Shown here one piece after another: positions 1-64,000 of a stretch of DNA of 64,000 nt (position 1 is the first letter of the stretch; each line of letters starts with the position of its first letter). Source of the stretch: Capitulum mitella (Eukaryota > Arthropoda > Thecostraca > Pollicipedomorpha > Pollicipedidae); contig CP099844.1 in assembly GCA_030062745.1 (NCBI GenBank), forward strand, positions 3,253,481 to 3,317,480, given 5' to 3'. The position numbers and the translations under genes were made by a program. The notes beneath the pieces are model-generated. The model was not told the origin of the DNA and did no database searches. It saw nothing but the letters and a program-made list of their open reading frames with translations.

Positions 1-139
1 ACAAGGCGGGCACGGTGCCCACTACACTGTCGTGTTCTCCCGCCTTCTTTCTGCATAGTTAAAGCAGCATGATTAGACTGTGATCCTATCTCGCCATGCG
101 TCAGTCACCCACACCGGCCGTTCGTGCGTCTGCGTGGGT

Positions 140-615
140 ACCGCCTGTCCCGTCACCGACTTCGCTCGTCTTGTGTCATGTTCCACCTGTCTCAATACGG
201 TGCTCCATCTGTCCTTGCCACGACTAGTCTGGCCCGGCACTGTGTCCCGACTCTGACAGTACAATGTCTCGCCTATTCTCGTACGATGTACTGCTTATCC
301 TAATGCCGTGTCCCGCCTGTCCCGGTACCGTGTCCCGCTTGTCTCGGTGCTGCGTCCCGCCTGTCCAGATACCGCATCCCGGCTTTCCCCATGGTGTGTC
401 CGGCGCGTCCCGGTACCGTGTCCCGCTTGTCTCGGCACTGCTTCCCGCCTGTCGAGACATCATATCCCGGCTTTGCTGATGGTGTGTCCGGCGCGTCCCG
501 GCGCCGTGTTCGGCCGGTCCCGGCGCCGTGTCCCCTTGTCCCGGCGCGGCGTCCGGCCGGTCCCGGTACCGTGCCCGGCCTGTCCCGGTGCGGTACTCGG
601 CCCGCTCGGCACGTG
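140..615. repeat. 22-bp degenerate minisatellite
   Basis: About 20 head-to-tail units near TGTCCCGCCTGTCCCGGTAC plus two bases, in 22-bp register from about 179 (units start at 179, 201, 243, 265, 287, 309 and so on) and decaying at both edges. Open frames through it are by-products of the stop-poor repeat. Confidence 0.8.
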
Positions 616-1383
616 CCCGGTGACCTGCGGCGGGACCTCCGTCTCCGCTGCTCGGCCGGGCGGCGGCCACCGGCGGCGGCGGCGGCTAATGCGTGTCGGG
701 CCGTCAGCCGGACTGTCGGCGGTGAGGCACGGCGGCCGTCCTGCGGAGACGGACGGCCGCCCTCCGAGCGCCGGTAAACACGCCGGCGCCGGCGGGAGGC
801 GGCCGCCGCCGCTGTCAGGCTGCAGCCGCCGACTCTCGAGGTGGCGCCGCCGCTCCGGAGCGAGGCCTTTTAAACGGCGACCTTGGGGAATGCCAGGAGT
901 CGGGAGAGACAGCTGGTCACCGCCATGTGCTCATTAGATCTCGTCTCGATTTAAGGGGTATGTTGGTAGTTGGAAGACTACGCCCACAAAATCATAGCCT
1001 ACAGTTTTGTGTATTGACCACGCTTTTTTCCCGACCCGTTTACTGCGGTCTAGTTCGACTCAGCCTGGCGGCCGCCTGCGCTGGCGGTCCCGGCTACCCT
1101 ATAAGCGTGCGGCGTATTTCTCCGTCCTCGGCGGTCTGCAGCGGCAGACGCGTCAGGCTGCTGTCCGAGGCCGGCTGACGGCCGACGCCTCCGCGCCGCG
1201 CGAGCCGTGTCGGCCGGGCGGGCGCTACACGGCGCCGATACGGCATCTGGCGGCGTATTTCAGCGCAGTCGTTACTCGCCGGGGCGCCTGCCGGCTCTGT
1301 CACTTTAGAGCGGCGCCCTGCCGCGGCCGACGGCCGCATTCCTCCTGCCGCCGCGCCGCGCTCCGCCGCTCACCCCCTTCGCG

Positions 1384-1600
1384 GTGAGCGCTCCCACCGG
1401 GGCTGCTCACCGCGCGCACAGCGCCCGCTCGCAACGCCCACAGTGAGCGCACTCTCACCGGGGTTGCTCGCCGCCACAACGCCCGCTCACATCACCCACA
1501 GTGAGCGTTCTTACCGAGGCTGCTCACTGCGCTCGCAGAACCCGTCCAAGGTGCGCACTCTCACCGGGGCTGCTTACACGTTCGCATGTAAACAGCCTCA
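1384..1600. repeat. ~58-bp tandem repeat, about 3.7 copies
   Basis: Units begin GTGAGCG at 1384, 1443 and 1501, and GTGCGCAC at 1551. Each carries CTCACCGGGGCTGCT-type text followed by GCCCGCTC. Copies are diverged at scattered positions. Confidence 0.75.
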
Positions 1601-1910
1601 CAGTGTGCGTTTTTACAAGCGCCACTCAATACGCTCACTCCCCACGCTCGAACCAGGATGGAGTCTCAGGCTGGCCGCTGGCAGAGACACGCCTGTGGCT
1701 GTACAGCGTACATCTCTTCTTGTCCAGGGGAGAGCAACAGCAACAACAACCTAGACATTAGCCATGATTCCAGGACTAAATGATTTTTACTCAGACATCA
1801 TTCCTGGATCACCAGGACTAGAAATGTTCACCAGAATGAAGAATCAGACCATCCCAGAGCAGCGCCAGACCTCAGACGGACGGACCGGATCTTATTCTCC
1901 AGAACTATCT

Positions 1911-1990
1911 CCGTCAGGGTCTCCCGCGGCAGATCTGCCGCCGTCAGGGTCTGCCGCAGCAGAACTGCTGCCGTCAGGGTCAGCCGGTCT
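1911..1990. repeat. 30-bp tandem repeat, 2.7 copies
   Basis: CCGTCAGGGTC starts units at 1911, 1941 and 1971. The 30-bp period is a multiple of three, so a frame from 1764 to 2111 shows a Pro-Ser-Gly-Ser repeat. I do not regard that frame as a supported gene. Confidence 0.8.
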
Positions 1991-4091
1991 CCGTGGAGAG
2001 GACCGCCGCCCGCTCGAACGCGGTCCGGCCGGTCATGGGGTGGCCCACCTGGAATGCGGCGCTCTCGCTCTCTGCACGCGCCCGACGCGCCGGCCGGCCA
2101 CCAATTATTAATCACCGCCGGGTCGGCCACACACCTCGCGCGCCTCCCGAGCCGGACGGAGCGGACCGAGGCCCTGCCGAGACCCGGCCGAGGCAGCCAA
2201 CTCATGGAATCCCCAGCCGGCTGGTGCTCGCCTCTTAACCGGCTGGCAGAGTCCGTGGTGTAGGCTGGTGGAGTGGCAGGCCGTGGTGCAGTCTGGTGGA
2301 GTCCCTGGTGCGGAATATTTTCTGAGTATTTCTGAATGACACACAGCCTTCTGAAGTCCGACAAGATGAGCTGTTTTGTGATCGTGAAATTGTAAGAACA
2401 AAACGGCAAGCTAAACCGAAATGAAGCCGATTTCGTCTCCTGGCAATGTTTCGCAATGAGTTAAGATCCCTGAGAAACGATTATGGGCCCTCCCAAAGTG
2501 CATTAGTTTATCCCACAAATCTTTCCAGGAACAGATAAGTCACGTATTCCGTTCGTGCGGACTACATCGAAGGGCTTCTGTTCTCTTTGTGTCTTCCAGG
2601 GCGTTTTTCCATTATGATGCCCATTTGTCTCCCGTGCTCTCTCTCCCTCTCCACGTAAGGTCGAATGACAGGTCAGGCCGTGCCGCCAGCCGCCCCAGTT
2701 CCACTCCTCCCTCACAACCCGCGCCGACCGGCCGGACCACGTGACCGGCCGGCCGGCGCGGCGCCAGAGTCACGTGACGAGCGCGGGCGCCAGCTGGCGG
2801 CCCCTGGCCGGCGGGCGGGCGGGACCACCAGCGTCGACCGCCAGCCGCCTAATCGCGCTCTAATTTCTCTAATACTAACGCCCGGCCGGCATGCAAGGCT
2901 TTTTGCCGGTGCGGGCCCGGTGCGGCGGGTGGGGGACGGGGGTGGCGCGCGGCCCGGCCCCGGGGTCAGAGGTCAGGGGCTGCGCCAGCCGGGTCAGGCG
3001 CGTGAGCCTCTTCATTGGTCCGGGCCCGGTCGACAAAAAGCCTGATTGGCGGCTAGTGCCGTGTAAAAGTTCCTGCGCCGTGTCGGTAATGGTGGCGCTG
3101 ATTCGGTGGATTGTGCCGGCTTTTAAAATGATGATGGGGCGGTTTCAGGCGGTTTTTCCTCCAGAAGTTTAACAGGTGTAGCGGTTTGTTGAAACATAAT
3201 AGAATCGCATTTATATGTAGTTTCGTTTCGTCTCTGGTATTTGACGAGCTTGTTGGCAATGGCTGTTTTTGGGTAGGGGAAAAGCGTCATTTCCAACTCC
3301 ATGGCGCATGCAGTATGCAGCTAGTGATCAACAAGAATATCCCAGAATAGGCAATGGAGGTGTACGTAATACGTCAATGCTTCAGTGCTTCTTCCACGCG
3401 GTCACAATCTAACGCAGGCTGCAAACGTCAGTTTGGTGTCCAACAAGCATGCTTCTCCCCGAATTATTGCTGACACAACACTCATTTTGTCATTTCCTGT
3501 GTTGCTTTACGAAGGCCAATTCGGCGAGTAAATCGCATTCACAGGAGCTGGATCAGTGTCTGGAAAGGGAATCAGTTCCACCTTGTGGTTGCATCATTTA
3601 AATAGCCACATAACTGTCATTTCATTGACATTATCCTTTCCCACGCATATGGGCGAAACGATGACGTGATGAGTAAAATCTGGAAGTGAGATCAGAATAC
3701 CGAGCGACGTTGTAATCGAGTCTCACGACGTGACCTGATGCCACGTCATATTTGCAGTAAGACGGACTGTTATTTGAGTGCAGTTTGCCCGGCTGTGACG
3801 ATCACGTCTGCAACGTTTGTGAGTGTCGTGTCCCAGCGTTTCCAGGTGTGAAGTTGGTGCGTGCATTTCTCACGGGGTAGGCCGCCAACGCACTCAGTGG
3901 TCTACGCCAAGAGGAACCTTAAGGCCTGCCTCGTGGGCCATTTTCTGACCGGAAGGAATTCACAGGTCTGCCGCGTAACCCGACTTCTGACCCAGAGGAG
4001 CCCAGAGGCCCCTTCCTTGATCCAACTGCTGACCAAGAGGAGTTCTCGGGCTTTACGCCGTGACCGAACTGACCCTCCATGCGGCCGGCAG

Positions 4092-4260
4092 GCGCCGAGA
4101 CCAGCGGCAGCGATGAGGAGAGTGAGCCGGGCATCAGGCTGAGTCGCAAACAGCGCCGCTCGCGCACCACGTTCTCGGCCGAACAGCTCGAGGAGCTCGA
4201 GAAGGCGTTCGACGTCACCCAGTACCCGGACGTGTACACGCGCGAGAAGCTGGCGCTCAA
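4092..4260 (+). CDS. Pax3/7: Gene A exon: acidic lead-in and homeodomain residues 1-37
   Basis: The acceptor is GGCAG at 4087-4091. The exon begins with GC, completing a split Gly codon, the same phase and place as the homeodomain exon of gene B at 50517. It encodes [12 protein letters not shown], then homeodomain residues 1-36 and two bases of codon 37. The donor at 4261 is GTGAGT, preceded by AA; reading on gives an immediate in-frame TGA, so the exon must end here. Position 36 is Leu where the family usually has Gln. Confidence 0.88.
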
Positions 4261-7200
4261 GTGAGTCGCTTACGCCGGGCAAGTCCCAGAGACCGAAGTA
4301 AAATAAGAACGCAAAGGCAGAAACCGCAAAACACATGGGTCGCAACAGTTGGAGACCTGTCTGAAGGGGGAAGGATCGGATTGTCGTGTTAGCTCCGTAG
4401 TTCTTTCAACGCGTTACGAGACATGTCACATGTAATATCGAGCTATTTTTGTGACGTTCAAGCCTCCATGCCTATTAACCTGTATCTGCGTTTCGCTCAC
4501 GACGGATCTGTTGTGCCGCAGCAAAGAACCCATGTTTTCGTTGACACTATTTATGATTACCCATGAAATGCCAGCGGTATTAAGGATGCAGAAGAGGTGC
4601 GTTGTACCCCATTTCACCTGTTTGTGAATTCACCAGAAATCAGCTGAGCGACAGCTCCAGAGACCTACCCCCAGCGCGAAAGCCTCCTCCCGAAGTCCCG
4701 GACCCGCCGTCGGCCGTGCTTGGCCGACCGGCGCGGCCGGCGAGTCCCGGCCGCCGCGCTCCCTGTAGAGACCTGACGTGGCGCCGCCGCCGCCGGCAGG
4801 ACGACGCTGACCGAGGCCCGCGTCCAGGTGTGGTTCAGCAACCGGCGCGCCCGGCTCCGCAAACAGCTGAACGCCCAGCACCACGTGTCGTCAGGCCCGG
4901 CGGCGCCGGCGCCGGCCAGCACGGCGTCCTACGCCGGCTACGGCCCCGGCGCCGGCACGCCGGCCGCTCAGTACGGTCAGTAGTCTGCCGGAGCGGCCCA
5001 GAGCGCCGCTCTGAGCCACCCGACTACGCCGCTAGTGAAAGCGGCTATTTTTCCGATAAAAATTGGGAACGAGCGCATCCGTGAATGGGACCGTAGTGTA
5101 AAACGGGATTCACCTGTGTCCTGTTTTAACCGTTTAGAGTCCGATGTAATCAACCGACGAAGCCGATGTAATGAACATACAGCTCTGGCGCTGAATGATG
5201 TAGCTATGACATGGAAGTTCATGTTATAGAGTAGACTTCATACTCCTTTTAAGTCTCAATGAGTCGCGGAAATTTCCATTTCTGTGTGCACCTATTTAGC
5301 GCGAACGGTCGCGAGACATTGCTAAGCACTCACAAAGCCAAGATACATGCACGGATGCGAGAAGGACACTAGCCCGGCAAATGGACTCGAGTCATTGTAC
5401 CTCGAGGTTTTAGTGTGACACGAGGCAGATTGGTTTCAAACCATACGTGGCCAGGTAATCACTAACGGCCGGCTGGAAGGCACGCACGTCTCCATGTAAT
5501 TAGTTCAATTTCCGGATGCACAACACGCGGCGGCGGCCTTTTCCAATTCTCGGTGCAACTCATAAACCGACGACCGCATTTGCCGTAAATAAGGGCGGAC
5601 GTCGCCGCGGAGCAGTTAAAGCCCGGCTGAAACGCCGCCGCCCCATAAACCGCTGACGATTTGCCCCTCCATTCTGGCCGCCCCACCCGCGGTGACAAGG
5701 AGTGCCACAGGCGCACTTGACACCCGACCGGCGCCGCTGTCGAGAAACGCAGCGTCCCGCCCACTGGCGGCCACCCCCGACGGCGGGAACCCTACAAAAC
5801 TGCGCCACGACTGCGTGTCGGGAGTTGGGAGGAGACTCGCGTCTTTATCAGCGTGCCTCAGCCGCGGTTTGGGACTCGTCGTCTTTCCGGCGCCGCACCA
5901 GTCTTTGATTCCGAAGCAGTAACAGAGAAGTGCGTTTAGAGCGGGAAAGGGGAAGCCATCTTTGAGATGTAACTGTCAGCGCGATGTCACATAACTTGTG
6001 CGACCACTTTTCGAACCAAAGGAAACGCAGAGGTCACCTCAGAGAGTCATCCATCCTGTTCCCGCCATTCCCGCGCCAAAGGACACGGGCAAGGGAAGGG
6101 ACCACGGAAAAACTATGAAGATGGGAAGCAAGATCCCGTCGCAGGAAGACATTCCAGTGCCCCAGTCTCCTTGAGATACTGGAAAGGAAGTGCGCCTTAC
6201 TCGCAGGGATGTAGGACAAAGTATCCCTATACCATTACCTCACAGGGACCATCTTCTCACGGAGCATATGATGTCCTGCCCGAGGCAACTCATACAGCAC
6301 ATCAAAGAATGGAAAAAGGCTTGGTATTGGCGGTGACAGGCGAATGGATGCGTGCTAAAACCGTATCCGTTGCTGAATGCTACCGCTGATCCGAGTAGTT
6401 TCGCGCATTTCTATTGGCTTGAAAGTTTCTGAGCCTAAAACGGTTCCATGTAGCATTTAAAAACCTGGTAACGTTTGAGCTGCCTGTCTGTCCTGATATC
6501 GGAACTCTCGACGACCTTGAGCAATTTTGTTTAACGATTTGCGGACTTGATTGCTTGTTTATGTGGCCTCGTAGTCCATACTAATGATAGCTTTTCGCAT
6601 GAACCTTGACTGGGCCACCCAAGCTGACCGCAGTTTTACGTGCCGCTAGTCCACTCCACGCCGTCCAGTAGGCTGTCAGGGGCAGCGAAACCTTCCTGTC
6701 CTGCTCCAAAATTTGGTCAGTCTGCCCTGTGAGCTTGGCACCCGCTAAAAAAAAAGCGAACGTCGCTGCTCTTGATGTATGGGAGAATCTGAAGTGCAGA
6801 GGCGAAACGTGGAGCACATGACCATAAAAGAATCGTCGATCAGGCTGCTGCAATACTAACGCGCATTGTCTGCGTCCGTTCCAGGCCAAGCCTGGGCCCA
6901 GGCCAGCCCGCTCGGCTACCCCGAATACCTACAGAGCTCCTCCGCCCAGGTGTCGTCACCGGTCAACCAGTACGCCGGAATGACGTCATTTCCGGGCGCC
7001 GTGCACCCGGGCTCCGTGGCCGGCTGGTCGGGATTCTCGTCCGAGGCCAGGTACGGCTGCAGCCGGATGGCACCGGAGCACAAGGCAGGGAGGGTGAGAG
7101 ACAGAGAGAGAGAGAGAGAGGGAGAGAGAGGGGGAGAGAGAGAGAAAGGGATGAGGAGTTTTCGTTGTTGCTTTTATAATTTTGTTGCATTCTCCAATGA

Positions 7201-7537
7201 TTCGTCCAATTCCGTTTTGATTTTCTCATGTGTTTGGAACGTACTTTTGTCACTTTAGCATAATAGCTCTATGTTCAAGGAAATTGGTTGCTTTGTCATC
7301 CCCATTAACAATGTGGTACCAACACCTGGATTTCCACACCTGCTGCTTTAAAAGTTGTCGGCACCATGCAAGTAGGTGACGATAACGATAACTCATCCTA
7401 AAGCGTTTTGTCTAATTTTCTCTTCTGTTTGCAGCTTTTTCAACGGCTCCTCGATGACGATGGGTCACCCGGGCAGTTACGGCATGCAGGCCCACTTTCC
7501 GGACGGCAAGCCGGCCGGCTTCCACCCGTACTCGTGA
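4092..7537 (+). CDS. Pax3/7: Pax3/7 gene A (gooseberry-type), 3' half: homeodomain and C-terminus; join(4092-4260,4800-4975,6885-7050,7435-7537)
   Basis: Paired-class homeodomain transcription factor, partial at the 5' end. Four exons give 204 residues. Residues 1-20 are an acidic lead-in (SDEESEPG) and a basic KQRRSR start; residues 21-80 are the homeodomain with VWFSNRRAR, that is W48, F49, S50, N51 and R53. Serine at 50 is diagnostic of Pax-type homeodomains. The tail is rich in Ala, Gly, Ser, Pro, Tyr and Gln, as in Pax3/7 transactivation regions, and ends HPYS before TGA. Exon ends are phase-consistent and all introns are GT-AG. The paired box and octapeptide are expected upstream of the window, so whether this gene keeps them cannot be judged here. 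RLRKQLN after the homeodomain recalls gooseberry-neuro, but orthology cannot be settled by eye. Known family role: segmentation and neural patterning. Confidence 0.88.
4261..4799 (+). other. Gene A intron inside the homeodomain (539 bp)
   Basis: GT-AG intron splitting codon 37 of the homeodomain. I see nothing else in it. The last ~180 bp are GC-rich. Confidence 0.8.
4800..4975 (+). CDS. Pax3/7: Gene A exon: homeodomain residues 37-60 and start of tail
   Basis: The acceptor CCGGCAG ends at 4799. One base completes Lys37, then [18 protein letters not shown]: recognition helix with Ser50 and Asn51. No intron interrupts the Gln46/Val47 junction, unlike gene B. The tail after RLRKQLNAQ is Ala/Pro/Gly/Tyr-rich. 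The donor GTCAGT at 4976 matches the post-homeodomain donor of gene B at 51181, in the same phase. Reading past it hits TAG at 4981. Confidence 0.87.
4976..6884 (+). other. Gene A intron after the homeodomain (1909 bp)
   Basis: GT-AG, phase 1. A GC-rich patch at about 5460-5900 stands out. No exon, RNA gene or repeat family is recognised. Confidence 0.75.
6885..7050 (+). CDS. Pax3/7: Gene A exon: C-terminal tail, middle part
   Basis: The acceptor TTCCAG ends at 6884; two bases complete a Gly codon, matching the phase-1 donor at 4975. It encodes a tail rich in Ser, Gln, Tyr, Gly and Pro ([16 protein letters not shown], then [12 protein letters not shown] and WSGFSSEA). The [10 protein letters not shown] part resembles SAWGRPSGY at the same place in gene B, supporting both models. 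The donor is GTACGG at 7051. The next bases run into a GA repeat. Confidence 0.8.
7095..7148. repeat. (GA)n microsatellite
   Basis: Imperfect GA/GGA run in the last intron of gene A (7051-7434), about 45 bp after its donor. Confidence 0.9.
7435..7537 (+). CDS. Pax3/7: Gene A last coding exon and stop
   Basis: A pyrimidine-rich acceptor (TTCTCTTCTGTTTGCAG) ends at 7434. One base completes a Ser codon, matching the phase-2 donor at 7050. It encodes [18 protein letters not shown] and on to FHPYS, then TGA at 7535-7537. The phase match and strong acceptor support it. Conservation of this tail cannot be checked here. Confidence 0.78.
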
Positions 7538-9066
7538 ACGTGCCGGTCCCCGTCGGTACCGCCGTAAGCGGCACTGGCGAGACAGTGCCGCCCGGACTGG
7601 AGCCGGGGGAGTGGCGTCGGAGTGGTCCGGCGCAGCGGTGGACCGCGCCGCCCGCGGCGCTGCGGCGCTGATCGACCCGGCAGCCGTCGTCGGAGGACGC
7701 TGAATGAGCCGCTCTACGTGGGCGATCACGTCGGCGGAGCCGCTGCCGTCGGTGGCGGCGCCGGGTCCGCCTCTGGTTTTGGACTCGCAGGCTCAGAAAA
7801 CCCGACCTAGCCACACGGAGAAATCGGTGCCAACATCTTGGTCTGGTGACCCTTGGGATGTCTGTTTGGTTTGTGTAATGCATTTATGATGTTTTGTGTA
7901 TTTAAATTATGACCAATTCCTTCTGAGGCTCATTCAGGTTTGCAGCTGAAAATGTGTTTGAGATGTTTAATTTTATCTTCTGTTTGTTTACAAATGTAAC
8001 ATTGGGCTCTTGGCGTCAGTAGTTACTTTCGTTGGGATCGATATTTACGGCATGCTAGTAGAATCTTGCCGGTCTTCATATCGAACCACTTAATATTGTG
8101 CCATGTTAAACAAAAGATAATCCTTTTGTCTTTTAAATCGTGAGCTGTCTTAGTTGTTAAAGCTGTATGAATTTCTCGCAACCGTAGACAATATTTCTGT
8201 GCTCGTTTGACAACACTTTTCCCCGAAAAGTTGCGCAGATCGCGGAAGTAGCAAGAGCGCGCCGTGTTTAGTTTCAAACTTCGGCTTCCTATCATGTATC
8301 CGTGAAGGTAACGGCGTAACACGAGTTTAACCGACGGAAAAAGCCCTCAAACCAACGGGTTCAGGGGTCCAATTATTCCAGTCTCTTAAGAGAAGCGTTT
8401 CGTTTGTTGTATCCTGACTGATATCAAGAGGCAGAAATCAAGAAGCAGAGCAAACACTTTTCAACAAAGCAACATTTCTATTTATTCTACTTTTTTCGGA
8501 AATTGATCCACCTTTCCAATATAGAAATTTATGTTCGTCGGGCTTACGTTTCATTGAATTTTTCGGTTATAATTAATTGCATGATTGCCATGACAATAAC
8601 GAATATGATCATACTTCCGAAACTGCACTACTAAATAATTTATGCCGTATTTCGTGTAATTTTGTGATTGGCGTTGAGAGACATAAAAATGTGACAACCG
8701 TGTTTGCACTATATGACCTGCTTTTGTTTTGTGGACTTCCATGAACTTACAGGTCTGTCATCTCCATTAAAGAGCCATCACTGTGGTGGCTTATATGCGT
8801 GTGCCATTTTCGTATGAATAACACTGAGAGTGAATCGCTGTTTTTGTGTCACAAAAACTGGAATATGGACAGCGCACAATGCCCTCAAACCTCCGTGGGC
8901 ATATGATGTGCAAAGACATGAACATTTGGTGGCTATCTGGAGCCACGAAATGAAACCAGCGATATAGCAAGCGATATAAGACTCATGAAATCCGAATAGT
9001 TTTTGGCGGACTCCACATTGGTGCTAACTAAAAATTTTAGGCAGGTAGTGACAAGCAGTTGGCACA
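7538..9066 (+). other. Presumed 3' UTR of gene A and flank
   Basis: GC-rich to about 7780, then AT-rich. No AATAAA is visible close to the stop. The best candidate polyadenylation signal is ATTAAA at 8766-8771, followed by a GT-rich stretch (GTGGTGG, GCGTGTG). That would make a ~1.2 kb 3' UTR, so the end is uncertain. No other gene is seen. Confidence 0.4.
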
Positions 9067-10276
9067 TTAACCCTACTCCCGGAGGGCTAGACGGTATGGT
9101 CGATTCCCGGCAGGGGGGATTCGGCCCCCCCCGAGATCTCGAGAACTACTCGTCCGATTTCGTCGCAACAAACGTCAATCGATTTGCCGTGACGTGAACT
9201 ACATTTTTATAAAAAGAAATTTTCAAAATTTCAAAATTTGTGAATACAGGGGGGCAAAAATGTCAAAATGGGGGGTACTTTTGGACCTCTTATAACTCCT
9301 TCGTTTATGGACCGATTTCAATGAAACTGGCATGAATCGAGAGATTATGGATAGGGCTTTTACTATGGGTCCACAAATCTGAAATTTTGGGAAAATTCAT
9401 GGGCGTTCACAGGGTTTCAAAAATAGGAGGATTAATTTTCCAAGAACTGAATGAACAAAAAAGGCAAAAACACTTTTTGGCTTCTGCTAGTCATGCTATG
9501 CCAAAGAAGTACAAATCGTATTGCAATGTTGGTATAATGTTAGCATAGGCGGTGCCAGGGACATGAAAAAGGGGGAACTGTCATGGTCACACGTTCTTCA
9601 GATCAACTTGTGACCTTTGACCTTAAATGACCTCCAGTGACCTTGGGGTGACCTAGAATGATCTCGTGTGCATTTGATACTATCTGTAAACGTTTTCAAT
9701 CATCTGAATTCACTCTATTTCAAAAATTTCATTTTATGGCTATTGCGATATAAGGTACGCGCACTGACATTTTAGGTCATAGCTCCGTGACCCGGCCTGA
9801 TATCAAGCTAAAACTTGGTACACAAGTAGAGGGTACCTTTCTACGTCATATATATTCCAGGTTTGGCATTTGAAAAAACGTCGCCGAAATTATTGTAAAA
9901 AAACAAATTTTGACTTTTGACCTTGACCTGACCTTGTAAAGTGACCTCAGATAAACAAAATTTTCTGTGCACATTGCTTAACTATTTAACTATACATCCA
10001 TATGAAGTTTCAAGTTCTAGCTTTAAAACTCTGTTTTTGGCAGACATTTTTCTTTTACCCTCAACATGGCCAAAAATGACCTGAGGTTCCTCCCAAAAAC
10101 GTTGCCTGGCTCCGCTCCTGAGCATAGTAGAATTGTGAAATTTTGTGTCAGCGCGTAGAAGGAATAGCTAGGAAAAGCCACCAAGTTTCGTGAAGCTGCG
10201 TCAAAAAGCCTGGAATTGGCAAGCAAAAAATCCGAGGGGGGGCGGATTCCACCCCCCCTGCCGGGAATAGGGTTAA
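9067..10276. mobile_element. TTAA-flanked piggyBac-like MITE, copy 1
   Basis: Begins TTAACCCTACTCCCGG and ends CCGGGAATAGGGTTAA: ~16-bp inverted termini starting CCCT, flanked by TTAA, the target site used by piggyBac transposases. A subterminal CCGGCAGGGGGG / CCCCCCCTGCCGG pair extends the symmetry. It is about 1.2 kb with no coding frame of note, so non-autonomous. A close copy in the same direction lies at 35390-36605 and an older inverted copy at 25388-26589. It carries clustered TGACCT half-sites at 9611-9654 and 9918-9947. Confidence 0.8.
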
Positions 10277-10439
10277 TGACATCTTCAGGCGATTGACGGG
10301 TATCTGCGAATCAGAGTGGAGATCAAAATCAACTGAGGCAGCAGATGACAGCAAGACCGCAGAAGCTGATCTTCCTCAGCTGCGTCGTCACTCAATGTTC
10401 ACAGGAGCTGATACAGTGCAATATCTTGCAGCCGCCCAG
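10277..10439. other. Short noncoding spacer
   Basis: Between the MITE and a minisatellite. Nothing recognised. Confidence 0.5.
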
Positions 10440-10865
10440 GGGTTGGTCGTCACGCGCTTACGTCACTTCTGCTTGTGACGATTGTCATACACCAACGTCA
10501 CCTAAACATGGGTCGGATGTTACAAACCAACATCACCTCCGTCTGAGTCGGTTCTCGTACACTAAAGCCTCCTCAACTTGGGTCAGTTGTCTCACACTGT
10601 CATCCCAACTTGGGTCTGTTGTCGTGAACGGACGTGATTTCAGCATGGGTCGGTCGCCACGCGCTAGCATCACCTTAACTTGGGCCGATTGTCACTCACT
10701 AACGTCATCTCAGTACGGGTCGGTTGTTGCACACCGTCACCTCAACTTGGCTCGGTTGCTGCGCAGGAGGTCATCTCAGTTGGGCTCGACCGCAGTTCAC
10801 ACTGCCGCCGTCTTGGCCTGGCTCAGTCGTCACGCACCAGTATCTCAGCTTGCAGCAGTCGGTGC
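10440..10865. repeat. Degenerate ~37-bp minisatellite
   Basis: About ten diverged units around CAACTTGGGTCGGTTGTCAC with ACGTCATCT between them. Open frames of up to 191 codons cross it and look repeat-driven. Confidence 0.65.
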
Positions 10866-11194
10866 AGGAAATGCATGCAAGTTATCTTATGTCCACCAGA
10901 TGTCGCCTTTCGGTTGTTGACCCTAGAGGCGGGCTGGATTGTGATGAAACTCGATGGCGCAAATAAAAACTGTGCGATTGTTATACGTCCAGGCAGGCAG
11001 CCAGGATTTTGCCCGGGGAGGAGGGGGTGGGGGCAAATGTCAAATTTTGTCATATGGCCCTGGCGTATGACAAAATTTAGAGGAAAATGCAGCAGTTTTA
11101 CGTAATTTAGTTCATATTTAATGCACAGGAAAACAAATTATGTTTGCTTTTGCAATATATATATGATCACTGTTCCGTATTCCTGCAAAATCGT

Positions 11195-11279
11195 TATACG
11201 TCTAGTGCAGACCGTTTGGCTCAGAGGGGGGAGGCATGGCTCTCATGCCTCCCCCCTTGGCTACGTCCCTACATACGTC
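11195..11279. mobile_element. Small hairpin MITE with 8-bp target-site-like flanks
   Basis: A perfect 13-bp stem (GGGGGGAGGCATG at 11226-11238, complement at 11244-11256, 5-nt loop) lies inside a unit ending TTGGCTACGTCCCTA. Flanks TATACGTC (11195-11202) and CATACGTC (11272-11279) match at 7 of 8 positions, as for hAT elements. The end resembles the element at 49737-49948. An alternative left end is CAGGCAGGCAGCCAGG at 10990, also preceded by TATACGTC. Confidence 0.5.
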
Positions 11280-13785
11280 GCATGAAATCGGAAACCACAA
11301 AAATTCAGATGCATTTAATGTGTTGCTAATAACATGTTTATGTTGCTCACAATGACCAGGATCGCCAACACTGACAAAGCTATGTGTTTTCGCACTTTTT
11401 ATTTGAGTAGCTCGGTTACGAACACATCTTAATATCAACGAATCTTTAGCATCTGAACGCATTTTAAATGGAATAACTGAAACCATCCGACAGTCTTTGA
11501 AAAGTCACTCCCTAAACCAAATGTTTCAAACTACGAATCATTTTATGTGGAAACCTCTTACGGATGTCATTTTCAAACTGACGGATTTCTGTGCACACAA
11601 AGTGTGTTCACCATACTTAGATATAAAGCGCATTTTTGAAACACTTAAACGAGTATTACTTTATCAAACACATTTCAGCAAAGTTTTGATGTAAAGGTAG
11701 TGTTAATGAAGCATATATAACGCTTTGAGCCCCAACAACCGCCCTGGAAAAGTTGGGAATTCATTAGTTGTATGTTCCAACAACAGCTCGACGAAAAGCA
11801 TGCGTAGCTGAACATACAGTGATTCCGTTATGCACAGTGACTGCATAATATGGGTGTAACAAGGTAGAATTGCACTTATCCGGCTTGATGAAGAAATGAA
11901 AGACTCACCAAGGCCCAACTGATAAATTCTTCCCCTATATGTTCACGCGTGCGTTCAGACTAATGTGGGAAGCGTTGTACACGTAACCTCTCCAGAGAGG
12001 CGTGTAATGATAAAAACGGAACAACACCAGGGGACAATGCAGGAATGAACGACGTATGGTAATGCGAACAGAAGCAGGCGGAGAAGCAAATATTTTAGCG
12101 CGCAGAATTTCGTAACCTAAGCGTGCAGTTCTGCACACAGAAATTCCAAAAAAAAAACATGTTGGTGTACACAGAATCTTGTAACCGAAGCACGAAGAGG
12201 TACAAACAAAAACTCAACGAATGAACATGCACTGGTGCCGTTCAGATCGCCGAACACCAGAGCGCACAGGGCACCATCAGGGGAGGGGGCCGGGCTCTCG
12301 CCGGGCTCCACCATCGCCCCACGAGAGCGCCCCTCGGCAAATGGCAGCGATCGCGCTCCAGGCGAACAAAGGTCGGCGGCCGGCGGCGCCGCCTTTCAGC
12401 TGGTGTCCGTGTCTAATGGCGGCCAAAGAGCCGGCCGGCCGGCTGCCATAAGCAGCCGATCGTCCCCCGGTCCCCTCCCGGCGGCCGCGCCGAGGCATCG
12501 GGCATTTTTCATTGGGGTAAAGACTGGGTGATGGGCGTGAAAATTGTATGATATCAGCCGGGAGTTTGGCAGCATTTGGCAGCTGGCCGCGCGGCCGGCA
12601 GAGGGGCAGCTGGGAATAGCCCACCACAATGGCCAGCGAGAGACGCGCCGCGGCTGTCTGCTGCAGGCTTCCGGACAACAAAGCTGGCATCCCGGCGAAG
12701 GTATTCGGCATGTTGCGTCGAAAGAATAAAAGCAAATATCTTACCGCACTTCAAAAACGGAAGTGCAAGAAAAAACCATACCAGATGTCTTGCATCGTCA
12801 GAAACTGCGTGCCGTGTCTTGTTGTAATTACACTGCTACACCTGTATTTTGGAGTGTGTCAGACCTTGATATTTTTCTAGTTGTTAGCTGGCTACTGATT
12901 AGCAGAGGATCGTAACTGACTGGCATGCTGTTGTGTCTCGTACTTGTCGGCATACTCAATTTACGCTGATAAATCATCGACTGTTGAAGGGAATGCAAGA
13001 TCGGGTGAGAGTTTAGAGTCTGTGTGACAAGTTCTGCTTCGCAGGGGTTCAGGTACCACACATAATCCTAGGAAATGATATCAGTCAGATTAGATTCATT
13101 AAAGAATGTGAAAGGTCGGTGAGCATTATGCCGCCATGTTGTGAGGTCATCGCACACCGCCACATTTCAAAATTCGAGTCAGCAACATGACTATACTTAC
13201 ACTACTATACTAGACTATATCAGCCTAGGTAAGGTCCCCACTGCGCTAACCACCCGCCTGTTAAGACATAATGCGAGAATACTTGGCATTTATGGTCACG
13301 GAGCGCCCGCGTGGACGCCCTCTCAGTGCTCGCGTTTGAAGATGAGCTTTCAGGCCGGCCAGCCAGTTAGTTTTCACCATATTCTAACCTTTCCTACTAC
13401 TCATCGTCGACATGTAACTTTATGTGACGAGGTAAAGGTGTTTTGGTGAGACATGTTGCAATGGTGAACGGAAACGTTGGCCCACACCATTGACCCGGGA
13501 GACGATATCTCAGCAGACGAAAGGCGACGTCACCGACACGCGCCACATTTCATACCTGACGTGTGTGCCCATGTGCCGTACCGGCCGCCATCGGGAGGTG
13601 TCAATGCTTCGTTACCGCCGCACACGACGCACGTATCTACGGTGCACTTTTCTCGTCTGATGATGTCAACGCACAGTGTGTTTGTGATGTGCCCTGCCTG
13701 AGGCTAGGCTACACGCCTGACGAAAGACTAGCCGCGCAGGACGTGCTCCCTGGCGGCGCGTCCCTGTCGGCGGAGTGAGGGCAGC
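11280..13785. other. Intergenic, with a GC-rich island at 12230-12680
   Basis: No gene is recognised. The island contains GGCCGGCCGG text and a Sox-type CACAATGG at 12625-12632, against AT-rich flanks. It is one of several such islands and a candidate regulatory module by composition only. Confidence 0.35.
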
Positions 13786-13905
13786 ACCGGCGGGGTAACT
13801 GATCTGAACCGGGTCAGTGTTGCCCGTGGCGGCGGGGTAACTGACCTGAACCGGGTCAGTGTTGCCCGTGGCGGCGGGGTAACTGACCTGAGCCGGGTCA
13901 GCTCG
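13786..13905. repeat. 42-bp tandem repeat, three copies
   Basis: Units start GGCGGCGGGGTAAC at 13828 and 13870, preceded by a variant at 13786. Each unit holds an inverted pair of half-sites, CTGACCTGAACCGGGTCAG (CTGATCT in the first copy). Confidence 0.85.
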
Positions 13906-16719
13906 GCTCGGTCGACGACCGCGGCCGCCCGTGACGACGGCGACACCCCGCCGCCGCCGCGTCCCGGCCTGGCGTCGCCAACTGACGGCTTAATCAGCGG
14001 GCGGCGCGCTCGCGTCGCATGCGACGCCGCCGGCGGCCGTCAGCCTGGGAGCGGCGGAGACGCCCGGCCAGACGGCGGCGGCGTTTTTCCAGCCGTCGCG
14101 CTCCGCGGGCCGGGTAATTTGTGACAGGAGCGGCCGGCTCATGCTCGAGTCGCCACGGAACGGCCGCGGCGCCGGCGACGCGCCGTCTCAGCTGGCCGGC
14201 GGCTGACCGGGACAGAGACAGCACGACGCCGCGGTCCGGCGCCGCCGGCCCCGGCGCAGACTCAGACCAGTCGGTGCCTCCGTCTGAGGCAAGGAGAATT
14301 ACTGCAGTCATTCGTAGTTCAGATCTTCCTGAGGTGGTCTCTGGAGCCTGGCATTTAAACATGTCATCAGTCTGCCCTACCATTACATAGATACGACGGG
14401 GATACGGCATTCATTACAATTATACTCATATGACATTTGCATATTTGTCATGAAGGACCCTTGCAGCTTCATTGCAGGTGCCGCACGAGTTGTCGTTATA
14501 CTAATGATTTCATGGGACACCGGAGTAGATTTTGGTGCAGTGGCAATCCCACATTATAAAAATCGGCGCAGAAACAAAACGGAACATGGAGAAATGCACT
14601 CATGGTGGTGCCAAAGTCGAACGTTTAGACATGTACAGAACTTAACTTTTGTTTGCCACAAGGAGCTAAAATCTAAACAAATCGGTTATTATCCTTTCTC
14701 GTCCGTAGCAAAACCAAATTGCTCCAAGCAGACCCCGTACCCATATAACGAGGATTCGTGGGTTGGATAGATGGAACTCTGTGAGACATGTGTTAGGAAC
14801 TGACATGTGAGCGTACTGTATGCCAGGCGATTCTTGGGTGCTCCTCATATTTAACGCAGGTTGTATTGAGCCCTGTAATAACTACCATAGTTATAAGTGA
14901 ATAGGTGGATTAGGTCATAAGGCATATAGGACATATGGGTGAAGGAATCGGAGGAAACGTGGATGGGGAATGGGACATGCGGACATTAGCAGGTTTTAAA
15001 TACTTGTTTTATGCTATGCCATACGTGTGACGAAACATAAGCATAAACACAACGTAAATATTGAAGAACTGCCTCATGTGGTCATTGGAGGTGATGGGGG
15101 AGGGGGGACGGGTGCATTTCTTTCCTTCCTTTCTTTCTTTCCAACTTCCCTTTCATTTTCGATATGCAGTGCATCATGTGCGATTTCCTGTGTGTTGTAT
15201 CCAACCCCGACATGTCCACCCGATTGGTAAGACAGACTGGTCGATTACATGAAACATGACTTCCTCAACAAATGGATGAAAAGGCAATCGGAACTTTATT
15301 AGAAACACGGCGAGATAAATCAAAACTTTCTGCTATGCTCAGTTCAACCAGTATAACCAGTATATAGTTTCAGAGTTACAGTACACTGTGAAATCAGGCT
15401 GCTGAAAAAACACGTAGGTTGTATGACACCTACTTCTCATTCTATGTGAAATATGTTCTCTTAGTGGATTTAAGTGTGCAGTTCTATAGTTGCTAATGTT
15501 TGGTGATCGATGCTGATAGGTGAACGCTAGTGTTGGCCACGGGCCGGGCCAGCCCCACGAGTTTAGGGCCAGCCCTAGTGCCCAGGTAAGGTTAGGGTAG
15601 GCTATATCCCAAATCCGTACGATTCAGGTAAGGCCTTGATCCAAATATTCCTCAAAATTTTGCATCATACGCTGAGTTTCGAGATATGACTGGCTAAATT
15701 GTGTCTGAAATGAACGTTAATTTGAACTTTGAGTCATTGCTTAGCATAGACTTCCACCCTTCAGACCTTCTGCATACCTATTTTGACACTGAAACACCGA
15801 GGACTGCACTAGGTTTTCACATGCATCGAGCTGATAGGGCCTCGGTTTCACGTCAGTGGACTAAGCTGGGCTAGGGCCTGTCATTTTGGGACCGTGGAGA
15901 GCTCTGATGAACACGACCGAACGCCACGTTCCGAGCACGAGTGCCATGCTCTGCTGAGCGCGGGTTGTTAACCCATGCATCACCCGAACAAATCATTCAC
16001 ATCATATTTGTCATAAAAACTTACAAACATGCTGCATGTACCCCGTGCTACCCGCCCGTTCGGCCGGCGCACTTTTATCTAGTGAGCATATGCCGAGTCA
16101 TAGTTATAGTCACAGTCATAGTCGTGTAGGCAGTCATCAATGTCATATTCCTCAACTTACAACATTCCTCTTACCAGTGTTAAGGCGTACCTTGAAATAC
16201 AAAAACGTATCATCTTTGTAGTCGAGCTGGTGGTGCTGATTTCCATCGCGTGATGTCATTTTGACTTGCATGCAGTGTGGTACTTGGGCTGTCACATCTT
16301 ACATCCTTTGCTTTCTGTTTATTTGTGTACCGTTGTTTGTATGTCGAAGGCCACAGAATAGCCCTTTGTGGTGGATGTGGCCGGCTATTTGTAAATATAT
16401 ACATACATACGTACATACATTTAAACTGATATTGATAGTCGCTTAAAAGCATGTCATTAGCACAATGTCTTGCAATTCGACTATAAACAAAGTTCAGAGT
16501 TGTAATACTGAATGTGTACGAGACATACGTACCATGTAAACTGTACATGCTATACGGCACCATCAACGTTTACCTACAGCTACAATATAATTATTAAACT
16601 TTAGATGTTTTGGATAAATTCCACTGGGAAATGTACAGTGATACAGAGGGCCCTTGATAAGCCCACCATTTAAGGGGAGATCGGGCTGGCCAGCTATATT
16701 GTGGGCCCCGAGGTCCACC
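13906..16719. other. Intergenic, no gene recognised
   Basis: GC-rich to about 14270, then mixed. Short pyrimidine microsatellite at 15116-15140 and an ATAC-type run at about 16398-16422. Nothing else supported. Confidence 0.5.
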
Positions 16720-18240
16720 GAGCCATTTTCAGCAAAGGACGCTGCCTGCCAGAATTTTCGCCGCGTATATAAAAGGATCGGTTTGGACACAGCCGATGAT
16801 TTCAACACCAGATTACATCCACTTTCCGAATATGGCTGACGGCCTCCCGTTCCGTCATCGCCGTCTCAGCTCGGGTGCTAGCCTGCAGACAGCAGTGACG
16901 TCAGCAGTGACGCAGTCTGTGTCGCAACTCTGTCGGCAGCCGCTCCGCGGAGACCAACACCTGCAGGAGACCTGCGCCCGCCAGACTGGCTGGCCAGTGT
17001 AGCCAGCGCTCACCACGGCACCCTGCCGTCTTCCTAAGGCCGTAATCAATTCTCTGTAATTAACAGCAAAGCGGGCCCAAATCGCTGGCAACTGTGACGA
17101 AAAATGGTATTATACGGCTGAGATAAACAATGGTGACTGGAATGAAGCCATATATTTCGGGGAACGGGCCCAGGACACTAATCTGCCCTCAGATGTCTTC
17201 ACGTCAAGACAAGCGATTCTAATAATAGAGAGCATCGTCTAAACTCAGCTGCATTTCCCATTCATCTGTGCACCGACTGGAAAAAACTGGTTTGATTAAA
17301 TTAACCATCTTATGCCCGAAGATTGGCTCCGTGTTTGGCTTCTTCCGTATATAAAGCGTTCCGAGCGGCAGCATTCTCCCTCGGAATGCTTCGCATTGTT
17401 TAAATATGCATGCTCTCACTCCGCCATGCGTGCACTGGGTTCACCAGCCAATATTCATGGGAAAGCACTCCTAAAAACCACGATTTGCACGCCCACCTCA
17501 GCCTTAGCCATGCCCAATTAAATTCGTGCACGTGAAAATGTGTGTCAATTTTTCAGAAATGGTGCCGAGAAGCGAGCCGGCACGGCTAGTTTCAGATTTC
17601 CTCGGTACCGACCCCGCTTTAGCCACGGATCCCAACACTTATCACCTCCTAACAAGACTTAGATTAAAAATAATATACCGTCCAGGGTAGAAAATTAACG
17701 CGTCGAATTTTAATTTCCCACCTCTAATTCTGTTTCGTCGGTCGGTTACGTCACGCCAAGCGAGCCAATCGGCGGCCGGCATGCGCAGCGTTCAGCTGTT
17801 CGTTCATGGTGCATTGTGAACAATCGCCAATCAGTTTTCAGCGATTTGCACGCGCGTCAGCTGGCGTCTGCGGGGAGCGTTCTCTGATTTATCTGGCGGC
17901 GATCCATCTGGTCTCCGGCGGTCGGCCGATTCAGGTCCCAGCCGTTACAAATCGCCAACGAGAACATGTGTCGGTGAGGCGGCGACTCCGGCGTGGCCAA
18001 CTCTTTACACGGCGGACCCCCAGCGAGCGGTGTCCCAGGAGCCGGCCCGGCCAGCTGCCGGCGTCCGGACCACCGGCTCGGATCGCCGCACAAATTACCC
18101 GACCGATGCAGACGCGATTGAGGTTAAGGTCACTTAGCAGTGTGAAATGCCCGATCGCAGGCGATCGCGGTGGATTAGAAAGGCTATTGACGGATTTTGA
18201 GGTGATTTTTCCATGTAACGCGGCGGGAAAATGCTAAATG
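16720..18240. other. Candidate regulatory region (composition and motifs only)
   Basis: Alternating GC-rich and AT-rich motif text: AACAATGG at about 17127, TAATCAATT and TAATTAA near 17041-17062, a second TATATAAAG at 17348-17356, CAATTAAATT at about 17514, and CCAATCGG/CCAATCAG near 17770-17835. No protein similarity is seen. Confidence 0.3.
16766..16776 (+). promoter_or_regulatory. TATA-box-like TATATAAAAGG
   Basis: Strong match to a TATA box upstream of a moderately GC-rich stretch. A 68-codon frame follows (16796-17002) but resembles nothing I know. No clear initiator is seen 30 bp downstream. It could be a chance match. Confidence 0.25.
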
Positions 18241-18395
18241 CCCGCAAAATGAGGCGAACTAAAATTGTTCTGTCTCACATCTATAAAAAATATGATTTCC
18301 ATTTCGTAAAACAAGCGCTTCTAATCCGAGCAAACAAACACATTATTCGTCAGAGTAACGCGGCAGCAATGTCGCTGAGTCCAACAGCAGCCCCT

Positions 18396-18755
18396 GCGTC
18401 AGGCGGCAGAGGCGCCCTTTATGCCACACAGTAGGGACGCCCTGCGTCACGTGGCAGACACCTCCCTAGGTCTTGCGGCAGACACCTCCCTGCATCACGT
18501 AGCAAATACCTCCTTGCATCACGTGGCAGACACCTCCCTGCGTCACGTAGCAGACACCTGGCTGCATCACTCGGGAGACACCGTTCTGAGTCGATGGCAG
18601 GCAATTCACTGCGTCACTCGGAAGACACCTCCCGACGTCACTCGGCAGACACCTCCCAGAGTCACGCGGCAGATTCTCCCGCGCGTCATTCGGCAGATTT
18701 TTCCGCGCGTCACTCGGCAGACTCTGCCGTACGTCACGCGGCAGCGCTACCGACG
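18396..18755. repeat. 24-bp minisatellite, about 15 copies
   Basis: Unit near GCGTCACGTGGCAGACACCT plus four bases. Several units keep GTCACGTGGC or GTCACGTAGC (CACGTG E-box-like), later ones GTCACTCGGC. The 24-bp period keeps frames open, giving a 315-codon frame that I reject. Confidence 0.85.
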
Positions 18756-18829
18756 GCCCACCGGTGTCGGAAGCCGGCCCACCGCGTCGTTCCCACGGTC
18801 CGGCCATAGTGTTCGGGCCCGACGCGCGG

Positions 18830-19360
18830 TAGCCGACGATCGTAACGACCCGTCCCAGCTCGCCCGGGACTCTGTTTACGACCGGCCGCCATTGTTTCAC
18901 AACTCGCGCGCCTTTGTGCGCCGCTATCGTAAACCGCACGGCGCGGCGGCGGCGCGCTCCGGTCGCCGAAGATGGAGCGAAGTGGGTGGGTCCGCCGCCG
19001 GGGGCTTTGTCTCCAGCCGGGCGCGACCGTCGCTTCTTCCGGCGGCGACAAAGCGTCGGCCGGCCGCCGCCGGGGCGGCCCGCCGGAATCCGGCCGTTCG
19101 TAAATTACGCCGGCCCGGCGCGCTGTCGCCGCTTTTTGTCGTTGCGTCGTTGTGCGCCGCGCCGCGTGAGTCTTGCAGCGGCGCCTTTGATCCGGACACC
19201 TGGAGCCGCGTACACCTGCGCTACGCCCATCAGCGCGCCTGTCACGTGATGGAGTGGGCATCATTAGAACGGTGTCACGTGATGGTGGACGCATCATCTG
19301 ATCTCGGCCCGGTGAAATGCAATCACGGGCTTGAGGCCGAGGCCCTCGGCCGGGTGAAGC
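18830..19360. other. GC-rich island
   Basis: Very GC- and CpG-rich with CCATTGTT at 18889-18896 and two TCACGTGATG boxes at about 19242-19285. Candidate regulatory island; no coding similarity. Confidence 0.35.
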
Positions 19361-19924
19361 AGGCTTGAGAGCCATGCGCGCCTGCAGAACACAGCACGAG
19401 GTGTCCCGTGCGCACACGGGCGGCACGCAGCTCAGCGGCTTAACAGGCTTCCCATGACTAAACTCTGCATGACGGTCTGATTTTCGCTTCAAGTTAATAC
19501 GGTTAGCACGAGAGTGATCTCACTATCTGCGTCGGAAAGCACATTCCAAGATAACAAGCGCACTAACCCATTATCTTCCAGCGTCCATTGTCCAAAGGGA
19601 AGATCTTGCTAACACCATGATTCGTGAAATCTAGCTGCAAATGCAGATTCTGTTGTAGTGCGGCTCACAGTCTTCTTTGCCACTCATCTCTGCCATTGAC
19701 ATTCCAAGGAGCAGTCATACACTTAAGTGCATTGCCTTTAATCGTTTTCATCTGCTTTCCGTTTCCTACATTTTACTTAATTTTTCCAGACTCTTCCCTC
19801 CTTGTCGCTCTCTCTATATATTTTCCCGCTGCCCCTCTTTCACACTCAATCTCTTTCCCACCCATCAGCCATGACCGTCTCGCGTTGCCGAGCGGTGATT
19901 ATCAAACGGGCACCCGAATCTGCC

Positions 19925-20440
19925 GGTTACGGGATCGCGTGTGAAAGGGAGAGAAGCAGAGTCAGAGGGGAGGAGGAGACGGGAGAGGAGGGAGCGCCGA
20001 AGCGCCAGGTACGGACGCAGCGGCCCCGATTAGCGGCCGAGCACGGCCAATGGCGGCGTGCTGGCGGCTGCAGCGGCGGCGCGTTTCGTCGAAGCCGGCG
20101 GCTGGCGGGCCGGCCGGGCGCGCTGCCGGTCGCTGCAGCTGGCCCGCAGCGTCCGGCGCGGCCGTAAAGCGGCGGCCGCGCCAAATGAAACATGAAACCC
20201 GTGGCCCATTACGGCGCAGATCACAGGGAGCGGCCTCGCCGCTCTCCGCCTTTACGAGCCGACGTTAGGCAATAATAGATTGGCGTTGTTTTATCGCGTT
20301 TTGCTAAGATAAATGCCTGGCAGCGGCCGGCCGGCGGCGGCGACCATTGTGGCGGCAGCGCGGCGCTATTGTCGGCGGTGCGCCGTAATTGACTACTGGG
20401 CTTCAGCGTCCGCCCACTGGGCGCCGGCGTGCCGCCTCGC
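19925..20440. other. GC-rich island with Sox-type site
   Basis: CpG-rich text with ACCATTGTGGCGGC (20343-20356) and CGTAATTGAC at about 20384. Composition similar to the islands at 28.3-29.2 and 58 kb. Confidence 0.35.
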
Positions 20441-20454
20441 TCTCGGCGACCTGC

Positions 20455-20760
20455 CGGCAGCAGACAGAGCCGACTGCAGCACCGACTGCAGCATACAGAA
20501 CCGACCGCAGCACACTGCGCGGACGGCGGCAAACGGTACGGACCGCAACAGGCTGCGCTTATGGCGAAAGACTGGACTGGCAGCGGCAGACTGAAATGAC
20601 TGCAGCGGGCTGCGCAGATGGCGACAGCCTGCACAGAAGTGCCAGGCTGAACAGACGGCAGCAGACTGCGCAGACGGCGGCAGACTGGATGGACCCCGGC
20701 AGAGTGGAGTGGGCAGGCAGGAGCAGACTAAAAAGACGACCGTAGACTGAGCGGACAGAC
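20455..20760. repeat. Degenerate GCAGACTG-type minisatellite
   Basis: Repeated GCAGCAGACTGCGCAGACGG and GCGGCAGACTGGA text with irregular spacing, strongly diverged. Confidence 0.55.
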
Positions 20761-22087
20761 AATATGCAGAGCCGGTAGCCCACTGCACACATGTGGAGCC
20801 GGGATACAGGGACGGTGTCGCAGCGCGCAGAGACGAACTGCACGAAAGGTGACCGACAAAGCACCCATACATGGGCAGACTGCGCTTCCCGGAGTCTTTC
20901 TCTCAGAGATCAAAATTCCTTTACGGACTCCATGTTCCCTCTGACGCAGCCCTGTTCCAGCTCCTCCGCGGAACAGCTGGAAATCGAGGACCATTTGGAT
21001 CTCGCAGAGCGATTCCGGCGGCCGTGTCCCGAGATCCGGCGCGGTGGTCGGGTCCCGCCGTCCGACCCAGTGGCGGGGCCTCTGGGCCCGATCAGGCGGT
21101 CAGGTCCCTCGGTCCCGGACGGCGCGGGCGTTCCCGTACCGTCCTGATAGCCTGAGGGCGTGGCCAGTTCCGCCCTCGGGTGATTCTGTCGGCCAGACGC
21201 CGGAACACGGCCCGACCCGAGATAGTGACAAAAACAGCCAGGAATTCAGCGGTTCACCGCTCACCACCGACTCAGTTTGGAAGCAAATCGCTTTGCTGGA
21301 GGACACTCATCTTGTGTGAATAGCTACCGAGGGTCTTAATTATGACGGGATTATCGTCTTACTTTAAAGGCGCCTGGGTCAGCCCATAGTCTGTCCAGAG
21401 CCCATAGCCCACCTCGATCAGCCCATAGCCCACGCAGTAAAGACAGAGTGAAAGTAAATTCCCTCATTTTCAAGACTGTCTCATATTCATGGTCTTTGTC
21501 CAAGGAAGCGATACCCAGCGTAAAACAAGTTCTTACGTTTGTGAAGGACTCGTTCGGACACCATTTATGTCCACAGTTATTGCCACGGCAGCAATTTCCT
21601 ACCTTCGGCCTCTACGAAGGTACGACAAATTTATGCCAGCAGACATTTCCTGCTTGAGCTTGAATGTTTCATAGTTTTACAATGGATTACATTATTTTCA
21701 GTAGCCGGCACTCTAGCAGGGCCCGTCTAGGTGATAAATGACAAAAACAATATCAGTGACGGTTAAATGCTAAACAGCACTCAAACGTGCAAAGTCCCAA
21801 ATATAGTAGCATTACCTTGTCACCGAATTGGCACTTTGTTCAATGTTAATGCTCGCTTTCATTTTGGAAATCGCGAAACAGCGGATGCAGCCCAGCGTTC
21901 TTTGTGTTTCATAAGTATCTTGGGCACCCTAGATACATATGAATCTTGAGTGCCAAAGATGAATTGCGATGCAGCCTCGTGTCTTTTTTTGTGTTTCACA
22001 TCTATTTCACACTTAGGCACTCTGCAATAGCAACGAAAAATGCATCTTCAAACGTTTTAAAGTCCCCTAAAACATAGGTAGTTAATA
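20761..22087. other. Intergenic, no gene recognised
   Basis: Only a short AGCCCATAGCCCAC repeat near 21380-21440 stands out. Confidence 0.5.
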
Positions 22088-22479
22088 CAGGGATGTCAGT
22101 TTCTGTAAATGATTAGGGGGTGGGTGGGAGGAGGGGCCGAGCCGAGGGTCCGACAACCTAACCTTCCCCAAATGTGGGTTTCTCAACGGATTTATCCTAC
22201 TTTATTTTGACCAACGGAAATTTACAAGTTTTTTTATGACTACTTATCGAATGACAAACTGCATTTATATATAGATTGTAAAAAGATAGATAAATACATC
22301 GCTTTAGACTTTATTCTTTACTCTCTGCCTATCTCTTATCAATTACGGCCGTACTTTTCCTTATTATTACCCATTTCCCTTTAAAACCGGCCAAAAATAT
22401 GGAGGGAGGCTAAACCATTGAATGGACCCAAATCAACATTGGGTTGACCAGGGCCCTATCAAAAAAATCGACACCCCTG
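22088..22479. mobile_element. hAT-like MITE (392 bp)
   Basis: Ends CAGGGATGTC and GACACCCCTG, a 9-of-10 inverted match of the CAGGG type used by hAT elements. Flanking 8-mers AGTTAATA and AATGAATA match at 6 of 8. No coding capacity. Confidence 0.45.
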
Positions 22480-25387
22480 AATGAATAATAAATTGGTATC
22501 TAAAAAGATTTTACTTCTGATAAAGCATATTGGTACTAAAAACGAGAAATTTGTCCCTGCACGTCCTATGTGTTGTATATGTCGTAATGTCGTATAGGTC
22601 GTATATGTCGCATATGTCCTATATGTCGTAATGACTCAGCAGATTTGTAATCAATATTTGTTTCTTTTCAAAATGTTGTTTCATCATATTTCAAAGGGAA
22701 TGTTACTTTAGTATTCCTGATAACTTAACACATTATTGTGCTGTGTAAATCTGCATTTCAGTTGAAAACTTTCCCACAAATAATAATCCGGATTAATTTG
22801 GTGGCCAGTAATAAAGGATATTTTTACTCCTTATGATTTTTACTCCTTTTACTCCTTGATATTTTTACTCCTTATCTTATAAAGTCATATGTCTCTGTAG
22901 GCTGATAATTTACTCCGCCACCACAAACGATTTTACCTTACAATACCCACTTCCGTTTTCAGTTTTCAGTCCCACCCCGTTTGAAAAGAAAATTTGCGTC
23001 CTGGGCAATAACGTAATGTACGTTTTTATTTATATTTCATACTCACAACATATCATCTTTCTTTCAAAAACTAGTAGGAATGATGATTTTTTATTACTTC
23101 ATTTGTCTTTTATCGTCTTTTTCTGCTGCAGGCTATGACGTAGGCGTCAAAATAAACTTGTTTTCTTCCTTTTGCAGAAATACTATTGATATATAAAAAC
23201 CATTTGTCTTCATCGTGTTGGCACTTATAAAATACAACATGGAATATGCTTTCGGTTTATTTCCTTCCGTTCATATCACCAAAATTTCTTTTATTTTGGT
23301 GGGACGGAAGGATCCATGTCCATGACCAAAAAGCTTCCCTTTCTATAGGCGTATTTGCGTATTTCACGATGCTGCACTCGGCAGAGCAATGGTTTGTGTT
23401 ACCGCGCAAACGTTCGCACTGCCCGTACTATAACATCTCTTCCTTCAAACTGCGCAGACAGCAAATGAAGCAGAAAGGCGGCCATCCATCAGTAACGAAA
23501 CTTGGCAACATTCATGGGAACTGGATCTCTACCTTTTATTAGCTCTTTCAAATATCTTGATAATTTTTCTAATATATTTTCTTCATGATAATCATTTCAA
23601 ATTTCTTACTAAAAGTGCTAAAGCCAATTAGTTAATCATCCATACTGCACTTTTAGTTCGGACTATGACGTTGAACCTTTGTGACCTGAGATGATTGTTG
23701 CGTTTGCTCTTCGTATAAAGGGATTCACGGCATGACACAATGTCGTAGAAATTTTCATTTGCTGCAACGACGTTAAACAAATGCCAAGATCCTGATGAAA
23801 ACAACAATGTGCTTTCACTAAATACAGCAGTCTCTGCGTTCAGATCGCTGACGTGTACGTCACGGAAACTCAAATGAAATACTCCTGTATTTGTAATATA
23901 GGATATTCATGCAACTCAATGCTATGCAATGTTGAACATTTCTTTTATTTTCGGTACTTGCACGTTGCGTTTGAGTTAATCAGAAACGAACTCAGACAAC
24001 ACTTAAACGAAAGCAAAAAGTGCGTCAGATGAAACATGAGCGTTTATTCGTGTGGTCCGGTTGTGGTCGAGGATATTCATCATAATAAGATTTAAAAGAA
24101 CTCAGGTTAAGCACATAACTGCACTGTTATTGTGGAGGACTATTGGTGTGGGGATTACCTGAGAGGCGGTGGATACATGTCGAAAGATGTTGTTGCGAGG
24201 TGTGAGTCATGCTTCTCGTTTACGGGACACTGATTCATCAGGCATAAACAGCTTTTTGTATCACAGCAGTTCAATTTCCTTATGTTAGCTCGGCACCACC
24301 GGGGGTCTTCTGCTACCCGCGACAGCCGGGGGGATAGGTTACCTCCGTGGTATCTAAGGGACTAAGATTCCGATCTAAATGGCTCCAACATAGGCGTATT
24401 TTTCTAACTTCAGGATGTTAATCTTGACCTCTTGTGTTGATTTGTGACGTCATAGAGGGCTGAAACGTCATAATTTTTCACCGGTAAATGTGATATGCGT
24501 TTAATGAGATTTAGCAAGTGTATAATTTCAGCCAAAACTTCGACATTCTAAAGATACCACTTCAGCGCAAGCTTTCGTGTAATGCCATAAGTGCAGCAAA
24601 AGTTACCTTGAAGGAGCCTGGGAGAATTTTGAAAGTTCCAGCTGTGAAGCTTTGGCCAGATGCCATAAATGCTATCGTACCCCTGGCCGCTCCTTCCTCG
24701 TCAGATTGGTTTATCTTCTTCTCTCATTGTGCTGCTTTAGTCTATGGTCACATGCACATCGTGCGGCATCATCCATACGTCTCGTATTGCTAATTGTTCG
24801 GCGAACAGCAGAAGCGCCCGGCCGTCGCCGCCCGCCAGCGCCCGGCGGCGGCCGACCCAGCCGACGACGCCGGCGAGCCGGCCCGTCTAATTTCTGTCGC
24901 GTCATGGAGACTACGGTTTTCAAGAAATTAATATAATTTTGGTGTCTTTAGATGCAAAATTAAACAATAATGTTACCATGGGAAAATAGCCATGGTCCAT
25001 GACTGCACTGGGTCTCAATCGTGAGATAACTTTCAAAAGCTGTAATATGTTTAGAGAGCTAAATTATCAGCCTTGTGTGGTTAAATTCGATCGAAGAAAT
25101 GAGAAGATGATTACACCATGAAGTATTTTTCTATGCTCTTCCTGGAAGAATGGCTAAAGTACTGAATAAGATATCGCTGCGCGCCGGCCAGCGCACGTCA
25201 TTGCAAATCTTTCGACATCATGGTGCTGTTTTGTTTCCGATCCCTTCAAATTTGCAAATAATATCACTTTTTTGCAAGACGTAACATGAGCTGACATGTA
25301 AGGAAAGTTTGGTGGTCTCACTGTGTACGATTCGGACACAATGGGGAAAAAACAGAGGCGGTACTTTTGCCCTCAGGCAGTCGCAAA
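22480..25387. other. AT-rich intergenic DNA
   Basis: No gene recognised. Short repeats: GTCGTATATGTC-type units at about 22565-22632 and TTTTTACTCCTT at 22818-22878. A small GC patch at 24805-24890. Confidence 0.5.
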
Positions 25388-26589
25388 TTAGCCCTTTTCC
25401 CGGCAGGGGGACCAAATCGGCCCCTCAGGGTCTTTTTGCAAGTCAGTTCCAGGGTTTTTGGCGCAGCTTAATGGAACTTGGTCGCTTTTCTTCCTTTTCC
25501 TTGTACGACCTGTAACAAAATTTCGTAATTTTATTTTGCTCAGGGAGAGACAGGCAATGTTTTAAGGAGGCACCTCAGGCCATTTTTGACCCTGTTGAAG
25601 GAAAAAGCAAAATGGCTATAAAAATAGTGTTTTTACGTGTGTTAATGTTTTTAAACTTTAAATGGATGTGTAGGTAAATAGCTAAGTAAGCATACCAAAA
25701 TAATTTGGTAATCTGAGGTCACTTCACAAAGTCAGATCAAGGTAAAAATTCAAAATCCGGTTTCATAGTCATGATTTTGGTGCTCCAAACGCAGAACACG
25801 AAATATATGTGACGTAAAAGAGTGCTCTCTCCTTTTGCACCAATTTTAAGGTTGATGTTAGGTCGGGTCACGGGGATCTATGACCTAAAATGTCAGTGCG
25901 CGTACCCTGTATAACGACAGCCGTAACATGGAATTCTAGAAATAGAGTCAGTTCAAATGACTGGGGACGTTTTCAAACAAGTAATGCACTCGAGATCATC
26001 CCATGTGACTCTGAAGTCAATGAAGGTCATTTAACGTCAAATGTCGTAAGCTGACCTGATGAACATGTGACCATGACAGTTTCCCCTTTTCATATCTCTT
26101 CCGCCTCCTATGCTAATATTTTACAGTGTAATACGATTTGTACGTCTTCAGCATGACTAATAAAAGCTAAAAAAAGTGTTTTGAACTTTTTGGTTGACTC
26201 ACTTTTTGTAAAACTAATCATGGATTCTCGAAACCCTGTGAACTTTCTATGAAGCCTGTGAACCCTGTAACGTCATGAATGTTCTCAACACTTGGAAGAT
26301 ATGGACCAATGGTAAAAATTCCTTCCATAAACCTCAGTTTTTGTAAATTACATTAAAATGAGTTCATGAACAGCAGAGTCATGACAAATCCAAAAATATC
26401 ACCATTTTGACATTTTTGACCCTCCGCTCTTGTATCTACACCTTCCAGGATTTTGAAACCCCCTTTTGCAAAAAGGTACCTTTTGTTGCGATAAAATCGG
26501 ATGTGCGTTTCTCGAGATCTCAGGGGGCTGAATCCGCCCCCCCTGCCGGGAATCGGCAACACCGTCTAACCCTCCGGGAATAGGGTTAA
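25388..26589. mobile_element. TTAA-flanked piggyBac-like MITE, copy 2 (inverted, diverged)
   Basis: Reverse orientation relative to the copies at 9067 and 35390. The right edge reads CCGGGAATAGGGTTAA (26574-26589); the left edge is decayed to TTAGCCCTTTTCCCGG. Internal order matches: GGGGG box, CTGCGCC box, TGACCT block and terminal GAGATCTCGAGAA complement. More substitutions than the other two copies, so probably the oldest. Confidence 0.75.
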
Positions 26590-28279
26590 GAAAATCGAAA
26601 AACGGAACAATGGGCAATGCTTCCGTCGCCAGGCATAACATTTTTGCGATGACCAAAGATTGTGGGCTTCCTCAAACTAAACCGTTCATCGTTTTACTTT
26701 CCGATGCAATGTCGTTTTCATAAAAGATGACAGCAAGAAAGCAGGTGTCGAATGATATATGCATGATTACGCAATACGCAATACGAAGCACTGTGACGTA
26801 AATCATGTTAAGACTAAAAATATCATTACACTTATAATGTTGGGTCCATATACCATGCACACTTGGTACCACAGTTGTGACTAGTTTTTGTCATGATCAT
26901 AAGTTGAGCAAAGGACAATTTTGTGTGGATTGTTTACGGTCAACGCCCATGGGCCCATGAGGAGCTTAAAAAGCACGGATAAATATGAAACAGCCCAATT
27001 GAATCCCGGGAAATGATATACGAACTAAAAGTACGCAAATGCCAAATATTCGGTACCAGTTTTCAAAAAATGGCGCCAGTGCGCGTAAAGGCGTACAAAA
27101 TAAGCACTGTTTATTTTGAACCGTTGGTGTCTTTTAGGGATATAAACCATATTTTCATTGTTGGCATTGAAAAAGAGGACTGCTCAGAAGACCTTGCGCA
27201 TAGCAAAATTTACGTGTGATTCGACAAGATATGCTGACTTCTGGAACGGGGCCCAGTTTCTTGAAACCTTGCCATGATGTAATAGAGCGTTTCGGGACAT
27301 TGCAAAAGATCAGCTAACAACGACATTACATGGTCTGTACCGTCGTAAGCAATTTAGATGCCTGCAGGCTGTATGCATGTTCTCAGGATACTGAAATGTG
27401 AAAACAATTTTACCACGTACCCTAAGAAAACATTTTTGGGCTAGTAATGCAAGGCAACTAGCCAACGCAACAACAACAACTAAGCCACCATAATCATAAT
27501 GGAGGTTGAAACGTCATATACTGCTATTTGTATTGAATAATCAAACAACGAGTTCTTCCAGTCATTTAACCAATGGTCCCTTCAGCATGTTCATAGGTCT
27601 CCAAGCCTTGTTTAAGCTTGTCACAGGTCAACAAGCTCACATAAAAACGATGGACGGTACCACCTCTGTTTTGTGAGAGCGGAAAAGGATAAACGTTAAG
27701 CTGGTCTGGAATGTGACCGAGTAGTGTTTCTGGCATTCTGATATCAAATCAAAACACATGAACGACAGAGGAACAGATTCATATGAAATAAAAGAACAAC
27801 TTTCCATTATTTTCGAGAACTCAAAAAATGGTTTTTGGAACTTAAAATACTCGCTTTATTTTAGCCAATATTTGCAATGCGCTGTAAGCCATATGGAAGT
27901 AACGAAAACGGATTATTTGGCACTTCTCATAAGATATTTTCAAAGGGTATTTGTTGACATACGCTCCACCCATTTGCTCCTTTCTGAGCAATCTGACCTT
28001 CAAAAATGCCTGCTAGATCACTCCCTGGTTTAATGAATATCGATTACCTGCAACTCAGCACAGATCTCTAAAGTGTACGGCCTTTCTCCCAACATTTTTT
28101 CAACCCGAAACCGGAGCTACCAGGACCTAAGCCTGTCTCCGAGTCATCACGACCTTCCCCACAACGCGACCACCCATGTCCAAGCAAGAATTACAGCAAA
28201 GAAAGAACACAATGGCTAATCCCCTGCCGAAGGCTCTTGATGGCTCCTTTGACGGCCTTCGAAGATTAACCCTTCAGGA
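26590..28279. other. Intergenic, no gene recognised
   Basis: AT-rich. A 91-codon frame at 27758-28033 has no recognisable similarity. Confidence 0.5.
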
Positions 28280-29240
28280 AGGGCCCTCCAGGTGTCAGTA
28301 ACCACTCGAGACCCTGGGCAAACAGGCCGGGCGCGGTGACAGTGGGCAAACAGCCCGGCGACTGGCGGACGCCGAGCCGATTGGCCGTCTGATGCCGGAC
28401 GGGCCGACGCCTACACCGCGTCATTGCCGCGGCATCGGCGCTGTGACGCCGCCCGGTGCGTGACGCCGACACCACCGTCACGGCGGCCACGTCACCCGGC
28501 CTGTGACGGGAACGGCCGAAATTCGGCTGTCGCAGGGACGGCACCGGCACCAGAGTCGGAGGCACGGCACCGCCCCCGCGGAGGCGTCGTCAGGGAGCCT
28601 GACACCAGGCGGCGGTCGCCGCGGCCGGCGCAGCTGTCGGCGTCGGCGGCGGACGGCACGCGCGGCGGCCGCCGTCGCCGGCGGGCCGGGCGGCGGCAGC
28701 GGCGGCGGCGGCGGCGGCGGCGGGCGCGCCTTTGCCGGCGGCCGACAATAGCGCGACAATGGCGGCGGCCGAGCCGCAGAATGCCGGGCCGCGGCGGGGG
28801 CCGCGCGCCACCCGTGTCGGCGCGTCCGTCATTGTGCGCCGGCCGGCCGGGCCGTGTTGACAGCCGCTAATGTGGCCCGGTGGGCGGACACGGCGGCGCA
28901 CTTTGAGCCGGCGCCCCGGTCACGTGACTGGAGAGAATCGGCCCACAAAAAGCCGACCGCGCCGCCGAGAGAGTGTTGACAAAAAATTAGAAAAAGTCGC
29001 GGACCACCGGCGCGCCGCGGCCGCGGCCGCGCGGCCGGCCGGCGCTGGCCATTGTGGCGCGGCGCTGACCATTGTGGCGCCGCCCAGACTCACGCAGCCT
29101 CGCGTGGTGACGTCACGGGACGGCGTGTGAGTCGGCGCGGGCGGTTGCGACGCTGCCGGGACTGACGCGGAGTCACGCCGCGACGTCATGCATGGTGACG
29201 CAGTGGTGGCCTGCGTAGTGGAGTGCCAGATGTCGGACAC
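28280..29240. other. Large GC-rich island with GGC repeats and Sox-type motifs
   Basis: About 1 kb of very CpG-rich DNA with a (GGC)n tract at 28690-28722, ACAATGG at 28756-28762 and CCATTGTGGCGC at 29049 and 29069 (a 20-bp tandem duplication). Frames on both strands are stop-poor because of composition. A candidate regulatory element or CpG-island promoter, but no exon is recognised. Confidence 0.4.
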
Positions 29241-31949
29241 TGCACCGGCAGTACAGTACCATGTGTCATCTGTGTATTATGTTGCAGTCGGTGCTGCGTC
29301 GAACACCCCTCCTGGGTAGATGCTTCCTGACTGTTGTTTGGGTCTGTTTTGTGTGGTTAAAATGCACGATGTCCTGCATTTTCTATTCATCATACATGTA
29401 ATACCTACCTACTACGCACGCCAACTGGATCCAATTTGCTTCCCCTGCGGTGAAATGTGAACAAAATGAGGAATCCGGGGGATGAGAAGGTAAAAGAGTA
29501 CGTCTGATTATATAGCACATTATTATATGCTGCAATGTTGTCAGTTACGTTATAATTATAAAGAAGCATAACCATGGCGAAAAGTTAAAGGTTAAAGCTA
29601 GGGATCCGTGAGTTTCATTTGTGAGATGATAATTATCTAGTTTACATGTACACGAGAAGTACATCCCAGTGTGAAAGGGTTTAAGAAACGTGACCAAAAT
29701 CGTTTCCGCCCAGGGCGGTTACATGGGTAATGCGATCCATAATCCGAGGAGACAGCCCCAGCCAGAATTGATAAGAGCATTAAGTGCACGTATGGCGCTA
29801 CAGCAACAAATTCTGACGCAAAAGGTCCAATGTCTCTGTTTGCCAGCATGAAAAGGCGTCAGCAGAGGCCATTGATTGGCTGCTATCAGTTTGTGAGGAG
29901 AGGAGAGGAGTCAGAGGCGACTGTGGTTCCGACCAAGCCTATGGAGCTTATAGTTTGAAACAGAAATGGTGGCTTGGTGGGAATAGGATCGCTGGATTAA
30001 GGATTTTGAAAAGAAAAAGACGCCATATCTCAAACTATGCACTTTGTTCAGAGGTCGACTGAAACCAAACCCTGACTGGATTTGAAAGCTCATCCCCTTG
30101 AAAGTGAGGGTCACTGTGAGCCTCTGCTATTTTGCAAGTTGTAGCAAATATAGAGTGACGGCCAAATAGTTTGTAAGTCACATATGTACAACAAGCATTT
30201 TACTCTCATAAAATAAAAGTATCGCAATTTGCCTCCACCTTATGCTCTTCCACATGGCCGCTAATGATAGTAATATTAGTATTTTTAGCTTCAAAACTGG
30301 CAAAAACAGGTTTTATCCAGCTCTTTTATAGTTAAAGGTAGCTTTTACTATTAACTGTGAAATTAGATAGCTGTAGTACCTTTTCCATTACGAGAAAATA
30401 CCGCATTTCCTTTACCGGCCAGATTTTTTTCGTTAAGCACCGTCATCCCTTCCTGAATTCGATGTTTTATCGCATGGTCTTTCTTGGGTGAAGGTTCATG
30501 CGGTTCTGTCCTTTTCGAATAAAGTGAGAAAACGAAGGCGATTACACAGTGCAGTCGACGCCATCATTCTTCGGATCAGCGGTACAGTCGAAGTTACGGG
30601 ACCCATGTAAATATCATTTGCATTCCTACGAAATGCAATTGATGGATATTTGAAATATTCATGGCCATATTGTCTAGATCATTGCTTGGCGCAGTTTCTC
30701 GGACTTGTGATTAAGATAAGCAAAACTGAAAGCGAATAATGCAAATATGTGATGAACTTTTGTTGTAAGGTCAAAGTACCTGGTTGCAAAACAATTTTGA
30801 GAAGCTTTTATGTCCTTACTGGAATGATCATTATTTGTACGGTAAATACTGGCCAGCGACTCCTTGAAATACTCTCACAAAAGATCTAAAATTCAGTCAT
30901 TTTATTTGGTTTAGAATACTTGTAAGTAGGAGTCCAACTTTTATCTCACTGAACAACTGACGACGGCAGACGGAACGACAGTTAACTGCCAGAATCATAC
31001 TGGAATTCCAAACTTTCGCATTGCATCCTGAGGTGATTATCAACGTTTTAACGTCATTTTTCACTAATGTCGCAATTTCTAGCTCGCTTGGTATTGGCTT
31101 TCCTGTTTACCCCCGTTTAATAGACGTCTGCAATGAATTTTCTGTGCTTCCCCCTCTTTCAACAATGGTCGCACCAGTTGCTGCTCCCACCGTAGAACAG
31201 ACGCGACAGATTCACCCAGGGGGTTCTTCCAGTCGGAGTGAACTGAGGCTGCTGATGACTCGCCGGCCGCCCCGGAGGCCTGTTACACGCTCCCCGAACA
31301 GTGGCGTCTCTGCCGAGCTCTCTGCGTCACGGGGAATGTCCCCGGTTCTCGCCCTATGACGCGCTCTAGTCCCCCAGATGTACATCTGTGCGTGCCTGCA
31401 GTTCTTGGTGCTAGCTCTCGAAGGCGTTGCGGTTTCGAAGAGACCTGGCTGCGCGACCTTGTTCAGAATCCGACGGGGAGAATAACCATGCGGTGGATTC
31501 CATCCCAGCTTCGTCACACTAGAAGTTTTTTCATAACTTTGATCCGAGGGGTTTGACAGGGTCGTGTTAGGGACCCGAGTCCGAGTTAAGCAGAGCTCGT
31601 TCCATAGATTCGTACCCCCACACCGAATCGCGCTATTCCAGATAACGGCTGGTTTAGTGGCGAAAGTTTAACGTGTCGCCACGGGGACACGCCAAGGCTG
31701 CGACAAATACGTTTGGTAGTCAGGCGGGCCATACATTGGTCAGTTGCCAGTTGACCCGCGGGCCAAATGTCGGGCGCCGGGGCGATTCAATCCCGTCTGG
31801 CCAGCACGGGAAGACCAGCTGCTGTCAACGGAACTACCGCTCGCGGCAGGTTGACTTTCTGTGTAAACTCGTATGCCTTGCCTCTCAGGCGTCTTTTCTG
31901 TCAGGCAAGGCCATTCATCTGCTGTGGGGCTATAGAGCAGAGACCCTAG
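29241..31949. other. Intergenic, no gene recognised
   Basis: Mixed and AT-rich. A short GAGGA run at about 29894-29910. A 112-codon frame at 31021-31359 is unrecognised. Confidence 0.5.
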
Positions 31950-32215
31950 CCGTCAGGTCAGGTCAGGCGCTGGGCTCCACGCCGGCGCAGTGGCAGACAG
32001 GTCGGGTCAGGTCAGGTCAGGTGGCGGGCCTCCCCTGCCGGCGCAGTGACAGACGGGTCGGACCAGGTCAGGTCAGGCGGCTGGGCTCCCCGCCGGCGCA
32101 GTGACAGACGGGTCGGACCAGGTCAGGTCAGGCGCCGGGCTCCCCGCCGGCGCAGTGACAGACAGGTCGGGTCAGGTCAGGTCAGGCGCCGGGCTCCCCG
32201 CCGGCGCAGTGACAG
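31950..32215. repeat. 54-56-bp tandem repeat with AGGTC runs
   Basis: GCCGGCGCAGTG starts units at 31981, 32037, 32092, 32146 and 32200. Each unit contains GGTCAGGTCAGG, giving overlapping AGGTCA half-sites. Confidence 0.85.
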
Positions 32216-32477
32216 GGCCACTCGGCCGGCGGCCAGCCCTCCCGCTCGATTGATTGGGCCGCGGACCTCCCGGCCGCCCGCTCGCGGCGCGCCCGATCCA
32301 ATTATGGCGCGATGATGTGTGAGCCATCAGGCGGACTAATGTGAGCCGACAGGCACGACTAACCTGGGCGGGCGGGCCGCCCGGCGGCTGCCGGACCATG
32401 TCTGGCTGGGTCACCGGGCCGGCCGGGAACAGACAGGCCGACACGACCGGCCATCGCACGGCGGTCTGAGGCGCAGA

Positions 32478-32562
32478 GAACGGCCCTCCGAGGCACGCGG
32501 CACAATCCACAAGATAGGGGAACGGCCCTCCGAGGCACGCGGCACAATCCACAAGATAGGGG
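32478..32562. repeat. 42-bp tandem duplication
   Basis: GAACGGCCCTCCGAGGCACG plus 22 bases occurs at 32478 and again at 32520, essentially identical, so a recent duplication. Confidence 0.9.
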
Positions 32563-33697
32563 GAACGGTCCTCCCGGACTCGCGGACCGCGCATGGTGAC
32601 ACGGAATCGTCCTCCGGGACACGGAAAATTCCGATACTTCGAAGCAAATCTTGTCTTGGTGCGGCGGTCTGAGGCAAATGAAATAAAAAAAAAAAAACAA
32701 TGAATATTTTGGGTTCGTTTTTCACAATCGTACACATTGTTTGACACTGCTGGTGAACAGCCACAAAGCGCTTCAAAAAGTGCCATGATCTGATAGAAGA
32801 TTTGCTTGAATACGTCAACTTAAGGAGTTTTTCGGGATTAAATGCATAGAACAAAAGACCTTCGCCGGTGTTGGCATATGCGTTTACTTAAAGGTAAATA
32901 GGACATCTAGGACGTGTTCTTGAGCGCACCAGTCAAGATTTGCAGGGAAGCAGCATTAGATTTGCTCTTGCTAGACTATTCTGAGAAGTTGATTGTTTCA
33001 TAACATGCAAAAACCGATAGCATTTTCATTGTCTTTGAGACGTGTAGTTTTCTAAAGTAATTGTTATTCCAAGCAATGCAACAAAGATCAACAAAACTAA
33101 TGTGCATTTTGTTTTCATGTCGTGCATACACATTTTAAATAGTAAACGTGATTGATTATTGGGGCTCAGCGGCGCAACGACTTCGAGATCATTCGGCGCC
33201 AGAGGAAACATGTCTGAACTGTTTCGGAAGGCGGTGGACCCCTTTACCTCATTTTTCATTTCGCTCACTGTCTTCAGCTGGCGCGCGCGGTTGCGTACTA
33301 TGTGGGAGACAAAAAGCATCTGGAGAATTTCTCCCACTTCCTGGCGTAACCATGAAATGCATTGGAATCTGCATCGATAAACTCCGGCTCCCCGCGTGCG
33401 TTACCGTCAATCCGTCATCATCGATTCCGGACCGGGGTAGGCATTTTTCCATTTGGCGTGGCCATTCGGCACGGCTCATGTGTCACTCTTGTTTTGAGAG
33501 GAGCTCCCCGCGGCGAGCCGCGGCGGTCCGGCTCTCGGAGCGGCCGGCCGACCGCGGACCGGACCGGGCGCGGCACTGAGACCGGATACGGGACAGTGAC
33601 CGGATACAGGGCAGCAGCCGGATACGGGACGGTGACCGAATGTAGTGCTCTGCCGGAAAACGAGAACCAGACGAAGCACAGGATCCGACAGTTTGCC
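32563..33697. other. Intergenic, no gene recognised
   Basis: An A-rich run at about 32682-32697 and a short GACCGGATAC repeat near 33580-33640. Confidence 0.5.
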
Positions 33698-33793
33698 AGT
33701 CCTGTCGTCCAGCTAGTCAAAACGCTAGTTTGCTGGTCAAATCGGGACGCAGGAACGCGTCAGAATTTTCCTGACTGACTGGACGACAGGACT
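33698..33793. repeat. 15-bp perfect inverted repeat (96 bp end to end)
   Basis: AGTCCTGTCGTCCAG at 33698-33712 and its complement CTGGACGACAGGACT at 33779-33793, with weaker inward symmetry. Could be a tiny MITE or a regulatory palindrome. Confidence 0.7.
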
Positions 33794-34449
33794 AACAAGC
33801 TGCCAGACGGGACGCCGAACGTGGTCTGAACAGTGTCAAACAGGCGCAGAGGACGCATACGGAAGGTGGCCCAATCTGGACAAACGTACATGCAAGGTGC
33901 CCGACATAGTTGGTGATCATCTAAACCATGAATCGACCGATTCGGATAATGACGGCTTGAAAAAAGAAGCCTTCTAAGGCGTCATTTCCTAACGAATATA
34001 AACTTTTTGTACAGCCCTCCCTCTGCCATCGCGTTCAAAGCAATTTCCTGGTCTTCGAAACAACCCAGAACGGCCCATTGGCAGACAACGGTGATGTCGA
34101 CAGCTGCTTTTCTTTTTTACATTTTTCTTGGAATGGAAGCCCGTATTTTGTCGCTCCGCTCAGATCTCAGGAATTCCACGCCTCTGTATCAGAGTGAAGT
34201 TCAGGAGTGAACACTGAGCTCAAAAGAAACAGATGTTGGTACGTTCAGTAAAACGAGAAACCACTTCATTGCGAACACAGTGAAGATGGCTTTTGCACAC
34301 TGGCCTAGATGGTGAACGTCGACAGAAACATAAGCAATAAACTACTAAGCCCGACATAAACACAGAAAGTTTTACGGACATGGCTTAGAACTCTGTGTGC
34401 TATTTAGTAGGGTTAATTTTCCTATGTTCCCAATAAAATGGTAAGATGT

Positions 34450-35150
34450 TTGTAGATGTAGCAAGGTGGCCACCTAAGCCCCAGTCATTCAGAGACAATA
34501 AACGACAAGAAGCAGATGAATCTTCTAGTCTACCTGATCACTTGCCTCTTGTGTCACTGAGGCCGGACGCCTCTTCACCGGTGAAACAAGACTCACATTC
34601 ATCTGAAATACAAACATCCGCCCGACACCGCGCCAGGACACACCTCTAGGGGACCACATGAGCAAGTGCCACCCCAACATTGATGTCAACTCCGAAACAT
34701 TCGGGATCTGTGTCATAAAATTCTGTGGAGACGGTCCTAACCGGAAGTTGACAGAATTCATCAACATCAGAATCCGCACGCCAGGGCTCAGCATACAGAC
34801 ATCTCCCTGGCCCCTGCCGCAACAACAGCACCAAAAGAGTCCATCAGGAAAAAAATAAAAAAAGACTTTCCCACAGCCGGCCGTTGCTTGGACAGGCCCT
34901 GCTTTATCTCATCATTCCCCTTACACCTGAAGATGGCCTAGGGCAGAGATATTGCGTCTCTTTGTGCTGTTCGGTGTTCCTACAGCCTGCAAAGCACCGA
35001 GATAAATTGTTGCACTTTTCCTTATCGTGTGTCGTCAATGGAGAATACGGGCTTATGTGGTCAAAGCAAAACAAGCATCTAAGTGCAACATGCCCTACAT
35101 TCAGGAGACCCTCCGCGAATTACATAAAATATTACGCATAGTGTTGAGTC
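34450..35150. repeat. Dispersed repeat, copy 1
   Basis: Shares ordered blocks with 60585-60890: CACCTAAGCCCCAG, a CACCTGAAGATGGCCTAG block, TTATCGTGTGTCGTCAATGG, and CCGCGAATTACAT near 35115. Here about 380 bp of unrelated sequence separates the first block from the rest. No coding domain is recognised. Probably an old transposon fragment; class unknown. Confidence 0.5.
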
Positions 35151-35389
35151 TTTTTATAATAGTCTTGACCTGCCTTACGAAAATCTTGGCTACGCCAGGG
35201 TCTTTATAAATGCAACACGAGCCTGCCGAAATCGGTACGATGGCTTAAAGGAAGGTAACTAGTGTTTTCAAATTTATCTAGATGATCATTAAAATATGTA
35301 AGGTGTGCAAGACACACCCAAAAAACAGGTTTCCGATTCAGTTACAGAACTGAGCTTTGATTCATACAACTAAACAGGGATGCCACTTC
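35151..35389. other. Short noncoding spacer
   Basis: Nothing recognised. Confidence 0.4.
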
Positions 35390-36605
35390 TTAACCCTATT
35401 CCCGGAGGGCTAGACGGTATGGTCGATTCCCGGCAGGGGGGGCGGATTCGGCCCCCCCTGAGGTCTCGAGAACTACTTATCCGATTTCATCGCAACAAAC
35501 GGCAATCGATTTGCCGTGACGTGAACTACATTTTGATAAAAATAAATTTTCAAAATTTTGAAATTTGTGGATACAGGGGGGCAAAAATGTCAAAATGGGG
35601 GGTACTTTTTGACTTCTTATAACTCCGTTGTTTATGGACCGATTTCAATGAAACTGGCATCAATCGAGAGATTATGGATAGGGCTTTTACCATGGGTCTG
35701 CAAATTTGAAATTTTGAGAAAATTCATGGGCGTTCACAGGGTTTTAAAAATAGGGGGATTAGTTTTCCAATAACGGAATGAACAAAAGAGGCCAAAACAC
35801 TTTTCTAGCTTCTGCTAGTCATGTTGTGCTAAAGAAGTACAAATCGCATTACAATGTTTGTATAATGTTAGCATAGGCGGTGCCAGGGACATAAAAAAGG
35901 GGGAACTGTCATGGTCACACGTTTCTCAGATCAACTTGTGACCTTTGACCTTAAATGACCTCCAGTGACCTTGGGGTCACCTGGAATGATGTCGTGTGCA
36001 TTCAATATTATCTGTAAACGTTTTTAATCGATTAAATTCACTCTATTCCAAAAAATTCATTTTTTGGCTTTTGCGATATAGGGTACGTGCACTGACATTT
36101 TAGGTCATAGCTCCGTGACCTAACCTGATATCAAGCTGAAACTTGGTACACAAGTAGAGGGCACCTTTCTACGTCATATATATTCCGGGTTTGGCATTTG
36201 AAAAAACGGCGCCGAAATTATTGCGAAAAAACAAATTTTGACTTTTGACTTTGACCTGACCTTGTAAAGTGACCTCAGATAAACAAAATTACATATGCAC
36301 ATTGCCCAACTATTTAGCTATATATTCATATAAAGATTTAAGTTCTATCTTTAAAACTCTGTTTTTGGCAGACATTTTCCTTTTACCCTCAACATGGCAA
36401 AAAATGACCTGAGGTGCCTTCCAAAAACGTTGCCTGGCTCCGCCCCTGAGCAAAATAGAATTTCGAAATTTTGTCACGGCGCGTAGAAGGAATAGCTAGG
36501 AAAAGTCACCAAGCTTCGTGAAGCTGCGTCAAAAAGCCTGGAGTTGGCAAGCAAAAAACCCGAGGGGGGGGCGGATTCCGCCCCCCCTGCCGGGAATTGG
36601 GTTAA
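35390..36605. mobile_element. TTAA-flanked piggyBac-like MITE, copy 3
   Basis: Same orientation as the copy at 9067-10276 and very similar along its whole length. Starts TTAACCCTATTCCCGG and ends CCGGGAATTGGGTTAA. Keeps the TGACCTTTGACCT block (near 35939) and the second block near 36245-36285. No transposase. Confidence 0.82.
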
Positions 36606-37849
36606 ACGAACTGGGGCTGCCCAAGCGTACATTATCTTGAGGACTCCAGCTTACCGTCGGTGCTTATTGCATAGGATCGAATGCTGAATTCACAAATCTT
36701 TGCGGTGCTTATTCAGCTTTGGCCGTCGTTAAACGTGCAACCTTGGGAACTAAACATAAGGAAAATGTTTTACACATTAAGCGGCCACTGGTAAAAATAT
36801 AACAAAGTGAGGAATTGAAAGTCCCTATTGGAAACAAATGACAAATGCGTGTAAACATTGCTTGTTTTGTTTGTTTTGTGCAACGCCTCATCATCTGAGG
36901 CATCGGGGAATGTATCGGGACCATGGAAGGAAAACACTGCAAAGCTTGTTTATACGCAAAATGCAGCAAAACATCGGACAACGGCTAAGACTTTATTATG
37001 CGCAAGGAAATTTCGTCCATCAACGCGTTTCAGATTGGCGAAATTCCTCCTTACGCAAACATTACAGACATACTACACACACACTACACATATGCAAATG
37101 CGTCAACATACTCTTGCAGGTTGTCCACGAGGCAGTAAGACTTCCAGATTTTGTTTCGGTGACTGTTATAGGAAGAGTCATGTTCTAGGATCAGACATGC
37201 TGGAAGCATCACAAAAAATAAGCCGAAATATTGGCTGAGCTTCATACTACCTGCGAGAGTGTATCGGAGCGCAATGGCCTGACTGTGAAGAGTTCGGACC
37301 ATGATCAGACTCTGCGATTTCCCATCATGTCTTTGCGTCTCCGTCCGTCTCCGTCTCCGTCTTGGCTCTGCCTGTCCGAGCTCGAGACTACGTGCTCATT
37401 TGTTTTTCTCTTGATCTGCAAGTACTTCTTTCTGTCGTTCTTTGCAAACCACGTCCCGGAGGTGAAGAGAAAAATTAGGGGAAGGAATGACCAACCGGAA
37501 AGATTCTTTATGCATATTTATTCCCGTGCTCTCTCAGAAAAATCCAGGGTGCACTACTGGCTGTATGTGCTAATGTCTTTCCCCTTCTATGATTTTTTTG
37601 GCATATCTGTCATATTCAGTCGCTTTTATTTCCTTCCTCTCTCACGATTTCCTATTTTCTTGTTTAAAATTCCTTCCTCTTTTTTCTGCCTTCCCCTCTC
37701 TATTTTCCATTTTCTCTATCGCCATCTGCCACTAAAGGGCGTACGCACCATGAAGACCTCGACTTTCATTCGGCATTTGCCCTCAGTCAGTCGGGCGTCG
37801 AAAAACCCTTTCCATCTGAAGAGGCAGACGTAAAAACATCACGCGAGGT
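36606..37849. other. Intergenic, no gene recognised
   Basis: Contains a 200-codon frame at 37231-37833 in pyrimidine-rich DNA with a Phe-rich, low-complexity translation. I do not support it as a gene. Confidence 0.45.
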
Positions 37850-38676
37850 CTGACACTAGCGCAGACACCAGGCTCGGATTAAACCCCTCCGCGGGCCACG
37901 GCGGCACGTGCGGCCGAACTTGAACTTGTCCTGCTTCTCCGGTGTCGCTGGCCGGGGGCCGGGGACCTCACAGGACGGCCGCCAGCGGCAGCCTCTCGCT
38001 CTCGTCGCCGGCGACAATGACGCGGCGGCGGCGGCGCCGCCCCGCCGACAGCTCGCCTTGATTTCAGGCCTTTCTGCCGGCCGATAAAATTCCGGCGCGT
38101 CAGCGTCATAATCGCCACGGGGGGCGCCGGCCGGCGGGCAATTTTCCAGGTAAACGAACACCTCTGTCGGCCGAGAGGGACCACCAGCCGACTTTACATC
38201 TCATTCGTGACCGTCCGCCGGAAGATTCGACAGTCAGCGGGTCGTGCGCCGGCGCCCGGGTGGCCGGTCGGGCGTGGGGCGGCCGGGCGGCCGCCGGCCG
38301 CCGCCCGATCCCATAATTCACATGCAAATGTCACCGGCCGGGAGCGGGCCGTCGCCCCGCAAGATGGCCGGCCGCGCTGCATCCTCCTCCCGACCTGCCC
38401 GCTGGAATTTAAAACATTCCCAATCGCACGAAAATCATTCATACCTTTTATTTTCCTGTCATTTTCCACCGTCATTAGGTCGGCACGAGGCCCCGCCCCG
38501 TTCGCGCCCGGCCGGCCAATCAGCGGCCGGCGGCGGCCACCAAAGGGACCGCACAGGACGCGGGCGAGGCGACACGGCGCCGCCGCCAGCCGGCCGGCCG
38601 CCGCCCGCTGCAGCCTGTTGCGCGCGCCTGCCGCGGCCGCCGACCCGCCAGACTGGAGCGCACCGCGACAGACGCC
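37850..38676 (+). promoter_or_regulatory. GC-rich upstream region of gene B (putative promoter)
   Basis: CpG-rich sequence directly upstream of the start codon of gene B. It contains a perfect octamer ATGCAAAT (38322-38329, POU-type) beside CATAATTCACA, and an AT-rich pocket with TTTAAAA at about 38407 and CATTAGG at about 38474. No TATA box sits at the expected spacing. The transcription start is not determined. Confidence 0.45.
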
Positions 38677-38743
38677 ATGGCCGTGTCCACGTCGCTGGCC
38701 ATTTCCAACATGCGGCCCATCTTCTCTGGATACCCGTTCCAAG
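38677..38743 (+). CDS. Pax3/7: Gene B exon 1: start and GYPFQ
   Basis: ATG in a good context (GCCATGG) opens 22 codons ending in SGYPFQ plus one base of a Gly codon. Donor GTGAGG at 38744. A short first exon that stops just before the paired domain is normal for this family. Confidence 0.9.
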
Positions 38744-41700
38744 GTGAGGCCGCCCGGCCCGGCGGCGCGGTCGGCCAGGGCCGGCTGCCGGTGGCAGCTG
38801 CCGGCTGCGAGCCCGGCAGCTGCCGGCTGCAGGGGAGGCGACATGGTGGAACCAACTGGCCGGGGACTGCAGCGTGGACGTTGGTGTGGAGGGATTTAAT
38901 CGTGGCCAAATGTCAAATGGAATGCGCTGCGTTGGCGGCCAAGCACCCAAACTATTGCAGTGCAGTCAGCTCTGCAACAGTCTCCTGCTTGTTGTCTGTT
39001 GCAAATTGCGACAGCAGAGGCGGGGATTTTCACGAAATATTCTGGGAGTCCGATAATATTGTCATGCCACGTTCTGTTAGGCTTAAAACCACAAATGTCA
39101 ATAAAAACTATTGCAATGATATGCGCATCTGCTCTGTAATGAAACCGGACACGTAGCCAGGGAGAGCATGGAGCCATGGTCTCCCCTAGAGCCAAGCTGT
39201 CTTCATTATATATTTGGCAATTTCACAGGAATACAGAATAGTGATCATATAAATTCTGCAAAAGCAAACATTGTATGTTTTTTCCTGCGGGTTAAACATG
39301 ACATTAATTACATGACATTGTTGCCTTTCCCATAGATTTTATCACATGCCAGAGGCATATGACAAAATTTGGCATCTGGCTCCCACCTCAGGAACATCCA
39401 GGCGGCGTGCCTAAATGAAACCTGCCAAAGACTTCTGAATGTCAAGTAAACTTGTTCCGAAATTGGGGACAAGCAAGACGTATTTCCGGTTGCTACACTC
39501 AGCTTTGTGGTGCTCAGGCACCAACAAACATTTCAAAGCTCCAAACACGTGTAACACAGACAAATGTTTAAAACAAAACCAATGTGGAAACTATGATTTC
39601 TTTTGAGGACATCACTGGAACGAACATTAGCGAGGTTTCCACTCACCTTTTAAGGGTAGGTACTTTCAGTTATTTTCGGAGACCAATTGTCTGGGGGAAG
39701 GGGCAGAGAATGGAGGAACGCCGGGATGACACTTCTCAAAAAAGACAGAAAATGTATCGACTATTGTTTGCTTTTGCTTCCATGAGGCCAGGGGGCTTCA
39801 GTCCCTACAGCTTTTTTGCGATTTAGCATTAACATTAATGGGCGTTGACTGGAAAGAATTGATCCCCCGCAACTCAGGAGGAGTTCCCGTGCCCCTGGTC
39901 TCAACGCACACCATCACAATGGTTGACATTAATGTAACGGGTAATATATACCACGTATGACAACACCCATCGCAACCATTGCAACAAAGCCGGACATTCT
40001 AACGAGTTTAATATTTCGCCGTTTTTTCTTTAATTCTGCCTTTTTTGTTTGGGATGGATCATATGACAATACCAATCTATGTGGTTATCAGCCTTTCGTT
40101 CCATGCATCGTTCTTCGTCACGCACGATTCCTGACCACCAATTATGCCTTCGTAAAACCCGGCCGATATAACACGCCCCCGTGTAATTCTGTGACGTGGC
40201 ACTTATCCACAGGTCGCTGTCGTAAGAACATCAGACGAACTGTTATTTCATATACGGAATGGAGAAAGCGGTTTGTGCTTCGCGGGAAGCATTCTGTCTG
40301 TCGTCGAAAATTCCCGTAATTAGATGGAAGGCACAGGAATCACCGCCCGACGTTCAGTAGTCAGCCGTGACGTAAGAGGTACTCTAGGACCCAGGAGGCG
40401 ATTCCCCGTGTCCTGCTGGCGAGGACTAGGCGTCCATAGCTCACGAAGCGTGCAGTAGCGGAAGCGTTCTATCTGTCGTCGAAGACATCCGTAATTACAC
40501 GAAGGTTACGGGAATCACCGCCCGGCCTACAGTAACGACCCGTGACGTCAGAGGTCCTCTTGGACCCAGGAGACGGTCCCGGCGAGGACTGGGCGTCCAT
40601 AGTTCACCGGCCTCTGATCCAGGGAGTTTGGTCAGCACGTGACCGCCTCCGGCAGCGGTCGGGAAGGGAACGGCGCCCCCGGCAGCCGCCAGCGCCAGTC
40701 GAACGCTGACGAAAGTCGACTGTTGTCTGCCAACGACGGTCCAGATATCTGCAGGAGGGAGTGATGTCGCAGCGGGCGGTGCCAGCGGAGAGGGTCGGGG
40801 AAGACCTTTCGACTTTAGCGAAATTCGGCTCTACATGTATTCCCATGGACGTTGCTTGGGAAGAAATGGCACAAAACCTCCGTATTCTAAGTTCTTACCG
40901 CGGTGACACCTAAAGCAGCTGCTAGAGAGATGCCCGGGAGGGGGCGGCATCCCGCGAGTGGCATACCAGCTTAAGCCACTGCCGGGAGCGGCATCCCCGG
41001 CAGCGACGTCCCCAGGGAGCGGTGACCCTGGGGAGCAGCGGCGCTTGCGAGCGGCATCCCTCGGAGCTGCCGCCGACAGGAGAGCAGAGGTCGGCAGGAA
41101 CCGGTCTTCCCAGGGAGCGGCATCCCCGGGGGAGCGGCATCCCCGGGGGGGGGGCGCACCCCTCGTCGGCAGCGTCCTCGGCTGCTGCCGCCGGCGGTCG
41201 GCCGAGGGCCAGGCAGCCCGGACTGACCGAGCAGTCGGACAGGACGTCCGGAACTCGAGCCGCTCATGCTGAACGCCAGAGGTCGTCATTGGGTCGTTTC
41301 GCTTCGTGGCCACTCTGTGGCGGCTTGCCATCCATAGAATGGCCAATTTTCGCTCTAATGTCTGCTCGTTTAGAGATGATTTTATACGTGTTAATGGACT
41401 GAACATGACAGAAGTTAACGGCACACATTGCACAGGGTTGCGCAAAAGTGAGCTTGTTGTGTATTGCGCTTTTTATTATGAACGATCATCCCGTTTCATC
41501 AGTACAAAATACATGTATTTTGATAGATTAATCTAACTACTTTTTTGCAGAAAATTATAGCCAAATCTCTGTTTCACAACGGGACCTCATCGAATTTCAC
41601 TTTTGCACGCTAGCTTCGAGGCATTGATTCATACTTTCGAACCTATGTTTCGCATTGTAACGAACCGAATTCTAAGTGAATTCTCATGAACTAATAGTTT

Positions 41701-42430
41701 TATACCGCATCATGCGATGAGGCCATTCGGCCAGTAAAGTGAAATCTCGAACTTCTTCAACGGCCCAATAGTGAACCATGCGTTCCGCAGTCATGACAAG
41801 CATTACGAACGTGCCAGTACAGCCCTGAAGACAAATCAAGGATGGACCACACGTAATAGTTTAGGTAATTACCAATCTGGCTACCTGATCATTAGGAGAG
41901 AGTGGACAAGGCTCCCATGCATGGTGTAACATCGGCCCACAACGGTATTACGCGGTCGTTTACTGCCGTTGTACACCACAGAGAACTGCAAGGAGGCATG
42001 GAGAGACAAGGAAATGAACAAATCAAAATGAAACATAGACATCCTGAATACCTCGGCACATATGGAACAATTTTGTTTCCAAGAATCTTATTTTATTACA
42101 GACCTTAAATTACATGTTTTAAAAATACATTCCTACATTAGAAGCTGTCGCGAAGTCTGTAGTACTACAAACGAAGATTATTTTAAGGCGCCGTGTCACT
42201 TCCCTTTTTGCCACGTTGGCCAGAGGGCTCTGACATTAGCAGTATCGCTGTCCTATTCAATGTGAAGCATTGGGTAGCCATGACAGCGCTACCCATTGCT
42301 CGCAAGACTGGTTATTTTTGTCCAATATTCCATGTCAGACGACACTGAGCTTGCCTTTATTCTTCTTTTTCCTCTCACTTTCTCCTTTTTTCTATTCGCT
42401 CTTTCATCCGTTCTCTTTCCTTATAATATA

Positions 42431-42484
<54 letters not shown>

Positions 42485-45400
42485 AATAATATAATATAAT
42501 GTAATGTAAATGATACAATATAATATAAAAAATGACATAAATAAAGGAACGAGATGATACAAATAATGTAGTCGTAAAACAGTAAGCTCTGAGACTAGTT
42601 CTTTAAGAACTTTGAGTTCCAAAACCATTTACTTCCGGATTCCACTGTTTTCTTTTCGAGTGTCGGATTCAGTACCCTAACTGCGATGACTGCAATATGG
42701 ATATGATGAATAAGCGATACAATACGAACATACAAGCAAACGTTTACAACATCGCAATACGAGATGGAAACTGGATGACTTGGCCGATCTCGGATAGCCA
42801 TTTAATCTCCCATGTTCGGGCTATTATCGAATTCATTGCATTCTTTCTTTCATTCTTTTAAAATACGCTTTGCGTTGAAATGGTGCACTGGCGTTGTTTT
42901 CTATTACATCTTAGGTGTATTATGCTTCATTAGCAGGGACCTTTACGGGGGGGGGGGGCAGGAGGGGCAGCTGCCCCTCAGCTCTGGGAAACATCTAACA
43001 TTAACCCTATGGCGCTGCATGGAAAGAAACGAGGTAAAAATCACGTTTGCCTCCTCACCCCATCTCCACAGAGATTCCACCGCTCCTGTTCATGAGTGCC
43101 TTTTTATGGGAGCTGCGCATGAAACGATGTGCTGAAAATTTTATTGATCGTAATGATTCTTGTGATGGTTTTTCATGCTTAAATTTTAGAAAAACTAATT
43201 AGTTACCAATCTACACAATTGGCGGAGCTTTATTCGCGAGAACCTGTTTATTTCCAAAATATGCTATTTTTTCGAACTTTTTGAGGTTCCTGTTATTACT
43301 TACGTCTGTACAAGCTAATTCTGCCATTTTCTACCCATTCTGAGTAATTCATGGTCAATTTTGACGGTGGTACATTTTGGCTCACTACAGTTATTCGTGA
43401 CCTGACCTCAGGTCAATGGCTGGAAGTCATTGATACTTTGCCCAATGACGTCAACTAGATGTCTGCTTCACTCTACACTAAAAATGTTATAAAATGTTCC
43501 GCCAATTTCCGAAAAAAACGACGATATGTCTTAAAAATGGGCTTGACCTTAGGTCAATGACCTGGAAAATCCCGAAAAATCTGAGATAGAGGATTTGTTG
43601 CATCTATCACGATTACTAATTCCTGAAAGTATTATTGAGATATCTCGTTTTGTGAAAAAGTTACAGGGCGCTAAACGTTTTTGGACATAAGTCTGTTTGA
43701 CCTGACCTAGGTCAGGCACCTGACCTGACCTGAGGTCAAAATTTTGACACGAGATGTAAAATTCATGAAGCAAAAGGTACACGACGTTTCGTGACTCTGT
43801 GTTTGTTGGTTCTCTCGCAATCCCAGAAAAACCTCAGGGGGGCCAGTTAACTGCCCCCCCCTCAGTCGGAGACGGGTTAAGTGGTACTTTCAGATCGTAG
43901 TAAGGTCCTACATAGCAGTATTACCTAATTTCACTCTTCTGAACTGAATGGTAGGAGCGCCATTTTTGTGTGAAAATAGGAACTGCTCCGACCACTACAA
44001 TGCTTTATGGCTCAAAGTTTTTTTAGTCCGTTCACTACTTACCTCAAAGGATTTCGTGTTAAATTCACTGGTTTGGGGTGTTCAGTCAATATGAGGATAT
44101 GGCAACAGACTCAAAAATAGTAAGGTAACCTTCTCGCTGATTTTTATCCTATTTCTTTCTCCATTTTGGGACCCTAGAAATTCCGTGCCGTAATATATCT
44201 CAATTGGCAGAAGTATTAATTGTAAATAAATTGTAGAAACACTGCCACGTGGTTGTTCCTTCATCTTTGGAAACAGATATAACCACGGTGAAGTAAATTC
44301 GCTTCTCCACCAGTGTCACCAAAAAGATGCCTTTTTGCTATGACTTCCTGACGCACATTGATGTGATGTTTTATGTACGTTAGTCCAGATAACGTGTAAG
44401 ATTCACCAATTTATCAATAAAACCCCAAAACAAGGGCAAATCACTGCGCTGGTCTCCACAGACTGGAACAGGGACGGCCGTCGTCGAATTTTTCTGGGCG
44501 GTGAGCGTTCCTCTCGCCGCAGCAATCGCCTGTCCCGCGGCGTCCGGCCGTCTGACGGCGACATCAGCTGACTGCCGCGTTCCCCTCGGCAGGCCAGGGC
44601 CGGGTCAACCAGCTGGGCGGCGTGTTCATCAACGGCCGACCGCTGCCGAACCACATCCGGCTGAAGATCGTGGAGATGGCGTCGGCCGGCGTGCGGCCGT
44701 GCATGATTTCGCGGCAGCTGCGCGTGTCGCACGGCTGCGTCTCCAAGATCCTGAACCGGTACCAGGAGACGGGCAGCATCCGGCCGGGCGTCATCGGCGG
44801 CTCCAAGCCGCGCGTCGCCACGCCCGAGATCGAGTCCAAGATCGAGGAGTACAAGAAGGAGAACCCGGGCGTGTTTAGCTGGGAGATCAGGGACCGGCTG
44901 ATCAAGGTGAGGCCGCCGGGCCGCGGCGGCCGGTCTCTGCGCCGAGGCAGGCAGCGGTCCAGAACAAACTACAGCCACCGAACGGAACGCAAACACTGAG
45001 GTTCGCACACTCAGAGTTGTACGGCAGCTTGTTTCGGTTCGTTCTGTGTTTGGTTTAGATACATCCTTGACGCAAACGAAAAGTTTTTCCACCACGCGGT
45101 CCATAAATCAGCTCCAGGCTATTTTGAAACGGAAACGGCGAATGTCCTGTGGGATCCAGACGTCACTGATTAGACTCTACAGATCATGTCACGACCTTCG
45201 AGCATGGGTCACATCGGTTCACCTGGTGAACGCTGTTGATGCATTTACTGTGCATTTGATGTTTATCAGCCGGGAGCTCATCAAACACCCATTCACCCAC
45301 CACATGGATACGGCAAAGCTGGTCTGACAATATTCAGAGTCCCGTTGGCTGTAGCTGTTGGTTCATATGCTTACAGACTTAACGTACTTGTCAAATCCCA

Positions 45401-48400
45401 TGGAATTACAGCACATGAATTACAGATCGATTTGCGCGAAGTAAAATAGTTTTCCGCCTTCCATGTGATGTAAAATTTGTTACTTCAAGAGCATTTGCAC
45501 CACGTGATGTGGCTTGGCTTCGAGGGGCACGCATGATGTTGGCCGATGTCGTTTCAGGAGGGTCTTTGTGACGAAGAGACGGCGCTGTTTCAGGAGGGCC
45601 TCTGCGACCGTAACTCGGCCCCCTCAGTCAGCTCCATCTCGCGCATCCTGCGCGGCGGCTCGGCCGGAGACGAGCTCAGGAAGGATCACAGCATCGACGG
45701 CATCCTGGGCGAGTCGGCAGGTACGTCGGCGTCTGGGTGCGTCGCGGGATCGGTGCCGACCCTCTGACAGAATGCAACACCTGCCAGGCAGAGTAAAGTG
45801 CCTCTAGCATCCTGCGACAATCGTCGGCTGCTGCTATTATTCAGCTGTGTTGAGGGCATTGATGTGACAGTTTTCCATCCGAGTATGGTCGAACAGGATA
45901 TTAGGTTTTTATGTTCAGTTTTTTAAAGCTGGTTTTAGCCTTTTAACTTAAGGCTTTTAAGTTCAGATTTAAGGTTTCTTATCGCTTTACCTTTAACTTC
46001 GCTTTTGAATAAAGGAGACAGACAGAATATTTATTTCTTCTACGAAAAAGCATCCTGTGATATATCTATCAGCCAACAAACTTGCAATCCCAGGTGCATG
46101 GCGAATGCTGTTATCTCGTATTAGAAATGCTGTAGTTTTCACCATGACATGTTTGGCCTCTCTAGCGGATGACGTCAGATGCAGGAGACGCATTTGTTGG
46201 TGTTCTCAAACCGACGCATGCGAGAAATGTGCAGTCACTACATTACGAGAGGATAGAGAATGATGTTGACAACATGATTACATGACATCAGCGTGCATGG
46301 GTGGGAATGAAAATATTCCAGATAAAAGGGACGTACCTAGACGGATTTACAACAATGCCTATCTTAATGGCTCCTTACACTGGGATAAAAAGCTGTACAT
46401 GGGACTGAAACAGATGCTTAGCTGATATTAAGGAAAAACTTTCGTGAACAACTTATTTTATAAAATCGCTTCGAAATCAGGCAAATGGATTAGGACAGTA
46501 CATTGCAGGTCGTCGTCTGCACCGATTGATTCTTCTGCCTGCCTACGTTTTCTGCACGCCAGTCGCGTCGGAAGGTAGCTGCGTTCGATGAGGCGCCCGG
46601 CCTGTTCTGCACCAAACGATCCGCGGCAGCTCCGAGCATGTTTCACGGCTAACAAGACAAGCATCGGAGGCCATAAACAATGTCAGCCTTCACAGTCGGC
46701 CGGGCTGCACCGCCCAGCCTCCGCCGCGGCCGCCGCGTGTCTGTAACCCGTGTCAGACGGGCCGCGTTCCTGTAACCCGTGTCAGACGGGCCGCGTGCCT
46801 GTAACCCGTGTCAGACGGGCCGCGTGCCTGTAACCCGTGTCAGACGGGCCGCGTGCCTGTAACCCGTGTCAGACGGGCCGCGTGCCTGTAACCCGTGTCA
46901 GATGGGCCGCGTGACAATAACCTGTGTCAGACGGGCCGCGTGCCTGTAACCCGTGTCAGACGGGCCGCATGCCTGTAACCCGTGTCAGACGGGCCGCGTG
47001 TCTGTGATCCCTGTCAGACGGGGCCAGGAGCCGGGCACGGCCGGACAGCGGATGAGCGCGGGCGTCTTCTGAACGAGTCATCGCCACTGACTTACATGTA
47101 CAAATGTCTTTCAGGTTGGTAGGGGTGGAGCCATTCTAGATCATTTCCTTTCGTTTAAGACTATGGAGTTCACGTTAAAATGATGCGGTTTGCTGGGTGC
47201 CGCATTAACTGGATATTGTCCCTGGATACACCTGTAAGTACCAACGCCACCGCACTATCGTGAACGACACCAATATAGTCCAAACCACCACCATCTTCAT
47301 CACCACGAAATTCTCCACCGTAACTGCCAATAAAACTGCCAGCCTGAACAACATTATTGCAACCACTGCCATATCGCCGACAGCGCAGCAGCAGCCCTCC
47401 ACCAACATTCCTGGACCCCATTCATGGCTGCTTGTGCCACCACAACCGTCGCCACCACCACCATCACCGCACCGTCGCCACAAACGCCACTAAAAACGTC
47501 CAACACTCGCACCGCCGCCTTCGCCGCCGCCGCCGCCGCCGCCGCTGCGACCACCACAATCACCACCATGACCGCCTCCGCTGCCGCCGCCGCCGCCGCC
47601 GCCGCCGCCGCTGCCTCCAATCCCTATTCCGGTCATGTTCGCCGGCCGTTTGTAATGAGCGCTCCCTGCTGGTCGGGCAATGCAGCAGTCGGGCCGGCCG
47701 CCGCCGCCGCGCGCGCGCGCACACCGGATATTAATTACCAGCTCGCGCCGACGCCGGCTCCAGCGCGCGCCGCCGGCCGGCGCGCGGGCGACAAAAACGG
47801 CGCGCCGCGGTCGGCCCGGCCCGCCGAGGTGTAATCTAATTAGGTGCCTGGGTGGCGGCCGACTTCTGAACAGCCGGCCGCTGATTTTTCACATTCCCGG
47901 CAGCCGCCCGCCGGGAATTCCGCCGATAAGAAGCGCCAGTGAAAGTATGCGGCGCCCCGCGCGAGAAATACCGTGCGCTGCTCGTCACGTTCGGGAAGAG
48001 GTGCTCGCGCTAGGCGTTGCCGTTCAAGCGCTCGTCGAAACAGGCTTCGTCAAAGCAATTTCACCGACGTGGCTGTATATCGGACTGTCGAAAATGGCCC
48101 GTCTCGTTAGCAGCATCATATTTTTTCCAAGCGAGAAACGGCCGCAACCACGAACGGCCACTGTTGACATGATCGGCACTCTCGTTTTCATTACGTAAAG
48201 GAAAGAAGTTTTATTGGATAGTGTCGCAATCATTCTGGTCATGACGCCACATAATAAGATGCTAAAGCACTGCACATTTACCTGGTTGCTACCTGCCAGA
48301 CGGCAACCAGGTAAATGTGTAGGATCCTTGTACTGCATGCCGGGCCGGTGTAAGACCGCACCTATTGGACGTACTGACCGTACGTGTTGGTCTGAAACAA

Positions 48401-51400
48401 ATCCGGCACTGCCTGCCAGACTGCACGTATTGGTCTGAAACAGATCCTGCACTGCCTGACGGGCCGCACGTACTGGTCTGAAACAAATCCCGCACTGCCT
48501 GCCGGACCGCACGTATTGGTCTGGGACAGTCCTCCACTGCCTGCCGGGCCGCACGTATTGGTCTGAAACAAATCCCGCACTGCCTGCCGGACCGCACGTA
48601 TTGGTCTGGGACAGTCCTCCACTGCCTGCCGGGCCGCACGTATTGGTCTCTGTACAGCCTGTCGGGTCGGTCTGGGCGGGCCGTGTGCTACCTGTTGAGT
48701 CGGTCTCTGTAGGCCCTTGTACTGCATGCCGGGCCGGTGTGGGGCGGTCCCTGTACTGCATGCCGGGCCGGTGTGGGGCGGTCCCTGTACTGCATGCCGG
48801 GCCGGTGTGGGGCGGTCCCTGTACTGCATGCCGGGCCGGTCCCTGTACTGCATGCCGGGCCGGTGTGGGGCGGTCCCTGTACTGCATGCCGGGCCGGTGT
48901 GGGGCGGTCCCTGTACTGCATGCCGGGCCGGTGTGGGGCGGTCCCTGTACTGCATGCCGGGCCGGTGTGGGGCGGTCCCTGTACTGCATGCCGGGCCGTG
49001 TGGGGCCGGTCCCTGTACTGCATGCCGGGCCGGTGTGGGGCGGTCCCTGTACTGCATGCCGGGCCGGTCCCTGTACTGCATGCCGGGCCGGTGTGGGCCG
49101 GTCCTTTGCATGCCGGACCGGTGTGCCGTCGTATGCCGGGCCGGTGTGGGCCGGTCCCTGTACTGCATGCCGGGCCGGTCCCTGTACTGCATGCCGGGCC
49201 GGTGTGCGGCCGGTCCCTGTACTGCATGCCGGGCCGGCGCGGGGCGGCGGCGCACGCGCGGCCGGCCGCCGTGCCGCCCACGGCCGCCTCCCGCCGACGG
49301 GAGCGGCCATAAATCGCGTGCCTCCAGAGGGGGTCCCCCGGCCGCCTAATGCCGCCATCCGCAGCCAGCGCACGTCGCCGTCATCGGTCAGCGATCGATG
49401 ACAGCGGCACAATGTTAATTGCGCCGATTTAAAATGTAATTGAGCTTGCAGTGGCCGGTGGGGTTCGGCCGGCGGTGGTGTCGTCGGAGGGCCCATTTGT
49501 CCGGGCGGCGGCTCCGGTAGCACAGAGGAGGCCTCTCTCGCCGGCGGCGCACCCTAATTAGCCTGTTTGTTCAGAGGGAATTCATTACGCATGGCTTGCT
49601 GGTGAGGCTCGAGCGAGCGTGGCGCCCGGAAAGGACTGATCTTGGCTCAGAATCAAGCTGACTCGGGGACAGGACTGAATCGACCTTAGTTATATTGGTC
49701 GATTAAAATTAGATAGGTTGATTAAACAGGTTAGGACAGGGGTGTAGCCAGGATGTAACCTAGGAGGGGGTCAGGACAAACCTGACCCCTCAAAACTTAA
49801 ACTCCTTGTGTTTCGGTTACTTCATTTTCCAGTTGCGGAAATTTTTATTTATTCTCGCGTTTGGTGGGTGAAGAAACGCCATAATTTCAACCCAAGGGGA
49901 GGGAATCATGACATTCTTGCCACCCTTACCCCCTTGGCTACGCCCCTGAGTCATGACCAGGATGAAAACCAGAATAACGGTCCTGACAGGCGGCCGCATT
50001 AGACGAAATTTGTTACCGCTGCCGATTTATGCCTCGAGAGACAACAGCGCCAGGTATTCAGAGTGCAACAGTGTCAGGCGCCTGCAGCGATGTTTTTTCC
50101 AGGCCGGGTTTCGGGGACTACCGTGACTTGTTGTGCCGCCTCAGGCGACTGCAATGACCGATTCCTTCCTCAGGCGACTGTAGCGTCACGTTTTGCTCCT
50201 TCAGGTGATTGAAGCGGCCGGATTCTCTCCCTCAGGTGACTGTCTCAGGCAACTGCAGTGACCAGCCTATGCCCCCAGGCGACTGTAGAGCGTAGTGACC
50301 GTTTATAATATAACAGGTCACTACGCTCCGCCAGGCGAGCGTAGTGACCTGTTTATACCCTCAGGCGACTGAGGTGACCCGTTCCTGCTCTCGGGTGACT
50401 GCTGTAACCCGCATCTTCTTTTAGGCGACTGCAATAATCCTTATCTGCCCTCAGGCGGCTATAGTGACCCATTTCTGCCCGTTCAGGCGACTGAGGTGAC
50501 CTGTTTCTGCCTCCAGGCGACTGCAGCGACACGGAAAGTGAGCCGGGCCTGACGCTGAAGCGGAAGCAGCGGCGGTCCCGGACCACCTTCACCGCTGAGC
50601 AGGTGGAGACCCTGGAGAAGAGCTTCGAGAAGACCCAGTACCCAGACGTCTACACTCGCGAGGAGCTCGCGCAGAAGACGAAGCTCAGTGAGGCTAGGGT
50701 GCAGGTGAGAGCAGACTTCTGTAGTTCGCCGCTAATCTGAGGATGCGGCGCATCCCCGAGACCGTGGAATTCTACCGATTTCTGGCCGGTGAACCCAGAA
50801 CTGCGACGGGCGGAGGACGCCACAATCTTCCGGAACAACTGCATCGAGGGCGAACGCGGCCGTGAAGTTTTCAATGCACGGCGCAACACCTTGTCAGATC
50901 GGACTGATCAAAGCCCGTGCCTGTCACCTCGCAGGATTTATGATTTGTCCGGGGCCTGAAAAAACATGGCCCGTGATGAAGTGCAAGTCCCCGTGCAAAC
51001 CTGTTCGTCTGAGCCCGCTGACCTGAGTCTTGTCGCAGGTGTGGTTTAGCAACCGCCGGGCGCGCTGGCGGAAGCAAATGGGAAACCAGCAGGCGGGCAG
51101 CTTCGGCTCGCTGGCCTTCCCCGTCTCGTACCCCGCCGGCCAGTACGGGGGCCTGGCGGAGTCCGGCATGCAGCATCACGGTCAGTGGCCTCCCAGTCAA
51201 CCGAGCCTGTGATGGAGACCGATGGTCACTCTGTACAGAGTCAGGAACGCGGCTGCGTGCTTCTAGTCTTCAGCGCCGCTCTCGGTGCTGATGCCACTCC
51301 GTTATTAGGAGTGACAAGTTCCGTAGCTATGCTTTACGCATTCAGTCGTTTTAATTAGACCATTTGCCAGGTGTCGCGCCATTCGAGCGGTTCTTCGACG

Positions 51401-52861
51401 GTTCGGATCAGCCATGGCGATCGCTGTCGGAAGGGCCGCTCTCCGGCGCTGGAGGGGACTTGTACCCGTCCTCGCCATGTCTGCCCTCCGGCGACATGAG
51501 CCGTGTCGGCGGCTGGCCGTCCCTCCGTGTCTTCGAGCTGCGCCAGCCGCTGACCCCCCCCCCCCGCCTGCGGCAGACGCCTCCGCCTGGGGCCGGCCGT
51601 CGGGCTACAGCCCGGCGCTGCTGCAGCAGCAGTCGTGCGCCGGCTTCCAGACGTTCTCGGACGGCTCGGGCGTGCACAGCCTGCAGACGCAGGCGGCCCT
51701 GCAGACGCAGATGGCCAGCCTGCTCGGCTCGGCCGGCGCCGCGTCTGCCGGCTACGCGGGCGGACACCAGGCGAACCAGGTCAGTCGGCGGCCGGGGGCC
51801 GTCTGCCGCGGGCGACCCGGCCCGAGGGCCCGGCCCAGGACGCGGTTCAGGACCCGGCTCGCTGTCCTGGGCCCCGACCGAGCGCTCCTCGTGCGCGACC
51901 TGACGTGCTGCGCTTGTGGAGGCCGGCGCGGCACCGGTCCGAAGTCGGTAACTGGTCCTCCGGCCGCCCCGAAACCGAGCAAACAGGAGGGTAGTGCAGT
52001 GGCGGTGGCGTGAGAGGACGTTCGCGATCTGTCTGGCTCTCAGTGGTGCACACTCATGGAATTATCGGTAGACAGAGAGAACAGATGTGATGACTCAGCA
52101 GTCCGCTGCGATGCTGAGATCTACCTTCTGGTTCAGCGAGCCTGACCGAACCTGCTCATAGAGACAGGAACGCTCATTAGGAGCGAAACATTTTATTCAG
52201 ACAACCCTTTAAACAAAGGGTGGACATGTCGCCACGACCACCGTCCTGTAAAGTCGCCAGCCCCCACTATGTCCGTGGAGTGTGCAGCAGCCGTCTGACG
52301 GGACCCCGCTGGTCTGGCCACAGCAGGGCTCTGGCTCGTCCGGCTGGAACTTCCACAGCAAGGAGACGACCACGTCGCAGACGTCGGGCGCCGCCAACAC
52401 GGCCGCCGCCTGGAACCACTCCTTTCCCGGAGGCGACAACTACAAGTACGCCACGACTACTGCTCGCTCTCACTTCCGGTTACGAATCACGCCATGTTCA
52501 TTCACATGTTTGCTGGAATTTTGGAGGAAAGTTGCGTGCATGTTCTCCCGTTTATTAATGTAGAAACGTTTTACTTACCGACTGGTTCTCTCAATACGAC
52601 TGGCAATTTAAAAATGCGCACAAAAAGAAAATGTCTCAAGGAAACCTATCTATATATATATATGCTATCGGCCTTTATAAAAAGACCCAATCCAAAAAAC
52701 GGTGGCGTCATCCGTGCAACCTGTCTCTCAATTGCCTTCTGGCATTTTCCAGCATGGCCTCCGGCAGTGACTTCCTGGTGCCTTCGCACTACGGCGGCCA
52801 GTTCCCGGCCAACGGCTACAACCACCAGCAGCTCAAACAACGGGGTCTCGGCCTCTTCTGA
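38677..52861 (+). CDS. Pax3/7: Pax3/7 gene B (gooseberry-type), complete; join(38677-38743,44593-44906,45594-45720,50517-50704,51039-51180,51577-51779,52288-52445,52753-52861)
   Basis: Nuclear transcription factor with two DNA-binding domains. Eight exons, 1308 coding bases, 435 residues, close to the usual 430-480 of the family. N-terminus with GYPFQG; paired domain at about residues 23-148 ([17 protein letters not shown] hairpin, [38 protein letters not shown]); octapeptide HSIDGILG at 159-166, a known Groucho/TLE-type repression motif; acidic SDTESEPG; homeodomain at 187-246 with S50 and N51; Ser/Gln/Ala/Gly/Tyr-rich tail. The start ATG has context GACGCCATGG. All introns are GT-AG with matched phases. 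RARWRKQ resembles vertebrate Pax3/7, while the N-terminus and [12 protein letters not shown] resemble arthropod gooseberry genes. The octapeptide argues against paired itself. Exon 6 has an alternative model (see findings). Confidence 0.93.
40292..40615. repeat. ~175-bp tandem duplication with CRE-like sites
   Basis: Units start at 40292 and 40467 (TTCTRTCTGTCGTCGAA). Both hold GGAATCACCGCCCG, a CRE-like CGTGACGTAAGAGG or CGTGACGTCAGAGG, and GGACCCAGGAG. About 80 percent alike by eye; the second is truncated. Confidence 0.75.
40960..41160. repeat. GGGAGCGGCATCCCC-type short tandem repeats
   Basis: Imperfect ~16-18-bp units, several of them near-palindromic, ending in a G10 run at about 41145. 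Confidence 0.6.
42431..42482. repeat. (TA)n microsatellite
   Basis: About 25 TA units followed by AATAATATAATATAATGTAATG text. Confidence 0.95.
43011..43880. mobile_element. Possible second TTAA-flanked element with nuclear-receptor palindromes
   Basis: Bounded by TTAACCC (43011) and GGGTTAA (43874-43880), but the termini match for only those seven bases, so boundaries are uncertain. It has three blocks of paired half-sites: TGACCTCAGGTCA near 43398, TGACCTTAGGTCA near 43544, and TGACCTAGGTCA near 43703. GGGGGG/CCCCCC boxes occur near each edge, like the 1.2 kb MITE family. Confidence 0.35.
44593..44906 (+). CDS. Pax3/7: Gene B exon 2: paired domain, residues 1-105
   Basis: The acceptor CTCGGCAG ends at 44592; two bases complete Gly. 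It encodes the N-terminal PAI subdomain ([37 protein letters not shown]), the linker [10 protein letters not shown] and most of the RED subdomain to [11 protein letters not shown]. Donor GTGAGG at 44907, phase 0. Linker text is GGSKPRV without an intron, so the vertebrate Pax3/7 Q+/Q- splice site is absent. Confidence 0.96.
44907..45593 (+). other. Gene B intron 2 (687 bp with the downstream acceptor)
   Basis: GT-AG. Its last 36 bases (45558-45593) are themselves an in-frame copy of the exon start and could be retained; see the alternative acceptor entry. Confidence 0.8.
45558..45593 (+). promoter_or_regulatory. Alternative in-frame 36-bp exon extension behind a duplicated acceptor
   Basis: GTTTCAG ends at 45557 and again at 45593. 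Each is followed by codons for EGLCD: GAGGGTCTTTGTGAC at 45558 and GAGGGCCTCTGCGAC at 45594. Using the first acceptor adds 12 codons ([12 protein letters not shown]) with no stop, keeping frame from LIK to EGLCDRN. The three differences between the five-codon copies are all synonymous. Neither acceptor has a long pyrimidine tract. The canonical family sequence matches the second acceptor. Confidence 0.7.
45594..45720 (+). CDS. Pax3/7: Gene B exon 3: end of paired domain and octapeptide
   Basis: Encodes [21 protein letters not shown], closing the RED subdomain, then a short linker and the octapeptide HSIDGILG, then GESA plus one base. Donor GTACGT at 45721, phase 1, matches exon 4. The octapeptide is a known Groucho-binding motif of Pax3/7, Pax2/5/8 and others. 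Confidence 0.93.
46737..47025. repeat. 29-bp tandem array, ten copies
   Basis: Unit CCTGTAACCCGTGTCAGACG plus GGCCGCGTG, nearly identical copies spaced 29 bp. Each has a small hairpin, CCCGT-GTCAG-ACGGG (5-bp stem, 5-nt loop). Recent and probably length-variable. Confidence 0.95.
47370..47625. repeat. CAC/ACC and GCC trinucleotide-like low complexity
   Basis: ACCACCACCATC-type text at 47430-47480, then (GCC)n at 47521-47545 and 47580-47612. Frames give Thr- or Ala-rich strings that I do not treat as coding. Confidence 0.85.
47640..48010. other. GC-rich island with TAATTA cores
   Basis: GGATATTAATTACC at about 47725 and GTAATCTAATTAGG at about 47832 embedded in GCCGGCC text, the pattern of homeodomain sites in a CpG-rich element. 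Intronic; candidate enhancer. Confidence 0.35.
48273..48319. repeat. 17-bp perfect inverted repeat, 13-nt loop
   Basis: CACATTTACCTGGTTGC at 48273-48289 and GCAACCAGGTAAATGTG at 48303-48319. It sits just before two minisatellite arrays. It can form a hairpin in intron 3 RNA. Contains CAGGTA / TACCTG, a Snail/ZEB-like E-box. Confidence 0.9.
48380..48665. repeat. 42/43-bp tandem array with 85-bp higher-order period
   Basis: GCACGTATTGGTCTG begins units at 48423, 48466, 48509, 48551, 48594 and 48636. Variants with GAAACAAATCCCG (43 bp) and GGGACAGTCCTCC (42 bp) alternate at 48466-48665, so an 85-bp dimer was duplicated. Confidence 0.9.
48705..49240. repeat. 34-bp tandem array with 24-bp short units
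   Basis: Unit GGTCCCTGTACTGCATGCCG plus GGCCGGTGTGGGGC, about 15 copies, some shortened to 24 bp by loss of GGTGTGGGGC. Stop codons are absent in most frames, producing frames of up to 499 codons on the minus strand that are not genes. Confidence 0.95.
49241..49610. other. GC island with homeodomain-like AT cores
   Basis: CACAATGTTAATTGCGCC, AATGTAATTGAGC and CCTAATTAGCC (49408-49562) in a GC-rich setting upstream of the homeodomain exon. Candidate intronic enhancer, perhaps autoregulatory. Confidence 0.35.
49737..49948. mobile_element. hAT-like MITE (212 bp) in intron 3
   Basis: Ends CAGGGGTGTAGCCAGG and CCTTGGCTACGCCCCTG are inverted repeats with few mismatches, of the CAGGGGCGTAGCC type seen at many hAT elements. 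Flanking 8-mers GGTTAGGA and AGTCATGA match poorly, so it is old or the ends are slightly off. Confidence 0.6.
50070..50516 (+). repeat. ~30-bp minisatellite derived from the homeodomain-exon splice acceptor
   Basis: About 15 degenerate units of CAGGCGACTGCAGTGACC followed by a TTTCTGCCCT-like pyrimidine stretch. The array runs directly into exon 4, whose first bases after the acceptor CAG are GCGACTGCAGCGACACGG, so the true 3' splice site and first codons are the last unit. Many upstream units carry a pyrimidine-CAG/GCGACTG cryptic acceptor. Includes a 13-bp inverted repeat (50288-50300 with 50316-50328). Confidence 0.85.
50517..50704 (+). CDS. Pax3/7: Gene B exon 4: acidic lead-in and homeodomain residues 1-46
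   Basis: The acceptor TGCCTCCAG ends at 50516; GC completes Gly170 and preserves frame from exon 3. It encodes [21 protein letters not shown] and homeodomain residues to Gln46. Donor GTGAGA at 50705, phase 0, at the 46/47 position common among paired-class homeobox genes. An acceptor ten bases downstream (GACTGCAG) would break the frame from exon 3. Confidence 0.93.
51039..51180 (+). CDS. Pax3/7: Gene B exon 5: recognition helix and start of tail
   Basis: The acceptor TTGTCGCAG ends at 51038. Starts [13 protein letters not shown]: Trp48, Ser50, Asn51. Tail [15 protein letters not shown] and on to a Tyr/Gly-rich stretch. Donor GTCAGT at 51181, phase 1, identical to gene A's post-homeodomain donor. 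Confidence 0.93.
51554..51565. repeat. C12 homopolymer at exon 6 acceptor
   Basis: Twelve consecutive C just upstream of the exon 6 acceptor. One extra C would join the open frame from 51371 with the exon 6 frame. Confidence 0.95.
51577..51779 (+). CDS. Pax3/7: Gene B exon 6: Gln/Ser/Ala-rich tail
   Basis: The acceptor CTGCGGCAG ends at 51576 behind a C12 tract that can serve as the pyrimidine tract; AC completes Asp and fits the phase. It encodes [32 protein letters not shown] and [11 protein letters not shown], typical of a Pax3/7 activation region. Donor GTCAGT at 51780. An earlier acceptor at 51370 would give an extended exon but is out of frame with this one across the C12 run. Confidence 0.8.
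52288..52445 (+). CDS. Pax3/7: Gene B exon 7: tail
   Basis: The acceptor AGTGTGCAG ends at 52287 (phase 0). It encodes [19 protein letters not shown], then [18 protein letters not shown] and [14 protein letters not shown] plus two bases. Donor GTACGC at 52446. Alternative in-frame acceptors exist at CAG 52290 and around 52326, so the exact start is less certain than the frame. Confidence 0.75.
52753..52861 (+). CDS. Pax3/7: Gene B exon 8: C-terminus and stop
   Basis: The acceptor ATTTTCCAG ends at 52752. One base completes Asn, then [33 protein letters not shown] and TGA at 52859-52861. The phase matches the donor at 52445. Confidence 0.8.
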
Positions 52862-53331
52862 TCGACCCCTCCTCCGGAGAAACAGGAGGCGGAACCTCGG
52901 GCCGTTCCCAGCCCGGGCGGCACGGTGTGCGGCACGGAACCTCGGGCCTGTGAGAGCCGCCAGCACGGTGGCAGCGGACAGGCGGCGTTTCAACAGAGCG
53001 CCAGTCGCGGCGAGGCACCCGAAAACCCTCTGCCAAGGGGTCGCCTGTCAGAAATCTGTGCCAGATGCGATTTCAAGGCGGAAAACTTCTGGATACAGGT
53101 CAAGTTTCGTCGCCGAATTTCGTGCCTCTTTCGGGGTGTCCTCGGTTTCATGTCACGACGCCGACGCCTGGTGCTGGAAGTGAGGCTGAAGCCGCCGAAC
53201 AGCAGAAACTGTCCGGATGTGAGGGGGCATATGTCGCCGAGAGTTCAGTGATGACTGTGCGTCAGCTTGAGAAATCGGGAAATTGAAGTGTTTGCAAAAC
53301 AGTAACTTTGTAGCCAGGCTCTGCAGTTCAC

Positions 53332-53337
53332 AATAAA
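53332..53337 (+). terminator. Polyadenylation signal AATAAA of gene B
   Basis: A canonical AATAAA about 470 bp after the stop codon, followed by TGCATGTGCC. The 3' UTR would be roughly 52862-53360. Confidence 0.6.
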
Positions 53338-53360
53338 ACTGGAGCCAATGCATGTGCCAA

Positions 53361-56300
53361 TCCCAAGATCTACGTCAGATTGTCATGTTAATCGAAGCGG
53401 AGCACTATCGTTTGCTTCATGGTCATTGTGTGGTATTTATTGTTAGCGATGTGCGCAGCTCCTTCAGTATCAATTCTGTAATTTTCTCTCAAGCAAATGA
53501 AGTTTGACTTAAAAAACTGCGGTCCCCTAGCTCGATGACATAGTGTATTTGCCGGTGTAGCACTGCGAACTGAACTGGCCTCAAACCGATGGCAATTTCC
53601 TGTCACAGCCTTATTTTGTCGTCCTTAACTGATTCGATTTCGTTATTAGCGCGTTGGTACGAGCACCAGTGGCAGCACAAATATAGCGCTGTAACCTGCA
53701 AATGCCGTTATTAGTCTGTCACACAATTTCGTGACTTGCACATATTGTTTTGGAACTAAGCCTTCAGGCACGAGATAACGGTAGTGAAATACGGCTTTAC
53801 CAAGACACATGTCTTCCAGAGCAAAATAAACTGAAGATCTCGTGACGTTCTTCTGTATGCAACAAACATCGAACGGCGTTTTGCTCGTAACGCTTCATTT
53901 AAATACGACCCGGAGATGCTAGGTCACCCGAACTGAGAAACACAATAATCACTGCAATAAAGCCCGAAGTAAATCGGCGTCTGATAGCCGAAAAGTGCTA
54001 AGCAAATATTTTCTTTCTCTATAAACGCCACGAATGGGAAATCCAAAATCACATTTTCAGCATGGCGCGATTCCTCCAGCACGCTGCGGTGTTCCCTCGA
54101 AACATTTCAGCTCCCTCCCCCCGGGACGGCACGACGCCTCTCAGAACGTTACGCTGCTCCCCCAGGACAGCACACTGACCCCTCAGGATGGCACAGAGCG
54201 CCTCACCGCGGTACACCGCGCTTCCAGAGTCGTACACTAACTCAGGACACGTGCCCTGATGTGTCCGGAGCTCTGGCCAGTTCGGCTCCTCCTTCTCCAA
54301 GGCATCGGTCGAGCCCAGTCGACGCATGCCGCTGTGGGAAAGCAGGGTTCGATACCAGTCGCTCGCGCGAATTTCGTCCACCACGCGACAGCCGGCGGGA
54401 GGCGCTGCCGTGCCTTGGAAGCCGAGGAATCGCCAAAATACCGCGGTTCAATGCGGCTGTTAGCGGGGAGTCACAAAACGACCAGGCCGGCACCGAATGA
54501 GAACGGCATGTCAGCGTCCCGGTTCGAGTCGGCGAGCTAGCGTCCAGAGCGAGCGACGTGTCAGTGTCTTGGCGGTCCTGAGGGGAACACAAACGAAATT
54601 GTCACGCACCGGAACCTTTGCCTTTCTGGGATGAGCGGTCGGTGGCAGCTGTTTGACGTGCCATCAGCGCTCCAAACTGTGTAACGAAACATTCAGGGCC
54701 TTGCGTGGACTAGCGTTGACCAGTTTTGCGAGATTTCACAGAATCCAACCAATGTATTTAGTAACGACCATAATTTTATTCCGAAATCTTCATTTTAGCC
54801 TTCCAACATCCAGGACTGCCTTCTGGAAGCTGCGACAGATCCCTCACAATCGTATACTCGATTCCCCTGCCTGATACCTGAGATATGAGAGTGACTCATT
54901 AGAGCCGCCACCTCCCTTGTTTCTTGTCGCCGAATCCTGCCGGCGCTGGTATAGCTTCACGTGTGCGTGTCCGTGTGCGGCTCCCAGTCAGCAGGCGACC
55001 GACCCTCAGCTCAGTCGGTCGTGGGCGGCGGATTAGTGGGATTGTTGGTCAGGTAAGAGGCGACGGAGGGGACGGCGGGCCGGTGGTGCCGACTGCCTCA
55101 GAGGTCTGCTCACAATGCGCCACACCGGCGCGCCAGGGTTCTCCTCATACAGCCCTGCCCAGGTGAGGATTTAACGAAACTGGAACAAATGTGTCATGTT
55201 TAGTGTTCACGTAAGCTATGAATAAGCCCCATTGAAAGACGATAAAAAACTACACCATATCTGGTGTAGGATTCAGGGCTTATACCCCAACGTAGCTTCA
55301 GGCTCCGAGGAAAGCGCGCAGGAGAAAAATGGATATTGGAATTAAAAACGTGTTTTCAAGTTTAACCCAAATAAATTATGGGTCCGGGCCCCTAAAAAAG
55401 TCCAATTGTTGTCTTTCGGTCTGAGACGGCAATGCTGAAAAGATTGAAAAACGAGAGGATTCGCCTCTGTCCTGTCGATGCTGGCATTCGCACCATGGCA
55501 GGCTTTGAACTCCGTTTGAACTCCATACCCAGGTGGCGGCACTGCTCTAAATCAAGACAGATGACTTCTGCAGGTGGTGAAGGGGGGGGGGAGGAAAGCC
55601 GGTTCCCACCTTGTTACGACCTTGCTGTACAGGGGGGTATTCGCAGATTTTAGGCGGTCATCTGCCGCAGAAAACCATCTGGTTCTGATCTAAGTTTCAA
55701 CAGAGCTCAGTGTCTTCTGCAGACGTCGATTTCCAGTTGTTGTGTCCTCTTACTGTGATGACTGTAAAATCCGAATTCGGACGATCTGAATATTCGGCTG
55801 AATATTCGGATTCGGCGAACATCCGAATCTCGATCTCAAGATTGGAGTATGCAACAAATATTCGGTTGGCCATTTTTGTACCCGAATAATCTCAGAATAT
55901 TCGGTTGGCCAAATTTACACCCGGCTATTAGCAGAAGATTTGAATGGCAATTGAGCATTCGAATATTGAAAATAAACCTGGCATAAAGCGTGCAAAAAAC
56001 CGACTGGAGCACTGACTAGCGTTTTGTGGCTTCTGAACATTAGCACAACCGAGAACAATACACGACAGTGGCACCGAGACATGTTCCACTCCTTCTCACT
56101 GTGGCGCTGGTCTGCACCCCAAACTTCGTGGGACAATGCGTAGCTCCACGAGTATTCTGATGCTTGTTTCATGTCTGGCCACCACTGGCAAAAACGTCTG
56201 GTCGGAATCAGTCGGTAAGTGAAATTAAACTTTGCCGGATTTAAAAGTCTGTTTTCGTCCTATTGTGTTTACTGTTACTGCTGTTGATTCAGACGAGTAT

Positions 56301-57989
56301 AGAGAAATATCTGGCCTCGTAATGCATTGATTGGCGTGTGGGTGCAGCGAGCTTTTGTAACCATGCTGATTCTCACACCAGAAATGTTTTGCGTAGAAAC
56401 TGTATAACAAGTTTTGCTTTGCGTTTGCTGCTCTGTCATGAAATCAGACCGCGACGTAAACAGAGATTGTTTCATAGTATCTTATCCCTTTATCCGATTA
56501 CACAGTTCCACGCGAACGGCTTGATTTTCTGGTGAAAGCTACACGTGCTGACATAAACGATACGGTACGCTTCAGTACACATCTTCGAAGGCCAGTAAAT
56601 AATTTGCAAATAATTTGATAACCTGGCAGCGAGCAATACCGAACACCGAGCGAAATAGATGCAGGGGCGTAGAACAAAGAGGAGAATTCTATTCATTTCA
56701 AGACCCTTGTTTTCCCATGTCCGGCTGATCTCATGCGATTGCTTTTTCTCATACTAATCATTCCGGAATCCGAAACATCGCTATCGTGCGGGTTTGATGG
56801 ACTGTGCTCGGATTACACATCAACTGGACTGGAGATCCGAGTGCCCTCTGCCGTTGACGTCATATCCGTGCCACCTTCCCGACAGCGACCGGCCGCCCCC
56901 CGCCCGGTGTTCGGCGCCAGCCAAAACTTTGATGTTCTGTAACTTATTTGAACAGCTGCGGATCGGTCTGATTTTAGCACATGGTTCCGATCGTGCCTTT
57001 CGGGATGAAATGACACGAGCTTAATTTCAGAACTTCAAGAGATGCACGCGCACGATCCGAATGTTTCAATATACTCACCTGAAGGTTCGAATCCAAAAAT
57101 CTGTCCAAACTCATGTTGTGGTATTTTCTTCTGAGATACCGGGTATTTGGAAGGAAAGAACTAGAAGAATCACAGAGACCACGGCGATGAAAAGTAACAC
57201 TTCGCTACCGACTTGCAGATGAACCACTTGTGACTGCGTCGTTGGTCACGGTAACGTCGAAGAAACGAATGAACGATGGACAACTTGGTCTGTTTATCAA
57301 GAAATATGATGGCGAAGCCGAGAAAAGCAAAAGCAAGGGACCAGTAAAACTCTCCATCTCCAGAGACTAGTACATATGACATTTGATGGTTTTTGAAAGT
57401 GTCTGCAGTAAGTGCAGCAGTAATGTCTGCAGAAATGGATGGAAATGGACCGATGCGATACGCCGTTCAATTGTGAACGTTCTATGATTTAGTTTGATAT
57501 AGTTTTGTTTTTTACTCGAGGACATAAGTCGTTATAATACTTCCGAAGGTCTAGAACAAGTCCAGCCGAAAGTAATGAAAAATGGAAAATTGTTCGGGAC
57601 ATCGTGCACAATTCTTCAAAGAAGGCAAGGGGCTGCGGCTGAATATTTCGCACTGGTCATAAAAGATGAGAAAAAGCGAAAGGAAATCATCGTGTCAAAC
57701 TAAATTTTATCGTCGTATAAAGATACAACCGCACACATTTCTAAGCCTTCCTCGACACGCCGACGAAGCTCCGCACAGCGCCAGCCGCTGACTCGGACCT
57801 TTTTCAGGCCGCCTCGAACATTCCACAGACACGACGGTTGCACCTCAAGAATGAGAATGCGGTTTTTATACAAAACGTTTTCAACCATCTGGAGGATCGG
57901 ATTGCCGCGGTATCTCCGGCATCCGCCACCTCTCCATCAAGTGCCACAATAATGGATACCGTAATCGGACGCTACCATTCAGCGTGGGG
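53361..57989. other. Downstream noncoding DNA
   Basis: No gene recognised. A loose CCCCAGGACGGCAC-type repeat at about 54100-54220; repeated AATATTCGG text at 55785-55905, including AATATTCGGTTGGCCA twice; G-rich run at 55580. Otherwise nothing. Confidence 0.5.
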
Positions 57990-58600
57990 GTCCGATTGGC
58001 GGCATTGTGGACCGCCTGACGAGAGCGACCCGTCCAATGGCAGACGGCGCACCGACACCGGCCGACTTCATCTGTTACCGGACGATCGCGGCGCGCGATT
58101 GCCGCGCCGCGGCGGCCGACGCGGCGCACAGTCGCGCCGCGATCGGCGCGACGCGAGAATGTCTTTTTGAAGAACCCCGTAATGGGCCGAGCGTTATTTA
58201 CAAGCAGCCGGCAGAGGCCGATTACCCGTCATTTATCTCGCCGAGCAAATTGTGCCGCGCTTCATTTGTCAAAGCGCCGTAAACATCTGGAGATGGCGGA
58301 GGATGAGCGGCGCGCCGCGGCCGCGTCACAATCGCCGCGGCGCGCCGGAGCGCCGCCGCCCCATTGAGGCCGCGCGGCGCCGGCGCCACTGATCCGCGCG
58401 AGGTCCGGGCCGCGCGTCTGTGCCCAGACGTTACTCCGGACACCGGCCGCCACAGTTGTGGTGTGTCGGCATTCACCTCGATATCAAAGGCGCACAATGG
58501 CTCAAACGGGCCGCCGGCGAATGACAAAAATTCGGCCCGAAAGGAGGCGGCCCGCGAGGGGGGAAAGAGTGGAGCGAGCGCATTGTGACGCTACGCTTCC
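57990..58600. other. GC-rich island
   Basis: CpG-rich with GGCGGCATTGTGG (about 57999) and GCGCACAATGG (58490-58500), the same Sox-type core as other islands. Stop-poor on both strands by composition. Candidate regulatory island of gene B or the next gene. Confidence 0.35.
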
Positions 58601-60422
58601 GATACTTTTTCTGATCTGAGACACAAACGGACAGGAGTGACGCGTCGATTGCTCACCGGAGCGCTTTGTAAACAGCAATCAAGGACCCGGCCCGCAGTGC
58701 GTTCTGTAAAACCGCGCCAGCTCTCTGTGTCATATCTCCTGAGTGATGTGGTGGAAGGTGTGGGGAAGGCGCCTCAGAAAGGATTTGTGATCTGGCTTAG
58801 AGGAAGGATCGGGGATTCCATCGGATGTCGTTCCCAGCTGGCAGAAAATGACGCGAAGCGGTGGTAATCAACAAAGGAGAGCCGTCCCACCTGTTTTTGG
58901 CAGCAGTATCAAGCTGAACAATAACTGAGGGGTTCTGTTCTGATGCATACAACCGTGATGTACCATCCTTCATTGTGCGTCCGTTTTCATCTTTTATTTG
59001 CAGGCTACACAAGCCCCCGTTTCCTTCTCTCCACAACACAACATTCTTACATTTAAGTGGACCCAAGATATCCCAGTAACGCTTAAGGTAAAGAACGAAA
59101 ACCACCCAAGAACGTTATGAGCTTTGCATTTGGTCCAAACGGATACTAACACTGAGAATACCTGATCATCTCCCACGTTTCGGCATTTCACTATGATTTT
59201 GAGGCCGAACTCTTTGCCTGGCTTCCTTGAATCGTGGAGAGGAAAACAACATCTAATCCTAACGGAACCCCGAACTGTTAACATGTGAGATTTGTCCACG
59301 TATCCCGTGCATTTTAGTTATATCTCGCCTACCAGTGTAATGAGGGCATTGTTTTGCTATAGTCATCTTTAAAAGAAGGGAATAAATGAGACCTGTTCAG
59401 CACTGGTTCTATTTAAAATAGCATTATGAAATTAAATTAAAACTATACATTTCCAGCATTTTGTAAAAATACAGCTTGACCCGCCTGGCAGTGTGTCTGC
59501 AAATAAAAGAAACTGACGATAGCGCAGCATACATGGATTTGCACCAGACAGTTTCACAGCACAGAGTACACGTGAATAATGATAGAAACTACTAACTCTG
59601 CATGGCTTTGGTTTGATAGTCACGCCATTACAAAAGCTAGCAAGACGTTTATGTGGCAAAAGACGTAAGACTCAAAGTCATGTTCTCGTAGACAAGTTGT
59701 AAAAAAAACATAAAAATAGATTTACGGTATATTGCAAAACCGCTCTTTCAACCACACCTTTATAAGCAGATACGGCAATCTGTCCAATGCATTGCAACAC
59801 ATTTAATGGAATCAAATCTAAATCCGAGGCGAGTCCAAATCAGTCGCAAACTGTCAGTTCCATAAGATGCAATCACGAATTACGCGGTCCGGTAGGATTA
59901 CGTACATTGGCCCAAAGAACAACTATTGGAACATACAGGCGGGCATTGGCAGGCGATATGCAGCTTTTTGCCAGGTTTGTTGCGCTGTATGCAATGGACA
60001 CTATTCATGTATGTGTAGTTCTCGGCGTAGTTGCCAATCGGTAAGAACGCTGCTTACAAAGCTTTACGGTTATAGGCAACATTGCAATGATCGATAGTCT
60101 TGAGAAAAGTAGGCGATAGCTGCTGTCATATTTGGAAAAACGATAATCACGATTAACTACAACCATGCAGTTTATCTGGAGAGATATTTCTCAGTAACCA
60201 TAAATTCAGTTGTGAAGTTACTTCGGTAAGTACCGGATCAGGGCGACATTTAACTACCGCTGTGGTCGTGTGGTCTCATGTACCGGGATTTAGCTTTGGC
60301 ACAGTTGGTACTGGTTACCCAGCAGGGATCAGATTCGACTTCCGAAAGACGCACATTTGTTAGACCCGGAAACAAGGCTCACGCCCTGCACGAAGGATCC
60401 GTGTACTAGTCCCGTGCGACAT
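58601..60422. other. Noncoding, nothing recognised
   Basis: Mixed and AT-rich DNA. No supported gene, RNA or repeat. Confidence 0.5.
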
Positions 60423-60456
60423 AACGCAGATCACCGGATCACCGGTGATCTGCGTT
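60423..60456. repeat. 15-bp perfect inverted repeat, 4-nt loop
   Basis: AACGCAGATCACCGG (60423-60437), loop ATCA, CCGGTGATCTGCGTT (60442-60456). It opens a patch of CACCGGATATTCG repeats reaching about 60540. Confidence 0.9.
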
Positions 60457-60584
60457 CACCGGATATTCGACACCGGATATTCGATACCGGCAAATATCTG
60501 GATTCACCGGATATTCACCGGATCACCGGATATTCGACAAAACCGGCACGGGCAAACCTTTTAACGGTTTAGTTGTTTTATTTG

Positions 60585-60890
60585 GACCACCTAAGCCCCA
60601 GCTGTTGATAGACGGTAGGCCACTCCTCTCCCGAGCCGGCCATTACGTGGGCCTGCCTTCATCATTTCATCCCTCCCGTAACACCCGAAGATGGCCTAGA
60701 ACCGAACACCTGTGTCTGTTCCCTTCATGATCATTCCACAACCTGCACTGTCAGCCGTTTCATCTTCTTCTTATCGTCTGTCCTCAATGGATAACTAAAG
60801 CTTAGATTCTCGAAACAAAAACAAACACCCATGTATAACATGCCTTTGATCCAGGCTGCCTCCCGTGAATTACATTTCATTCGTCGTCAT
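60585..60890. repeat. Dispersed repeat, copy 2
   Basis: Shares, in order, CACCTAAGCCCCAG, CACCCGAAGATGGCCTAG, TTATCGTCTGTCCTCAATGG and CCCGTGAATTACAT with the copy at 34450-35150. Contiguous here. Confidence 0.5.
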
Positions 60891-62328
60891 TTTATTTCAT
60901 CGTCCTTGGCCTTAAAGAAATCGGCATTGATAAGTCTGGCCTTGCATACAGCATATTTTTCATTTGATTTCACACACAAATTTTGGACAACATAACGCGT
61001 CGTTTTTATTTGGTGACCAGATATTGCCAACATCGTGACTATCGTCGACGTTTTTCCGGCGACAGTCGTCGTCGCATTGCCAGGCGATATCAAACCCTAC
61101 CTGTGTACATGTCTCTTGGGATGTTTCCCTCGGATGTTCGACAGCGGTTTCTGCAATCAGATGCATCATCTAAGCCCCTGAGCCGCGGCGTAGCCCGGGT
61201 GGAACACGCACGCCTCTCGTCGTGCGCAGTGCTGGCTGCTTTCCTGCAGCCGGACGTGTGATGGACGCGGGTGCGGCGAACACACTGGGGTGAACTGCTC
61301 GGAACGGAAATGACAGTCCAGTTGGCTGCCGGTAATAAAGGTGCCAGACCGTCCGTCATAAAAACGGCAGCTGCTTGTCAACACGTGGTCAGAAACGGAC
61401 GGAAAGGAAATCCAAGGTCACGACGTTCAGCGATTTTGAGCGCTTACCGTTCACCGCTACATGTAAAGAATCACCGCTCAGTCACTGAGTAAGACGGTAG
61501 CTGGGACATTTCTGTCCTGACAAGCTGCATTTAGAAGGGACGCGAAGTGCGTGGATCGAACATGGTCGTCATTGCGCTTACAAGGTTCCTAATTTGATAT
61601 ATGCTTTTATTTATCCCATCAGGTATCTCTTCGGACATTAGGATGATCTGCTTCACTGGTTCCTGACATGGTAATGCTCGGGCACGCGTTTCCTTTTTTA
61701 TATCACGCTATGCCCAACCTCTGTCCGCTGTTGCTGCCACCCACCGGCCGGCTCCCCTGGTTGCACTCTAATTATGGTTTCTCGGGGAACTTTTTACAGC
61801 GTTCAGTTCCAGGAGCCAGAGTGACCGCGACATATGGTCTCTCTGTGCGCTCGCGCCGCGGTGTCTCTAGTTAAAAATCGCCTCATTTGGGTAGCGGCTG
61901 GACGGACCACCCGGTCGACACGCGGCGGCGGCGTTGGCGGCGGCCCCGGCGGCAGACGGTAACACCGGTCTTCGCTGTGGGAGCGAGTAGAGACCTCTCG
62001 GCGTCCGGAGAACTAAAGCCGGCAATCCGGCCCGCTCGTGCACGCGTCATGCAACAGCAAATCACGCGAACAACGTTTTAAAAATGAGCGCTAGCTTTTT
62101 TTTTTACGTTGGGTCTGGATCGACTAATCATTCAGTTCATCTGACTGCTAATTCCGCATCAGTAACAACAGTTATGTCGTGTAATAATGCCTAATCTTGC
62201 CATCTGTTCATGTTCATGTTCAGTTTATTTGCGAATCTTTCCACCGCGTGGATTACTGACTGATTCTAGTCAGTACAGTACAGCTCATGCGAAAAAGTCA
62301 TACAAATAAAACTAGGCAGTCAGACACG
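60891..62328. other. Noncoding, nothing recognised
   Basis: Mixed composition. A T11 run at about 62097 and a small GC patch at 61900-61960. Confidence 0.45.
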
Positions 62329-62979
62329 TCAAGGTATAGGAGTTAGTTCGTCAAATTTGCGTACAAGTTCTCCACGGGTTCGAGAGGCGGTGATGTCCGG
62401 CGGCAGGCGGTTCCAGGACGAGGCCGCGCGATACGACAAAGCCCTGCGGGCCACAGACAGACGGAAAGTCGGCTGCTCCAAGGCGCCGGCCGCCGACGCC
62501 CGGGTGACACGCTGGGACACGGTGGGTAACAGCGGTACGAGGAGGGAACGGGGACCGGACCGCCACCGGAGCACGCGAGTCGTTCAGGGCTCGGAAGACA
62601 CCAATGCCATCGCGCCTCTCAACTAGGTCACGTACGGCGCGCCAGCCTAGCGCCCTCAAGGTCGCCGACACCGAATCCCGCTTACGAGCCCCGGGCGTAT
62701 CTTATACAAAAAGAGCAGGATGGAGTTGCATTTTTTGGTAACCTTAGATGTGTGCTTCTCCCAGGACAAGGAGTTGTCGATAGTGATCCCCAGCATCGTC
62801 ACGGACCGAGAAGGGGTTAGTATGTGACCGGCAAAATTAAGATGGAAGGATGTGGTCTTCTTGAGGTTATGGGCCGCGCCGACAAGGAGCAGGGTTGTTT
62901 CGGATGGATTCATTCTGTGTTCAGACCTCTCCTGCCCTCGCGTCTCTGTGCAAAGCATTCCAGACAGGTCGGCTCTCAA
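62329..62979 (-). mobile_element. Dead LINE fragment: end of reverse-transcriptase ORF, CR1/L2-like
   Basis: On the minus strand, 62979-62690 reads RMNPSETTLLLVG, then HLNFAGHILTPSRSVTMLGI, TIDNSLSWEKHTSKVTKKC and ILLFLYKIR, the conserved region after the reverse-transcriptase core of non-LTR elements. Then, in two other frames, ALGWRAVRDLVERRDGIGVF (62671 on) and RALSYRAASSWNRLPPDI (to 62329), the usual C-terminal text. At least two frameshifts and a missing stretch after LYKIR show it is inactive. 5' truncation is typical of LINE copies. Confidence 0.8.
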
Positions 62980-63059
62980 CAGGATGCTCCGCCCTCCCGC
63001 ACGTTACATCAGTTCCGTCTCCCGGTACTCCGCTCCGGCGCACCTCTGCGACGTCAGAG

Positions 63060-63540
63060 CTGTGTTGCGGTGCTTTGCTCAGGTGTTCCTCTCTGCGGTG
63101 ACAGATCTGACTGACCATGCTCTGCTCCGGCGTACTTCTCTGCGTTGTCAGCTCTGTGTGACGGTGCTCTGTTCTGGCGTCGTACCTCTCTGCGGTGTCA
63201 GAGCTTTGTGACGGTGCTCTGTTCTGGCGTCGTACCTCTCCGCGGTGTCAGAGCTTTGTGACGGTGCCCTGCTTCGGTGCACCTCTCTTCGGTACCATAT
63301 CTGTCTGATGGTCTTCTGCTCTGGTGTCCCTCCCTGCGGTGTCACATCCGTGTGACGGTACTCTGTTCTGATGTACCTCTCTGTGGTACCAGATCTGTGT
63401 GACGGTCCTCCGCTCTGGCGTATGCCCTCTCTATGGTATAAGATCTGACGGTGCTCCGCTCTGGCGTATGCCCTCCCTGTGGTATCAGATCTGACGGTGC
63501 TCCGGTCTGGAGTCTGCCTCTCCGCTGGACCCGGGAGAGG
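63060..63540. repeat. ~49-50-bp tandem array
   Basis: About ten units near CGGTGCTCTGTTCTGGCGTC followed by GTACCTCTCTGCGGTGTCAG and AGCTTTGTGA. Central copies around 63170-63265 are nearly identical and outer ones diverge. Confidence 0.85.
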
Positions 63541-64000
63541 CCTGCAGAGGACTCTGCCGGTGCGGTGGCCGCAGCCTCCCTGCAGCCTCCGTTTTTACAG
63601 GCGTGTCGCTGCCCCGCCGCCGGCGGCGACATCAAAGGGAGCCGGGCCGTGGCGGGAGCCGAGCCCCCGGGAACCGCCGGGCACGGCAGCGGCGCGCGGC
63701 CGCGCCCGACACAATACGAGCCGCCGGCCGAGGCCCGCCGAGTGCTGTCGCCGACTGGGGAGCGCCGTGGGGCGCAGCGGCGTGGGAAGTTATGGAGTTT
63801 CGGAATCACGATAACTTGGTGCAATTAACGGTTTATTTACGCACCCTGTCTTCGGCGAGGGACTTCACTTGCAACTAAACTTTGGGTGGGAATGTTGGCA
63901 TGCGTGAAAGGAAATACAAAATGCCGTAAAGTGCATTAGTGTCTTCTGCAGGTGCGGCAGCGTACATCTATGCAGGCAGTGATATATGTACACCATGACA
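63541..64000. other. GC-rich stretch at the window end
   Basis: CpG-rich to about 63780, then AT-rich. A TCTTCTGCAGGTGCGGCAG near 63942 could be an acceptor-like or donor-like site, but no coding frame is recognised. Confidence 0.3.

Follow-up and report, generated by a model that had tools for sequence, protein, structure and literature searches.

The stretch of Capitulum mitella DNA analysed here, referred to below as the window, is 64,000 nucleotides long and contains on its + strand a gene that encodes both a paired domain and a homeodomain, with a degenerate minisatellite running up to the start of the homeodomain exon. Most of the Pfam PAX domain (PF00292, E 3.9e-63) is encoded by an exon at 44593-44906, which is followed by a GTGAGG donor. 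Exon 3, which begins at 45558 or 45594 and ends at 45720, encodes the end of the paired domain together with the octapeptide-like HSIDGILG, and closes in phase 1 at a G/GTACGT donor (a slash marks a junction here and below). Beyond a 4.8-kb intron 3 (45721-50516), which carries the array at its 3' end, the homeodomain exon (50517-50704; PF00046, E 2.6e-16) starts as CAG/GC GAC TGC AGC GAC, which fits the phase 1 end of exon 3, and ends with ...EARVQ. The homeodomain is split by an intron at VQ/VWF, and further coding sequence starts at 51039 on the + strand. All of the exon ends were placed from the sequence, by frame and homology, and the exons splice in silico into a single open frame. The matches to PF00292 and PF00046 are both above cut-offs, and the top PDB matches are to Drosophila Paired (1pdn, E 6.4e-71; 1fjl, E 2.4e-27). 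We take HSIDGILG to be the octapeptide and the gene to belong to the Pax3/7 (paired/gooseberry) class, for it has the paired domain, the octapeptide and the complete paired-type homeodomain by which that class is recognized.

Tandem repeats with a period of at least 7 make up 6.5% of the window; in intron 3 their share is 28.7%. Three more homogeneous minisatellites are listed within this intron by TRF, at 46732-47022, 48376-48649 and 48718-49247 (29, 43/85 and 34 bp, respectively), and a MITE-like insertion, so labelled by eye, lies just upstream of the array at 49737-49948 with ends CAGGGGTGTAGCCA and TGGCTACGCCCCTG. There were no matches to RNA families at gathering thresholds and no tRNAs. 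The array itself (50075-50515, + strand) consists of about 14 intronic units of about 30 bp, laid out as CAG, then GCGACTGCAGTGACC, then a pyrimidine spacer, with an 18-bp core inside the ~30 bp, such that a branch-like TGAC, followed by a tract and then by an AG, is present in many units. In-register comparison yields 12 copies over 50032-50535, of which the outermost (50032) is doubtful and the last is the exon copy; 6 of the 11 spacings between them are 29-32 nt. TRF reports a period of 30 with 6.6 copies at 50332-50530 (68% matches) and, with looser penalties, 12.7 copies at 50139-50530 (53% matches). A search for CAGGCGACTGCAGYGAC with up to 3 mismatches returns 11 matches window-wide, 9 of them within 50075-50530 including the exon copy, where 0.25 would be expected in the whole shuffled window. 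At a shift of 30 the self-identity of 50120-50516 is 0.403; the mean best value in shuffles is 0.311, and 0/300 shuffles reach 0.403. The in-register copies, TRF, the pattern search and the shuffles thus confirm the first-pass annotation's description of an array that runs up to the homeodomain exon. Its count of about 15 units holds up as a figure near 14, for units that are ~30 bp long and quite diverged and an array whose start coordinate is approximate.

Fifteen acceptor positions, including the real one, can be assigned: 50077, 50102, 50144, 50173, 50204, 50235, 50248, 50278, 50334, 50364, 50394, 50424, 50454, 50486 and 50516. The position at 50102 is doubtful, the text downstream of it not being GCGACTG, and the one at 50394 has lost its AG. 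An AG is present at 13 of the 14 upstream positions, a fraction biased toward AG retention in that most positions were chosen from a list of AGs, and it is kept in 5 of the 6 evenly spaced units (50334-50486); many units do offer, as had been noticed earlier, a pyrimidine tract followed by CAG/GCGACTG. The final unit, CAG/GCGACTGCAGCGAC, comprises the real acceptor (the AG ending at 50516) and the first ~14 bases of the exon. Of the 17 bases compared at the exon boundary, 14 of them exonic, the written unit consensus matches 16, and likeness to the preceding unit fades by about +14 inside the homeodomain exon. The proposal that the array ends with a unit formed by the exon's own 3' splice site and first codons is therefore sound.

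The putative working 3' splice site (50497-50516, + strand) is made up of TGAC, a pyrimidine tract and CAG. The A of its branch-like TGAC (50499) precedes the acceptor G by 17 nt, an interval free of AG, and a second candidate branch, GTGAC, lies 49 nt upstream of the real acceptor (an automatic pick under a tie rule that favours distance). Unit-by-unit scoring, a check suggested in the first-pass annotation, was carried out with an approximate 3' splice-site matrix, with percentiles taken against the 3407 AGs on the window's + strand. For the real acceptor the score is 6.20, at the 99.6th percentile. Scores among the 13 upstream AG units run from -3.91 up to 6.22, with 8 of the 13 above the 95th percentile and those at 50102 and 50204 scoring 6.22 and 6.18. 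With several upstream units scoring as high as the real site, it is not assured that the array is fully silent. When translation is continued from each of the 13 upstream unit AGs in the phase that exon 3 dictates, all 13 run into an in-frame stop. Among the 29 AGs in 50070-50516, just 50516 and 50495 stay open into the homeodomain; the latter lies outside the unit acceptors, ranks at the 22nd percentile and would add GDLFLPP if used. The earlier idea that some units could give N-terminal variants of the linker is thus not supported for simple unit extension, and use of an upstream unit would yield a stop-containing mRNA. Cassette use of array segments, by way of donor-like GTGA sites within the array, is conceivable.

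The acceptor and first codons of exon 3 (TTTCAG/GAGGGYCTYTGYGAC) are themselves present twice, at 45555-45608, 36 nt apart and in frame. The copies read TTTCAG/GAGGGTCTTTGTGAC and TTTCAG/GAGGGCCTCTGCGAC, with TTTCAG/GAGGG at 45557/45558 and 45593/45594, and this duplication is what leaves the start of exon 3 ambiguous between 45558 and 45594. Over the first 15 coding bases they differ at 3 sites, each a synonymous third position (chance 0.022, calculated after the fact), which suggests that the two may both be translated. The splice-site score is higher for the upstream copy (1.70) than for the downstream copy (-1.43); use of the first acceptor would place a 12-residue insert in the paired domain, where the Drosophila Paired chain has none. 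By a window-wide null, this pair is matched by 5.6% of 4000 random positions and is not significant.

Within the array there is also a hairpin (50312-50353), in which unit text recurs in inverted orientation. Its 17-nt arms are 100% complementary and 8 nt apart. The predicted fold has 19 pairs, and the AG of unit 50334 falls in the loop. Folding of 50270-50380 gives a z of -5.95, with 0/200 shuffles as strong, and RNA folding of the whole array is not unusual (z -0.71; 23/100 shuffles fold as well). The inverted unit text as a whole extends over 50288-50353, and this strong hairpin is perhaps the product of a template-switch event. In the one haplotype covered here, units 50364 and 50486 are identical at 18/18 nt. 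Taken together with the inverted copy, this identity suggests that an array that seems old by its divergence has yet been rearranged recently.

Minisatellites that supply splice sites have been encountered in other genes. A human interferon-induced gene, IFI6/6-16, reportedly contains a minisatellite with multiple splice donor sites (an observation attributed to Turri and the year 1995); this minisatellite also supplies many splice sites, but they are donors and the gene is another one. In intron 18 of human ABCA7, a VNTR is reported to consist of 25-bp units, each beginning with the two bases that form the exon 18 splice donor; its expansion increases skipping of exon 19, and one unit can be retained via a cryptic donor, with retention described as unchanged with VNTR length (PMC5954066). 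That VNTR lies on the donor side and is highly length-variable, at ~12 to 427 units, whereas the Pax3/7 array lies on the acceptor side and is diverged. The amphioxus "mirages", reported from Adh3, the globins BflGb6 and BflGb9, TnC and PGBD5, are described as minisatellite-like tandem duplications across an exon-intron boundary in which many units keep splice signals, and these boundary arrays are reported without disturbance of regular splicing (PMC3087553, PMC3902484). The Pax3/7 array has both hallmarks: its tandem unit spans an exon-intron boundary (CAG plus ~14 exon bases, at a boundary set by frame and homology), and its units keep splice signals (the AG at 13 of 14 partly AG-chosen positions, and at 5 of 6 in the evenly spaced set). 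Like the Pax3/7 array, BflGb6 duplicates the 3' end of an intron with the 5' part of the exon, and the units of amphioxus Adh3 are given as 10-72 bp, as compared with ~14 degenerate copies of a ~30-bp unit in Pax3/7 (PMC3087553, PMC3902484). Tandem duplication has been proposed more generally as a route to novel introns and splice sites, through segments that carry splice signals and in some cases lie at exon-intron boundaries (PMC2891723, PMC2812944), and NMD has been proposed as a backup for duplicated splice segments (PMC2891723). The cases reported there involve intron gain or changed exon structure, whereas the Pax3/7 array shows no new intron. Among the papers that the literature searches listed, none deals, by its title or the opening part of its abstract, with an array of this type in a Pax gene. 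The boundary minisatellite is thus an already known type, represented by the amphioxus mirages and by human ABCA7, and the Pax3/7 array is a further case.

We think it likely that the Pax3/7 array is a "mirage"-type minisatellite that was seeded from the exon boundary, is spliced at its last unit and is tolerated as near-neutral. About 30 bp across the boundary between intron 3 and the homeodomain exon (TGAC, tract, CAG and ~14 coding bases) would have been duplicated tandemly and repeatedly in the intronward direction, the exon end being held fixed by coding constraint and the intronic units being free to drift, recombine and at times invert. Splicing would most likely occur at the last unit, since this is the sole unit acceptor with an open homeodomain frame, has a TGAC of its own at a distance of 17 nt and no AG in between, and lies next to the exon. 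If an upstream unit were used now and then, stop-containing mRNAs would result, and because these would be expected to be degraded the array may be tolerated at little cost.

One observation goes against neutral drift, which does not predict that the AG-centred core should be better conserved than the rest of the unit. Among 12 anchored intronic units, positions -3 to +7 (with 0 the G of AG) are more conserved than the spacer, an excess reached in 0/2000 permutations, and the same test gives 115/2000 for the 6 evenly spaced units and 70/2000 for 5 of these; the value of 115/2000 is corrected for the choice of block, and an earlier 45/20000 for the six regular units used a block picked by eye. 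This conservation is not specific to the acceptor, since the units preserve exon bases +1 to +7 about as well as the AG. In those spacer columns of the six regular intronic units where pyrimidines are the majority, 15/25 changes stay pyrimidine, and transitions make up 13/17 of the changes elsewhere in the unit; with 12 units the corresponding figures are 30/55 and 26/36. Pyrimidine retention is therefore no higher than the share of transitions elsewhere and gives no sign of selection on the tracts. Overall, these comparisons point only weakly to selection on the core. They bear on a functional explanation of the array, by which its branch-tract-AG modules would be decoys that compete for U2AF/U2, slow or divert splicing and so set Pax dosage, with copy number as the means of tuning. 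The frequency with which the AG has been retained, the high scores of 8 of the 13 upstream AG units, the stops that would follow from the use of any of the 13, and the more conserved core would all suit such a role, as would the skipping of the next exon that rises with expansion of the ABCA7 donor VNTR (PMC5954066). We nevertheless consider a decoy function unlikely: conservation of the core reaches exon base +7, farther than an acceptor requires; spacer pyrimidine content is not specially preserved; the excess is weak with evenly spaced units (115/2000); splicing is normal in the reported amphioxus cases (PMC3087553, PMC3902484); and use of the ABCA7 cryptic-donor unit is reported as unchanged with VNTR length (PMC5954066). 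A more elaborate version, for which we see a rather slim chance, would make of the array a maintained bank of complete 3' splice-site modules that traps the splicing machinery to a degree set by copy number, diverts some transcripts to stop-containing forms and sets the level of Pax3/7, with one unit hidden in the hairpin loop.

The direction of seeding can be approached through a Pax3/7 paralogue in the same window. Its homeodomain exon (4092-4260, + strand; PF00046, E 6.9e-11; predicted ends) has the acceptor CAG/GC, which is compatible with phase 1, itself a predicted phase, and occupies the same apparent intron position as in the focal gene; no 30-bp array was found before this exon, including by TRF with looser penalties. 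The motif SD.ESEPG occurs in both window genes, focal and paralogous, and in Drosophila Paired, and the units of the array carry AGYGAC, which matches the conserved SD codons. The presence of SD.ESEPG in Drosophila Paired as well makes it probable that these codons are older than the array. On this comparison the boundary, too, is probably older than the array, and seeding of the array by the exon is favoured over supply of the exon by the array, given an array-free paralogue whose intron seems to sit at the same position, with a phase that is compatible. The first-pass annotation had allowed for either direction; its suggestion that the exon boundary seeded the array is the one that we would keep, and the converse, that the array supplied the acceptor, is disfavoured by the array-free paralogue and the shared SD.ESEPG. 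If the array nevertheless came first, the acceptor and first codons would have come from one of its units or been replaced by it, by intron sliding or array-to-exon conversion. The residues between the junction and SD do differ, being GDC in the focal gene and GAETSG in the paralogue, and so short a stretch could be overwritten, but we judge this order of events quite unlikely in view of the paralogue's array-free intron at the apparently identical position and of units that contain the AGYGAC of the conserved SD codons.

The intron of the paralogue has a degenerate 42-bp periodicity of its own (3904-4049, + strand), which was seen by self-comparison (0/300 shuffles), was listed neither by TRF nor by the repeat search, and stops ~40 nt before the paralogue acceptor. 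Homology between the 30-bp array and the end of the paralogue intron was considered and rejected, as 118/300 shuffles score as well. The resemblance of the 5'-most unit, CAGGCGCCTGCAGCGATG, to a fossil of a paralogue-like exon start is suggestive only. The paralogue homeodomain (4092-4260, 4800-4980) is apparently split at LALK/TT, unlike the VQ/VWF of the focal gene, and the position of the intron inside the homeodomain thus differs between these neighbouring Pax3/7 paralogues.

That an array should touch an exon is not in itself striking at this level of repeat coverage, which under uniform placement gives a ~0.52 chance that one of the 11 listed exon boundaries is in contact with an array; in a single-shift test, moreover, the 20/30 matches at the homeodomain boundary are equalled by 8.4% of 4000 random positions and are not significant. 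Both figures would accord with a minisatellite that arose by chance in a repeat-rich intron, abuts the exon and resembles its text by accident, an explanation that is made very improbable by the consensus match to a largely exonic boundary text and by the continuation of the period up to the exon.

Viewed as a tolerated minisatellite seeded from the exon boundary, the Pax3/7 array provides a natural case of a splice boundary that has been copied over and over with no evident harm to the reading frame, in a gene that has a second boundary duplication at exon 3 and with a paralogue in the same 64 kb for comparison. It is relevant to the questions of where new introns and alternative acceptors come from and of how the spliceosome chooses among a dozen near-identical 3' splice sites.
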